Shown piece by piece: positions 1 through 45,465 of a stretch of DNA of 45,465 nt (positions are counted from its first letter, which is position 1; the number at the start of each line of letters is the position of its first letter). A program made the position numbers and the translations under genes. The DNA is from Flavobacteriales bacterium (GTDB taxonomy: Bacteria; Bacteroidota; Bacteroidia; Flavobacteriales_F; PHOS-HE28): NCBI GenBank assembly GCA_019912395.1, contig JAIOIH010000074.1, positions 1 through 45,465 on the forward strand, in the 5' to 3' direction. A model generated the notes under the pieces. It searched no databases. It saw only the letters and a list, made by a program, of their open reading frames with translations, and was not told the origin of the DNA.

Positions 1-1
1 G

Positions 2-2917
2 GCCCCTTCCCCTGACGCGGGCAGCGACGGCAGCATCACGGTCTGTGACCAAGGTGCGGCGGTGAACCTGTTCAACTCCCTTGGCGGTTCGCCCGACATA
101 GGGGGCACATGGAGCGGCGGCCTTGTGGGCGGGATGTACGACCCTGCCGTACATGCACCCGGCGCGTTCACCTACACGGTGACGGGCACGGCCCCTTGCG
201 GCAGTGCAAGTGCCATCGTTACGGTATCCGAGACGGGCAGTCCCGACGCGGGCACGGACGGAGCGGTCACGGTCTGTGCCGACGGCGCGGCGATCGCCCT
301 CTTCGCGGAACTGGGCGGCAGCCCGGATGCCGGCGGCACGTGGAGCGGCAGCCTTGTCGGGGGGATGTTCGACCCGGCGGTGAACACTGGAGGAATCTAC
401 ATCTACACCCTTGATGCTACGCCCCCCTGCACGGGCGATCAATCCCAGGTGGAGGTCACGATCGCACCCGCCCCGGACGCGGGCACGGATGCGAACTTGA
501 CGGTGTGCGACCAAGGTGCTGCCACGAGCCTGCTGACGGCGCTTGGCACGCCTGACCCCGGCGGAAGTTGGAGCGGTCCGAGCACGGTGACTGGCGACCA
601 GTACGACCCTGCGACGATGAGCCCCGGAGATTACGTCTACACGGTGACGGGCACAGCGCCTTGCGGCAGTGCAAGTGCCACCGTTACGGTAACAGAGACG
701 GGCAGCCCGAACGCGGGCACCGATGGTGCTGTCACGGTCTGTGCCGACGGCGCGGCGATCGACCTCTTCGCGGAACTGGGCGGCAGCCCGGATGCCGGCG
801 GCACGTGGAGCGGCGGCCTTGTCGGCGGGATGTTCGACCCGGCGGTGAACACGGCAGGTACCTACACCTACACCTTGGATGCGACCCTGCCCTGCATGGA
901 TGCGAGCTCAGATGTAGTGGTGACCGTGGAAATCGCTCACAACCCCGGAACGAGTGCGGTGGATACCGCATGCACGGGAGATGGTCCGATCAACCTGTTC
1001 ACCCTGCTGGGCGGCAACCCGGACATCGGGGGAGAATGGATGGGACCGGATGGTTCCATGTCCGGTATCTTCGATCCTGCCAGTTCCACTCAAGGAACCT
1101 ACACCTACCAGTTCATAGGCGGTGCTTGTGCAGATGTTTCAGCCACGGTGCAGATGACCGTGTTAGCGGGGCCGAATGCAGGTCAGGACAATGCCGTAGC
1201 CCTCTGTGATGCGGGCCCATCGGTGAACCTCTTCGGGATGTTGGCCGGAAGTCCGCAGCCAGGGGGAACATGGACCGGTCCGGATGGAGCACCGGTTTCA
1301 CCTTTGATCTCTCCGGCTTCGGCAGCCGTGGGGCCCTATGAATACACCGTGACCGGAAATGCTTCATGCCCTGATGCCAGTGCGGTGGTCACTGTCTCGA
1401 TCAGCGAGTCCGTGGACGCTGGCGCGAACGGAGCACTGAGCGTGTGCAGCGATGGGGCTCCGGTGGCGCTCTTCGGCGAACTGGAAGGCACCCCCGATGC
1501 GGGAGGCACGTGGACCATGCCGCCCAACAATGCCCCCTTCAATGGCGTGCTTGATCCGGCCATGGACCCCTCAGGCGCGTACATCTATACCGTGCAGGGC
1601 ATGGCTCCCTGCCCTGCGGCCAGTGCCCAGGTGAATGTGGTGGTGGTTCAAGCTCCGGATGCGGGCAATGATACCACTGCTGCCCTGTGCAGTTCCAGTG
1701 CAGCGGTGAATATGCTGAACTTGTTGGGCGGCACACCGGACCCGGGCGGCTCCTGGACCGATCCGGATGGAAATAGCACCTCGGCATCCTTTGACCCCGG
1801 CACCTCCATGCCCGGACTTTATCGCTATGTGGTACCGGTCGTGGCCAATTGTTCCTCGGACGTTGCCACCTTGGACATCACCGTTGCCATGGCGGCCCAG
1901 GCCGGTGGAAATGGTGATACCACGCTGTGCTCCAGTGCCGACCCCTTCCAGTTGGGTCCCCTGCTCAGCGGAACGCCCGATCCGGGTGGAACATGGTCCG
2001 GACCAAGCGGTATCGACGTGGACGGGACCCTGGATCCCGCCACGGCCTCCAGCGGTGCGTACATCTATACCGTCACCGCGCCGACCCCCTGCCCGCAAGT
2101 CATGGCAGCGGTGCAGGTCACGATCACCCCCGTGCCTGTTGTCGCGCCTTCCTTCACCATGACGGAAGGCTGTGTGCCCGTAGCAGTCACTTTCAGCAGC
2201 GGCTATACCGGCAATGCCTCGTGTTTCTGGGATTTCGGGAATGGCACGGATACCACCAACTGCGGTCCGATCACCGTGATCTATGACCAGCCGGGGAATT
2301 ACCTCGTCCAGTTCACCGCCGATCCCGGGAACGGATGCGCTGTTACCGCGACCACGGACCAGATCGTGCGGGTGTTCGATAAGCCCACCGCAGCGTTCTC
2401 CATTGTCGGAAGCAACACCAGTACCCACAACCCCGTCGCTGCTTTTGACAACCTGAGCGTGGGAGCGAGCCAATACCTCTGGGACTTCGGCGGCGTGGGT
2501 ACGTCCACGGCCGAGGACCCGCAGTTCACATTCCCGTACGAGGTGGAGGATATCTACCCCATCTGCCTGATCGCCTACGCGGCACCCTCTTGCGCGGACA
2601 CCATCTGTGCCGACCTTCTGGTCCCGGCCAGTGCAGCGGTCTTTACCGCCAATGCGTTCACCCCGGACGGGGATGGGATAAACGATGAATTCGCACCGGT
2701 TTCCAGCAACCTCGATCCCAATGATTACTTCTTCATCGTCATGGACCGTTGGGGAAAGGCCGTCTTCTCCACCGAGGACATGAACGCCAAGTGGGATGGC
2801 AATTTCGGCAATGGCACCCCGGCCCCCGTTGGTGTGTACGTGTGGAAGCTCGTCGGGCAGGACATGATCGCCCACACGAGGTTCGAGCATATCGGCCATG
2901 TGACCATCGTTCGCTAA
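2..2917 (+). CDS. Secreted repeat protein with type B T9SS sorting domain (5' partial)
   Basis: The reading frame is open from the left edge, so the N-terminus lies outside the window. The visible part has about nine tandem repeats of roughly 78 residues (to about base 2135). Each contains a VTVC-DGA-LF-L-G-P-GGTW pattern, then a FDPA and YTYTV strand, with conserved Cys pairs, which fits an Ig-like beta sandwich. Two PKD-like segments follow (WDFGNGTDT near base 2230 and YLWDFGGVG near 2475). The last 90 or so residues (from base 2639) match the gliding motility/T9SS type B sorting domain: FTPDGDGINDEF, then DRWGKAVF, KWDGNF and VGVYVWKL. Such proteins are exported through the T9SS and held at or released from the cell surface; adhesin or matrix functions are common in the family. 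Two adjacent repeats have been duplicated as a 465-base block. The exact role is unknown. Confidence 0.9.
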   Translation, partial: APSPDAGSDGSITVCDQGAAVNLFNSLGGSPDIGGTWSGGLVGGMYDPAVHAPGAFTYTVTGTAPCGSASAIVTVSETGSPDAGTDGAVTVCADGAAIALFAELGGSPDAGGTWSGSLVGGMFDPAVNTGGIYIYTLDATPPCTGDQSQVEVTIAPAPDAGTDANLTVCDQGAATSLLTALGTPDPGGSWSGPSTVTGDQYDPATMSPGDYVYTVTGTAPCGSASATVTVTETGSPNAGTDGAVTVCADGAAIDLFAELGGSPDAGGTWSGGLVGGMFDPAVNTAGTYTYTLDATLPCMDASSDVVVTVEIAHNPGTSAVDTACTGDGPINLFTLLGGNPDIGGEWMGPDGSMSGIFDPASSTQGTYTYQFIGGACADVSATVQMTVLAGPNAGQDNAVALCDAGPSVNLFGMLAGSPQPGGTWTGPDGAPVSPLISPASAAVGPYEYTVTGNASCPDASAVVTVSISESVDAGANGALSVCSDGAPVALFGELEGTPDAGGTWTMPPNNAPFNGVLDPAMDPSGAYIYTVQGMAPCPAASAQVNVVVVQAPDAGNDTTAALCSSSAAVNMLNLLGGTPDPGGSWTDPDGNSTSASFDPGTSMPGLYRYVVPVVANCSSDVATLDITVAMAAQAGGNGDTTLCSSADPFQLGPLLSGTPDPGGTWSGPSGIDVDGTLDPATASSGAYIYTVTAPTPCPQVMAAVQVTITPVPVVAPSFTMTEGCVPVAVTFSSGYTGNASCFWDFGNGTDTTNCGPITVIYDQPGNYLVQFTADPGNGCAVTATTDQIVRVFDKPTAAFSIVGSNTSTHNPVAAFDNLSVGASQYLWDFGGVGTSTAEDPQFTFPYEVEDIYPICLIAYAAPSCADTICADLLVPASAAVFTANAFTPDGDGINDEFAPVSSNLDPNDYFFIVMDRWGKAVFSTEDMNAKWDGNFGNGTPAPVGVYVWKLVGQDMIAHTRFEHIGHVTIVR
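239..868 (+). repeat. 465-base period internal duplication within the repeat array
   Basis: The segment starting gtcacggtctgtgccgacgg occurs at 266 and again at 731, exactly 465 bases (155 codons, two protein repeats) later. Both copies continue nearly identical through the codons for the following FAELGGSPDAGGTWSG stretch. The preceding repeat end (gcggcagtgcaagtgcca) is likewise shared at about 200 and 663. The remaining repeats are far more diverged, so this is a recent two-repeat duplication. Confidence 0.85.
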
Positions 2918-2943
2918 GACGGGTCCATCCGGCGATTTTCCGC

Positions 2944-2951
2944 CACCTTTG
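2944..2951 (+). promoter_or_regulatory. Bacteroidota -7 element (CACCTTTG)
   Basis: The sequence CACCTTTG resembles the Bacteroidota -7 consensus TAnnTTTG and lies 18 bases before the ATG at 2970. It probably drives the glycosyltransferase-pyrC-DUF4296 operon. Confidence 0.5.
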
Positions 2952-2969
2952 CGGCCGTCCGAACTTTCC

Positions 2970-3710
2970 ATGAGCGAGCGCTTGGTAATTATCCCCACGT
3001 ACAACGAGAAGGAGAATATCCGCGACATCATCACGCATGTGCTGGGCTTGCAGCCCGAATTCCATGTGCTGGTGGTGGATGATGGATCGCCGGACGGCAC
3101 GGCGGACATCGTTCGGGATGTTCAGCAGAAGGAACCTCAACGCGTTCATCTGCTGGAGCGGAAGGGCAAGCTCGGCCTGGGCACCGCCTATATCGCAGGT
3201 TTCAAGTGGGCGCTGGAACGGAACTACGGGTTCATCTTCGAGATGGACGCCGACTTCAGCCACGACCCGAACGACCTTTTACGGCTCTACGCAGCCTGCG
3301 CTGAAGGAGGTGCCGACATGAGCGTGGGCTCGCGATACGTCAAGGGCGGCCGGGTCAGCGATTGGGCCTGGAACCGCGTGCTGCTGAGCTGGTGCGCCTC
3401 ATTGTACGTGCGCCTCGTGCTCTGGATGAAGGTGCGCGACACCACAGCGGGCTTCGTATGCTACCGGGCGAACACCTTGCGCGCCTTGCCTTTGGACCAG
3501 ATCCGCTTCATCGGCTATGCCTTTCAGATCGAGATGAAATACCGCGTGAAGATCGCAGGGTTCCGCATCCAGGAGGTGCCCATCACCTTCAAGGACCGGG
3601 TGAAGGGAAAGAGCAAGATGAGCGCCAACATCTTTCATGAGGCCTTCCTCGGGGTGCTCATGATGCGGACCACGATCAGATCAGGTCAAAATGCACCGAT
3701 CCGATCATGA
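2970..3710 (+). CDS. Polyprenol-phosphate mannosyltransferase-like GT2 enzyme
   Basis: A 246-residue family 2 glycosyltransferase of the DPM1/polyprenol monophosphomannose synthase type, predicted to move a sugar from a nucleotide donor to polyprenyl phosphate at the inner membrane face. Visible motifs are PTYNEKENI (residues 9-17), VDDGSPDGT (36-44) and the metal-binding DxD region MDADFSHDP (92-100). It has the length of the short DPM1 form without added membrane helices. The ATG at 2970 was chosen over an in-frame TTG at 2949 because the protein alignment starts at SERLVIIPTYNE. The stop overlaps the ATG of the dihydroorotase gene by four bases (ATGA), so the two are translationally coupled. 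The exact sugar is inferred from family, not shown. Confidence 0.88.
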   Translation: MSERLVIIPTYNEKENIRDIITHVLGLQPEFHVLVVDDGSPDGTADIVRDVQQKEPQRVHLLERKGKLGLGTAYIAGFKWALERNYGFIFEMDADFSHDPNDLLRLYAACAEGGADMSVGSRYVKGGRVSDWAWNRVLLSWCASLYVRLVLWMKVRDTTAGFVCYRANTLRALPLDQIRFIGYAFQIEMKYRVKIAGFRIQEVPITFKDRVKGKSKMSANIFHEAFLGVLMMRTTIRSGQNAPIRS

Positions 3711-5044
3711 ACAGCTGGCTGCTTCGCGATGTCCTGGTGGTGAATGAAGGCCAGGTAGTGCCAGCGGACGTGTTGGTGCGCGACGGCTTTATCGAGCATC
3801 TGGCCACCGATGGCATCGGCAGTGCGAAGGGCGTGAAGGAATTGGATGCAAAGGGCAGGCACTTGCTTCCCGGGGCCATCGACGACCAGGTCCATTTCCG
3901 CGAGCCGGGGCTCACCCACAAGGAGGATATCGCCCACGGTTCCGAGGCGGCGGTGGCCGGTGGCATCACCACCTTCATGGAGATGCCCAATACCGTTCCA
4001 CAGACATTGACGCAGAAACTGTTGGAGCAGAAGTACGCCATGGGTGCCGCTTCCAGCGTGGCGAACTACTCCTTCTACATGGGGGCCAGCAATACCAACG
4101 TGGATGAAGTGCTCCGCACCGATCCGAGGACCGTATGCGGGCTGAAGGCCTTCTTGGGGAGCAGCACCGGGAACATGCTGGTGGACAACCCGGAAACGCT
4201 GGACCGCCTGTTCAGGGAGGCCCACCTGATACTCGCGATCCACGCGGAGGACGAACCCGTGATCCGGAAGAACATGGCAGCGGCGGTGGCGCGATTTGGC
4301 GAGGATATTCCCTTGGAGCAACATCCGCGGATCCGCAGCGCCGAGGCCTGCTGGCGATCATCGAGCAACGCAGTGGCCTTGGCGAGGAAGCACGGTACAC
4401 GCTTGCATGTGCTCCACATCAGCACGGCGCGGGAGCTGGAACTCTTTGCACCCGGTTCGTTGGAGGGGAAGCACATCACGGCGGAAGCCTGCGTACATCA
4501 CCTTTGGTTCACTGATGCGGAGTACGCTACCAAGAGATCACTGATCAAATGGAACCCAGCGGTGAAGACCGTGGAGGACCGCGATGCCATTCGCCAGGCG
4601 GTGAAGGACGGTCGTATTGATGTGGTGGCCACGGACCATGCGCCGCACACCATCGAGGAGAAGGAGCAACGCTATGCGCAATGCCCGAGCGGCGGCCCCT
4701 TGGTGCAGCATGCGCTGTCGGCCATGCTGGAGCTGATGCACCAAGGGGTGTTCACCCTTGAGGAAGTCGTGGAGAAAATGTGCCACGCACCGGCACGCCT
4801 GTTCCAAGTGAAGGATCGCGGTTTCATTCGCGAAGGCCAGCATGCGGACCTTGTTCTGGTGGACCTCGATGCACCTTGGACCGTGACCAAGGACAATCTC
4901 TTGTACAAATGTGGCTGGTCACCATTCGAGAGCCAGCGTTTCCGTTCGCGCGTTATGCGCACCTGGGTGAACGGTCAGCTTGTATACAGCGATGGTGAAG
5001 TGGACCGTTCGGTGCGTGGAATGCGTGCGATCTTCGATCGATGA
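3707..5044 (+). CDS. pyrC: Dihydroorotase (Bacteroidota type)
   Basis: A 445-residue amidohydrolase catalysing reversible cyclisation of carbamoyl-aspartate to dihydroorotate in pyrimidine synthesis. The metal-site segment reads DDQVHFREPG (residues 59-68). The first His of the usual HxH pair is Gln, as I recall is usual for the Bacteroidota form. HVLHIS (about 233) and ATDHAPHT (about 308) supply further metal and catalytic residues. Length fits the class I family. It overlaps the upstream glycosyltransferase by four bases and the downstream DUF4296 gene by four bases (ATGA at 5041), giving a tight three-gene operon. Confidence 0.93.
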   Translation: MNSWLLRDVLVVNEGQVVPADVLVRDGFIEHLATDGIGSAKGVKELDAKGRHLLPGAIDDQVHFREPGLTHKEDIAHGSEAAVAGGITTFMEMPNTVPQTLTQKLLEQKYAMGAASSVANYSFYMGASNTNVDEVLRTDPRTVCGLKAFLGSSTGNMLVDNPETLDRLFREAHLILAIHAEDEPVIRKNMAAAVARFGEDIPLEQHPRIRSAEACWRSSSNAVALARKHGTRLHVLHISTARELELFAPGSLEGKHITAEACVHHLWFTDAEYATKRSLIKWNPAVKTVEDRDAIRQAVKDGRIDVVATDHAPHTIEEKEQRYAQCPSGGPLVQHALSAMLELMHQGVFTLEEVVEKMCHAPARLFQVKDRGFIREGQHADLVLVDLDAPWTVTKDNLLYKCGWSPFESQRFRSRVMRTWVNGQLVYSDGEVDRSVRGMRAIFDR

Positions 5045-5379
5045 GGAACATCGCAGCGATCCCTCTGGTGCTTCTTGCCGTGGCTTGCGGAAGAGGAGAG
5101 GCCCCCGTGGACGCCCCGTTGGACCAGCACAAGTTCGAACAGGTGCTTGCCGGGTCACTGCTGATCGAAGCGCGCCTGAGCCACGAGATACAGGTGGACA
5201 AGCGCGGTGACAGCCCCGCCACCACCTACTATCAGGACCTGTTCAAGGAACAAGGGGTGACGGAAGCCGATTTCCGCGCCACCTACGATGCTTACCTGAA
5301 GCGCCCGGAAGAGCTGAAGAAGGTCTACCAGAACGTGCTGAACGACTTGCAGCAGCGCGCGGACAGCACCAAACAGTAA
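5041..5379 (+). CDS. DUF4296 lipoprotein
   Basis: A 112-residue predicted lipoprotein. The N-terminus MRNIAAIPLVLLAVAC has a short hydrophobic core and a lipobox ending at Cys16, so it should be lipidated and sit in the periplasm or outer membrane. The rest is helical, with YYQDLFKEQGVTEADFRATYDAYL resembling the DUF4296 core, where a conserved helix pair follows the YY. Function is unknown. In Bacteroidota this family is commonly found next to pyrC and the polyprenol glycosyltransferase, as here, which supports the call. The ATG overlaps the pyrC stop. Confidence 0.75.
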   Translation: MRNIAAIPLVLLAVACGRGEAPVDAPLDQHKFEQVLAGSLLIEARLSHEIQVDKRGDSPATTYYQDLFKEQGVTEADFRATYDAYLKRPEELKKVYQNVLNDLQQRADSTKQ

Positions 5380-5394
5380 TGATCCATGGAGGTC

Positions 5395-5603
5395 ATCGCG
5401 TCCAGAACGAAATCTGCGTAATTGGGCTAAAATCTGCGGAAAAAAACAAGACCACTACCTACAGCGATCGCAACCCGCAACCCGCAACCCGCAACCCGCA
5501 ACTCTTCCAACACATTTGCACTCAATCCGCGAAAATTGGGCTCAGATCTGCGGAAAAGCCACTCTGCGCTCTCTGCGGTAAAAATCGGCATCTGCGGTGA
5601 ATC
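5395..5603. repeat. Intergenic low-complexity repeat region (TCTGCGGAAA words and CCGCAAC heptamers)
   Basis: This spacer has no credible gene. It holds repeated words: aaatctgcg at about 5409 and 5431, tctgcggaaaa at about 5434 and 5548, and ctctgcgctctctgcggtaaaaa near 5562. There is also a run of five 7-base units (cgcaacc) at 5469-5503. It lies between the convergent ends of the DUF4296 gene and the epimerase gene. The phrasing is typical of intergenic repeats scattered through many Bacteroidota genomes. Confidence 0.75.
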
Positions 5604-6599
5604 TCATCCGAGGAACCCCGCCACGTTCGCCACCGCCTCCTCGGTGGACCGGAAGCGCATGCCAAGCAGCTTTTCCGCCTTGGACCCATCGTAGTGCCGG
5701 ATCCGTGAGGCCGTTCGCGCCGTATGGCGGGTGATCAACGGCCTGCCGCCGAATGCCGTCCGCACGGATTCCGCGCGCCAGCCCAATTCCAGCGCCCACG
5801 CCGGAAGCTCCACTGAAGGTGCGGGCTTTCCCGCGCTCCGTGCGATCAAGGTGAACAGCTTGCGGTAACTGATCTCCTCCCCGATCAACAAATAGCGTTC
5901 ACCGGTGGTGCCCTCTTCGACCAGGCGGATCATCGCCGTGGCCACGTCGCGTGCATCCACCACGGCATTCGTGCCGCCGGGGAAAAGGAGTGAACCTTTG
6001 CGTACACGTGCGATCATCGTCATGGTACTGCGCCCCGGAATTCCGGGCCCGATCACCACGCAGGGGTTCACCATCACCGCGTCCAGTCCTTCGGCGATGC
6101 CGCGATGCACCTCCAATTCCGCGTCCGCCTTGCTGATGGCATAACCCGAAGAATGCTCGTCCTGCACGAAGGGCTTGGTCTCATCTCCCGTTCCTCCATC
6201 CAGACCTCCTCCGATGGTGGCCGTGGAACTCACATGGCAAAGGCGCTTCACGCCGGTCTCCAGTGCGGCATCCACCACATTGGCCGTGCCGTCCACATTG
6301 GTGCGTTGCAGATCATGCGCATCGCGAGGGTCGAAGGAGACCAAAGCGGCACAATGGTGGACGTGCTCCACCTCGTGCATGGCATCCCGAAGCGCATCGG
6401 CATCGAAGAGGTCGCCCTCCACCCACTGGATCCGGTGGAAGCGTTCGGAACCATCGGGGTGGTAATGCCTCAGGATCTGCTCCACGATGGCGCTATCACT
6501 GCCCTTCCGGCGCAACGCACGCACGGCGCGACCTTGCGACAGCAGTGCGTCCAGCACGTGGGCACCCACGATACCCGTTCCTCCGGTCACAAGGTCCAT
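5604..6599 (-). CDS. NAD(P)-dependent epimerase/dehydratase (extended SDR)
   Basis: A 331-residue extended short-chain dehydrogenase. The Rossmann nucleotide site is TGGTGIVG at residues 5-12. The catalytic triad region shows HVSSTATIG (about 122-130) and the YxxxK pair as Y153 and K157 (GYAISKADAE). It resembles dihydroflavonol reductase-like or 3-beta-HSD-like SDRs acting on nucleotide sugars, steroids or flavonols; the substrate cannot be told from sequence. The ATG at 6599 is preferred to an in-frame upstream start at 6668 because the Rossmann strand begins there and a TTCG -7-like element ends seven bases upstream. It faces the pyrC operon tail to tail; in relatives a gene of this type often sits in that cluster. 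Confidence 0.85.
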   Translation of the reverse strand: MDLVTGGTGIVGAHVLDALLSQGRAVRALRRKGSDSAIVEQILRHYHPDGSERFHRIQWVEGDLFDADALRDAMHEVEHVHHCAALVSFDPRDAHDLQRTNVDGTANVVDAALETGVKRLCHVSSTATIGGGLDGGTGDETKPFVQDEHSSGYAISKADAELEVHRGIAEGLDAVMVNPCVVIGPGIPGRSTMTMIARVRKGSLLFPGGTNAVVDARDVATAMIRLVEEGTTGERYLLIGEEISYRKLFTLIARSAGKPAPSVELPAWALELGWRAESVRTAFGGRPLITRHTARTASRIRHYDGSKAEKLLGMRFRSTEEAVANVAGFLG

Positions 6600-6779
6600 C
6601 TGAGCGCGAATTGGCGCGGTGCAAGTTATTGACCTCCACTGGAGATAGTCGGCTCCAAGCACATGCATTTCTTTGCGTCCGATTTATCGGACCTTTGCGT
6701 CCTTTGCGTTTTGGCGGTAAAAAACTGAGCGGTCATCTGGACATCGGTTCTTTGCGTCCTTTGCGCTCCTTGCGGTCTA
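6600..6779 (+). repeat. CTTTGCGTCCTTTGCG intergenic repeats before tyrS
   Basis: Two direct copies of a phrase built on ctttgcgtcctttgcg occur at about 6693-6709 and 6752-6768, the second running into ccttgcggtcta directly before the tyrS start. A perfect 7-base inverted repeat, gtccgat/atcggac with a 2-base loop, lies at 6677-6692. The words contain repeated TTTG, the core of the Bacteroidota -7 element, so the repeat may supply the tyrS promoter. No gene is visible. Confidence 0.7.
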
Positions 6780-8066
6780 ATGAACATGGCGATCACCAAT
6801 TTTGTGGAAGAGCTTCGCTGGAGAGGGTTGTTGCAGGACAGCACGCCCGGCGCGGAAGAGCACCTGCTGAAAGGCCCGGCCAGCGGTTACATCGGCTTCG
6901 ATCCCACGGCGGATTCGCTCCATGTGGGCAACCTCGTGCAGATCATGATCCTGGTGCATTTCCAGCGCTGCGGCCATAAGCCGGTGGCCTTGGTGGGCGG
7001 GGCCACGGGCATGGTGGGCGATCCCAGCGGGAAGAAAAGCGAGCGCAACCTGCTCGACGAGGACGCGCTGCGCCACAACCAGGCCTGCGTGAAAAAGCAA
7101 CTGGAGCGCTTCCTGGATTTCCACCACGGCCCCAATCCGGCACGCTTGGTGAACAACTACGATTGGTTCAAGGACATGGGCTTCCTGCGCTTCATCCGCG
7201 AAGTGGGCAAGCACATCACGGTGAACTACATGCTGGCAAAGGACAGCGTGAAGAGCCGCTTGGAGTCCGGCCTTTCGTTCACGGAGTTCAGCTACCAGTT
7301 GGTGCAGGGCTATGACTATTGGTGGCTGAACCAGCACGAGGGCTGCACGGTACAGATGGGAGGCAGCGACCAATGGGGCAACATCACCACCGGCACGGAG
7401 CTGATCCGGCGCATGGGCGGCAACGAGGCTTATGCGATCACCACCCCGCTGCTCACCAAGGCCGACGGGAGCAAGTTCGGGAAAAGTGAAAGCGGCAACG
7501 TATGGTTGGATGCCGAGCGCACGTCACCGTACAAATTCTATCAATTCTGGCTGAATGCCAGTGACGTGGACGCGGCGAAGTTTGCCGCCATCTTCACACC
7601 GTGGGCGCAGGAAAAGGTGGTGGCCTTGATCGCTGAACATGCAAAGGCACCGCATGAACGGAAATTGCAGAAAGCGGTAGCGGCCCATATCACAACACTG
7701 GTCCATGGAGCGGGGGAACTGAACGCGGCGGTACAAGCAAGTGCGATCCTTTTCGGCAATTCCACGGATGGTCTGGAAACGCTCAGCGAGAAGCAATGGC
7801 TCGACGTGTTCGATGGTGTTCCGCAGGCGGAAATACCGCACGGAACCTTCATTACGGGTATCGGGATCGTCGATCTGCTTAGCGATAGCACTGGTTTCCT
7901 CGCATCCAAGGGCGAGGCCAAGCGCGCGCTGAAGGAAGGCAGCATCAGCGTGAACAAGGTGAAGGCGGGGGAGGACCGTACCGTGAACGCGGACGACCTG
8001 ATCGCCGGCAAGTTCATCCTGCTGCAGCGTGGCAGGAAGAACTACTTCTTGGTGAAGGCGGTGTAA
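6780..8066 (+). CDS. tyrS: Tyrosyl-tRNA synthetase
   Basis: A 428-residue class I aminoacyl-tRNA synthetase that charges tRNA-Tyr. The HIGH-like motif is HVGN (residues 48-51) after GFDPTADSL. The tyrosine pocket region has [16 protein letters not shown], followed by [10 protein letters not shown]. The KMSKS-like motif is KFGKS (about 232-236). A C-terminal S4 RNA-binding domain spans about residues 360-428 ([15 protein letters not shown]). Length is normal for the bacterial TyrRS-1 type. The start may be the ATG at 6780 or the ATG two codons later at 6786; the gene begins immediately after a TTTGCG repeat. Confidence 0.96.
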
Positions 8067-8269
8067 AGAGGCCCCAGCCGCGTGGTAGCTATTCGGTCTC
8101 CCCTAGGCGACCTTCATCAAAATTGCGTTCACGTTCTGGTGGCACCTTGGCGATTTCTTCTGCTGCGTTGCATTTCCGTTGCGCTCGTTGCGGTTCACCT
8201 TCCCTGTGGCTGTTCAACCCCAGATCCAATTTGCATTTCTCCGCGCCTCCGCGCCCAACCTCCAACACC
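8067..8269. other. Intergenic spacer with repeat-like words
   Basis: About 200 bases between the convergent tyrS and acyl-protein synthetase genes. It contains gcatttccgttgcgctcgtt and ctccgcgcctccgcgccc, which resemble the tyrS-upstream repeat vocabulary. I see no credible coding sequence or clear terminator hairpin. Confidence 0.4.
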
Positions 8270-9283
8270 TCAATCCACCAACAAATTGCACCCTCGCAGA
8301 TCGCTCTTGTCAAATCGCCCCAACACCTCAAAACTGCCATCCGCGTGTACCCGCCCCAAGTCCTGTGTGCTGATGAACGGGCAGCTCGCGATGTTGCACA
8401 GGTCGATCACGTCGATGCCACCGGTGCGCCCATGTGCCACGCGCGCGAATGGATCGTTCACATCCCGCGCCAACACCTGCATCCACGACGGGCACCGATA
8501 GATCCCCTCTCCTTGTGACCACGCTTGCGAGAGCAGCTCGGTCATACCGTACTCGCTGTGGATCTTTTCCACGGTGAAGGCCTGCTTCAGAATGCCGTGC
8601 AATTCCTCGCGCACCATCTCCGGTCGCCTTCCCTTCATGCCGCCGGTCTCCAGGATCACCGTGTGATCCAGTGGCATCGGGTGCTTTTCCGCCAGGTCCA
8701 GCAGGGCGAAGGGCACGCCGATGAGCATGGTCTGAATGCCGTCCGATTCTCCTTTGCGAAGCAGTTCGGCAAGGCCATCGAGGTCCTGCAGCCAAGTGCC
8801 GCTGCGGGCATCGCCGCTCAATTCGATCAGCTTTTGGGCCATGTACACCAGTGAACTGCCCGGCCGCTCCAAGTAGGCCGGGAGCAAGGCGAGGATCCGC
8901 CAACGGGAAGGACGACCGTACTCGGCGCTGAAGGACTCCGTGAAGGAACGCTCGTACAGTGCAGGCCAGGGTACGTGATGCGTGCTGGTGGCCGGCCCCG
9001 TGGTGCCGCTGCTGGTGAATTGAAGCGATGCCTCCAGTCCATCCAGCAGTACCCGGCGATCCCGGAAAAGACCAATGGGAAGGAATGGGACCCGATCGAT
9101 CGACGTGATCCCGGAGGGATCGATGCCCAATGCCCGGAGGTATTCGCGGTACACCGGGTTGTGCTCCGCATGCAAGGTGAACAGCTCCATGGCCAACGCG
9201 TGGAAATCGGCCCGATCGTGCACCCCGAACGGCCGTTCCTGCATGGTGGCGGCTGCAATGGGGCCGGACGCGGCGTCGTTCAT
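8270..9283 (-). CDS. LuxE-like acyl-protein synthetase / acyltransferase
   Basis: A 337-residue protein resembling the LuxE/PaaK branch of the adenylate-forming enzymes, which activate or transfer acyl groups. Recognisable parts are the Ser/Thr/Gly-rich loop QFTSSGTTGPATS (about residues 88-100), typical of AMP binding, ILETGGMKGRRPEM, and HSEYGMTELLSQAW, the conserved Y-GMTE motif of the superfamily. The C-terminal DLGRVHADGSFEVLGRFDKSD matches the hinge region. It is shorter than full acyl-CoA ligases, as expected for LuxE. Many Bacteroidota carry such genes without lux partners, and no reductase or luciferase lies nearby. The substrate is unknown. An internal ATG at 9244 is an alternative start. 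Confidence 0.8.
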   Translation of the reverse strand: MNDAASGPIAAATMQERPFGVHDRADFHALAMELFTLHAEHNPVYREYLRALGIDPSGITSIDRVPFLPIGLFRDRRVLLDGLEASLQFTSSGTTGPATSTHHVPWPALYERSFTESFSAEYGRPSRWRILALLPAYLERPGSSLVYMAQKLIELSGDARSGTWLQDLDGLAELLRKGESDGIQTMLIGVPFALLDLAEKHPMPLDHTVILETGGMKGRRPEMVREELHGILKQAFTVEKIHSEYGMTELLSQAWSQGEGIYRCPSWMQVLARDVNDPFARVAHGRTGGIDVIDLCNIASCPFISTQDLGRVHADGSFEVLGRFDKSDLRGCNLLVD

Positions 9284-9290
9284 ACTTTTG
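9283..9290 (+). promoter_or_regulatory. Bacteroidota -7 element (TACTTTTG)
   Basis: TACTTTTG is an exact match to TAnnTTTG and ends 11 bases before the ATG at 9302. It supports that start and a separate promoter for the lipoprotein gene, divergent from the acyl-protein synthetase gene. Confidence 0.7.
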
Positions 9291-9301
9291 TGGTATCAGC
9301 C

Positions 9302-9793
9302 ATGCGGATCACGGGAACAAAAGTATCAGGAGCCATGCTGCTTACGGCGGTGCTCTTTTCAGCCTGCCTGAAAACGGAGGAGTTCCCCAAGGAACCCCAC
9401 ATCGAGTTCAAGTCCTATGAGCAACGTCCCGATTCGGCGGAGCTCACCATTTCGTTCACTGACGGCGACGGGGATATCGGCCTGGACCAAGGGGATACCC
9501 TTTCCCCCTACAATCCGGGGAGCCACTGGTACCACAACTTTTTTGTGGACTACTACAAAATGCAGAACGGGGAATGGGAGCTCCAGCAGTTCACCCTGCC
9601 CTTGTACTACCGCATCCCGGTGATCACGCCCACGGGGCAGAACAAGGCATTGGAGGGCGATATCACCGTACAGATCAGTCCCCAGGTATTGCCTCAAACC
9701 CCGGGGGATACGGTGCGCTTCAGTGTGCGGATAGCGGACCGCGCCCTGCACGAGAGCAATACCGTGTTCACGGACGCCATCTTGGTGCAATAG
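9302..9793 (+). CDS. Hypothetical lipoprotein with DGDGDIG motif
   Basis: A 163-residue predicted lipoprotein. The N-terminus has a hydrophobic stretch and a lipobox (LLTAVLFSAC) ending at about residue 20. It is followed by a beta-rich domain with SFTDGDGDIGLDQGDT, an Asp-rich loop common in uncharacterised Bacteroidota surface lipoproteins, which may bind calcium. The end, VRFSVRIADRALHESNTVFTDAI, fits a beta sandwich of the kind often annotated only as hypothetical in this phylum. The ATG at 9302 is chosen from the promoter element and the signal sequence; a longer in-frame extension would overlap the divergent gene. Function unknown. Confidence 0.75.
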   Translation: MRITGTKVSGAMLLTAVLFSACLKTEEFPKEPHIEFKSYEQRPDSAELTISFTDGDGDIGLDQGDTLSPYNPGSHWYHNFFVDYYKMQNGEWELQQFTLPLYYRIPVITPTGQNKALEGDITVQISPQVLPQTPGDTVRFSVRIADRALHESNTVFTDAILVQ

Positions 9794-9895
9794 CGGAGTG
9801 CAGTGGTCAGGCCGCAGGTGCAGGCAACGCTGCCTCTCCATGTTCGGAGCTGGCCCGCGTAGCTCGTAGTGGTCCGCGTTATCAGCGTTCCATCC

Positions 9896-11149
9896 TCACC
9901 GCTGATCCCCGCCCTTCACCACATCCTCCCAGAAGGTGATCTCATCCTCATTGTTGATGCTGATCCGTGCGATGTCGTTGTACGTGGTGATCATCCCCGT
10001 GACGCACACTTTGCGGCCTTGCAGGAAGGTTTCGGGATCGTAGGAGAAGTTGGGGCTGTTCGAGTCCCATACCGTGGCGTAGAAATCCTGGTTCGGGTAC
10101 ATGCGGTCGAAGTTGAGGTAGAGCGCATTGGCCTTTTTGGTGCGGCGTGTGCTCACCACGGTGCCACAGATGGTGGCCTTGTTACCGATGTGGTACTTGG
10201 CCTGCGTGGTGCTGAAGCGACCACCGGGCAGCGGAGGGATCAACGGGGCCACTTCGCCCATCGCCCGGTCGCCTTCGCCATACCAGTCCTGCGTATTGTG
10301 CATGGCCTCGATGCGGTTCTCCAGCGTATCGTCCAACGCGGGGTACAGGTCCAGTCCGGAGAGCTTTTCCACACTGTCGATGGAGCACGCGTAGGTCAAT
10401 AGCCCATGGTCGTTGAGGCCGTTGCTCATCACGAAGGCGATGCCCTTTTTCACCGGTGCGTCGAGGTCCACCATCGCTTTGAAAAAGTAGGGCGGTGCGC
10501 TCACGTCCGCCTCGGCCTTGGGCTTGTTCAGCAGCGGCATGTCCGGGCCGAGGATGGGCGCGGTGACCACGAACACCCGGTGCCCGGAATAGTGGACGTA
10601 GCGGCGCATCCAGTCCTCCAGGTCGGCCCAGGCACCGCGGTTCAGCTCCGGTTTCTGGGGAGCGATGTTGCTGTAGAAGTAGGTTGCCTTCAGCGCATCA
10701 AGGCTCCAGCGCATGTCGGCGCTCGGCACCATGTGGCCACGGTCGTAGCCGCTGTACCAGTAGCTGGTGATCAACGCGGTGTTGGTCTTGATCAACGGGT
10801 CCGGCAGGAAAGTGTCGATGCGTGCCAGGTTTCCTTCCATGATGTCCGGCATGATGATGTGCGCGGTCCACTTCGGCACCTTGTAGGTATCGTTCCACAC
10901 CAGTGCATGTCCGGGGTGGACCACCACTTCGTCGCCTGCGGCCAGTGCGGGATAGCCCCATTGGGCAAGATCGTGCCCCATTACGGCGAGCTTGGCCTTT
11001 TCCAATCGGGCTCGGACCGAGTCCAATTGGGATTGCAGTTGGGCGAATTCCCCTTGGATCGTGCGGAGCTTGGCATCCTCGGTGGTTTGGGCGAAACAGG
11101 TGGTGAAGGCGAGGAGCGCGATCAAGGGTGCAATGTGGCGGATGTTCAT
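9896..11149 (-). CDS. Secreted DNA/RNA non-specific endonuclease with C-terminal OB-like domain
   Basis: A 417-residue predicted exported nuclease of the NUC1/Serratia type. The signal peptide runs to about residue 20 (LLAFTTCFAQ). A short coiled coil (about 25-56) precedes the nuclease domain, whose signature DRGHMVPSADM (136-146) holds the catalytic His; the downstream NIAPQKPELNRGAW supplies the metal-binding Asn. The last 100 or so residues (HIGNKATICGTVVSTRRT to GRKVCVTGMITTYND) look like an OB-fold nucleic-acid-binding domain. The enzyme probably degrades extracellular nucleic acid for nutrients. Its start overlaps the stop of the upstream glycosyltransferase gene by four bases. Confidence 0.88.
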   Translation of the reverse strand: MNIRHIAPLIALLAFTTCFAQTTEDAKLRTIQGEFAQLQSQLDSVRARLEKAKLAVMGHDLAQWGYPALAAGDEVVVHPGHALVWNDTYKVPKWTAHIIMPDIMEGNLARIDTFLPDPLIKTNTALITSYWYSGYDRGHMVPSADMRWSLDALKATYFYSNIAPQKPELNRGAWADLEDWMRRYVHYSGHRVFVVTAPILGPDMPLLNKPKAEADVSAPPYFFKAMVDLDAPVKKGIAFVMSNGLNDHGLLTYACSIDSVEKLSGLDLYPALDDTLENRIEAMHNTQDWYGEGDRAMGEVAPLIPPLPGGRFSTTQAKYHIGNKATICGTVVSTRRTKKANALYLNFDRMYPNQDFYATVWDSNSPNFSYDPETFLQGRKVCVTGMITTYNDIARISINNEDEITFWEDVVKGGDQR

Positions 11150-12240
11150 GCGGATGTAGGAGATGAGGTTCGCCGTTGGATGATCAAGCGTGCAAGTTCG
11201 CTCAAAGCCGGGAGAAGTTCGGCGGTTTTTTGAATGGTGGGGGCAGCGCCCGGAGGGTTGGTCAGCGCGGATGCAATATCAAGCCGGTGTTGTTCCTGGA
11301 TGAGGTGACTGCCGTGTTTTCCATGCATCCGGCCAAGGTATTCCTGTTCCGGCTGGCCCGGCGTGGGGACAAGAAGTGCGCCGCGACCGATCGCGTCCAG
11401 GTCCATCAACGTGGAATAGCCCGTGCGGCTGATGATCAGTTCCGCGTGGATCAGGGCATTGCAAAGGGCCTCGGCGTTCAGATGCCCGATCAGTAGGGTG
11501 TTTCCCTTTTGAATGTTCTGGGTACCCGGATTTCCGGTGATCACCACGTGCGAACCTTCGATCGGCAGCAACTGGGCGAGCACTTGCCTCTCCAACATCG
11601 CACGCTGCGGCTCCGGCCCACTGATCACCGCCACGATGCGATCCGGGACTGGCGATATTGACGATGCATCTGGTTTGAACCGGCTGAGCGGTCCGATGTA
11701 TCGCGCGTTCCCGGGCATGTCGGTCCCGTGCGACAGTTCCCCGGAAAGACCGGGCATTTCCGCGTGGTCCGGGATCCAGCACAGATCAAAGCGGTCGATG
11801 TATTGCCTGTTGATCCGCCGGGCAACACCTTGAGCGAAGGGCGAAAAGGGAAATACCTGATGCGTGATCAATACGCTGGGAATGTCCGCTGTGCGTATGC
11901 CGAAGCGCTGGTCACTGATCACCGCATCAAGGCGCAATTCGTGTCGCAGCTGGTTGAAGGCGAGCTGTTCCTTCCTCGCTTGGCGCAGCATCGCCGGTAT
12001 CTGTTTCGCCATGGCCCAGGCCTGCGAACCACCGCTGCCGTAGCGCACTTCCAGGCCGGGGATGCGCACATGTTCCAGCTCCGGGAACTCATCGCGCAGC
12101 AAGGCAAGAGGACCCTTGTCCGCACCGATCACCGGAACAGCACCCTGCTTCAACAGCTCCTGGATGACCGGAACACAGCGCGCGGCGTGCCCCAAGCCCC
12201 AATCGAGCGGGGCCACCAGGATGCGTGCGCCAGTGAACAT
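11146..12240 (-). CDS. MurG-like glycosyltransferase (family 28 C-terminal type)
   Basis: A 364-residue GT-B-fold glycosyltransferase. The N-terminus ILVAPLDWGLGHAARC carries the GxGHxxR motif of the MurG/UGT group. The C-terminal half has VVITGNPGTQ and a donor-binding stretch, AELIISRTGYSTLMDLDAIG, with the usual sugar-nucleotide-site pattern (S-x-G-x-S-T). It is not MurG itself: the flanks lack mur genes and the sequence follows the generic family annotated as glycosyl transferase in Bacteroidota. The acceptor is unknown. It is the first gene of a two-gene minus-strand unit with the endonuclease. A GAACTTCG -7-like element ends four bases before the ATG. Confidence 0.8.
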   Translation of the reverse strand: MFTGARILVAPLDWGLGHAARCVPVIQELLKQGAVPVIGADKGPLALLRDEFPELEHVRIPGLEVRYGSGGSQAWAMAKQIPAMLRQARKEQLAFNQLRHELRLDAVISDQRFGIRTADIPSVLITHQVFPFSPFAQGVARRINRQYIDRFDLCWIPDHAEMPGLSGELSHGTDMPGNARYIGPLSRFKPDASSISPVPDRIVAVISGPEPQRAMLERQVLAQLLPIEGSHVVITGNPGTQNIQKGNTLLIGHLNAEALCNALIHAELIISRTGYSTLMDLDAIGRGALLVPTPGQPEQEYLGRMHGKHGSHLIQEQHRLDIASALTNPPGAAPTIQKTAELLPALSELARLIIQRRTSSPTSA

Positions 12241-12262
12241 GCCGCGAAGTTCGTATTGAAAC

Positions 12263-12346
12263 CAAGAGGTGCCGAGTACTGAGTAGCCGTCGTCAAGCGC
12301 GGCATTGTACTCGGTACTCAGTACCCAATACCCGGTACCGATCCAT
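12263..12346. repeat. GTAC-rich palindromic intergenic element, copy A
   Basis: The 33 bases at 12307-12339 begin GTACTCGGTAC and end ACCCGGTACC. They match 23735-23767 at 30 of 33 positions (differences at unit positions 12, 14 and 28). A partly inverted arm (ccgagtactgagta) lies at 12274-12287. The element sits between the divergent glycosyltransferase and trmB genes. Confidence 0.8.
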
Positions 12347-12394
12347 CAAACTCCGTGTTTCCCTGTGTCCCTGTGCCTCTGTGGTTTTCCTTAC

Positions 12395-12402
12395 GAACTT
12401 TG
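12395..12402 (+). promoter_or_regulatory. Bacteroidota -7 element (GAACTTTG)
   Basis: GAACTTTG has the full TTTG core and the A of the TA pair. It ends 10 bases before the trmB ATG at 12413. Confidence 0.5.
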
Positions 12403-12412
12403 CCGCTCCGAC

Positions 12413-13090
12413 ATGGGCAAGAACAAGCTCTCCCGCTTCGCCGAGAACGCCACGTTCGATCACGTGGTGCAGCCCTCGTTCGCGGAGCTGCAAGCGGCGG
12501 AACTGCCATTGAGGGGCAAGTGGAACAGCGGTTTTTTCAAGCGCGATGCTCCGCTGGTACTGGAGCTGGGCTGCGGCGGCGGCGAATACACCGTGGGCTT
12601 GGCGCAACTGCGCCCGGGGAAGAACTACATCGGCGTGGACATCAAGGGCGCAAGGATCTGGCGCGGCGCGAGAACGGCGCATGAACGGGGCCTGGCCAAC
12701 GTCGGCTTCCTGCGCACGCACGTGGACCACATCCTGCGCTGTTTCGGCAAACATGAGGTGGACGAGATCTGGCTCACCTTCAGCGATCCGCAGATCGGAA
12801 AGGCACGCAAACGCCTCACGAGCCCGCTCTTCCTGGCCCGCTACAAGGAGATCCTCAAGCCCGGCGGCATCATCCATCTGAAGACCGACAGCCCGTTGCT
12901 CTACGAATACACCTTGGAGCAGATCGCGGAGCACAAGCTGCGCACCGAGGAAAGCAGCGCCGACGTGTATGCCGAGCTGATGCCGCGCATTTCACCGGAA
13001 GAGCAAGCGGTGATGAACATCCGCACCTACTACGAAAGATTATGGTTGGAAGAAGGGCGGACGATCCACTATGTGCGTTTTGGTTGGTGA
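12413..13090 (+). CDS. trmB: tRNA (guanine-N7-)-methyltransferase
   Basis: A 225-residue SAM-dependent methyltransferase that makes m7G46 in the tRNA variable loop. The SAM-binding motif is LELGCGGGEYTVGLA (about residues 46-60), followed by YIGVDIKGARIWRGA. The TrmB signature DEIWLTFSDPQIGKARKRL holds the Asp of the usual FPDPWPK-like motif, here as TFSDPQ. The C-terminus is YYERLWLEEGRTIHYVRF. Length is normal. The ATG at 12413 is chosen over an in-frame upstream extension that would run through the GTAC repeat and a ctgtgtccctgtgcctctgt phrase. Confidence 0.92.
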   Translation: MGKNKLSRFAENATFDHVVQPSFAELQAAELPLRGKWNSGFFKRDAPLVLELGCGGGEYTVGLAQLRPGKNYIGVDIKGARIWRGARTAHERGLANVGFLRTHVDHILRCFGKHEVDEIWLTFSDPQIGKARKRLTSPLFLARYKEILKPGGIIHLKTDSPLLYEYTLEQIAEHKLRTEESSADVYAELMPRISPEEQAVMNIRTYYERLWLEEGRTIHYVRFGW

Positions 13091-13104
13091 AGAACGCGGA
13101 GGGT

Positions 13105-13186
13105 TTTACCACAAAGGACACGAAGGGCGCAAAGAAGATCCCTCCTCAAAGTCTTCGTGCTCTTTGCGTCCTTTGCGGTCTACAAC
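13105..13186. repeat. Imperfect inverted repeat of the CTTTGCG family
   Basis: The left arm at about 13105-13137 (accacaaaggacacgaag, gcgcaaag) pairs imperfectly with the right arm at about 13151-13182 (cttcgtgctctttgcgtc, ctttgcggt). The right arm ends 11 bases before the ATG at 13187. Its ctttgcgtcctttgcggtcta is nearly the same phrase as that directly before tyrS. Confidence 0.75.
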
Positions 13187-13552
13187 ATGAAAAAGCGCAG
13201 CCTGCAGAACGATGCCGTCCAAGAGCGCGACTTCTTCGCCGATGTCATGGACGTGGTGCGCCAGATCCCGCGAGGCCGGGTGACGAGCTATGGGGCCATC
13301 GCGCGTTACATCGGTGCTGCGCGCAGTGCCCGACTGGTGGGCTGGTGCATGAACAACGCCCACGCCGTGAAGCCCACGGTGCCCGCTCACCGCGTGGTGA
13401 ACCGCAATGGACTGCTCACCGGAAAGCACCATTTCGGGACGCCCACGCAGATGGAGGAACTGCTGATGAAGGAAGGCGTGAAGGTGAAGGACGATCAAGT
13501 GCTGGACTTCGCGAAGAAGTTCTGGGACCCGGCGGTGGAGCTGCGGTATTGA
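13187..13552 (+). CDS. MGMT-family alkyltransferase-like protein lacking the catalytic Cys
   Basis: A 121-residue protein with the DNA-binding domain of O6-alkylguanine-DNA alkyltransferases: DVVRQIPRGRVTSYGAIARY, GWCMNNA and PAHRVVNRNG. The active-site PCHRV of MGMT is PAHRV here (residues 66-70), so it cannot accept an alkyl group at that position. It belongs with the alkyltransferase-like (ATL) proteins that flip and flag damaged bases for repair; the usual ATL residue at this site is Trp, so Ala is a variation. The ATG at 13187 follows a TTTGCGG repeat by 11 bases. Confidence 0.85.
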   Translation: MKKRSLQNDAVQERDFFADVMDVVRQIPRGRVTSYGAIARYIGAARSARLVGWCMNNAHAVKPTVPAHRVVNRNGLLTGKHHFGTPTQMEELLMKEGVKVKDDQVLDFAKKFWDPAVELRY

Positions 13553-13651
13553 ACGATCGGCGCCGTACCTACAAATAGGGATTTTATTGCGTTTGTGGAC
13601 CAGCGTGTCCATTCCGGTGTACCTTCATCGTGCCGAAAGCGGCAACGGGCC

Positions 13652-14113
13652 ATGATCATTCACACCGAACATAAATGCGAGAACCTGCTGCTGGAGGTAC
13701 AGCCGCGGCAGCGTTTCCTGCGGTCCACGTGGAGCGGCATTTTCGTCGGTGAACGGTACCGCGCGCTGCTGCAACGTGTGATGCATGCGGTGGAAAGGGA
13801 CGCGTTGCGGTACTGGCTCACGGATGCACGCCAGGCCGGTCCGATCAGCAAGGAGGACCAGGCCTGGACCATGCGCGAGTTCACCCCGCAAGTGATGAAG
13901 GCGGGCATCGAACGGATCGCCATCGTGGGCAGCGAGGACCCGCTGAACGCGCAGGCCGTGGAACGCTTCGTGTCCGCCACGCCGGACGAAGCACCGTATG
14001 CCGTCCGCTTCTTCCCGGATCCGTCCATCGCGATGCTCTGGCTGCTGGAGCGCAAGCCCATGCGGGATGCCGCAGGTGAAGCAGCTGCAAGGAGCACTGG
14101 CGGGCAGGCCTGA
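13652..14113 (+). CDS. Small protein of unknown function (STAS/SpoIIAA-like?)
   Basis: A 153-residue soluble protein. I do not recognise it firmly. The layout of alternating strands and helices, with WSGIFVGERYRALLQRVMHAV, YWLTDARQAGPISKEDQAW and IERIAIVGSEDPLNAQAVERF, resembles the small STAS/SEC14-like proteins common in Bacteroidota. There is no signal peptide or membrane segment. The ATG at 13652 is the first Met that keeps the predicted fold; upstream in-frame sequence is unlike protein. It lies 47 bases before the mrp gene, which has its own promoter element. Confidence 0.6.
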   Translation: MIIHTEHKCENLLLEVQPRQRFLRSTWSGIFVGERYRALLQRVMHAVERDALRYWLTDARQAGPISKEDQAWTMREFTPQVMKAGIERIAIVGSEDPLNAQAVERFVSATPDEAPYAVRFFPDPSIAMLWLLERKPMRDAAGEAAARSTGGQA

Positions 14114-14145
14114 CCAAAGGCAGTTCGATCCTCGTCTTTCCGGGG

Positions 14146-14153
14146 TAATTTCG
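14146..14153 (+). promoter_or_regulatory. -7 element (TAATTTCG), seven bases from ATG
   Basis: TAATTTCG differs from TAnnTTTG only by C for T in the core. It ends exactly seven bases before the ATG of the Mrp gene, a spacing repeated at several other genes here. Confidence 0.6.
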
Positions 14154-14160
14154 CGCCACT

Positions 14161-15306
14161 ATGGAAATTACCGAAGAAGCCCTGCAAGCCGCGCTCAGCC
14201 GCGTGGTCGAACCCGACCTGAAGAAGGACATCGTGACGCTGGACCTCGTGCAGGAGATCGTCATCGACGAGAACACCATCAACATCATCGTGGAAGTGAG
14301 CAATCCCGCCATGCACAGCCGCAAGCGGATGGAGGAGGCCGTGATCTTCCAGCTGAAGCAGGCCTTCGGCGACGGGGTGAAGGTGCATGTGAGCGTGCGC
14401 CCCATCAGCGGGGCGCGTGGAGGGCTGCGCAAGGTGCTGCCCTTCGTGAAGCACATCGTGGCCGTGGCCAGTGGTAAAGGCGGCGTGGGCAAGAGCACCA
14501 TCACCGCCAACCTCGCGGTGGGCCTCGCCCAGCGCGGCCTCAAGGTGGGGCTGGTGGATGCCGATATCTATGGCCCCAGCATGCCGCTGATGTTCGATGT
14601 GCTGAAGGAGCGCCCCCGCGTGAAAGCGGTGGATGGCAAGAACCTCATCGTGCCGGTTGAGAATTATGGTGTGCAGATGCTGAGCATTGGTTTCTTTGCC
14701 GATCCCGGACAGGCCATCGCATGGCGTGGTCCCATGGCCAGCAAAGCGCTCGACCAGCTCTTCAAGGATGCCGATTGGGGAGAGCTCGACATCATGCTCG
14801 TGGACCTTCCCCCCGGAACCGGCGACATCCACCTCTCGCTCGTGCAGGCCGTGCCCCTCAGTGGGGCCATCATCGTTAGCACCCCGCAGCCCGTGGCCTT
14901 GGTGGACGCGCGCAAGGGCGTGGGCCTCTTCAACATGCCCAGCGTGAACGTGCCCGTGCTTGGCATCGTGGAGAACATGTCCTGGTTCGTCCCGGCGGAA
15001 GCCATGGCCGGAAGGAGGCTCGCCGACATCCCTGATAAGGAACGCCTACACATTTTCGGGAAGGGCGGTGCCCGCGCATTGGCCGAGGAACTCAAGGTGC
15101 CTTTCATGGCCGAGGTTCCCTTGGTGCAGAGCATCCGTGAAGCTGCCGACGTGGGACGTCCCGCTGTACTTCAAGGTGATACGCCCGCAGCACAGGCCTT
15201 CACGCCCATGTTGGATGCGATGCAGCGTATCTTGGCTGAACTGGATGCGGCACCACCGAAGAAGAAAGTGGCCGACCCGGCCGACGAAATGAGCGTGAAG
15301 CCATGA
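14161..15306 (+). CDS. apbC: Mrp/ApbC-type Fe-S cluster carrier ATPase
   Basis: A 381-residue P-loop ATPase that carries Fe-S clusters to target apoproteins. An N-terminal MIP18/DUF59 domain (about residues 1-90: ALSRVVEPDLKKDIVTLDLV) is fused to the Mrp domain. Its deviant Walker A is GKGGVGKS (105-112), followed by VDADIYGPSMPLMF, MLVDLPPGTGDIHLS and the ENMSWFVP region. The CxxC that bridges the cluster in E. coli-type ApbC is not present after ENMS; as far as I recall, the Bacteroidota proteins have a similar Cys-free loop. The stop overlaps the ATG of the NifU-type gene by four bases, so the carrier and scaffold are co-translated. Confidence 0.92.
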   Translation: MEITEEALQAALSRVVEPDLKKDIVTLDLVQEIVIDENTINIIVEVSNPAMHSRKRMEEAVIFQLKQAFGDGVKVHVSVRPISGARGGLRKVLPFVKHIVAVASGKGGVGKSTITANLAVGLAQRGLKVGLVDADIYGPSMPLMFDVLKERPRVKAVDGKNLIVPVENYGVQMLSIGFFADPGQAIAWRGPMASKALDQLFKDADWGELDIMLVDLPPGTGDIHLSLVQAVPLSGAIIVSTPQPVALVDARKGVGLFNMPSVNVPVLGIVENMSWFVPAEAMAGRRLADIPDKERLHIFGKGGARALAEELKVPFMAEVPLVQSIREAADVGRPAVLQGDTPAAQAFTPMLDAMQRILAELDAAPPKKKVADPADEMSVKP

Positions 15307-15569
15307 GCAGTACAACGCTGATCGACCCCGAAGAGCTTGAACGGCTCAAAGGGCGGGTGAACGATGCCCTGACCGAACTGCGTCCGTTCCTCGAAGCCGA
15401 CAACGGTGACATCACCCTGGAAAGCATCAGTGAGAAAGGCGTGGTGCGCGTGCGGCTGCACGGGGCCTGCAGCAGTTGCTCCATGAGCGCCATGACCATG
15501 AAGGCCGGCGTGGAAGAGGCGATCAAGCGCGTAGCACCGGAAGTGGTAAGAGTGGAGGCATTGAAGTGA
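15303..15569 (+). CDS. NifU-type C-terminal domain protein (Fe-S scaffold)
   Basis: An 88-residue protein consisting only of a NifU C-terminal domain: VNDALTELRPFLEADNGDITL, then GACSSCSMSAMTMKAGVEEAI with the cluster-binding CxxC at C56 and C59. It probably holds a transient [4Fe-4S] cluster and hands it to the Mrp-type ATPase encoded just upstream, with which it overlaps by four bases. A second, longer NfuA-like protein is encoded at 34375-34989. Confidence 0.92.
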   Translation: MSSTTLIDPEELERLKGRVNDALTELRPFLEADNGDITLESISEKGVVRVRLHGACSSCSMSAMTMKAGVEEAIKRVAPEVVRVEALK

Positions 15570-15611
15570 GCACCTTAAGTCATTAGGGGTCCTCCGTGCG
15601 CTATGATGTGA

Positions 15612-15965
15612 TCACGGATGCTTTCGGATCCTCACCTTGTTCTTGTCGATAACGGTGAATGCCCCTTTCAATTCGTTGAGGTGATGTCCGAGCGCCATCA
15701 ACAAACGGGCAACCTAGTCCGGTGGAGGAAAACCGTCCAGCCGGATCAACAGCACGCCTGAGTGAGGAGAACCATTGGCGAATACTAGATCTCCAAAGTC
15801 CTTGTCCTCCGTGATCAATACGCTTTTACCTGCATTCGCGATTTCAAGAACACGCTCATCGTGGGCACCGAGGTCGGATTCATGAATGTCTTGCACAGTG
15901 TGACCAGCGGACCGTAGCGCCCTTATGATATGGCCGTCCACGCTTTCATCCGCGATGAAGTCCAT
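15612..15965 (-). pseudogene. DUF5615 PIN-like toxin interrupted by an in-frame amber codon
   Basis: The frame starts with MDFIADESVDGHIIRALRSA and continues with VLITEDKDFGDLVF, the acidic active-site pattern of DUF5615 PIN-like ribonucleases. At 15714-15716 a TAG codon stops it after 83 residues. The same frame then continues for 33 codons (ending at the TGA at 15612-15614) with LNELKGAFTVIDKNKVRIR, the usual C-terminus of this family. Full length would be about 117 residues, as expected. It is therefore a nonsense-mutated toxin gene, a truncated active form, or (less likely) a suppressed one. It follows the DUF433 antitoxin gene by nine bases. Confidence 0.85.
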
Positions 15966-15974
15966 ATCGCAGGG

Positions 15975-16208
15975 CTACGGAATTGCAGGATACACAATGT
16001 CGTTGTTCACCGCGTCAACCGCAAATAACTGTGCTGCCTTAATGCTGTCGGCCGTGAGGCCCGGGTAACCTGCCAAAAGATCTTCGATACGTTCACCCAA
16101 CGCGATCTTTTGCAGGATCAGGTAGACAGGAACGCGGCTACCCCGGAAGCAGGGCTTTCCGAGCATGACCTCTGGGTCTGATGTGATATGATCACGCCAA
16201 TCGAGCAT
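15975..16208 (-). CDS. DUF433 antitoxin
   Basis: A 77-residue protein with the DUF433 pattern: WRDHITSDPEVMLGKPCFRG, RVPVYLILQKIALGERIEDLL and YPGLTADSIKAAQLFAVDAV, a winged-helix-like DNA-binding fold. DUF433 proteins pair with DUF5615 PIN-like toxins and are thought to bind both toxin and promoter, so the operon is probably self-repressed. The pair here is in the usual order with a nine-base gap. The toxin partner carries a premature stop. A perfect TATCTTTG element ends seven bases before the ATG. Confidence 0.88.
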   Translation of the reverse strand: MLDWRDHITSDPEVMLGKPCFRGSRVPVYLILQKIALGERIEDLLAGYPGLTADSIKAAQLFAVDAVNNDIVYPAIP

Positions 16209-16215
16209 GGTTCTT

Positions 16216-16223
16216 CAAAGATA
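16216..16223 (-). promoter_or_regulatory. -7 element (TATCTTTG) of the toxin-antitoxin operon
   Basis: On the minus strand TATCTTTG matches TAnnTTTG exactly and is followed by seven bases (AAGAACC) and the DUF433 ATG. The transcript is predicted to be leaderless or nearly so. Confidence 0.7.
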
Positions 16224-16259
16224 ACGCCTTTGCCGATCCCTGTACCACTTGACACCCCT

Positions 16260-17282
16260 TCAATCCGTGCGGTACGACGTGGTCTCATCCACGCCCTCCA
16301 CCATATCGATGTAGCTGTTGTACCGGCTCGCGGCGATCTCGCCTTTGTCCAGCGCCTCCAGCACCGCACAGCCCGGCTCCTGGATATGCTTGCAGTCCCC
16401 AAAGCGGCATTCACCCCGCAGCGCGAAGAACTCCGGGAACTGGTCCACGATCTCCTCTTGCGTCATGTCCACCAGTCCGAAGCCTTTTACTCCGGGGGTA
16501 TCGATGATGAAGGTGGGCGATGGTGATGGGTGAACAGTGATTGAGGACTTGGACTCAAGGCTCAAGGACTCAGGACTCGCGACTGCATTCAACTGAAGCT
16601 CGAACATCTGCGCCGCCGTAGTGGTATGCTGCCCCTTGTCCGTGGAAGCACTGATCTCCAAGGTGTGCAGGTCCAGCGATGGATCGATGGCATTCACCAG
16701 CGTGCTCTTTCCAACGCCGCTATGCCCCACCAGTAGCGAGACCTTGCCGCGCAGCAGCGCCTTCACCTCTTCCATGCCCTTGTGCTTCAGCGCGGAAGTG
16801 ATCAGTGTGCGGTAGCCGATGGTCCGGTAAACGTCCTCGTATTCCGCAAGCAGGCCCAGCTCGTCATCGTCGTAGTCGTCCACCTTGTTGAAGATGATGA
16901 TGGGCGGGATCTTGTATGCCTCGGCCGTCACCAGCACACGGTCGATGAAGCCATGGCTCGTTCGCGGCCTGGCCAAGGTCACCATCACAAGGCACTGGTC
17001 CATGTTGCTGGCGATCACATGCTTGTGGTGCGAGAGGTTCACCGACTTGCGCACGAGGTAATTGCGCCGCTGATGCAGCTTGGTGATGGCCCCAACATGC
17101 TCGTTGCCGATCACCTCGGCGGCAGGCATGAAATCCACCAGATCGCCCACGGCCAAAGGGTTGGTGGTACTGTAGCCCTTGATGCGCAGCTTGCCCTTCG
17201 CGATGCACGTATGCAGTACGCCATCCTCGCCGCGTACGATGTAGCGGCTGCCGGTGGAGCGCATGAGGAGGCCGGTGGGCAT
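16260..17282 (-). CDS. rsgA: Ribosome small-subunit-dependent GTPase A with internal insertion
   Basis: A 340-residue circularly permuted GTPase that helps mature the 30S subunit. An OB domain (about 1-75) precedes the permuted G motifs: G4 NKVD (132-135), G1 GHSGVGKS (186-193), G2 region KGQHTTT (216-222) and G3 DTPG (261-264). The C-terminal zinc site is C292, C297, H299 and C305. Between MFEL and FIIDTPG, residues 230-257 are an extra Ser/Pro-rich stretch absent from ordinary RsgA. It is encoded by DNA (16512-16595) rich in GGACTC/CTCAAGGACT words that also occur in the intergenic repeat at 34335-34368. The ATG at 17282 restores the usual N-terminal G-STGS start; a CACCTTTG element ends only four bases upstream. 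Confidence 0.92.
   Translation of the reverse strand: MPTGLLMRSTGSRYIVRGEDGVLHTCIAKGKLRIKGYSTTNPLAVGDLVDFMPAAEVIGNEHVGAITKLHQRRNYLVRKSVNLSHHKHVIASNMDQCLVMVTLARPRTSHGFIDRVLVTAEAYKIPPIIIFNKVDDYDDDELGLLAEYEDVYRTIGYRTLITSALKHKGMEEVKALLRGKVSLLVGHSGVGKSTLVNAIDPSLDLHTLEISASTDKGQHTTTAAQMFELQLNAVASPESLSLESKSSITVHPSPSPTFIIDTPGVKGFGLVDMTQEEIVDQFPEFFALRGECRFGDCKHIQEPGCAVLEALDKGEIAASRYNSYIDMVEGVDETTSYRTD
16512..16595. repeat. In-frame GACTC-rich insertion inside rsgA
   Basis: An 84-base, 28-codon insertion between the G2 and G3 regions of rsgA. On the plus strand its right half reads ggactcaaggctcaaggact, then caggactcgcgactgc. The same words (gactcaaggact) appear in the intergenic element at 34357-34368. 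Confidence 0.7.
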
Positions 17283-17470
17283 TGGGCAAAGGTGGAACAG
17301 CGGAGCGGAAGGTGGCCGAATTGACCCTCAAAGGTCAAGACCTCACGGAATTCGATCTTCTGATCACTGGTGTCCGGGGAATGGTGTTGCCGGATCAAAC
17401 CGTTCACACTGTTGAAATTGAGGTTCAACGAAATGAGACCTTGCATTTTGGAACTGGAGATCAACTCCGG
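17283..17470. other. Intergenic region upstream of rsgA, no gene seen
   Basis: About 190 bases between the divergent rsgA and gldA genes. Beyond the rsgA -7-like element at 17287-17294 I see no convincing coding sequence. The base composition is slightly AT-richer than the flanks. Confidence 0.4.
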
Positions 17471-17630
17471 CTGCGACCCCTCCGGGGTCGGATTTCCTCG
17501 TATCCATAAATACTAAATGCTGCGACCCTTTCGGAGTCGAAACCCAACAGCCACAAGGCTTTTGACCCCAGAGGGGTCACAGCATGTTGCACCTGAATAT
17601 GAATGCTCAACGACCCTGAAGGGGTCGCAG
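17471..17630. repeat. Cluster of four GACCCC...GGGGTC palindromes
   Basis: Four 17-base hairpins with 7-base arms and 3-base loops: 17474-17490 (cgacccctccggggtcg), 17523-17539 (cgaccctttcggagtcg), 17563-17579 (tgaccccagaggggtca) and 17611-17627 (cgaccctgaaggggtcg). Start-to-start spacing is 49, 40 and 48 bases. The first two are preceded by gctgc or tgctgc, the last two followed by cagca, so the set forms a larger inverted arrangement centred near 17551. It resembles mobile REP-like intergenic palindromes and lies upstream of gldA. Confidence 0.85.
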
Positions 17631-17689
17631 CAGTTGTTTGCTTTTTTCCGGACACCAATGATCTTCCGATCTTCCCCGCAGCGGTGCGC

Positions 17690-17697
17690 TAATTTCG
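17690..17697 (+). promoter_or_regulatory. -7 element (TAATTTCG) of gldA
   Basis: TAATTTCG followed by seven bases (CGCTCCC) and the ATG at 17705, the same arrangement as before the Mrp gene. Confidence 0.6.
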
Positions 17698-17704
17698 CGC
17701 TCCC

Positions 17705-18625
17705 ATGTCCATCTCCGTTCGCCACATCACCAAGCAGTTCGGTGCGCAGAAAGCGTTGGACGATGTTTCATTCGAGATCGGCGGGAGCGAGGTGGTGGGC
17801 TTCCTCGGGCCGAACGGTGCGGGGAAGAGCACCATGATGCGCATCCTCACCTGCTTCCTGCCGCCCACTTCCGGCGACGCCAGCGTGTGCGGTTTCGACA
17901 TCCGCGAGGCCAGCATGGACGTGCGCCGCAATGTGGGTTACCTGCCGGAGCACAACCCGTTGTACACGGACCTCTATGTGCGGGAGTACCTGGAGTTCAC
18001 CGCAGGGATGTACAAGATGAAGAGCATTGCCACCCGGGTGAAGGAAATGATCGGCACCGTGGGCTTGGAGCGGGAGCAGCACAAGAAGATCGGTGCCTTG
18101 AGCAAGGGCTACCGGCAGCGCGTGGGCTTGGCGCAGGCCATGATCCATGACCCGAAGGTGCTCATCCTGGACGAACCCACCAGCGGTTTGGACCCCAACC
18201 AGTTGGAGGAGATCCGTGGCTTGATCAAGCGCATCGGCCAGGAGCGCACGGTGATGTTGAGCACCCACATCATGCAGGAGGTGGAGGCCATTTGCAGCCG
18301 GGTCATCATCATCGACAGGGGGCACATCGTGGCGGACGACAATGCCAAGCACATCCGCCGTCTCGGTGATCAACAGCAAGCCGTGCTGGTGGAGTTTGAT
18401 GGCCGGGTTACCGGTGAGGAACTGCTCGCCCTGCCGGGAGTGGAGAATGCCCTGCGCGGCGATGGGCATACATGGACCATCACCTTTCGCGAGGAGAACG
18501 ACATCCGTCCTGCCGTGTTCCAGTTCGCCGTGGACAAGGGCTTGACCGTGCTCACGCTCCAACGCGCGGAGCGGGATCTCGAAGCGGTGTTCAAGGAGCT
18601 TACGGCCAGCTCGGTCAGTACGTAA
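17705..18625 (+). CDS. gldA: Gliding-type ABC transporter ATP-binding protein GldA
   Basis: A 306-residue ABC ATPase. Walker A is GPNGAGKST (35-43), the signature LSKGYRQRVGLAQ (about 132-144), Walker B VLILDEPTSGLDP (about 153-165) and the switch His in MLSTHIMQE. The extended C-terminal region (about 220-306) and the YLPEHNPLYTDLYVREYLEF segment match the GldA subfamily, which works with the GldF/GldG membrane components in gliding bacteria. No gldF or gldG lies next to it here. It overlaps the end of the convergent outer-membrane protein gene by 11 bases. Confidence 0.85.
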   Translation: MSISVRHITKQFGAQKALDDVSFEIGGSEVVGFLGPNGAGKSTMMRILTCFLPPTSGDASVCGFDIREASMDVRRNVGYLPEHNPLYTDLYVREYLEFTAGMYKMKSIATRVKEMIGTVGLEREQHKKIGALSKGYRQRVGLAQAMIHDPKVLILDEPTSGLDPNQLEEIRGLIKRIGQERTVMLSTHIMQEVEAICSRVIIIDRGHIVADDNAKHIRRLGDQQQAVLVEFDGRVTGEELLALPGVENALRGDGHTWTITFREENDIRPAVFQFAVDKGLTVLTLQRAERDLEAVFKELTASSVST

Positions 18626-19163
18626 AGCCCAAGGCAACCCCTCGGTTCCATCCCCACGTGCCTTTTTCCCAGGCATCCTCATTGCCGGGGATATTGTTGA
18701 GGTTATGGAGCGGTGCGATCAGCGCTCCGGCGCGGATGAACAACCCGCTGCTCGGCTCCATCCAGCGCAGATGGATCCCAAGGGTAGGGGCGAAGGTGCT
18801 GGACACCCGGGCTTCCTTAGTGGCCAGCCAGAAAGGTGTGGCGCCCACGCTCAGTTCGGCCTTCAAGTCGTGACCAAAGCTGATGGCAGCGTTCACCGGA
18901 AGTGAATAAAAATTCACCGACTTGGGTGTCCAGAAGCCGAAGCCCATGCGTAGATGGTAGCTCACGATGGAAGGGGTCGTGAGCGTTTTCACGATATTGA
19001 GTGAATTGTAAACGCCTTCGCCCCACGCTTCGGCGAATACGGTGAGGTTGCGGTTGTTCTGCTGCACCGGCGCGGGCTCTTGGGCAAGGAGGGGCACACC
19101 CACGGTGAAGGCAATTACCAGAACCATGATCTGAGCACCAAGGACCCATCGAATGCTGCCCAT
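18615..19163 (-). CDS. Outer-membrane beta-barrel-like protein
   Basis: A 182-residue exported protein. The N-terminal hydrophobic stretch ends at LLAQEP (about residue 29). The remainder alternates polar and hydrophobic residues with many aromatic ends (FYSLPVNAAISFGHDLKAELSVGATPFW, and GWNRGVALGFTY at the C-terminus with a terminal aromatic), which fits a small outer-membrane barrel. Function unknown. The ORF is preceded on the minus strand by CTACTTTTCG, a weak -7-like element. It faces gldA tail to tail. Confidence 0.7.
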   Translation of the reverse strand: MGSIRWVLGAQIMVLVIAFTVGVPLLAQEPAPVQQNNRNLTVFAEAWGEGVYNSLNIVKTLTTPSIVSYHLRMGFGFWTPKSVNFYSLPVNAAISFGHDLKAELSVGATPFWLATKEARVSSTFAPTLGIHLRWMEPSSGLFIRAGALIAPLHNLNNIPGNEDAWEKGTWGWNRGVALGFTY

Positions 19164-19243
19164 CAGACGAAAAGTAGATCATACGCGCCAAACCCGTTTC
19201 TTTGCCACCCGTTTTATTTCCGACAGGATCAACAGAACATCGC

Positions 19244-20506
19244 ATGCCCTACCTCTTCACTTCCGAAAGCGTCAGCGAAGGCCACCCGGACAAGGTTGCC
19301 GATCAGATCAGTGACGCGCTCATCGATCACTTTCTCGCTTTCGATCCCGACAGCAAGGTGGCCTGCGAAACCCTGGTGACCACCGGGCAGGTGGTATTGG
19401 CCGGAGAGGTGAAAAGCAAGGCCTACCTGGACGTGCAGCAGATCGCCCGCGATGTGATCCACCGGATCGGCTACACCCGGAGCGAGTACATGTTCGAGGC
19501 CAACTCCTGCGGGGTGTTCAGCGCCATCCATGAGCAAAGCCCGGACATCAGCCAAGGTGTGGTGCGCAAGAAACCGGAGGACCAGGGCGCGGGTGACCAG
19601 GGCATGATGTTCGGCTATGCCTGCCGCGACACCGATGTCTACATGCCCTTGGCGCTGGACCTCAGCCACCGCCTGCTGCAGGAGCTCGCCGTGATCCGCC
19701 GGGAGAAGAACTCCAGGATGCCCTATCTGCGCCCCGATGCCAAGAGCCAGGTGACCATTGAGTACGGCGACGACCACACGCCGCTGCGCATCGATGCCAT
19801 CGTGATCAGTACCCAGCACGACGACTTCGACACGGAGGCGAAAATGCTCGCCAAGATCAAGAAGGACATGGTGGAGATCCTGATCCCACGGGTGAAGAAG
19901 AAGCTCTCCAAGCGGGTGCAGAAGTTGTTCGACGGAAAGATCGAATACCACATCAACCCCACCGGAAAGTTCGTGATCGGCGGCCCGCACGGCGACACGG
20001 GCCTTACCGGGCGGAAGATCATTGTGGACACGTACGGCGGCAAGGGCGCGCACGGTGGGGGTGCCTTCAGCGGAAAGGACCCCAGCAAAGTGGACCGCAG
20101 CGCGGCATACGCGGCAAGGCACGTGGCCAAGAACCTGGTGGCGGCAGGCGTCTGCGACGAAGTGCTCGTGCAAGTGGCGTACGCGATCGGCGTGGCCAAG
20201 CCCGTGGGCTTCTACGTGAACACCTACGGCACGGCCAAAGTGAAAATGACCGACGGGGCCATCGCAAAAAAGGTGGCGGGCATGAGCGAATTCGACATGC
20301 GGCCGTACTTCATCGAAAAGCGCTTTAAGCTACGCACACCCATCTATAGCGAGACCGCCGCCTACGGGCACATGGGTCGCACGCCCCGCACGGTGACCAA
20401 AAAATTCAACAACGCGGGCCGGAAGGCCACCCTGAAGGTGAAGCTCTTCCCCTGGGAGGAACTGGATGCCGTGCCGGCGGTGAAGAAGGCGTTCGGGTTG
20501 AAGTGA
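19244..20506 (+). CDS. metK: S-adenosylmethionine synthetase
   Basis: A 420-residue enzyme making SAM from methionine and ATP. Signature sequences are [13 protein letters not shown] (13-25), [12 protein letters not shown] (about 121-132, the ATP-binding hexapeptide region) and [21 protein letters not shown] (about 246-266), with the P-loop-like [19 protein letters not shown]. Length matches the Bacteroidota family. The ATG at 19244 starts the canonical [17 protein letters not shown]; an upstream in-frame TTG is rejected. I see no SAM riboswitch upstream; a TTTCTTTG word at about 19197-19204 may be the -7 element. Confidence 0.96.
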
Positions 20507-20671
20507 GGACCAGTTGGCCGTTGTCTGTCTGCCCCGGGCGTGGTCCCCGGGATCCGCAACGGGTACGGAAGGGAGCTCGAACCGACCTCGCCACAACGTG
20601 CGGAACTCCCTGACAACTAACAACTGCCAACGGAGAACTATTCGGTTTTTTGCCGGATCATAAAGAACCAC
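20507..20671. other. Intergenic region between metK and rplU
   Basis: About 165 bases with no gene. It contains ccccgggcgtggtccccggg (about 20531-20550, a possible 6-base stem) and ctgacaactaacaactgcc near 20609, another low-complexity intergenic phrase. No T-run follows the stem, so I do not call a terminator. Confidence 0.4.
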
Positions 20672-20679
20672 TACTTTCG
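20672..20679 (+). promoter_or_regulatory. -7 element (TACTTTCG) of rplU-rpmA
   Basis: TACTTTCG matches TAnnTTYG and lies 20 bases before the rplU ATG at 20700. Confidence 0.6.
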
Positions 20680-20699
20680 CACCCCATTTTTCAGGAACC

Positions 20700-21245
20700 A
20701 TGTACGCCATTGTAGAGATCGCCGGCCAGCAATTCAAGGTGCAGGCCCCCCAGAAGCTGAAAGTGCACCGCCTCGAGCTTGAGGAAGGGAAGCATGTGGA
20801 GCTCGGTAATGTGCTCATGGTGAGCGATGGTGCCAAGACCAGCATCGGAACGCCCGTGGTGGACGGTGTCCGCATCGCCGCCAAAGTGCTGGCCCACAGC
20901 AAGTCCGACAAGGTGATGGTGGGCAAGAAGAAGCGCCGCAAGGGCTATCAGAAGCTCAACGGCCACCGCCAATACCTCACCGAGCTCTGGGTGGAGGCCA
21001 TCCTGGGGAAAGGGGAGAAGTTCGATGCCAGCAAGAGCACTGCTCCTGCCGTGGTGCCCTACACCCCAGCGGTGAAGAAGACCCGGGAAACGGCTGAAGC
21101 CGCCCCGGTGAAGAAGGCCCCCGCCAAGCCGAAAGGTCCCGCGACAGCGGGGAAGGCCCCGGCCAAAAAAGCCGCCGCCAAGAAAGCGCCGGCCAAGAAG
21201 GCGGCAGCAAAGAAGGCCGCACCGAAAAAGGACGATAAGAAATAA
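20700..21245 (+). CDS. rplU: 50S ribosomal protein L21 with Lys/Ala/Pro-rich tail
   Basis: A 181-residue protein. Residues 1-103 are L21: MYAIVEIAGQQFKV, then KKKRRKGYQKLNGHRQYL, which binds 23S rRNA. From about 110 on there is a low-complexity basic tail with repeated AKKAAAKKAPAKKA units, like histone H1. Ordinary L21 is about 103 residues. As I recall, Flavobacteriia L21 carries a similar tail that ends in a helix-hairpin-helix domain; here the tail ends in KKDDKK without that domain, which is found on L27 instead. It forms an operon with rpmA, 37 bases downstream. Confidence 0.95.
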   Translation: MYAIVEIAGQQFKVQAPQKLKVHRLELEEGKHVELGNVLMVSDGAKTSIGTPVVDGVRIAAKVLAHSKSDKVMVGKKKRRKGYQKLNGHRQYLTELWVEAILGKGEKFDASKSTAPAVVPYTPAVKKTRETAEAAPVKKAPAKPKGPATAGKAPAKKAAAKKAPAKKAAAKKAAPKKDDKK

Positions 21246-21282
21246 GTGTCACCAGGTTTCATCCTGAAAGACCCTCTCAGCC

Positions 21283-21861
21283 ATGGCACACAAGAAAGGA
21301 GCAGGTAGTACCCAGAACGGGCGCGAATCGCGTTCACAGCGTCTGGGCGTGAAGATCTACGGCGGTAGCGCAGCCGTTGCGGGCAACATCATCGTCCGCC
21401 AGCGCGGTACCCGTCACCATGCCGGTAAGAACGTCGGCATCGGCGTGGACCACACCCTGTACGCCCTTGTGGACGGTACGGTGGAGTTCCGTCGCAAGCG
21501 CGATGACAAGAGCTATGTGAGCGTGATCCCGAACGGTGTGGACCTGAACGGTGGTGGAAAGGCCGCTGTGAAGCCCGCCAAGGCTGCCGCAGCACCGAAA
21601 CCAGCCACCAAGGCCGACGACCTGAGCAAAGTGGAAGGCATCGGCCCGAAGATCGCCGAACTCTTCAACGAAGCCGGGATCAACAGCTTCGCCGAACTGG
21701 CAGCCACCTCAGTGGATAAGCTCCAGGAGCTCCTGACGGCTGCTGGCCCTCACTTCGCCTCGCATAACCCAGGCACCTGGCCCAAGCAGGCCGAACTCGC
21801 TGCCGCTGGTAAGTGGGACGAGTTGAAAGCATGGCAGGACGAGCTGGAAGGAGGCAAATAA
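21283..21861 (+). CDS. rpmA: 50S ribosomal protein L27 fused to a helix-hairpin-helix domain
   Basis: A 192-residue protein, more than twice the usual L27 length. Residues 1 to about 88 are L27 ([40 protein letters not shown]), which stabilises tRNA at the peptidyl-transferase centre. An Ala/Lys/Pro linker (about 92-111) leads to a helix-hairpin-helix module (112-152: [21 protein letters not shown]) and a tail with [21 protein letters not shown]. The N-terminus keeps the lysines that enter the peptidyl centre. The extension resembles the one usually on flavobacterial L21. A strong intrinsic terminator follows. Confidence 0.95.
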
Positions 21862-21885
21862 GCCTTCTCAACAAGACCTTTGAAA

Positions 21886-21916
21886 AGGCCGTTCCGAACA
21901 GGAGCGGCCTTTTTTT
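21886..21916 (+). terminator. Rho-independent terminator of rplU-rpmA
   Basis: Stem AGGCCGTTCC / GGAGCGGCCT (21886-21895 and 21901-21910, one G-T pair), five-base loop, then a run of seven T. It starts 24 bases after the rpmA stop. Confidence 0.9.
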
Positions 21917-21944
21917 GTCCGGTGCCCGCCTATACATCTGCCCG

Positions 21945-21965
21945 CGCTCGGCTTTTCGCCGAGTG
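21945..21965. terminator. Possible terminator hairpin for the anti-sigma operon
   Basis: CTCGGC (21947-21952) and GCCGAG (21958-21963) form a 6-base stem. It lies between convergent transcription units, downstream of the minus-strand gene ending at 22023. No strong T-run is present on that strand, so the call is weak. Confidence 0.35.
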
Positions 21966-22022
21966 CGTGAGTTCCACTCCGCCTCCGGCGGGCTCCTGCA
22001 ACTCTCCGTTACAAACAACCCC

Positions 22023-23111
22023 TCACCGCGCTTCCAAAAGCACCTGCGCCTGAGTCGCGTAAAATCCGCCACTGTTGGCGATCCGCTCCAGCGCAGGCCG
22101 GGCTGCGGTCCTTCCGTTATGTTTCACCGTAGTGAGCGCCTCATACCACAAGGCTTCCTCACGGAAGCTATCCACCGGATTTTCGGCTGCAGCTTGCAAC
22201 AACCGCAATGCCCGCGGATACAGCCCAAGCCGGTAACAGGCCAGCCCGCCATAGAACTGGGCGTTCACATCGTCCGGGTATTGGCCCAGAAGGAAGTACA
22301 GATCATCCAAGGCGACTCCTTCCTCACCACGTGAGAATGCTCCTAGGGCTTCATCCAGCAAGGCGAGATAAGGAATGGCCGTCGGCCCTGAAGGAATGCT
22401 GTCCCGGCGCATGGGCTCAGCGTTGGCAGGCACACCGGGGGAGCGAAGTGGTGCTCTCCGGTCCCGGTCCATCTCATCCGGATGTACCACCTTCAGCCCA
22501 TGCAGGTACAGCAAACGGCGGGAAGGCTTCGTTGCACGTTTCACCGCCGGAGCGGAAATGCCCGAAGCCCGATCCAGCTTTACCGGCGTTCCTTCCATCC
22601 GTTCAATGGCGGTTCGCTCAGTCTGTGCTGGGGTCTGAGCGCGCTGATGGAATCGGTCCAGCTCTTCCCCATCTTCAAGCACAGTTTCCGTTCGCTTCGG
22701 CAGCGCATCCAACTCTGCATGGACCACAAGCAAGGTGCTCTCCACCCCAGCTGGGATCACAGCCGGAACATGAACATCCGTGGATGCCACGGGAACTGTT
22801 GGGGTTGAAGGTGTTGTCGTGTTGTGCAAAGCCAGCCAGAGGGCGATACCACCGACCACGAGCACAGCTCCCAGCGCCAGATAGGCGCCATTGCCCATAC
22901 CGGAAGGCTTTGGACGGTGCATGGTGTGCAGTCCCTCCACTGCGCCAGGCATTCCGAGCCCCTCCACGGCATCGTGGAGCAGCGGGTCATTTTCCAAATG
23001 AAGTTCCACCGCATGGCGCTCCTCCGGAGTGAGCTTGTCCAGCGCATAGCGTTCCAACAACTCACGCGTGAGCGGCGTGCTGGGGGAGAAGGGGTCAATG
23101 CTGTTGTCCAT
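22023..23111 (-). CDS. Membrane-anchored anti-sigma-like protein with TPR-like C-terminus
   Basis: A 362-residue protein. The N-terminus (LTRELLERYALDKLTPEERHAVELHLENDPLLHDAVEGL) has the pattern of Bacteroidota anti-sigma cytoplasmic domains. One membrane segment follows at about residues 74-95 (YLALGAVLVVGGIALWLAL). The periplasmic part has a low-complexity region and then helical repeats (PYLALLDEALGAFSRGEEGVALDDL and ACYRLGLYPRALRLL) like TPRs. The ATG at 23111 overlaps the end of the upstream ECF sigma gene by 17 bases, the usual sigma/anti-sigma arrangement, which supports the role. The signal sensed is unknown. Confidence 0.75.
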   Translation of the reverse strand: MDNSIDPFSPSTPLTRELLERYALDKLTPEERHAVELHLENDPLLHDAVEGLGMPGAVEGLHTMHRPKPSGMGNGAYLALGAVLVVGGIALWLALHNTTTPSTPTVPVASTDVHVPAVIPAGVESTLLVVHAELDALPKRTETVLEDGEELDRFHQRAQTPAQTERTAIERMEGTPVKLDRASGISAPAVKRATKPSRRLLYLHGLKVVHPDEMDRDRRAPLRSPGVPANAEPMRRDSIPSGPTAIPYLALLDEALGAFSRGEEGVALDDLYFLLGQYPDDVNAQFYGGLACYRLGLYPRALRLLQAAAENPVDSFREEALWYEALTTVKHNGRTAARPALERIANSGGFYATQAQVLLEAR

Positions 23112-23652
23112 GGCGTTCAAGAATGATGCGCAGATTGCGCCTGCCGTTCTGGAGATTGCTTCGCACTTGCCCCACGGGCAGGCCGGTGCGTGCGGCCACT
23201 TGGTCATAGCTGTTCCGCTCCAGGTAGAACAGTCGGATGCAGCTTTCTTGGCCTTCCGGCAACTGGCCGATGGCCGTTTCCAAGGCTTGCAGGGAAGCCT
23301 CGTGCAGTGCGGCTTCGTTGCTGGTCTCTTCCTGCGGCGGTTCCTCCACAAGCATCACCTCCGGATCGTGTTTCCGCAAAGCCATCAGGCAGCGGTTCCG
23401 CATCACAGTATGTATCCAAGGCCGGAACCTCTTCACCTCATGCTTGCCCAGCAACGCAGGCAGCTCCTCGAAAAGCCCCATCACCTCGTCCTTGCTTTCC
23501 TCTGCATGCTTCAAGTACTTCATCGCAACGCCAAAGAGCAGGTGAGCATACCGGTCCCACAGCACACCCAACGCGGAACGGCCGCCAGCATTAAGCCTTG
23601 CGACAAGGTCCTCATCAGTGAGGTTGGTGGTTTTCGGGCTCCGGAGGAACAT
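23095..23652 (-). CDS. ECF-family RNA polymerase sigma factor
   Basis: A 185-residue group IV sigma factor. Region 2 is ALGVLWDRYAHLLFGVAMKYL to EVMGLFEELP, with RFRPWIHTVMRNRCLMALRK at its end. Region 4 is QLPEGQESCIRLFYLERNSYDQVAARTG, PVGQVRSNLQNGRRNLRIIL, a helix-turn-helix that reads the -35 site. It should direct polymerase to a small stress or envelope regulon and be held inactive by the membrane protein encoded immediately downstream. The start codon lies about 20 bases from a GTAC-rich palindromic element. Confidence 0.9.
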   Translation of the reverse strand: MFLRSPKTTNLTDEDLVARLNAGGRSALGVLWDRYAHLLFGVAMKYLKHAEESKDEVMGLFEELPALLGKHEVKRFRPWIHTVMRNRCLMALRKHDPEVMLVEEPPQEETSNEAALHEASLQALETAIGQLPEGQESCIRLFYLERNSYDQVAARTGLPVGQVRSNLQNGRRNLRIILERHGQQH

Positions 23653-23674
23653 GCAGGAGTTGTGTTATTGCAAT

Positions 23675-23767
23675 GGTACAGGGTATTGGGTACCGAGTAC
23701 AGGGTACAACGCCGCTCGTAGTGCCGGGTACCACGTACTCGGTACCCTGTACCCAATACCCTGTACC
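23675..23767. repeat. GTAC-rich palindromic intergenic element, copy B
   Basis: A perfect 19-base inverted repeat: 23675-23693 (GGTACAGGGTATTGGGTAC) pairs with 23749-23767 (GTACCCAATACCCTGTACC), with a 55-base interior that itself holds more GTACTCGGTACC words. The 33 bases at 23735-23767 match 12307-12339 at 30 positions. It fills the gap between the sigma gene and the plug-domain gene. Confidence 0.85.
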
Positions 23768-23772
23768 AACCG

Positions 23773-24492
23773 TCACCTCCGGCTATTCCGCTGCTGGTAA
23801 AGATCAAAGTAACTCTTCGTCTCGATCGCCACCACACCTCCGGTCACATCCCCGTACTTCGCGGGAAGCCCTCCGGTATATACGCTCACGCTGCTGATCG
23901 CCTCCGAGGGTACTCCCGGGTTGGTCCCCGTCACCTTCACGCCGTCCACGTAATAGGCCATCGTGCCTGCACGTGATCCACGGAAGTACAGCTCATCGCT
24001 GTCCACCGCCTTGGTGACACCCGGTGTGATGCTCGCGATCATCTTCACCGGGTCTTTGCGCGTGGCATTGGTCTCGATCTGTGCGCTGGTCATCACCATG
24101 CGTGAGGGATCGTCGGGGCGGATCAAGGGTTCCTCCCATTTGAATCGTTCCACGGTCACGGTCCCCAGCAGGGAGCTGAGCCGGATATCCTTCAGGCGCG
24201 CGATCAGTCCGGGATCCACCCGCACACCGGTGATCTCCGTGGGATGGAAGCCCATGCTCTGCACGTGTACGGTATACACACCTGCGGGCAGTGGCTTCAG
24301 CACAAAACGCCCCTCGGCATCCGTTTCCGACCCCGTGAACTTCCCACCCTGCTCCACCCGCACGATGCCGAACTCCACCGGCTGTCCATCGGGATCCAGC
24401 ACCTTGCCGTGTATTTCGCCCATGTCCTGGGCCATCCCATGCGAAGCGGCGGCCAACACCAGCATCGCCATGATTGTCCGTGTGTTCTTCAT
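23773..24492 (-). CDS. Exported carboxypeptidase-regulatory-like plus TonB plug domain protein, no barrel
   Basis: A 239-residue exported protein. The signal peptide ends near residue 21 (AAASHGMAQ). A CarboxypepD_reg-like beta domain (about 25-110: GEIHGKVLDPDGQPVEFGIVRV) is followed by a TonB receptor plug domain (about 125-225: FRGSRAGTMAYYVDGVKVTG and GGLPAKYGDVTGGVVAIETK). The protein then stops with NSRR. A full receptor would continue for 500 or more residues as a barrel, so this is either a barrel-less relative, which exists in Bacteroidota, or a truncated gene. The downstream sequence is a palindromic repeat and shows no barrel remnant. The ATG at 24492 begins the signal sequence. 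Confidence 0.75.
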   Translation of the reverse strand: MKNTRTIMAMLVLAAASHGMAQDMGEIHGKVLDPDGQPVEFGIVRVEQGGKFTGSETDAEGRFVLKPLPAGVYTVHVQSMGFHPTEITGVRVDPGLIARLKDIRLSSLLGTVTVERFKWEEPLIRPDDPSRMVMTSAQIETNATRKDPVKMIASITPGVTKAVDSDELYFRGSRAGTMAYYVDGVKVTGTNPGVPSEAISSVSVYTGGLPAKYGDVTGGVVAIETKSYFDLYQQRNSRR

Positions 24493-24636
24493 TGTTCCTG
24501 TGTTTGGCGTTCCACAAGAAGATGCGGGAAGTGGGTGGATTGCATAAAAGCCTTCTTGAGCTGAAAGCTCCAGTGCAGTTTTAGCACAGCGATGAATGGC
24601 TGACCTGGGTGAGCTGCGGCCCTGCACCCGTACGGC

Positions 24637-25386
24637 TCAGATCAGGTCCAAAGCAGCCATGAGCTCCTGCTTCTTCCGCCGGGAAACCGCGATGTTCATC
24701 CCGTTGCTCAGCACCACCTCGCCGCCTTCGCCGCGTATGTAACGCGTGATGTGCTTGCGGTTCACGAGGTGCTCGTTATGGACACGGATAAAATGCTCCC
24801 TCAAGAGTTCCTCCAGATGACCGATCGGCCGCGAGACCATCATGCTCTTGTTGTCGCGCAAATGCAGGGTGGTGTAGTTTCCGTCGCTCACGCAAAGCAC
24901 GATCTCGTTCATGTTCACCATCTGGAAGCCATCACTCACCGGCATGGCCAATGGCCGTTCCCCGTGGCTCCGGTCCATGTTGCGAAGGAGCATCTCCACC
25001 ATGCCGATCTGGTTCGCACCATGGACCGCCTGTTGTGCCTTGCGGATCGCCGTTGACAGTTCATCCTTATCTACTGGCTTCAGGAGGAAGGCCAAAGCGC
25101 TGAAACGAATGGCGGTGAGCGCATAGCTCTCGTGTGCCGTGGTGAAGATCACATAAGGAGGCCGTTCTCCAAGGGAACGCAGCAGGTCGAAGCCCGAATG
25201 TTCCCCCATTTCGATGTCGAGGAAGATCACATCCGGTGCAAGGCGACGGACCAGTTCCACGCCTTCCGGAACATTGGGTGCCATGCCGGTGACGGTTACC
25301 TGCGGCTGCGTGCGCTCCACAAGCTTGGCCAAGGCTTGGCGTGGGCGTTCCTCGTCGTCAACGATCACGGCGGTGAGCTGTGGCAT
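24637..25386 (-). CDS. LytTR-family response regulator
   Basis: A 249-residue regulator. The receiver domain (1-120) has the acidic pair D10-D11, phospho-acceptor D57 (VIFLDIEMG), T83 and K103 (LLKPVD). The LytTR DNA-binding domain is C-terminal (about 145-249: NEIVLCVSDGNYTTLHLRDNK, HFIRVHNEHLVNRKHITRYIRG). These regulators are phosphorylated by LytS/YehU-type kinases, three of which are encoded on the same strand upstream at 27767-34279, beyond an AT-rich island. The ATG at 25386 begins the receiver strand; an ATG at 25401 is possible. Confidence 0.93.
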   Translation of the reverse strand: MPQLTAVIVDDEERPRQALAKLVERTQPQVTVTGMAPNVPEGVELVRRLAPDVIFLDIEMGEHSGFDLLRSLGERPPYVIFTTAHESYALTAIRFSALAFLLKPVDKDELSTAIRKAQQAVHGANQIGMVEMLLRNMDRSHGERPLAMPVSDGFQMVNMNEIVLCVSDGNYTTLHLRDNKSMMVSRPIGHLEELLREHFIRVHNEHLVNRKHITRYIRGEGGEVVLSNGMNIAVSRRKKQELMAALDLI

Positions 25387-25583
25387 TCTTGCGATTCGCA
25401 TGGCATGAAAAGCACCTACTGAATTGGGGAGTGGGGATTGTAAAGATTGGAATTCTGAAGGAAGAAAGCATGGGCAGTTCAAAACCCGAGTGAATCCTGT
25501 CTGTTCCGGTTCTTATGAGAACTGGTCATCCTTGATATCAGGTTGTTCGGTCTCTTGATGTATAGAAAAAGGTTGTTCATACC
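25387..25583. other. Intergenic boundary of the AT-rich island
   Basis: About 200 bases in which base composition shifts from GC-rich (left) to AT-richer (right of about 25430). No gene, terminal repeat or target-site duplication is visible. Confidence 0.4.
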
Positions 25584-26801
25584 CTATTCTACTTTCGTTC
25601 CTTTTGTTATTGTGGGTGCTGCTCCTAAGAAGCTTATGGAAATTTTTGCAGTTTCTTTCCCACTTGGACTATATGGCAAAACCTTTGCCGACTTTCCTTG
25701 GTATTCAACGATGATTGGGTATGTCGCATCATTGGAGGAATACCAGTCCACCGTACAGTTCGAAGGGCCCGCATTTTTATACCCTTTCATGCTCGCGTCA
25801 TAAACTTTGACTTGAGCGCCAGGAGGAGTTGTCGAAATCATTACAGGCCAACCTGTCCAAGTTACAGTACCAGAACCCGGAGGAACTTGTGATTTTGGAC
25901 GAGAAATTTGACCGTGGCCGCTGCAATTTGGACATTGATAACGAACAGTTCCAGAGCCATTGCATTTTGGGCAGGAAATAACTTTACCATCATAATTTTT
26001 TACTCGGCCACCGCCACTACATACACTACATTTATATGCTTGAGGATCGGTTCCGGTACCACTACACTTTGCACAACGCTCTCGATATATTGGAGAGGTC
26101 TCATATGTATAGGTTTTCTGCTCATATTTTGTTACCTCCTCTGTGGAGCATTCGAAATACCATTGGAAATTATCTTTTTTAGTAATGTTGCCTGCCTCAT
26201 CGTACGAAGTTGGAACTCCATTGAGAAATAGATATACCACTTGCGCTGTATAAAGTCCGCTGAGGTCAGGTCCTTCAATTGTGTAATCCTTATCAAAGCC
26301 GGTCAAGATTAAACCTTTGTTCCATTCATCCAGGTATCCACTTGGAATCGACCATTGAACACCGTCAATGATTAAGGCAAAACCGACTTCGCTTAACTTC
26401 AGGGGTACTGATTCATTATTTCGGATTCTTATTTTGAATGCAATATTTGACGGATCTACTTCGTAATGTGGCGTATTTATAATTTCTACAGCATCATAAC
26501 CTGAGGGGATGCCGGGATATAGATAGGTGTAAGACCTTTCGTGCTCTGTTGACATGGTTGCAGTGAATGGTATGATCTCTGTAGTAATGGTAACTCCTCC
26601 TTTGGTTTGCAACTGCGTAGTCTTACCTGTTGGCTTGATAATTGGCAATTTATAGGTGCATGCGATTTGCTCGGATTCTTTACGACTGTCCGAGTAGTTT
26701 GTCTCCGTCATCGAAGTCTTCTTTATGGAAGCCGAGGCGGCAAAGATGAGTGCAAACACGATGAGTGTAACAACCGAGTGGAGGTTTTTGTTATCTGTCA
26801 T
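25584..26801 (-). CDS. Exported protein with four DnaJ-type CxxCxGxG motifs and a PEGA-like end
   Basis: A 405-residue protein I do not recognise as a whole. The N-terminus (residues 8-25, SVVTLIVFALIFAASAS) is a signal or anchor. The middle is beta-rich. Around residues 245-305 four zinc-finger-like motifs follow one another: CAKCSGTG, CSVCSGGG, CPKCNGSG and CPNCSGHG, the arrangement of the DnaJ cysteine-rich domain. After a Pro/Gly linker, WPVMISTTPPGAQVKVYD and YPIIVEYQGKSAKVLPYSPSG resemble a PEGA-type domain. Zinc fingers of this kind on an exported protein are unusual. The gene is clearly AT-richer than its neighbours, which suggests horizontal transfer. Role unknown; it may be envelope-associated. 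Confidence 0.7.
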   Translation of the reverse strand: MTDNKNLHSVVTLIVFALIFAASASIKKTSMTETNYSDSRKESEQIACTYKLPIIKPTGKTTQLQTKGGVTITTEIIPFTATMSTEHERSYTYLYPGIPSGYDAVEIINTPHYEVDPSNIAFKIRIRNNESVPLKLSEVGFALIIDGVQWSIPSGYLDEWNKGLILTGFDKDYTIEGPDLSGLYTAQVVYLFLNGVPTSYDEAGNITKKDNFQWYFECSTEEVTKYEQKTYTYETSPIYRERCAKCSGTGTDPQAYKCSVCSGGGRVKNYDGKVISCPKCNGSGTVRYQCPNCSGHGQISRPKSQVPPGSGTVTWTGWPVMISTTPPGAQVKVYDASMKGYKNAGPSNCTVDWYSSNDATYPIIVEYQGKSAKVLPYSPSGKETAKISISFLGAAPTITKGTKVE

Positions 26802-26928
26802 TCTGTTGCTGGGTTTTGATGGTTGTGAGGTTTCATTCGTTCTTGTTGGAAGCCTAATCCTGAGCTACTAAGCGGAGTATACCTGTTCAAGGAGGGGACG
26901 TTGTTCTTTCCACACCTGTTGACCTAGA

Positions 26929-27381
26929 TTAAATGGATGCATTGCAGTTATCAAAGCGAAATGAGTAAGAGATACAGAAATGAGCCAGTGCAGCGACAGA
27001 ATATGCAATGATATCCATCCAGTCGAATCGCCCTGGAATGAGTTGTGACGCTTGAAGTACCTCTGTGAGGTAGCTTGCAAAAAGGGCGAATAAGAACCAT
27101 GTATGGAACTGGCGGGATGAATATCCTTGCCAGATTACGGCTAGCGCTGAAAGTAAAGAGTACAGCCAGAGTCCGTCAGGTAAGTTATAAAGAAACCAAT
27201 ATGGAGTATTTGTGCTTAACAATGGGAAATACATTGCAGTCGGGTCAATTATATACACACCCCTAAATAGGATGTAAATAATGGAGCCAAGTGCGATGGG
27301 TGCGACAATGTGGACCACAAGCCGTAGCATTCGATCGCCGCATACGCCCGGGCCACATTGGTGTGAGAATGTCGTTTGCAT
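26929..27381 (-). CDS. VanZ-like small integral membrane protein
   Basis: A 150-residue protein with about four membrane segments: VVHIVAPIALGSIIYILF, YFPLLSTNTPYWFLYNLP, WLYSLLSALAVIW and WFLFALFASYLTEVLQA. The stretch TEVLQASQLIPGRFDWMDIIAYSVA resembles the E-Q-F/G-R-x-D-D-x-x-N core of VanZ-like proteins. The start may be 27381 or the ATG at 27330, which begins the first helix. Composition is AT-rich like its neighbour. Function unknown, and no glycopeptide-resistance genes are near. Confidence 0.6.
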   Translation of the reverse strand: MQTTFSHQCGPGVCGDRMLRLVVHIVAPIALGSIIYILFRGVYIIDPTAMYFPLLSTNTPYWFLYNLPDGLWLYSLLSALAVIWQGYSSRQFHTWFLFALFASYLTEVLQASQLIPGRFDWMDIIAYSVAALAHFCISYSFRFDNCNASI

Positions 27382-27766
27382 GGGCTTCCGCGAGAAAATA
27401 TGAGACCTTAAAGCTGATGGAACTGAGTATGGGCAATTGGATGAGGATCCTCCTGATATGCCGAATCACACCTGAGGCGCGACTAAACCCTGTCGCAATG
27501 CGACCAAAAGCAACAGCCCATCATTCAAGATGACGGTGGATTCTACCCGAAACGCGGCGTGCTTTTGGCGCAGCGATTTAGAAATACCTGCACCGGCTTC
27601 AGGACTCACCTGAGGGCAGCAAAGGATGGGGAGAAGTAGCGAGTTTTTCATGGTCCGTGGTTTTCGGTGGGACCAAAGTCCATTAGAACATGTCGTTATT
27701 CAAGCGCCATTGTAAATCTGGCAGGGAATGAATGAAAGGTGGTAGGAAAAGGAAGCTCTTAGCGCT
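27382..27766. other. Region between the VanZ-like gene and the first kinase gene
   Basis: About 385 bases. A 61-codon minus-strand frame at 27466-27651 starts MKNSLLLPILCC, a possible signal sequence, but then shows no family likeness and lacks a promoter element, so I do not call it. Composition returns to GC-rich around 27770. I see no repeat or insertion-sequence end. Confidence 0.4.
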
Positions 27767-29719
27767 TCACGCCCCCTTCGTCAGCGGCAGCGTCACCTCC
27801 ACGCAAACACCGATCGGCACGTCGATGTACCGGAAGCCAAGCTCTGCCCCGAGCTTCTCGCTGAGCATGGCCAAGCGCTCCGCCGTAATGGCCGTGCCGA
27901 GCGCCGTTCGTTCGTTCCCGGCTTGTGACAACGGAACCCGTTTCATGCCCACCCCGTCATCCTCCACGGTCACGACCAGGTGATCCGATCGCTTCTGTAC
28001 GCTCACGCGGAGATGTCCTTTCCCCTCCTTCTTCGCGAGGCCATGCCGGATCGCGTTCTCCACGAACGGTTGAATGGCCATGGGAGGCACTATCATGCGG
28101 GTCGGGTCGATATCGGGGTCCGTGTGGATCACATGCTCGAAGGATTTGTTGGTACGCAAGCACTCCAGGTCTATGTACAGTTGCAGGGCTTCCAGGTCCT
28201 TGGCCAAAGACACCATGGGTTTGCGGCTGTTCTCGAGCACGAGCCGCATGAGGCGGGCGAATTTCGTGAGGTAGCCAGAGGCAATGTCGCGCTCGTTCTC
28301 CAGCACGTAGTCATTGATGCTGCTCAAGGCGTTGAAGATGAAGTGCGGGTTCATCTGGGCCCGTAAGGCCTTGAGCTCCAGTTGGGCGGTATCGCGCTGG
28401 TACTTGGCTCGGCGGCGGCGACGATCGAGGCGGAAGTATAATCCGCCACCTAGGGCAAGCGCCGCCACCAATCCGCCAAGAACAAGCACGCGACCACGGT
28501 TGCGATCGGCTTGGAGACTGGCAATGGTCGCTCGTTTGGTCGCTTGATCCAATTTGGCCGCGCTTGCGATACTATCCGAAATGGCCCGACGCTTGTTTTC
28601 ACTGAGCAAAGCCCGTTTCAGGATGGTCTCACGGGAACTCGCATTGTATGTGGAATCCCGTAGCCTGTAATAGCTCTCCAGCATGTTGCATGACTTGGAC
28701 CACTGGTGCGCAAAGCGCAGTGCCAGGGCGATCGACTGGGTCGCATCCCTCCGGAGGACCAGGATATGGTGCCGTTCGGCAAACTTCAGTGATCGGGTGC
28801 TCAATTCAATGGCCTTGTATTGATCTCCCTTATGGATGAAATACTCCGCATAGTCTTCAAGGATCGAATAGTAGAGGACGGAATCCTTGGCCCTTCCCGC
28901 AAAGAACATGGCGCTGTCGAAGTGCATCTTGGAAGGCACGAACTCATTGCGGTCGTACAGGTGGATCAACGCAAGGTTGTCATGTACACTGGCCCGCTGC
29001 GGATCGCTCCCGGCACGCTCGGCCGCTAGCAATGCCGATCGGTAGTATCTGAGTCCGTTTGCATAGCCGTTGACCACATCACTTTCGGCCTCAAGAACTC
29101 CTAAATTGTTGTAGACCCTTGAAATGCCCAGTTCGTCACGTGCCGCGCTGTACTCGGACAAGGCCAGTTCATAATGATCACGCGCTTGATCGAACTGGCG
29201 CTGGTAATAGTGCAATTGCCCAAGTGTGCGATGGCATTCCCCCAAGATCGCGTGGTCACCCGTACCGTTCGAGCGGTCGAGGACCGACTCCAGCGCTTCG
29301 GAAGCCCCTTCAAAATACCCCAAACGCAGATAGACCTTCCCCTTCAATAGCTCCAGTCGGCCTACTGCAAGGCTGTCGCCGTTTGCCCGGTAATAGATCA
29401 GCGCTGAGTCACACATGGTAAGTGCAGCGACCATATCCGGCTCCTTGAAGAGCGCGTGTGCCTCGATCTCGAAGAGCCGTGCGCGCAGGGGGCCTGTGTG
29501 CGGACCCCGCGCGATCGAACGTAGGTCTTTGGACACGCGCAGCGCGCTGTCGGCATCAATGTCCAGTAATTGCTCGGCGATGGTTGCAATGGAGTCCGCA
29601 GCGGTCGTGGTTTGCGGTCGCACATTGCAGGGCAACAGAATGAGGCAAACACAAAGTGGAACGATGCACTGCCCACTTGTAAAGCGGAGCGGAAGGTTCC
29701 ATAACCGTCGGAGGATCAT
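27767..29719 (-). CDS. LytS/YehU-type sensor histidine kinase with TPR sensor, K1
   Basis: A 650-residue membrane sensor kinase. An N-terminal signal or anchor (CIVPLCVCLILLPC) precedes a periplasmic region of TPR-like repeats (for example GDHAILGECHRTLGQLHYYQRQFDQARDHYELAL). One membrane segment follows (RVLVLGGLVAALALGGGLYF), then the His_kinase domain with the phospho-acceptor motif NPHFIFNALSSI (about residue 456) and an HATPase region (PFVENAIRHG, VEDDGVGMKR). The membrane-to-His part is very like K3, while the last 100 residues are closer to K2. It is the last of three tandem kinases. On the minus strand, TATTTTG lies seven bases before the ATG. The probable partner is the LytTR regulator at 24637. 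Confidence 0.9.
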   Translation of the reverse strand: MILRRLWNLPLRFTSGQCIVPLCVCLILLPCNVRPQTTTAADSIATIAEQLLDIDADSALRVSKDLRSIARGPHTGPLRARLFEIEAHALFKEPDMVAALTMCDSALIYYRANGDSLAVGRLELLKGKVYLRLGYFEGASEALESVLDRSNGTGDHAILGECHRTLGQLHYYQRQFDQARDHYELALSEYSAARDELGISRVYNNLGVLEAESDVVNGYANGLRYYRSALLAAERAGSDPQRASVHDNLALIHLYDRNEFVPSKMHFDSAMFFAGRAKDSVLYYSILEDYAEYFIHKGDQYKAIELSTRSLKFAERHHILVLRRDATQSIALALRFAHQWSKSCNMLESYYRLRDSTYNASSRETILKRALLSENKRRAISDSIASAAKLDQATKRATIASLQADRNRGRVLVLGGLVAALALGGGLYFRLDRRRRRAKYQRDTAQLELKALRAQMNPHFIFNALSSINDYVLENERDIASGYLTKFARLMRLVLENSRKPMVSLAKDLEALQLYIDLECLRTNKSFEHVIHTDPDIDPTRMIVPPMAIQPFVENAIRHGLAKKEGKGHLRVSVQKRSDHLVVTVEDDGVGMKRVPLSQAGNERTALGTAITAERLAMLSEKLGAELGFRYIDVPIGVCVEVTLPLTKGA

Positions 29720-29803
29720 CTCCCGGCAAAATAGTGCGTATTCCTGTCTAACGGAATGAATTGGATCGTCACCACCCGTTTGGAATGGATGTGATCTCGC
29801 CCC

Positions 29804-29875
29804 CTACGGCACACCCGCCACCACCTCCTTCACTCCCGGCATCATTTCAACTTCTCGATGCGGGTCACCAGCTCC
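29804..29875 (-). pseudogene. Decayed 3' end of an nfuA-like gene
   Basis: On the minus strand, IEKL, a frame shift, then MMPGVKEVVAG and a TAG at 29804-29806 line up with the end of the nfuA-like gene at 34375 (IENL...MVPGVREVVAE). In DNA, 25 of 31 bases match over the ATG-to-GCGG stretch. The gap from this stop to the K1 start (84 bases) is close to the gap between the intact gene and K3 (95 bases). No further similarity is seen upstream. Confidence 0.6.
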
Positions 29876-29987
29876 TCCAGGACATTCAGGTCACCATCCC
29901 CGGCGGATGGAGCTCACCTGGACCATGGGCCACCATGAACTTTTCAGTCCCGGTTGGCTGGTGGCGGAAGAGGAAGTCTTCAACGTT

Positions 29988-31931
29988 TTACCTCCCTTCC
30001 GTCAGCGGCAACGTCACCTCCACGCAAACACCCACTGGCACATCGAGGTACCGGAAGCCAAGCGGCATGCCGAGCTTCTCGTTGAGCATGGCCAAGCGCT
30101 CGGCTGTAATGGCCGTACCGAGGGAGGTTTGTTCATCCCCGATCTGCGGCACCGTGGGCCGCTTCATCCCCACGCCGTCGTCTTCCACGGTTACGATCAG
30201 TTGTCCTGATCGTTTCTTCACGCTCACGCGGAGATGTCCCTTCTGCTTTTTCGCGAGGCCATGCCGGATCGCGTTCTCCACGAAGGGTTGGATCATGAGC
30301 GGGGGGACCATTATTTGCAAGGGATCGATGCCAGCGGCCACGTCAATGCTGTGCGTGAATCCATTGTTGGACCGCAGGCATTCCAGCTCCATGTAGAGCT
30401 GCAGGGCCTCCAGGTCCTTCGCAAGGGACACGCGCTCCTTGCGGCTGTTCTCCAGCACCAGGCGCATGAGCCGGGCGAATCGCGTGAGGAAGGAAGAGGC
30501 CAGTTCACTTTCGTTCTCCAGCACGTAATCGTTGATACTGGCCAGGGCATTGAAGATGAAATGCGGGTTCATCTGCGCGCACAAGGCACGGAGTTCGCTG
30601 CGAGCTTTGTCCCGTTCATGCCTGAGCTTGCGGTGCCTGAGCTTGTTCCGCTGATACCCCGTTGCACCGCCGATCACGGCCAAGGCCGCCAAGCCAATGG
30701 CCCAGGCCAGGATGCTGTTCCTTTCGGCGCGCAGCGATGCCAAGGCGCGCTCGCCTTCCACCTGTTCAAGTTCCCGCACGTACCGAAGGCTGTCACCGAT
30801 CTGGCGGCGGCGGAATTCATTCAACACCGATTGCTTGGCGAGCACGTCTTTGGTGGCAGGCGGATTGATCACCCGGAGGTTAATGCCATAGGCTTTATCA
30901 TTGAGCATTAACGCCTGTTTCCACATTCCCTTGGCACGATATCCATAACCGAGGTCCATCAGGGCATCCCGCTCCAACACGGCATTCCGGGTTTGCCTTG
31001 CATAAGCCAGCACGGTATCGCAATAGGCCATACCCTCCTCGACCTTCCCACGCCGGATGAGCACTTGCCCGGTGGTGTACATGATGCGATGAAGGTGAGC
31101 CGCGTCTCCATGGATGCGGGCATAATACAAAGCACTGTCCATGTGGATGCCCATATTGTCGTGGGCGCAGGAGAGCAGGTACGGGTCCTTGAGCACGCGG
31201 GCCATGTACAACGCCGAATCATAGTACAGGGCACCTTCCACGGGGTCGTGGGAGTCCATGAGCGCGATGCCGACCCAGCGCAAGTTGTTCGTCACGCCGA
31301 AGAGGTCCTTGATGGAACGCCGCAGCTCCAATGATCTCGACCATTGTTCCTTGGCGAGGAGGAATTGGTCTTGCCGATAATGGGCCCAGCCAAGCTGTTC
31401 AAGGCTCTCGGCCATGCCGGCAGTGTCTTGCGCGATCGTGGAAAGAGCAAGAGCCCGACCGAGAACAGTGGAGGCGGCATCAAAGTCCCCGGTCCAAGCG
31501 AATATGCGGCTTTGTAGAACGGCTATGGATGCCTCCTGAACCCGATCGGGCCGGATGGAGCCATGGTTCAATGCTGAATCGCAATGCAACAAGGCGGAGA
31601 GCATGTCTGAACGGTGGTATGCAACGCGGGCCATGGCTTCATGGTAGGCATGCCACAGCAGTATCCTGGAGGTCGGAGTGGCTCCCTGCCAACACTGTGC
31701 AAGGGCTCCTCTTGAGCTGTCCGGTGCTTGGATCATCAGGACAAGCGAGGCCCGGATGCATGCGCCGGTATTCGCTGTGTCCGCTGCAACGGCTTCAACC
31801 TGTACGACCGACCGGTGTTCGATGGACTCATCAGCTTTCTTACCGCATGCCACAAGGGCGATGGCCGCGCCAAGGATCGCAGCAACTTGGATGTTGGGGA
31901 CGATACGTGTGAACATGGATCTGATGCTCAT
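29988..31931 (-). CDS. LytS/YehU-type sensor histidine kinase with TPR sensor, K2
   Basis: A 647-residue sensor kinase. The N-terminus has a hydrophobic stretch ending in ALVACGKK, a plausible lipobox, so the sensor could be lipid-anchored. Several TPR-like helices follow (GMAESLEQLGWAHYRQDQFLLAKEQW). One membrane segment (LAWAIGLAALAVIGGATGY) precedes the catalytic part with NPHFIFNALASI (about residue 455) and PFVENAIRHG, VEDDGVGMKR. The ATG at 31931 overlaps the K3 stop by one base (TAATG), so K3 and K2 are coupled. A longer start at 31949 is possible but less likely. It shares its C-terminal 100 residues closely with K1. Confidence 0.9.
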   Translation of the reverse strand: MSIRSMFTRIVPNIQVAAILGAAIALVACGKKADESIEHRSVVQVEAVAADTANTGACIRASLVLMIQAPDSSRGALAQCWQGATPTSRILLWHAYHEAMARVAYHRSDMLSALLHCDSALNHGSIRPDRVQEASIAVLQSRIFAWTGDFDAASTVLGRALALSTIAQDTAGMAESLEQLGWAHYRQDQFLLAKEQWSRSLELRRSIKDLFGVTNNLRWVGIALMDSHDPVEGALYYDSALYMARVLKDPYLLSCAHDNMGIHMDSALYYARIHGDAAHLHRIMYTTGQVLIRRGKVEEGMAYCDTVLAYARQTRNAVLERDALMDLGYGYRAKGMWKQALMLNDKAYGINLRVINPPATKDVLAKQSVLNEFRRRQIGDSLRYVRELEQVEGERALASLRAERNSILAWAIGLAALAVIGGATGYQRNKLRHRKLRHERDKARSELRALCAQMNPHFIFNALASINDYVLENESELASSFLTRFARLMRLVLENSRKERVSLAKDLEALQLYMELECLRSNNGFTHSIDVAAGIDPLQIMVPPLMIQPFVENAIRHGLAKKQKGHLRVSVKKRSGQLIVTVEDDGVGMKRPTVPQIGDEQTSLGTAITAERLAMLNEKLGMPLGFRYLDVPVGVCVEVTLPLTEGR

Positions 31932-34279
31932 TATCCCTGCAGCACCCACGGCAGTTCCACCTCCACACGCGTACCCTGCGGCAGGTCGGTGTAGCGGATC
32001 GTGGCCTGCCGCCTGCTGCTCATGGTAAGCAGGTCCAGCCGCGCTTGGGTGATGTGCGTGCCCAATGAGGTCTTGTTGTCCGCAGCGGACGTTGTGGACC
32101 GCCCGCGCCCCACACCGTCATCCTCAACTGTGACGAGCAAATGATCCACCCGGTTCCGGATAGTCACCCCGAGATGCCCGTTTCCATCTTTCTTCGCCAG
32201 GCCGTGCCGGATCGCATTCTCCACGAATGGTTGGATCGCCAAAGGCGGCACCATCACTTGGATTGCGTCGATGTCCGTCGCCATGTCGATCACATGCTCG
32301 AATGATCCGTTGGAACGTAAGCACTCCAGCTCCATGTACAGTTGTAGGGCTTCCATGTCCTTCACCAACGGTACCAAGGGCTTGCGGCTGTTTTCGAGCA
32401 CAAGCCGCATAAGCCGTGCGAATTTCGTGAGGTAGTCAGAGGCGAGATCGCGCTCGTTCTCCAGCACGTAATCGTTGATGCTCGCCAAGGCATTGAAGAT
32501 GAAGTGCGGGTTCATTTGGGCCCGCAGGGCCTTCAGCTCCAGTTGGGCGGCATCGCGCTGGTACTTGGCGCGGCGGCGGCGGCGATCGAGCTGGAAGATC
32601 ACACCGCCGCCTATCAGCAACAGCAGGGTGCCTGAAGCGAGTGCTTTGTTTCGAAACGCCATTTGCTCTGCTTCTGCTGAAGCAGCTTGCCGTTCGGTCT
32701 CCACATGCGCAAGCTCCACGGCGTGCCGTAAACTATCCGCCACCTGTGTTTGCCGGAAGCCGTACCGCAACTGCAGGCGCAAGGTGTTTTTCGCGGCTTC
32801 CTTGCCCTCCACGCTATCGGCCATTTGCCGGTGCAGTTTCAGCATCCCCAGGGCCTCTCGCCATTTGCCCTGTTGTTCCAGCGCTTGATGCAGCACTTCA
32901 GTAGCGCGCATAATGTTGCGGGGAAAGCCCAATTCCTGCGCCAGTTCCAGTGAGCGGCGTGCCCATTGCTCCGCCTCCGCAGGCTTGTGCTGGAGGAGTT
33001 TTATATGAGCGATGCTGAACAGTGCGAAAGACTGTCCTTGCCGATCCTTTACACGCTCATCAATGGCAAGGCAGGCCCGGTAGTTCGCCAAGGCGCTGTC
33101 CAACTGGTTCGTTTGCTCGAAGTAATGACCGAGGTCATAGAGCGCATTACTGATGTCGGCAGGGTTCCCGATGGTTTCGCTGATGGCCCTGCTCATACGA
33201 TAGTGTACGAGCGCGCTGTCCAGATCGCCCTTGTTCTTCAGTGCACTTCCGATACGGCCATGCACGGCCGCTTCGTTCGAGAGGCTGCCGGAACGTGCGA
33301 ATACCGCCAAGCTCTTCGCATATTCGGCTAGCGCGAGATCATGCTCCCCTTGGTCCTCCAGGATGGTCCCGATGTTCATGCGCTCTGCCGCTTGCGCAAT
33401 GCTGTCGCCAATGGCGATCTTGATGTCGAGGCTACGGTGCGCGTAAACGAGCGCCTCCTCCGAAAGACCTTGTGCATCGAGGATGTTCGCGATGTTGCCG
33501 AGACAAAAGGCCAAACCCCGGTCATCGTTCAATTGCTCGTACAGGCGTTCGGATATGAGGTATTGTTCCAACGCATTGGCGGCCTCCCCCTGCTCCCCCA
33601 GAGCCTGTCCGATGTTCAACCGCGAGTCCGCAATTCCCTTGAGGTCCTGTAGTCCCTCATATATGTACAAGCAGCTGTCCCAATAGAGCAGCGCGGTATC
33701 CGGTCTCCCCTGATCCTTGTAATAAGTGGCGATGTTGTTCAATGCTTTGGCGGCACTTCCCATGTCACCGGCGTTCACGTACACTTCCTTCGCCCGGAAG
33801 AGCATGTCGCGCTGCTCCGCATACCGCCCCAGGATGCCAAGTACAAGACCTTCATTGTTCAGCGCGTCCGCGATACCGGGTGTGTACCGGTTCGCAGCGT
33901 GAATGGATCGCGCTTCCCGGAAGCACAATAGCGCACTGTCCAGATCCCCGAACATGTAGTGGGAGGCCGCGAGGTTGTTGATCGCGGAGGCCTTGTACTT
34001 CAGCAACGTGCTTCGCACAATGGGACCGATATCCGGTCGCGCGAGGCTGCGGTCGGCAAGTGCAAGGGCGCTTCTGCAGATCGTCTTGTTCGTATCCGGG
34101 TTTTCCGCGTAGACACGCTCGCTCAGAGCGATCATTGCCGAGAGTTTCGAGGTATCGTTTTCGGCCGTGCGAATTGCCCTCTTGAGGGAATCGATGGGGT
34201 CCGGTGCTTGTGCATGGGCAAAGTTCGGAGCGAGTCCGAGCAGTGCCCCCGCTATCACCATGGGAGCGAGCGGTTTCAT
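31931..34279 (-). CDS. LytS/YehU-type sensor histidine kinase with long TPR sensor, K3
   Basis: A 782-residue sensor kinase, the first of the three. The signal peptide ends near APNFAHAQ (about residue 24). The periplasmic part is a long TPR array (for example DMGSAAKALNNIATYYKDQGRPDTALLYW and GDSIAQAAERMNIGTILEDQGEHDLALAEY). One membrane segment (ASGTLLLLIGGGVIF) leads to the kinase domain with NPHFIFNALASI (about residue 590), PFVENAIRHG and VEDDGVGRGR. The C-terminal 60 residues differ from K1 and K2. The promoter is unclear; TACCTTGG lies 15 bases upstream of the ATG. The nfuA-like gene is 95 bases upstream. Confidence 0.9.
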   Translation of the reverse strand: MKPLAPMVIAGALLGLAPNFAHAQAPDPIDSLKRAIRTAENDTSKLSAMIALSERVYAENPDTNKTICRSALALADRSLARPDIGPIVRSTLLKYKASAINNLAASHYMFGDLDSALLCFREARSIHAANRYTPGIADALNNEGLVLGILGRYAEQRDMLFRAKEVYVNAGDMGSAAKALNNIATYYKDQGRPDTALLYWDSCLYIYEGLQDLKGIADSRLNIGQALGEQGEAANALEQYLISERLYEQLNDDRGLAFCLGNIANILDAQGLSEEALVYAHRSLDIKIAIGDSIAQAAERMNIGTILEDQGEHDLALAEYAKSLAVFARSGSLSNEAAVHGRIGSALKNKGDLDSALVHYRMSRAISETIGNPADISNALYDLGHYFEQTNQLDSALANYRACLAIDERVKDRQGQSFALFSIAHIKLLQHKPAEAEQWARRSLELAQELGFPRNIMRATEVLHQALEQQGKWREALGMLKLHRQMADSVEGKEAAKNTLRLQLRYGFRQTQVADSLRHAVELAHVETERQAASAEAEQMAFRNKALASGTLLLLIGGGVIFQLDRRRRRAKYQRDAAQLELKALRAQMNPHFIFNALASINDYVLENERDLASDYLTKFARLMRLVLENSRKPLVPLVKDMEALQLYMELECLRSNGSFEHVIDMATDIDAIQVMVPPLAIQPFVENAIRHGLAKKDGNGHLGVTIRNRVDHLLVTVEDDGVGRGRSTTSAADNKTSLGTHITQARLDLLTMSSRRQATIRYTDLPQGTRVEVELPWVLQG

Positions 34280-34334
34280 TGTGGTGGTTGCTCGCCAAGG
34301 TAGGGTACCAACGAGAATGCACCGTCAGTCCAAC

Positions 34335-34368
34335 GGACTCCCGACTCCCGACTCCCGACTCAAGGACT
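34335..34368. repeat. GACTCCC tandem repeat
   Basis: Three 7-base units (gactccc) at 34336, 34343 and 34350 followed by gactcaaggact. It lies between the nfuA-like gene and K3 and shares words with the in-frame insertion in rsgA. Confidence 0.75.
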
Positions 34369-34374
34369 GATCCC

Positions 34375-34989
34375 CTAAAGCTCCTCCGCCACCACCTCCC
34401 GCACCCCTGGTACCATCTGCTTCATCAGGTTCTCGATGCCGCTCTTGAGGGTGATCATACTGCTGGGGCAGCCGCTGCAGCTACCGCGCAGGGTAACGGC
34501 GAGGATGCCGTCCTTGAACGATTTGAAGGAGATGTGTCCTCCGTCGCCTTCCACGGAAGGGCGGACGTATTCCTCCAGTACCGAGATGATCAGCTCGTCA
34601 TCCTTGCTGGTGGGTGCGGCATGGGAGGTAGCGCGCTCGTTGGCATCAGCAAGGCTTTGGGCCGAAGCGTCCGCCAGTACTACACGGCCGTCCGTGTTGA
34701 GGTATTCCTGGATGTATTCGCGCAGTTCGCCCTGCACCATGTCCCAATCGATGCTGTCGTTCTTGGTCACGGTGACAAAGTTGCCGCTGATGAACACGCC
34801 GGTGACGAAAGGCAGGTTGAAGACCTTTGCGGCCAGTGGTGACACGGCCTCAGCATCTTCCGGATCGGTGAATTCCATCAAGCGCCCTTCCGGGACCAAG
34901 GCTCGGCTGGTGACGAAGCGCATGGTGGCGGGATTCGGCGTGGCCTCTACGTAGACCGAAATGGGTGTGCGGGTTTCAGTGGTTTGCAT
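34375..34989 (-). CDS. NfuA-like Fe-S scaffold protein
   Basis: A 204-residue protein with an Nfu N-terminal domain (about 8-95: ISVYVEATPNPATMRFVTSRAL, FTDPEDAEAVSPLAAKVF, GVFISGNFVTVTK) and a NifU C-terminal domain (about 125-200: VRPSVEGDGGHISFKSF, GSCSGCPSSMITLKSGIENL) with the CxxC that binds a [4Fe-4S] cluster. It probably supplies clusters to apoproteins alongside the Mrp/NifU pair at 14161-15569. The ATG at 34989 is chosen because an in-frame extension upstream runs through an acctccctc repeat, and because TACCTTTG ends seven bases before it. Confidence 0.93.
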   Translation of the reverse strand: MQTTETRTPISVYVEATPNPATMRFVTSRALVPEGRLMEFTDPEDAEAVSPLAAKVFNLPFVTGVFISGNFVTVTKNDSIDWDMVQGELREYIQEYLNTDGRVVLADASAQSLADANERATSHAAPTSKDDELIISVLEEYVRPSVEGDGGHISFKSFKDGILAVTLRGSCSGCPSSMITLKSGIENLMKQMVPGVREVVAEEL

Positions 34990-34996
34990 TGTGCCA

Positions 34997-35004
34997 CAAA
35001 GGTA
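34997..35004 (-). promoter_or_regulatory. -7 element (TACCTTTG) of the nfuA-like gene
   Basis: On the minus strand TACCTTTG matches TAnnTTTG exactly, followed by seven bases (TGGCACA) and the ATG. Confidence 0.7.
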
Positions 35005-35044
35005 ACCGATGGTCAACAGGCGATCCATCCGCTGTAGTGGCTCC

Positions 35045-35108
35045 AAAGCCTCCCTGGCTTCCTTTACCTCCCGTACCTCCCTCACCTCCCTCACCTCCCC
35101 AACCTCCC
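35045..35108. repeat. ACCTCCCTC tandem repeat between divergent genes
   Basis: Plus-strand cctcccgtacctccctcacc and tcacctccccaacctccccc phrases form degenerate 9-base units. In one minus-strand frame they read as a REV-REV-REV peptide, a known kind of spurious translation from such repeats. Confidence 0.7.
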
Positions 35109-35166
35109 CCCGAATAGCTTCCCAACCCCTCGCGCATCCTGTGCGAACCTTGCCGTGCGCGCTACG

Positions 35167-35174
35167 TATCTTTG
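35167..35174 (+). promoter_or_regulatory. -7 element (TATCTTTG) of the metal module
   Basis: TATCTTTG matches TAnnTTTG exactly and ends six bases before the ATG at 35181. Confidence 0.7.
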
Positions 35175-35180
35175 CGCTCC

Positions 35181-35585
35181 ATGCGACTCATGCCTTCTCT
35201 TCGCTCCAACGGACTTTCCGTTCTGGCCATGCTGGTGCTCCTGATGGGCACGGCTGCGCCGGCGTTGGCCCGCATGACTTGTGTGATCGGTGGCCACACG
35301 GTGGTGAGCGTAGGCCAAGTGGAGGATTGCTGCCCTGCTGAAGATACACATACGGCCACGGTAAGTGCCACCTGCTGCGAAATGTGGGAGGCCCGGCCCC
35401 AGCGTTCCGATTTTGTGCCTGCCGTGAATGCCATGGTACCTGTCCCGGTGGCCATCCTGCAGCCCGGGCCGTGCTTCGCCCCGGTGATCCTGGCTGCGCA
35501 GGCGCCAATGGATGCGCATATCTCGCGTCCGCCTCCGCTGCCACTTGCGCAGCGCCTGGCGTCCACGGGCGTCTTCATCATTTAG
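35181..35585 (+). CDS. Small Cys-rich exported protein, HYC_CC_PP-like
   Basis: A 134-residue predicted exported protein. The signal sequence ends near AAPALA (residue 30). The mature part has C34, a CC pair at 50-51, another CC pair at 65-66 and a PPPLP stretch near 118-122 before a hydrophobic end. This resembles the small HYC_CC_PP family found beside heavy-metal genes in Bacteroidota, although the His-Tyr-Cys motif is not intact here. The cysteine pairs could bind copper or another soft metal. It begins a cluster with a TonB receptor and an HMA protein 78 bases downstream. Identification rests on pattern and context. Confidence 0.55.
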   Translation: MRLMPSLRSNGLSVLAMLVLLMGTAAPALARMTCVIGGHTVVSVGQVEDCCPAEDTHTATVSATCCEMWEARPQRSDFVPAVNAMVPVPVAILQPGPCFAPVILAAQAPMDAHISRPPPLPLAQRLASTGVFII

Positions 35586-35662
35586 AAAAACCTTCCCGGT
35601 GAAAGCTGCCACCTCTGGTGCGCAGCCGGTTTCCTTGTGTTCACCCTGAAGGCTTTTCTTGA

Positions 35663-37912
35663 ATGACCCCAAAACGATCGATCATATTGCTCATCCTGGC
35701 CTGCTCGGCCGCAGTACTGTTTGCACAGGAACGCGTGCATGGCGTGGTGAGCTCCCGTGGCTCGGATCGGCGCGCAGTACCCTTGCCGGATGCCCGTGTG
35801 GGCTGGGCAGGAGGAGCCGCCGTGATGAGTGATTCCACCGGGCACTTTTCCCTGCCCGCACCGGAGCACTGGCCTGCCGTGCTCGTCACCTCTTCGTTTT
35901 CCACCACGCCGGATTCGCTGCTGCTCAAGGCAGCCCCTAAAGGGCCGCTCACGGTGACGGTGGATGGCTCCGTGCAACTCGCCGCTGCGGAGGTGAGCGA
36001 GCGCCAGGCCAGCACACGCCTCAGCTTGCAATCGCTTCAGGCCATCGAGTCCATCGGTGCGCGCGAGCTGAAACGCGCCGCCTGCTGCGACATCAGCGAG
36101 AGCTTCGAGACCAACGCCACGGTGGACATCAATTACAGCGATGCCGTCAGCGGGACCAAGACCATCCGCATGCTCGGCCTCGATGGCAAGTACGCGCAGA
36201 TCAGCATGGAGAACATCCCCTTCGTGCGCGGCCTCTCCTCCAATTCCGGCCTTACCCTGGTGCCCGGCCCGTGGATCCAAAGCATCAACGTGAGCAAGGG
36301 CATCGGCACGGCGGTGAACGGCCCCAACGCCATGACCGGGCAGATCGACCTGTGCCTGCTGGATCCAGCCAGCGCGCCCACGCTCTTCACCAACCTCTAC
36401 GCGAACAGCCAAAGCCGCACGGAGCTGAACGTGAACGCCGCACAGCATCTCGGAAAGGCCGGCGACAATTTGCTGATGGTGCAGGGCAACCTGATGCAGC
36501 GCGAACTGGACGACAACGGCGACGGCTTCCGCGACCAGCCGCTCACCAAGCGCTTCAACATCCTGGACCGTTGGATGCAGCGTACCGACAACCGCACTAC
36601 CCAAGTGATCCTGCGCTATGTGAAGGACCTGCGCAATGGCGGCCAGACCGATGCCGCACCCTTCGGCGAGACCTCCGGTGGAAAGCGCTACGCCGTGGAC
36701 ATCGACAATGAGATGACGGACCTGATCGTGAAGAACGGATGGATACTGAACGACCCGGGGAAAAGCATCGGCATCCTAACGGCCTTCAGGAACAACACCA
36801 TCACCTCCGTCTTCGGCGACCGGAACTATCAAGGTGCGCAGCGCAGCGGCTATGCCAACGCGGTGTACCAGCAATTGATGAAGCACGACGACCAGATCAA
36901 GGCCGGTGCCAGTTTCCAGTTCGATGACTATGATGAGATCTTCAGGCAAACGCCCGCCGAACGCATGGACCTGGGCCGCACGGAGCGCATGCCGGGGATC
37001 TTCACCGAATACACCCGCACCCGCACCCGCTTCACCATGGTGGCCGGGGTTCGCGCGGACTTCAACAGCGCATACGGCAATGCGGTCAGCCCACGGCTTC
37101 ACCTGAAGTACGACATCGCACCGTTGACCACCATCCGTTTCTCCGGAGGAAGCGGCTTCCGCAGCGCCAACCCGATCATGGAGAATGCGGCCGCATTGGC
37201 CAGCTCCCGCCGGGTGGTGATCGAGGGAGACCTTGGTTTCGAGCGATCCTGGAACACCGGCGTGTCCCTGCTGCACAAGTTCAAGTGGTTCGGCAAGAAA
37301 TGGAGCGTGGCCCTGGATGCCTATCGCTCGGACTTCACTGCACAGGTGGTGGCGGACATGGACCGCGACCCGCAGGTGCTCGCCATCTACATGCTGAGCG
37401 GCCCCAGCTACGCCAACAGCCTACTGGCCGATGTGCAGGTGCAGCTCAGCAAGCAGTGGGAGATGAAGGCGAGCTATCGCTACTATGAAGCCGAGACCAC
37501 CTACGATGGCGCATTGCGCGAACGGCCATTGGTGCCTTCGCATCGCGGCCTGCTGGACCTCGGCTACGTGGCCAAGGATGAAAAATGGCGCTTCGACATC
37601 ACCTTGAACGGCTTCGGGCCCGCGCGCTTGCCCAGCACCGCAAGCAATCCGGAGGAATACCGTCTGGGCGACCGCTCGCCCGCTTATGCCACATTGAACG
37701 CCCAGATCACGCGCGTGCTGGGGGCGTGGGAGATCTATCTCGGCGGCGAGAATCTCTCCGGAGCGCTCCAGCAAAGACAGATCCTTTCCCCGGATGATCC
37801 CTTCGGCCCGTATTTTGACGCCTCGATGATCTGGGGTCCCACCAACATGCAAATGGCCTACTTCGGCCTGCGATTCACCTTGAAGGACAAACCGACCTCG
37901 ACAACACGTTGA
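35663..37912 (+). CDS. TonB-dependent outer-membrane receptor, probably heavy metal
   Basis: A 749-residue outer-membrane receptor. The signal peptide ends at about residue 21 (LFAQ). A carboxypeptidase-regulatory-like domain (about 24-105) precedes the plug (about 115-240: RMLGLDGKYAQISMENIPF and GIGTAVNGPNAMTGQIDL) and then the barrel to the C-terminus (MAYFGLRFTLKD). The plug begins with a Cys-Cys pair, C141-C142 (RAACCDISESFETN), a feature I associate with Bacteroidota receptors encoded next to HMA and Cys-rich proteins. It probably takes up or handles copper or a related metal complex. The stop is two bases from the HMA gene ATG. Confidence 0.88.
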   Translation: MTPKRSIILLILACSAAVLFAQERVHGVVSSRGSDRRAVPLPDARVGWAGGAAVMSDSTGHFSLPAPEHWPAVLVTSSFSTTPDSLLLKAAPKGPLTVTVDGSVQLAAAEVSERQASTRLSLQSLQAIESIGARELKRAACCDISESFETNATVDINYSDAVSGTKTIRMLGLDGKYAQISMENIPFVRGLSSNSGLTLVPGPWIQSINVSKGIGTAVNGPNAMTGQIDLCLLDPASAPTLFTNLYANSQSRTELNVNAAQHLGKAGDNLLMVQGNLMQRELDDNGDGFRDQPLTKRFNILDRWMQRTDNRTTQVILRYVKDLRNGGQTDAAPFGETSGGKRYAVDIDNEMTDLIVKNGWILNDPGKSIGILTAFRNNTITSVFGDRNYQGAQRSGYANAVYQQLMKHDDQIKAGASFQFDDYDEIFRQTPAERMDLGRTERMPGIFTEYTRTRTRFTMVAGVRADFNSAYGNAVSPRLHLKYDIAPLTTIRFSGGSGFRSANPIMENAAALASSRRVVIEGDLGFERSWNTGVSLLHKFKWFGKKWSVALDAYRSDFTAQVVADMDRDPQVLAIYMLSGPSYANSLLADVQVQLSKQWEMKASYRYYEAETTYDGALRERPLVPSHRGLLDLGYVAKDEKWRFDITLNGFGPARLPSTASNPEEYRLGDRSPAYATLNAQITRVLGAWEIYLGGENLSGALQQRQILSPDDPFGPYFDASMIWGPTNMQMAYFGLRFTLKDKPTSTTR

Positions 37913-37914
37913 AC

Positions 37915-38361
37915 ATGAAAAACCGAATGAGAACTACCGCTTTTCTGCTGCTGTTCGCGGCCGCAAGCACTTACGCGCAGGATGCCGATCACGGCAAATT
38001 CGCTTCCGTGGACATCCACAGCAACGCGGTGTGTGATATGTGCGAAACCACTATCGAGACCGAAATGCTCTACGTAAGGGGCGTGCAGGCGGTGAAGGTG
38101 GACCTGGCCACCAACATCATCCATGTGGAGTACAAGGCCAAGAAGACGAACCCCGATGAATTGCGCCAGGCCGTGTCGAAGCTCGGCTACATGGCGGACA
38201 ACCTGATGCCCGACCCGGAAGCGCGCAAAGCACTGCCGGATTGCTGCCAGAAGGAAGGCTGCGGAATGCCTGGTGAAACCAAGGGGGAGGCTGCGCCGCC
38301 AACGCCAGCAGCTCCTTCGGCACCGGCCGAGCCGGTCGCTCCTCCAGCACCGGATCGTTGA
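37915..38361 (+). CDS. Exported heavy-metal-associated (HMA) domain protein
   Basis: A 148-residue exported protein. The signal ends near residue 22 (AAASTYAQ). The HMA domain (about 28-95) carries the metal-binding CxxC as C40 and C43 (AVCDMCETTIE) and continues VRGVQAVKVDLATNIIHVEYK. Three further cysteines (C110, C111, C116, DCCQKEGCG) and a Pro/Ala-rich tail follow. It is probably a periplasmic metal chaperone acting with the TonB receptor just upstream. The ATG at 37915 is preferred over an in-frame TTG at 37909. Confidence 0.88.
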   Translation: MKNRMRTTAFLLLFAAASTYAQDADHGKFASVDIHSNAVCDMCETTIETEMLYVRGVQAVKVDLATNIIHVEYKAKKTNPDELRQAVSKLGYMADNLMPDPEARKALPDCCQKEGCGMPGETKGEAAPPTPAAPSAPAEPVAPPAPDR

Positions 38362-38364
38362 GCC

Positions 38365-38880
38365 ATGGCCTTGGTGCGCAGCTTGAAAGGGATCACGCCT
38401 GCTTTCGGCAGTGACCCCTTTCTGGCCGAGACCGCCGTGGTGATCGGGGATGTGGTGATGGGCGACGGCTGCAGTGTGTGGTACAACGCGGTAGTGCGCG
38501 GCGATGTGAACAGCATTCGCATCGGACATCGCGTGAACGTACAGGACGGTGCGGTGCTGCATTGCACCTACAGAAAGTGCGGTCTTGCGATCGGCAACGA
38601 CGTGAGCATCGGGCACAATGCCATCGTGCATGGATGTACGGTGGAGGACAAAGTGCTCATCGGCATGGGCGCCATAGTGATGGACCAGGCGGTGATCGGT
38701 ACCGGGAGCGTGATCGCGGCAGGTGCCGTGGTGACCCAAGGCACGGTAGTGGAGCCGGGAAGTCTGATGGCCGGTGTCCCGGCGAAACGCATCGGTACGG
38801 TGGGCAAGGACCTTTCCGAAGGGGAGATCGAGCGGGTCGCGAGGAACTACGGCGTGTACGCCAGCTGGTACACACTTTAA
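38365..38880 (+). CDS. Gamma-carbonic anhydrase-like hexapeptide-repeat protein
   Basis: A 171-residue left-handed beta-helix protein. Hexapeptide turns (IGDVVMGDGCSV, IRIGHRVNVQDGAVLHC, IGHNAIVHGCTVEDKVLIGMGAIV) and the three zinc-ligand histidines H66, H84 and H89 match the gamma-class carbonic anhydrase family. The acidic loop of proven enzymes cannot be confirmed, so activity is uncertain. It begins three bases after the HMA gene stop and is probably co-transcribed, though the functions need not be linked. Confidence 0.9.
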   Translation: MALVRSLKGITPAFGSDPFLAETAVVIGDVVMGDGCSVWYNAVVRGDVNSIRIGHRVNVQDGAVLHCTYRKCGLAIGNDVSIGHNAIVHGCTVEDKVLIGMGAIVMDQAVIGTGSVIAAGAVVTQGTVVEPGSLMAGVPAKRIGTVGKDLSEGEIERVARNYGVYASWYTL

Positions 38881-38887
38881 TCAGCTC

Positions 38888-38918
38888 CCTCAGCGGTCTC
38901 CCGAAGGGGACCCTGAGG
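38888..38918. terminator. Hairpin between convergent genes
   Basis: CCTCAG-C-GGTC-T-CCC pairs with GGG-G-ACC-C-TGAGG around a GAA loop. It lies eight bases after the gamma-CA stop and 70 bases before the murI stop. No T-run follows, so it may be a stability or bidirectional stop element. Confidence 0.45.
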
Positions 38919-38986
38919 TATTGGCCCGCCAGCGCTTGCAGCGCGAGGCGAGCGAGGTGCGCGCCTGTGGCGCGAAAGCACCTTCT

Positions 38987-39805
38987 TCAAGGAAACCTAA
39001 GTGAACCGTCCCTATCCCAAGTCGCTTGGCGCACATCTCCAGCGGAGAGCCCCAAGCGCTCAAGTACCTTGGAGAATACATGTGGATCGCCGCTGGTGAA
39101 ACAAGTCAATCCTCCGGTTGCACCCGGTGACGCGGACAGGCCGCGTTCCTCCATCACCTGTGCAAGCCGCCGAGCGATGGCCTCGGAAGGTTCGATCACG
39201 CGCACGTCGGGTCCTGCGATCTTCTCGATCAAGGGCCGTACAAGCGGGTAATGCGTACACCCCAGCACCAGGGTATCGATGTTCCGTGCGAGCATCGGCT
39301 CGATCCAACCACGCAGGAGCGCTTCCGTTTCCGGCCCGTCAAAGTCACCGGCATCGATGCGCTGGGCAAGGTCCGGACAGGCTTGCCGGATCACCTCCAC
39401 GCCCTGTGAAAAACGTTCCACCACGTCGGCCAGGGCACGGCCCTCCACCGTGGCGCGTGTGGCCAACACGCCCACCACGCCCGAGCGGGTGTGCTCTGCG
39501 GCAGGCTTCACCGCCGGTTCCATGCCCACGAACGGCACTTCCGGGAAACGTTCCCGCAAGGGGACCAGCGCCGCGCTGGAGGCGGTGTTGCAGGCGATCA
39601 CGATGGCCCGGCAGCCCTTGTTCAGCAAGGCCGTGGTGATGGCGGTGCTGAAGGCCAGGATCTCCTCCGCGGTCCGTTCACCGTAGGGCACGTGCGCGTT
39701 ATCACCGAAATAGAGCAGGCGCTCCGAGGGGAGCGCCTGCCGTATGGCAGCAGCGATGTTGAGCCCGCCGATGCCCGAGTCGAATATGCCGATGCGCGGG
39801 TCCAT
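38987..39805 (-). CDS. murI: Glutamate racemase
   Basis: A 272-residue enzyme making D-glutamate for peptidoglycan. The N-terminal IGIFDSGIGGLNI and the two catalytic cysteines, C72 in ACNTAS and C183 in LGCTHYP, are present. YFGDNAHVPYGERT is also typical. The ATG at 39805 is preferred over a GTG nine bases upstream. It is the last gene of the minus-strand envelope block, 16 bases after the second ompH-like gene. Confidence 0.95.
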   Translation of the reverse strand: MDPRIGIFDSGIGGLNIAAAIRQALPSERLLYFGDNAHVPYGERTAEEILAFSTAITTALLNKGCRAIVIACNTASSAALVPLRERFPEVPFVGMEPAVKPAAEHTRSGVVGVLATRATVEGRALADVVERFSQGVEVIRQACPDLAQRIDAGDFDGPETEALLRGWIEPMLARNIDTLVLGCTHYPLVRPLIEKIAGPDVRVIEPSEAIARRLAQVMEERGLSASPGATGGLTCFTSGDPHVFSKVLERLGLSAGDVRQATWDRDGSLRFP

Positions 39806-39821
39806 GCCCAGCACTTGGGCC

Positions 39822-40331
39822 TTACTGGATGCCGAGCTTGGTCTTCACCAAGGGCATGATGTCGGTTCCGCCGTCGGAATAGAGCACCATGCCGGTGCTG
39901 GTGTCGAAGATGTAGGTGAAATCACCTTCCGATGCCACTTCCTTGATCGCCTTGTTGGTGCGGTCCACCATCGGGGCGAGCAGTTCGTTCTCCTGCTTGG
40001 AAAGGTCTTCCTTCGCCTTGTCCTGGGCATCGCTGATGCGCTGCTCCAGTTCCTGGATCTCGCGCATGGCCATCTGCTGCTCGGTCTTGGTCATGTTCTC
40101 CGCCTTGCTCTGGGCATCGGTCACCTTGTTCTGGTACTCTTGGCCCATGGCCTTCAAGCGATCGTCCAAGGTCTTGGCGAAGTCCTGCATCTTGGTCTCG
40201 GCCGCCTTGCGCTCGGGCAGCATCAGCATTAGGGCCTGGCGGTCGATGTGGCCGAACTTCACGGTGGTTTGCGCACGCATCGCCGTGGAGGCCGCCATCA
40301 GTACGCAAAGGGTCAGGATCGTTTTCCTCAT
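39822..40331 (-). CDS. OmpH/Skp-family periplasmic chaperone (second copy)
   Basis: A 169-residue Skp-like chaperone for outer-membrane proteins. The signal peptide ends near residue 20 (LMAASTAMRAQ). A long coiled coil (about 50-125: KAAETKMQDFAKTLDDRL, MAMREIQELEQRISDAQDK) forms the jellyfish tentacles, and the C-terminal FTYIFDTSTGMVLYSDGG closes the beta body. A GTG at 40349, overlapping the upstream stop as GTGA, is an alternative start; the ATG at 40331 begins the clear signal sequence. Confidence 0.9.
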   Translation of the reverse strand: MRKTILTLCVLMAASTAMRAQTTVKFGHIDRQALMLMLPERKAAETKMQDFAKTLDDRLKAMGQEYQNKVTDAQSKAENMTKTEQQMAMREIQELEQRISDAQDKAKEDLSKQENELLAPMVDRTNKAIKEVASEGDFTYIFDTSTGMVLYSDGGTDIMPLVKTKLGIQ

Positions 40332-40345
40332 GTTGATATTCAGGT

Positions 40346-41017
40346 TCACTGCTTGGGTTTCATATCGGGGTTTGCACGGTCGGTACCGCCTCGGTTCGGC
40401 GTGGTCATCCTATCGCTCTCCTTGTCGGGTTTGACCTCGCCACCGTCGTTCTCATCGTCGTTGCCGCGCAGGTTGCCGGCATCGTTGCCGTCCTTGCCGG
40501 GACGGATGCCGAGCTTGCGCAGTACGCTGTCGCTCTTGTCGTATTTCTCGCTGGCGTAAAGCACGTTGTTACCGGCGCCTCCGATGTCGAATATCGCCAC
40601 GTAGCTGGTGCCGGCCACTTCCTTCACCGCATCGAATATCCGGTCCTGGATCGGCTGGATCAGCTCCTGCCGCTTCTTGAACAGGTCTCCGCCCACGCCG
40701 AAACGTTTCTGCTGCAGGTCCCGGGCTTCCTGCTCCTTCTTGTCGATCTCCGCCTGGCGGGACTTCTTCATTTCCTCGGTCAACAGGATCGCCTCGGCGT
40801 TGAAGGCCTCGCGCAAGCGCTTGATCTGGCCCCAGCGGTCATCGATCTCGTCCTGCCATTTCTTGCTGTTGCGGTCCAGTTCCTGCTGGGCTGCCGCATA
40901 GTCCGGCATCTGCTCCAGGATGTACTTGGTATCCACGAAGGCGATGCGCTGGGCATGGACGGCCACCCCGGTCAGGAGGAGTGCCATGAGGGCGGTGCGG
41001 AGGAGGTATCGGTTCAT
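40346..41017 (-). CDS. OmpH/Skp-family periplasmic chaperone (first copy)
   Basis: A 223-residue Skp-like chaperone. The signal peptide is MNRYLLRTALMALLLTGVAVHAQ (shown here only as residues 1-23), followed by IAFVDTKYILEQMPDYAAAQQ, a coiled-coil region and SYVAIFDIGGAGNNVLYASEKYD. It has an extra 50-residue polar tail rich in Asp, Gly and Asn (GNDAGNLRGNDDENDGG) not present in the second copy. It follows bamA by 30 bases and carries its own -7 element (TAATTTCG), so it may be expressed separately from bamA. Confidence 0.9.
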   Translation of the reverse strand: MNRYLLRTALMALLLTGVAVHAQRIAFVDTKYILEQMPDYAAAQQELDRNSKKWQDEIDDRWGQIKRLREAFNAEAILLTEEMKKSRQAEIDKKEQEARDLQQKRFGVGGDLFKKRQELIQPIQDRIFDAVKEVAGTSYVAIFDIGGAGNNVLYASEKYDKSDSVLRKLGIRPGKDGNDAGNLRGNDDENDGGEVKPDKESDRMTTPNRGGTDRANPDMKPKQ

Positions 41018-41028
41018 GGGAAAGCCGT

Positions 41029-41036
41029 CGAAATTA
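41029..41036 (-). promoter_or_regulatory. -7 element (TAATTTCG) between bamA and ompH
   Basis: On the minus strand TAATTTCG ends 11 bases before the ATG of the first ompH-like gene, so the chaperone pair and murI can be transcribed independently of bamA. Confidence 0.55.
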
Positions 41037-41047
41037 GGCGATCGTGG

Positions 41048-43570
41048 TCACAGCTCGCCAAGATCTATGCCAAGGGTGAAATGGAACTGGCTCTTGGCCA
41101 TGTTGGGCTGGCCCGGCACATCGTCGAAACGCCAGCCGTAATCCAGGCCCATGGGCCCGAACATCGGCAGGAACAAGCGCAGGCCGATGCCTGCGCTGCG
41201 GTACAGTCTGAACGGGTCGTACCGGTCGATGGAGTTGAACGCATTCGCCGCTTCGGCGAAGCCCAGGGCGAAGATGGTGGCGGAGGGGTTCAGCGAGACC
41301 GGGAAGCGCAGCTCGGCGGTGTATTTGTTCACGAAGAAGCTGCCGTAGTTCGGCGAGAGCGAAAGGTCGTCATAGCCGCGCAGTGCGATGATCTCACGGC
41401 CATCCAGCTGGAAGCCGGTGAGACCGCTGCCGCCCAAATAGAACCGCTCGAACGGTGAATCCCCCTTGCGCTCGCTATAGCGGCCGATGAAGCCATAACC
41501 CACGCGACCCATCAGTACCAGGTCGTGCTTGCTCTTGCTGCGGGTGAGCTTGGTGAACCATTGGGAGGTGAATTTCCACTTATAGAATTCGGCCAGCTTG
41601 TATTGCTCGGATGGCTCCAGCAGTGTGTAATCCGTATCGGGATGGAAGGCGGAGAAGGGTGGTGTGGCCTTCACCGAGATGCTTGTCTCGGATCCCTGCG
41701 TGATCCAGAACGGCTCCGCGATCGATCGCCTGGCAAAGCGCACTTGGAGCGCGTACACATTGCTGGTGCCATTGGTGAAGGAGAACAGTGAATTCCAGTT
41801 GTCCAGCTTGTATTGCTGGTAGCTCGCGGTGATGTTCAGGAAGAAGTAATCGTCCGGCCACTTGAGCCGCTTGCCCAAGCCGATGCTGCCACCTATGATG
41901 CCCAGTTGCTGGAAGAGCGGGCTCTCTGACGAAACACCGTTGGTCTGGCGGGTGTAGTAACCCCCCATGCTGAGGGAGGTGGGCTTGCGGCCACCCAACC
42001 AGGGCTCGATGAACGAGAGGCTGTAGCTCTGGTAGTAGGAGCCGTTGGTCTGTGCGCGGAGGCTCAACGTCTGGCCATCACCGGCGGGCAGCGGTGTCCA
42101 CGCCTTCTTTTCGAACATCTTGCGCACGCTGAAATTGGTGAAGGAGAGGCCCAGGGATACCAGCACCCGGCCCCCGCCGTAGCCACCGCTCAGCTCCAAG
42201 CGGTCGCTCGGCTTTTCCGCCACGGTGTAGTCCAGGTCCACCATGCCCGTCCGGGGATCGGGCCGCGGGTTCACGCCCACCTGGGCCGGATCGAAGAAGC
42301 CCAGACTGATGAGCTGTTGTTGCGATCGGATCACTTCGCTGCGATCGAACAGGTCGCCGGGGCGGGTGCGGATCTCGCGCCGGATCACATGGTCGAATGT
42401 TTTGGTGTTACCTGCAATGGTGATGTCCCGGACCCGGTATTGCTTGCCCTCGTGGATACGGATCTCCAGGTCGATGCTGTCCCCTTCCACGCGCTCGATG
42501 GGGTTCGGATTGAAGCTGAGGTAGCCCCGGTCCATGTACAGTGAACTGATGTCCACGCCGCTCGGGTTCATGTAGAGCCGACTGTCCAGCTTCTTCTTGT
42601 TGTACACATCGCCGCGCTTGATCCCCAATAGCCGCACCAAGGTGTCGGAGCTGTACTTGGTGTTGCCCGTGAAATCGATGTTCCGGAAATGGAACTGCTT
42701 GCCTTCGTCCACGGTAATGTCAATGGCGATCTTCTTGGGCGAGACGAAGCGCATCGTATCGTGCGTGATGGTCGCATTGCGATAGCCCTTTTCGTTGTAC
42801 AGGTCGATCACCTTGCCCTTGTCCGCCCGGTAATCGCTGCGCTTGAACTTGCTGCTTCCGAAGATGTTGTACCAGCGCTTGCGCTTGGTGCTCTTCATGG
42901 GCCGCCGAAGTTGGGCGGAGGTCAGGTTCTCGTTGCCGTGGAAGTTGATGTCCTTGATCCGCACGCGCGGGCCCTTGTCGGCCAATACCTGCAGCCTCAC
43001 GCTGTTCTCCAAGCTGGTGTCCCGGTTCTCCACCACGCGGGCGGTGGCCTTCAGGTATCCTTTTTCGATGAAATAATTGCTAACGGCCCTCACGGCGTTG
43101 GCCTTCACCGCTTCGTTCACCTGCTGCCCGCGCTGGAGGTTGATCGCATCGCGGAGTTTATCGCCCTCGCTGCGGCTCACCGTGCCGGCGAACCCGTAGC
43201 TCGCCAGCTGCGGGTTCTCCGTTACGATGATGTTGAGGAAGATGGTGGCGCCGCGGATCTCCGCCTCCTCGATGCGGACGTCCGTGAACAGCCTTTGGTC
43301 CCAGATGGCCCGTATCGACTTGCCGATCCGCTCGCCGGGTATGGTGATCTTGTCGCCCACCTTCAGCCCGCTGAAGAGCTTCACGGCGTTGGGGTCCCGC
43401 GTTACGCACCCGCTCACGGTGATCCCGCCGATGGTGTATTCCTTCGGGTAGCTGTAGTCCATCACGGGCACGTCCAGCTTTTGGGCCGTGGCCGGGAGCG
43501 CGAGCCAGAGGAGGAGGAGGAAGGCCGGGACCCGCGTCAAGGCGCGGTTGGTCGGCGATGGCAGGCGCAT
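41048..43570 (-). CDS. bamA: Outer-membrane protein assembly factor BamA
   Basis: An 840-residue Omp85 protein that inserts barrels into the outer membrane. The signal peptide ends near residue 29 (LALPATAQ). POTRA domains follow (for example SGCVTRDPNAVKLFSGLKVGDKI; RVRIKDINFHGNENLTSAQL; FHFRNIDFTGNTKYSSDTLV; YRVRDITIAGNTKTFDHVI), and the C-terminal barrel contains GGSGLTGFQLDGREIIALRGY near the VRGF/Y lid motif. The ATG at 43570 overlaps the uppS stop by one base (TGATG), so it is coupled to uppS. A longer in-frame extension to 43714 would overlap uppS and is rejected. Confidence 0.95.
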   Translation of the reverse strand: MRLPSPTNRALTRVPAFLLLLWLALPATAQKLDVPVMDYSYPKEYTIGGITVSGCVTRDPNAVKLFSGLKVGDKITIPGERIGKSIRAIWDQRLFTDVRIEEAEIRGATIFLNIIVTENPQLASYGFAGTVSRSEGDKLRDAINLQRGQQVNEAVKANAVRAVSNYFIEKGYLKATARVVENRDTSLENSVRLQVLADKGPRVRIKDINFHGNENLTSAQLRRPMKSTKRKRWYNIFGSSKFKRSDYRADKGKVIDLYNEKGYRNATITHDTMRFVSPKKIAIDITVDEGKQFHFRNIDFTGNTKYSSDTLVRLLGIKRGDVYNKKKLDSRLYMNPSGVDISSLYMDRGYLSFNPNPIERVEGDSIDLEIRIHEGKQYRVRDITIAGNTKTFDHVIRREIRTRPGDLFDRSEVIRSQQQLISLGFFDPAQVGVNPRPDPRTGMVDLDYTVAEKPSDRLELSGGYGGGRVLVSLGLSFTNFSVRKMFEKKAWTPLPAGDGQTLSLRAQTNGSYYQSYSLSFIEPWLGGRKPTSLSMGGYYTRQTNGVSSESPLFQQLGIIGGSIGLGKRLKWPDDYFFLNITASYQQYKLDNWNSLFSFTNGTSNVYALQVRFARRSIAEPFWITQGSETSISVKATPPFSAFHPDTDYTLLEPSEQYKLAEFYKWKFTSQWFTKLTRSKSKHDLVLMGRVGYGFIGRYSERKGDSPFERFYLGGSGLTGFQLDGREIIALRGYDDLSLSPNYGSFFVNKYTAELRFPVSLNPSATIFALGFAEAANAFNSIDRYDPFRLYRSAGIGLRLFLPMFGPMGLDYGWRFDDVPGQPNMAKSQFHFTLGIDLGEL

Positions 43571-44343
43571 CAAGAGGCGGGGAGTTGTTCCTGGGTAAGG
43601 CCGAAACGGCGCTCCCGCTGCTGGTAGTCGATCACGGCCTGGAAGAGGTGCTGCTTGCGGAAGTCCGGCCAGAGCACCGGGGTGAACCAAAGCTCGGCGT
43701 AGGCGATCTCCCATAGCAGGAAGTTGCTGATGCGCTGCTCGCCGCTGGTGCGGATCAACAGCTCGGGGTCGGGCAGTCCGCGGGTGCTAAGCCGGTCGTC
43801 GATCAGTTGCTCGTTCACGGCATGGGTATCGATGCGGCCCTCGCGGATGTCCGTGGCGATGCTGCGCACCATCCGCAGGATGTCCCAGCGCGCGCTGTAG
43901 CTCAATGCGAGGGTGAGCGTGATACGGTCGTTCCCGGCCGTTCGGTCCATGGCCTTCATCAGTGCGCTGCGGCATCCGGGGGGCAGGCTGTCCGTATCGC
44001 CGATGGTGTGCAGCCGCACGCCGTTCTCATCGAGTTCGTCCACCTCGCTGGCCAAGGTGCTCACCAGGAGCTCCATCAGCGCATCCACTTCGGCCTTGGG
44101 GCGGCTCCAGTTCTCGGTGCTGAACGCATAGAGGGTGAGGAATTTCACGCCGAGCTCCGTGGCGCCGGTCAGGGTTTCGCGGATCGGGCGCACGCCGTTG
44201 AGGTGCCCGCTGATGCGCTCCTCGCCCTGTTTCCGCGCCCAACGTCCGTTCCCGTCCATGATCACGGCGATGTGGGCGGGTACGCGCACGGGGTCTATCT
44301 GCGCATGCAATTGCTGTTCGATATGTGGCGAGGTCTCGTTCAC
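43570..44343 (-). CDS. uppS: Isoprenyl transferase (undecaprenyl diphosphate synthase)
   Basis: A 257-residue cis-prenyltransferase that makes the C55 lipid carrier for cell-wall and surface sugars. The active-site region is IMDGNGRWARKQG with catalytic D30, then GHLNGVRPIRE; YAFSTENWSRP and the C-terminal DPELLIRTSGEQRISNFLLWEIAYAEL complete the family motifs. It starts with GTG, which is unusual among its neighbours. A GACCTTCG -7-like element ends seven bases upstream. The product could also feed the polyprenol glycosyltransferase at 2970. Confidence 0.96.
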   Translation of the reverse strand: MNETSPHIEQQLHAQIDPVRVPAHIAVIMDGNGRWARKQGEERISGHLNGVRPIRETLTGATELGVKFLTLYAFSTENWSRPKAEVDALMELLVSTLASEVDELDENGVRLHTIGDTDSLPPGCRSALMKAMDRTAGNDRITLTLALSYSARWDILRMVRSIATDIREGRIDTHAVNEQLIDDRLSTRGLPDPELLIRTSGEQRISNFLLWEIAYAELWFTPVLWPDFRKQHLFQAVIDYQQRERRFGLTQEQLPAS

Positions 44344-44350
44344 GGGGGTG

Positions 44351-44358
44351 CGAAGGTC
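44351..44358 (-). promoter_or_regulatory. -7-like element (GACCTTCG) of uppS-bamA
   Basis: On the minus strand GACCTTCG is followed by seven bases (CACCCCC) and the GTG start of uppS. The element is weaker than others here, but the spacing matches. Confidence 0.45.
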
Positions 44359-44386
44359 GCAATTTGGATCGTTCCTGCGACCGGGC

Positions 44387-45220
44387 TCAACGTTTCATCT
44401 TGTCCCAGATCGCATCGCACTCGGTAAAGCGCGTCAGCAGTAGGGAAATGGTGATGCCGCTGTACTGGTACCAGTCCCGCGTTTGGCTGTCGCCACGGGC
44501 CCGGCCCGTGTTGAGGCCCGTGGTGCGCAGCACGCTGGGGTCCGCCAGAAGCGCCGTCAGCGGGCCGGCCTGTTCCGCCAGGGTCACATTGTCGGCGTAG
44601 GTGCCGCTCACATCGTCCAGATAGTCCGTGTAGGTGCGGCGCAGTCCCCATTCCAGCTGCACGTCCACCTTTTTGGTGATGGCGAACTTCATCCCCACGC
44701 CGAAGGGGATGCAGATCTGGTTCAGGCTGTAGCCATCGCCACTACCGATGGTCTGACCTTCCGTGCCCAGTGGTTGCAGGTCGTACCAGGTATCGTTCAG
44801 CAGGTTTTGGGGATTGTAGTGGAAATAGGCGAGACCGCCGAAGACGAAGGGCGTCCAGTTCCTGCTGTCCTTCGCGATGCCGCGATACTTGAAAAAATTG
44901 ATCTCCAGCACTGCGGAAGCCTCGAAGATCACCGTACGGAAGCCCAGATTGCGCAGCTGCTGCAAGGGTTCGTCGGACTCCCGGTCGTAGGCCTCCAGTT
45001 TGCCGTAGAGCCCTTGCAGCCGCACGGCATAGTGCTCGTTGAAATTGTAGCGGTACATCAACCCGCCCGCCAAGTGGGTGTGCTTGGGGTAATGCCTGGT
45101 GGGATTGATATCCCCGATGTAGAAGGTGGTGCCCCCCGTGATGCCGAGCTCGCTCACCTGCGCCATGGCCGAGCTCCCCCAAATTGGAAGCAGCAGGAGA
45201 AGGATGAACGTTCGCATCAT
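44387..45220 (-). CDS. DUF6089/PorG-like outer-membrane protein
   Basis: A 277-residue exported protein. The signal peptide ends near residue 18 (WGSSAMAQ). The mature part starts SELGITGGTTFYIGDINPT and continues as an outer-membrane beta barrel (YNFNEHYAVRLQGLYGKLEAYD, YSLNQICIPFGVGMKFAI, VQLEWGLRRTYTDYLDDVSG). This matches the DUF6089 family, which includes the T9SS component PorG. The position before uppS and bamA is conserved in Bacteroidota. The ATG at 45220 is chosen; an ATG at 45217 or a TTG at 45232 are alternatives. A TAATTTCG element lies at 45268-45275. Confidence 0.85.
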   Translation of the reverse strand: MMRTFILLLLLPIWGSSAMAQVSELGITGGTTFYIGDINPTRHYPKHTHLAGGLMYRYNFNEHYAVRLQGLYGKLEAYDRESDEPLQQLRNLGFRTVIFEASAVLEINFFKYRGIAKDSRNWTPFVFGGLAYFHYNPQNLLNDTWYDLQPLGTEGQTIGSGDGYSLNQICIPFGVGMKFAITKKVDVQLEWGLRRTYTDYLDDVSGTYADNVTLAEQAGPLTALLADPSVLRTTGLNTGRARGDSQTRDWYQYSGITISLLLTRFTECDAIWDKMKR

Positions 45221-45267
45221 CGGGTGGAACAACGGCGCGGGAAGCAGATCCGTGTCCGGCGCGGGCG

Positions 45268-45275
45268 CGAAATTA
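45268..45275 (-). promoter_or_regulatory. -7 element (TAATTTCG) of the porG-like gene
   Basis: On the minus strand TAATTTCG lies 47 bases before the ATG at 45220, a longer leader than at other genes here. Confidence 0.5.
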
Positions 45276-45365
45276 CGGGTTCGGGCTCAGCGGTGGCGCG
45301 ATGACCCGTAGAGCCTTCTTTACCAATGAGATCGGTGCCGGACTCATGCACTTATCGTTCTGTTT

Positions 45366-45465
45366 ATGAAAACCCCACTGGATAAAAAGTTATTAACAAC
45401 CGTAAGTCGTTCGACATATTTTAGCTACTTCGCTGTCGAAACAACCCATATAATGACTATTCACC
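45366..45465 (+). other. AT-rich window end with a possible partial reading frame
   Basis: From about 45340 the sequence turns clearly AT-rich. A frame from the ATG at 45366 stays open for 33 codons to the edge (MKTPLDKKLLTTVSRSTYF and on). It has no promoter element or recognisable motif, so it may be the start of a gene or chance. Confidence 0.25.

Follow-up and report, generated by a model that had tools for sequence, protein, structure and literature searches.

A gene for the ribosome-associated GTPase RsgA in a Flavobacteriales genome contains in-frame DNA that resembles an intergenic repeat, which raises the question of whether such repeats can enter an essential-type gene and become part of its protein. 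In the window (the whole stretch of 45,465 nucleotides analysed, from the genome here designated G000), rsgA lies on the reverse strand at 16260..17282 and encodes a small-subunit biogenesis GTPase of 340 amino acids, recognised by Pfam (RsgA_GTPase, E 6e-50), by NCBIfam (TIGR00157, score above cut-off) and by structure matches. The insert, QLNAVASPESLSLESKSSITVHPSPSPT, is encoded on the same strand at 16512..16595 and is delimited by alignment, period and predicted structure. The initial annotation placed 28 extra in-frame residues between the G2 and G3 motifs and held that the frame and essential motifs are kept, and both observations are confirmed. Relative to solved RsgA chains (2 of 10 matches listed), the match stops at residue 227 ('gqhtttaaqmfe') and restarts at 255 ('ptfiidtpg'), leaving ~27 surplus residues between G2 and G3. 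GHSGVGKS, NKxD, DTPG and C292/C297/H299/C305, which we take to be the zinc site, are all invariant in an 11-row RsgA alignment. In the predicted model (11 sequences, mean pLDDT 70.2), strands 224-229 and 257-261 flank the insert, which lies in a loop with pLDDT below 50 at residues 234-253.

The insert DNA has a period of seven, consisting of (GAGTCCN)n followed by ATCACC-like words in the order GAGTCCT GAGTCCTT GAGCCTT GAGTCC and then TCAATCACTGTTCACCCATCACC. On the reverse strand, the heptad array (GAGTCCT GAGTCCTT GAGCCTT GAGTCCAA), whose word is designated W4, spans 16549..16578, and a flank of CACC/ATCACC words spans 16512..16544. Identity at lag 7 is 38/77 in the 84-base insert, a value reached by 0/100000 codon shuffles; the best-lag statistic over lags 4-14 gives p 5e-5 (20000 shuffles). 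An unaltered GAGTCCT array runs into TGA in all frames of its strand; in the window's insert, an eight-base unit and an altered unit avoid an in-frame TGA and keep the frame open.

The words that the initial annotation found common to the insert and an intergenic repeat at 34335-34368 are indeed present in both. CTCAAGGACT has two sites in the window, at 16561 and 34359 (0.07 expected; 1/100 shuffles gets two), and GGACTCNNGACTC with at most one mismatch has six matches, all in the RsgA insert or the 34335 repeat (0.72 expected; the largest of 100 shuffles is three). This repeat is an intergenic W4 array (GACTCCC; 34325..34371, no strand assigned) that is kept in the orthologous spacer of G022 with one unit altered. 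The closest relatives of the insert in the genome, however, lie elsewhere: a whole-genome search with the 84 bases identifies C8:39069 (E 2.9e-4) and C24:2364 (E 0.013), each 73-74% identical over ~65 bases. Both are in spacers and are composites of (GAGTCNN)n beside CACCAATCACC-like words, with CACC/ATCACC words after the W4 array as in the insert.

RsgA was found in 52 of 58 genomes searched, and the best 30 of the 52 loci were aligned, comprising 28 from the same genus and 2 from other families (22 other-family matches were left out). A period-7 array occupies the RsgA site in 13 of the 28 aligned same-genus genes, those of the window's genome (G000), G022, G004, G006, G019, G028, G032, G002, G017, G018, G033, G025 and G008. 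At this position the remaining 15 have 10-23 loop residues, compared with 5 in the two aligned outsiders; the insertion is lineage-specific, one of the two outcomes between which the initial annotation had proposed to decide by such an alignment. The word differs between species: GTTGTCA-type (W1) in G022, G004, G032 and G028; GTTCGTA-type (W2) in G019, G006, G002 and G017; GAGTGGC-type (W3) in G018, G033, G025 and G008; and GAGTCC (W4, GAGTCCT) in the window's genome alone among the 13. Among lags 2-14, lag 7 scores highest in all inserts but one (12 of 13). Against mononucleotide shuffles, eight of the 13 fold at z <= -3.9 and four at z -0.4 to -2.2, while the window's copy (z +0.5) is not palindromic; the arrayless short loop of G030 also folds beyond shuffles (z -3.1).

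With the insert removed, the RsgA tree groups nine of the thirteen array-bearers in one clade (100/99), whose sister G020 is insert-free. The GAGTGGC cases fall in a separate clade (99/99) plus G018, the placement of which is not settled by this tree; G023 and G026, members of the GAGTGGC clade, have a short loop resembling a derivative. By parsimony, the site would have been filled at least twice and the word would have changed within clades. CAGTTG at 16590..16595 (reverse strand) is a possible leftover of a W1 (GTTGTCA) hairpin such as the sister species G022 has at this position.

Triple-unit patterns of the four words were counted in the spacers and genes of 39 genus genomes, with the backward-read pattern as control. 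The W1 pattern has 887 matches in 30 genomes (control 18), including 209 in G032, 119 in G004, 76 in G022 and 35 in the window's genome, and 0 in G008, G020, G023 and G025. The W3 pattern has 276 matches in 20 genomes (control 32, of which 18 are in G021), with 75 in G018, 69 in G008, 22 in G025 and 21 in G033. The W4 pattern has 190 matches in 11 genomes (control 13), 74 of them in G022 and 18 in the window's genome. The W2 pattern has 48 matches in 10 genomes, seven of which belong to the nine-species clade, and shows no excess over its backward-read control in the 39 genomes (48 vs 53, the control matches being mostly in other genomes). Because the W2 control matches are as numerous as the pattern, the pool test has little force for the four genomes with W2 in RsgA; G002 has three W2 matches in all, one being RsgA itself.

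The search of the genome for the word family, also proposed initially, shows that the insert's word recurs in spacers and that the word at RsgA also belongs to the arrays counted genome-wide in 13 of 13 genomes, with 0/100000 label shuffles as strong (kinship ignored). Matches remain when RsgA's own units are subtracted where listing or count size allows (2 of 3 in G002). Genomes with an RsgA insert have 22-221 array matches and those without have 0-59 (p 5e-5, kinship ignored). The presence of a word in RsgA, LdcA and DnaE tracks its genome count (p 4e-4 for W1, 9e-7 for W2 and 3e-5 for W3; p 0.04 for W4, from one genome) in tests that ignore kinship and use genome counts that include arrays within the tested genes. 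Exceptions occur in both directions: in G007, G011 and G059 a gene contains GTTGT units but the whole genome has 1-3 matches, and the array-rich G000 (35 GTTGT matches) and G002 (40) have no GTTGT units in the tested genes. In G008 and in G018, RsgA, LdcA and DnaE are all of GAGTG type within one genome.

Another possibility is that RsgA has an ancient disordered loop under selection, which resembles a repeat by chance of its composition. Every one of the 28 aligned members of the genus has at least 10 residues at the site vs 5 in the two outsiders, as such a loop would have it, yet the period-7 signal is far past codon shuffles, most array-bearing relatives have hairpins there and the same words occur in unrelated genes; we consider this explanation very improbable. 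It is hard to hold for the 13 array-bearing species and may apply to the short loops. The initial annotation took unrelated DNA at the same position in relatives as the sign of an old loop. Relatives do have unrelated DNA there, but in the other 12 array-bearers it is again a repeat found genome-wide, and the RsgA site is therefore no old loop of ordinary sequence but one that takes up repeats time and again.

The triple-unit arrays in spacers consist of tandem 7-base units, as heptanucleotide repeats do. A lag scan of 432 kb of the window's genome finds 13 lag-7 stretches, none at lags 5, 10, 11 and 13, and 4-11 at several other lags. A scan of 400 kb of G004 finds 6 lag-7 stretches, so the arrays are scattered and not dense. 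Across Bacteroidota, 46 of 296 genomes and 27 of 140 genera (the window's own included) contain the GTTGT triple pattern; thus, heptads in spacers or genes extend beyond the window's genus. In G350 the backward-read GTTGT control reaches 130 matches, and a few other Bacteroidota genomes have tens of them; other heptad words are therefore abundant in these genomes. Period-8 stretches (GATCAGAT, GAGGAAGA and others) number 8 in the window plus L039-L058 of G000 and 6 in L059-L078 of G004, with the same cut-off as for period 7.

RsgA is not the only gene with such arrays. Among 101 sampled loci, 73 arrays of at least three units were found, many of them within long open frames. Of 23 array-bearing frames, 17 have a Pfam family and 6 do not and are counted as non-coding. 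The assigned frames include DnaE (G018, G019), Mfd, RadA, PyrD, a ROK protein (in which the array is short), RsgA of G022, LD-carboxypeptidase, WbqC and methylmalonyl-CoA mutase (two each), two glycosyltransferases and, in two species, a radical-SAM/TRAM enzyme that is presumably MiaB-like. The mutase case of G006 is less clear, its array being at the junction of two mutase-like stretches in one frame. In-frame arrays thereby occur in at least ten gene families, including DnaE (three loops), LdcA, RadA, PyrD, WbqC, MutB and Mfd, and comparison of RadA and PyrD with solved structures shows ~20 extra residues at the array. The RsgA insert looks like one case of a wider route from spacer DNA to protein.

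A lag test with a threshold of 24/35 positions at every lag and no word chosen beforehand gives a strong lag-7 stretch in 26/30 DnaE, 7/30 RsgA, 7/30 LdcA, 4/30 RadA and 4/30 PyrD genes. In these five genes, lags 4, 5, 6, 10, 11 and 13 give 0-1 each (DnaE 1 at each), lag 9 gives 0-3, lag 12 gives 0-2 and lag 14, twice seven, gives 1-12. Lag 8 gives 11 for DnaE and 2 for PyrD, which agrees with the octads. The share of arrays inside genes, obtained with a simple codon-based gene caller for 77 arrays at 104 loci (sites from listings and samples, hence non-random), differs by word: 11/20 for GAGTGG (10 without the weak call L124), 5/15 for GTTCG, 5/19 for GTTGT and 0/23 for GAGTC, the last including rows L058 and L091 for one site and some orthologous rows in G000 and G022. 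With L124 excluded for its weak gene score, W3 (10/20) and W4 (0/23) differ at Fisher p 1e-4. A sieve by stop codons was considered as the full reason for the coding share of each word and was rejected, the reverse strand of W4 being stop-free. Non-genic arrays lie between tandem (35), convergent (14) and divergent (6) genes, with one at a contig edge. Hairpins and single arms compare at 16/34 vs 4/31 (p 0.003) in hand-sorted classes that do not sum to the 77 arrays, and we give this comparison no weight.

Unrelated words often fill one loop in different species. Across 30 genomes, a single loop of LdcA contains GAGTGGC hairpins in seven, a GTTGTC-type hairpin in G007 and GGGCCAC-type hairpins in G009 and G010, and is short or of other sequence elsewhere. 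PyrD (30 genomes, classes assigned by eye) has GAGTGGC hairpins in 2, CACCAAT hairpins in 3 and GATCAGA-type octads in 4, and a short loop in most of the others. RadA has GAGTGGC hairpins in 3 of 30, and DnaE (30 genomes, some partial) has three hypervariable loops with many kinds of repeat, judged by eye. Insert peptides include QLNAVASPESLSLESK and the VASGEWR type, the latter from a GAGTGGC array, and a RadA query matched RsgA of three species via the common insert peptide. The DnaE loops (L190-L219, 30 genomes) contain heptads, octads, VDPLGRP-type and LTPGPSP-type elements that vary by species.

Repeats are hard to assemble and most of the genomes are fragmented, so an artefact of metagenome assembly could be imagined. 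The pattern is nevertheless present in genomes of 4 and 7 contigs (G004 and G024), close species agree at several arrays, and the array-bearing frames stay open apart from two single stops, one in RsgA of G032 and one in LdcA of G061; an artefact is thus extremely improbable.

Spacers of the window show the same exchange of words. A large intergenic heptad hairpin with the words GTACAGG/GTACCGA lies at 23673..23769 (no strand assigned), where the orthologous spacer of G022 has a GTTGTC (GTTGTCA) hairpin. At 12303-12389, a heptad array (GTACTCA/GTACCCA) followed by an octad array (CCTGTGTC/CTCTGTGG) is absent from the shorter G022 spacer, and a (CAACCCG)n array at 5460-5512 corresponds to unrelated sequence in G022. 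Spacers of G000 and G022 thus differ by exchange of whole hairpins or by absence, with no clean insertion. GTTCG units by GTTGT arrays are in phase 0 in 20 distinct contexts, in the trivial phase 3 in 19 and elsewhere in 6; since the seven-base phase is kept, the two words share arrays in a way that resembles in-register copying or conversion. GAGTG units by GAGTC arrays keep phase in 1/3 distinct contexts (1/7 undeduplicated). A single-arm GAGTGNN array of 470 bases and ~62 units lies in a divergent spacer of G018 (C7; L116 1433-1902).

Inspection by eye of PyrD, RadA and the 23.7 kb spacer revealed neither clean ends in an empty/filled pair nor a target-site duplication, and the PyrD and RadA loops, which include no close empty/filled pair, differ too much between species to reveal ends. 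No single site therefore separates insertion from local growth. Arrays might originate locally, with slippage building the array in place and template switching at hairpins (quasipalindrome correction) adding the second arm, no donor being needed. The missing clean ends suit this origin, as do inner loops that differ between copies, W3 arms that have no conserved inner motif, and a loop sequence that by eye seems common to clade-B RsgA genes with and without arms. It leaves unexplained, however, why the words in RsgA, LdcA and DnaE track the other arrays of the genome and why one word occurs in several genes of G008 and G018, and we regard it as unlikely.

Short hairpins in large numbers, often placed at the ends of genes, are common to REP/RAYT systems and the arrays described here. 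The arrays differ in that neither a fixed outer motif nor linkage to Y1 genes was found. In G058, 18 of 25 loci are hairpins and 7 are single arms, and 14 of 20 GTTGTC hairpin loops match an inner end motif of CTGCCGATG or GCGTGATGG type, which speaks for a moving unit; among GAGTGG (W3) arms, neither a conserved inner motif nor a fixed outer end was found. A REP-like hairpin moved by the genome's Y1 transposase (RAYT) would agree with the hairpin form, with the G058 end motifs and with the correlation between Y1_Tnp count and array load (rho 0.48, p 0.012 in the 27 genomes with completeness of 90% or more; rho 0.59 in all 39; kinship ignored in both). It is quite unlikely, given that 1/20 Y1 loci has a period-7 stretch within 2.1-3.4 kb, which is about chance, and none has a W1-W4 array, that G021 has 36 W4 matches and no Y1 match whereas G023 has 2 Y1 matches and no W1-W4 match, and that the arrays have no fixed outer end.

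The insert is thus probably a copy or descendant of the genus' short-period repeats, with words drawn from the genome's pool and tolerant loops that refill. Its source would be the repeats, with units of 7, sometimes 8, bases, that this Flavobacteriales genus has in its spacers and genes. New arrays would take their word from the pool elsewhere in their own genome, supplied in trans, and would land or grow in spacers and genes alike. Genic arrays would persist only if they are stop-free in the needed frame and lie within a tolerant loop; because survival is limited in this way, few loops would fill repeatedly, and a filled loop could later be rewritten with other words. Since 7 = 1 mod 3, a perfect direct heptad array encodes the same cyclic heptapeptide in all three frames, and a stop-free word therefore fits any frame. 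The GTTGTCA/GTTCGTA-type hairpin may have been gained once in the ancestor of the nine-species clade, and in the window's lineage the GAGTCC + CACC composite would have replaced it. Movement may proceed by copying in trans, either by template-switch repair from other arrays or by ectopic conversion, and repair synthesis copied from other arrays would appear to fit the facts best. The insert is presumably near-neutral for the protein. It is possible, although doubtful, that a genome-wide, word-specific heptad-writing machinery writes the species' current words, copied in trans, to spacers and to permissive loops of essential proteins (the replicative polymerase among them) and exchanges one word for another at a site; if so, spacer DNA would continually become species-specific protein segments.

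The initial annotation likened the insert to the coding palindromes of Rickettsia. Coding palindromes are known from Rickettsia, Wolbachia and Methanocaldococcus jannaschii (PMC10969869, PMC2996958), and the Rickettsia palindromic elements (RPEs) are described in the cited passages as families of ~150 bases with a conserved peptide (PMC10969869). The likeness holds for the way in which they work: according to the cited passages, RPEs too are genome repeats that are in frame in many unrelated housekeeping genes and present elsewhere, often as hairpins and typically within unstructured segments (PMC10969869, PMC2996958). The family is a different one. The copies described here form no ~150-base family with a conserved peptide; their length, loop and word vary and they share 7-base units. 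As for the palindrome itself, strong folding (z <= -3.9) characterises eight of the 13 RsgA inserts, and the window's own copy, at z +0.5, has no hairpin. In further contrast to RPEs, the unit here has 7 bases, the arms are direct arrays, the word varies by species, one loop takes unrelated words across species, and the host is a Bacteroidota lineage.

Word replacement has a parallel in the P6b loop of the Nostoc tRNA-Leu(UAA) intron, which has a heptanucleotide stem of Class I (TDNGATT) or Class II (NNTGAGT) according to the cited passages (PMC4476775). There too, hairpin arms consist of 7-base repeats and the word class has been replaced at the same site in several lineages, but the repeats are in intron RNA, not in a protein-coding sequence, and the cited passages give two classes only (PMC4476775). 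The likeness of the words counted here (GTTGTNN, GTTCGNN, GAGTGNN and GAGTCNN) to NNTGAGT is by eye. Direct TAACTGA heptamers are reported, in the passages cited, from marine Beggiatoaceae, Cyanobacteria and five Bacteroidetes (PMC4679880). They are likewise patchy intergenic 7-base arrays, with one two-unit set near the end of purC; unlike the arrays described here, they are mostly intergenic and use a single word, and no coding-insertion programme is described in those passages (PMC4679880). Judged by titles and the beginnings of abstracts, none of the open-licence papers surveyed describes heptad arrays in Bacteroidota coding loops. What appears to be new relative to these papers is the union of the repeat-in-frame, word-replacement and heptad traits in coding loops, each trait alone being already known.

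A Bacteroidota lineage is thus added to those with coding-palindrome-like arrays, here in recurrent loops of dnaE, rsgA, radA and pyrD. It thereby becomes testable by what route non-coding repeats turn into protein and which loops can accommodate them, and 7 = 1 mod 3 offers a plain explanation for the aptness of heptad arrays to enter genes. In well-studied enzymes, the loops show where insertions are tolerated, and such variable peptides should be annotated as repeat-derived and not as conserved function.

Two other features of the window were observed. Immediately downstream of rsgA, at 15714-16208, Pfam identifies a DUF5615 (PIN-like) and DUF433 pair, which has the appearance of a toxin-antitoxin system. 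A lysine/alanine-rich stretch with a 15-base period at 21152-21237 seems, by eye, to encode a histone H1-like tail.
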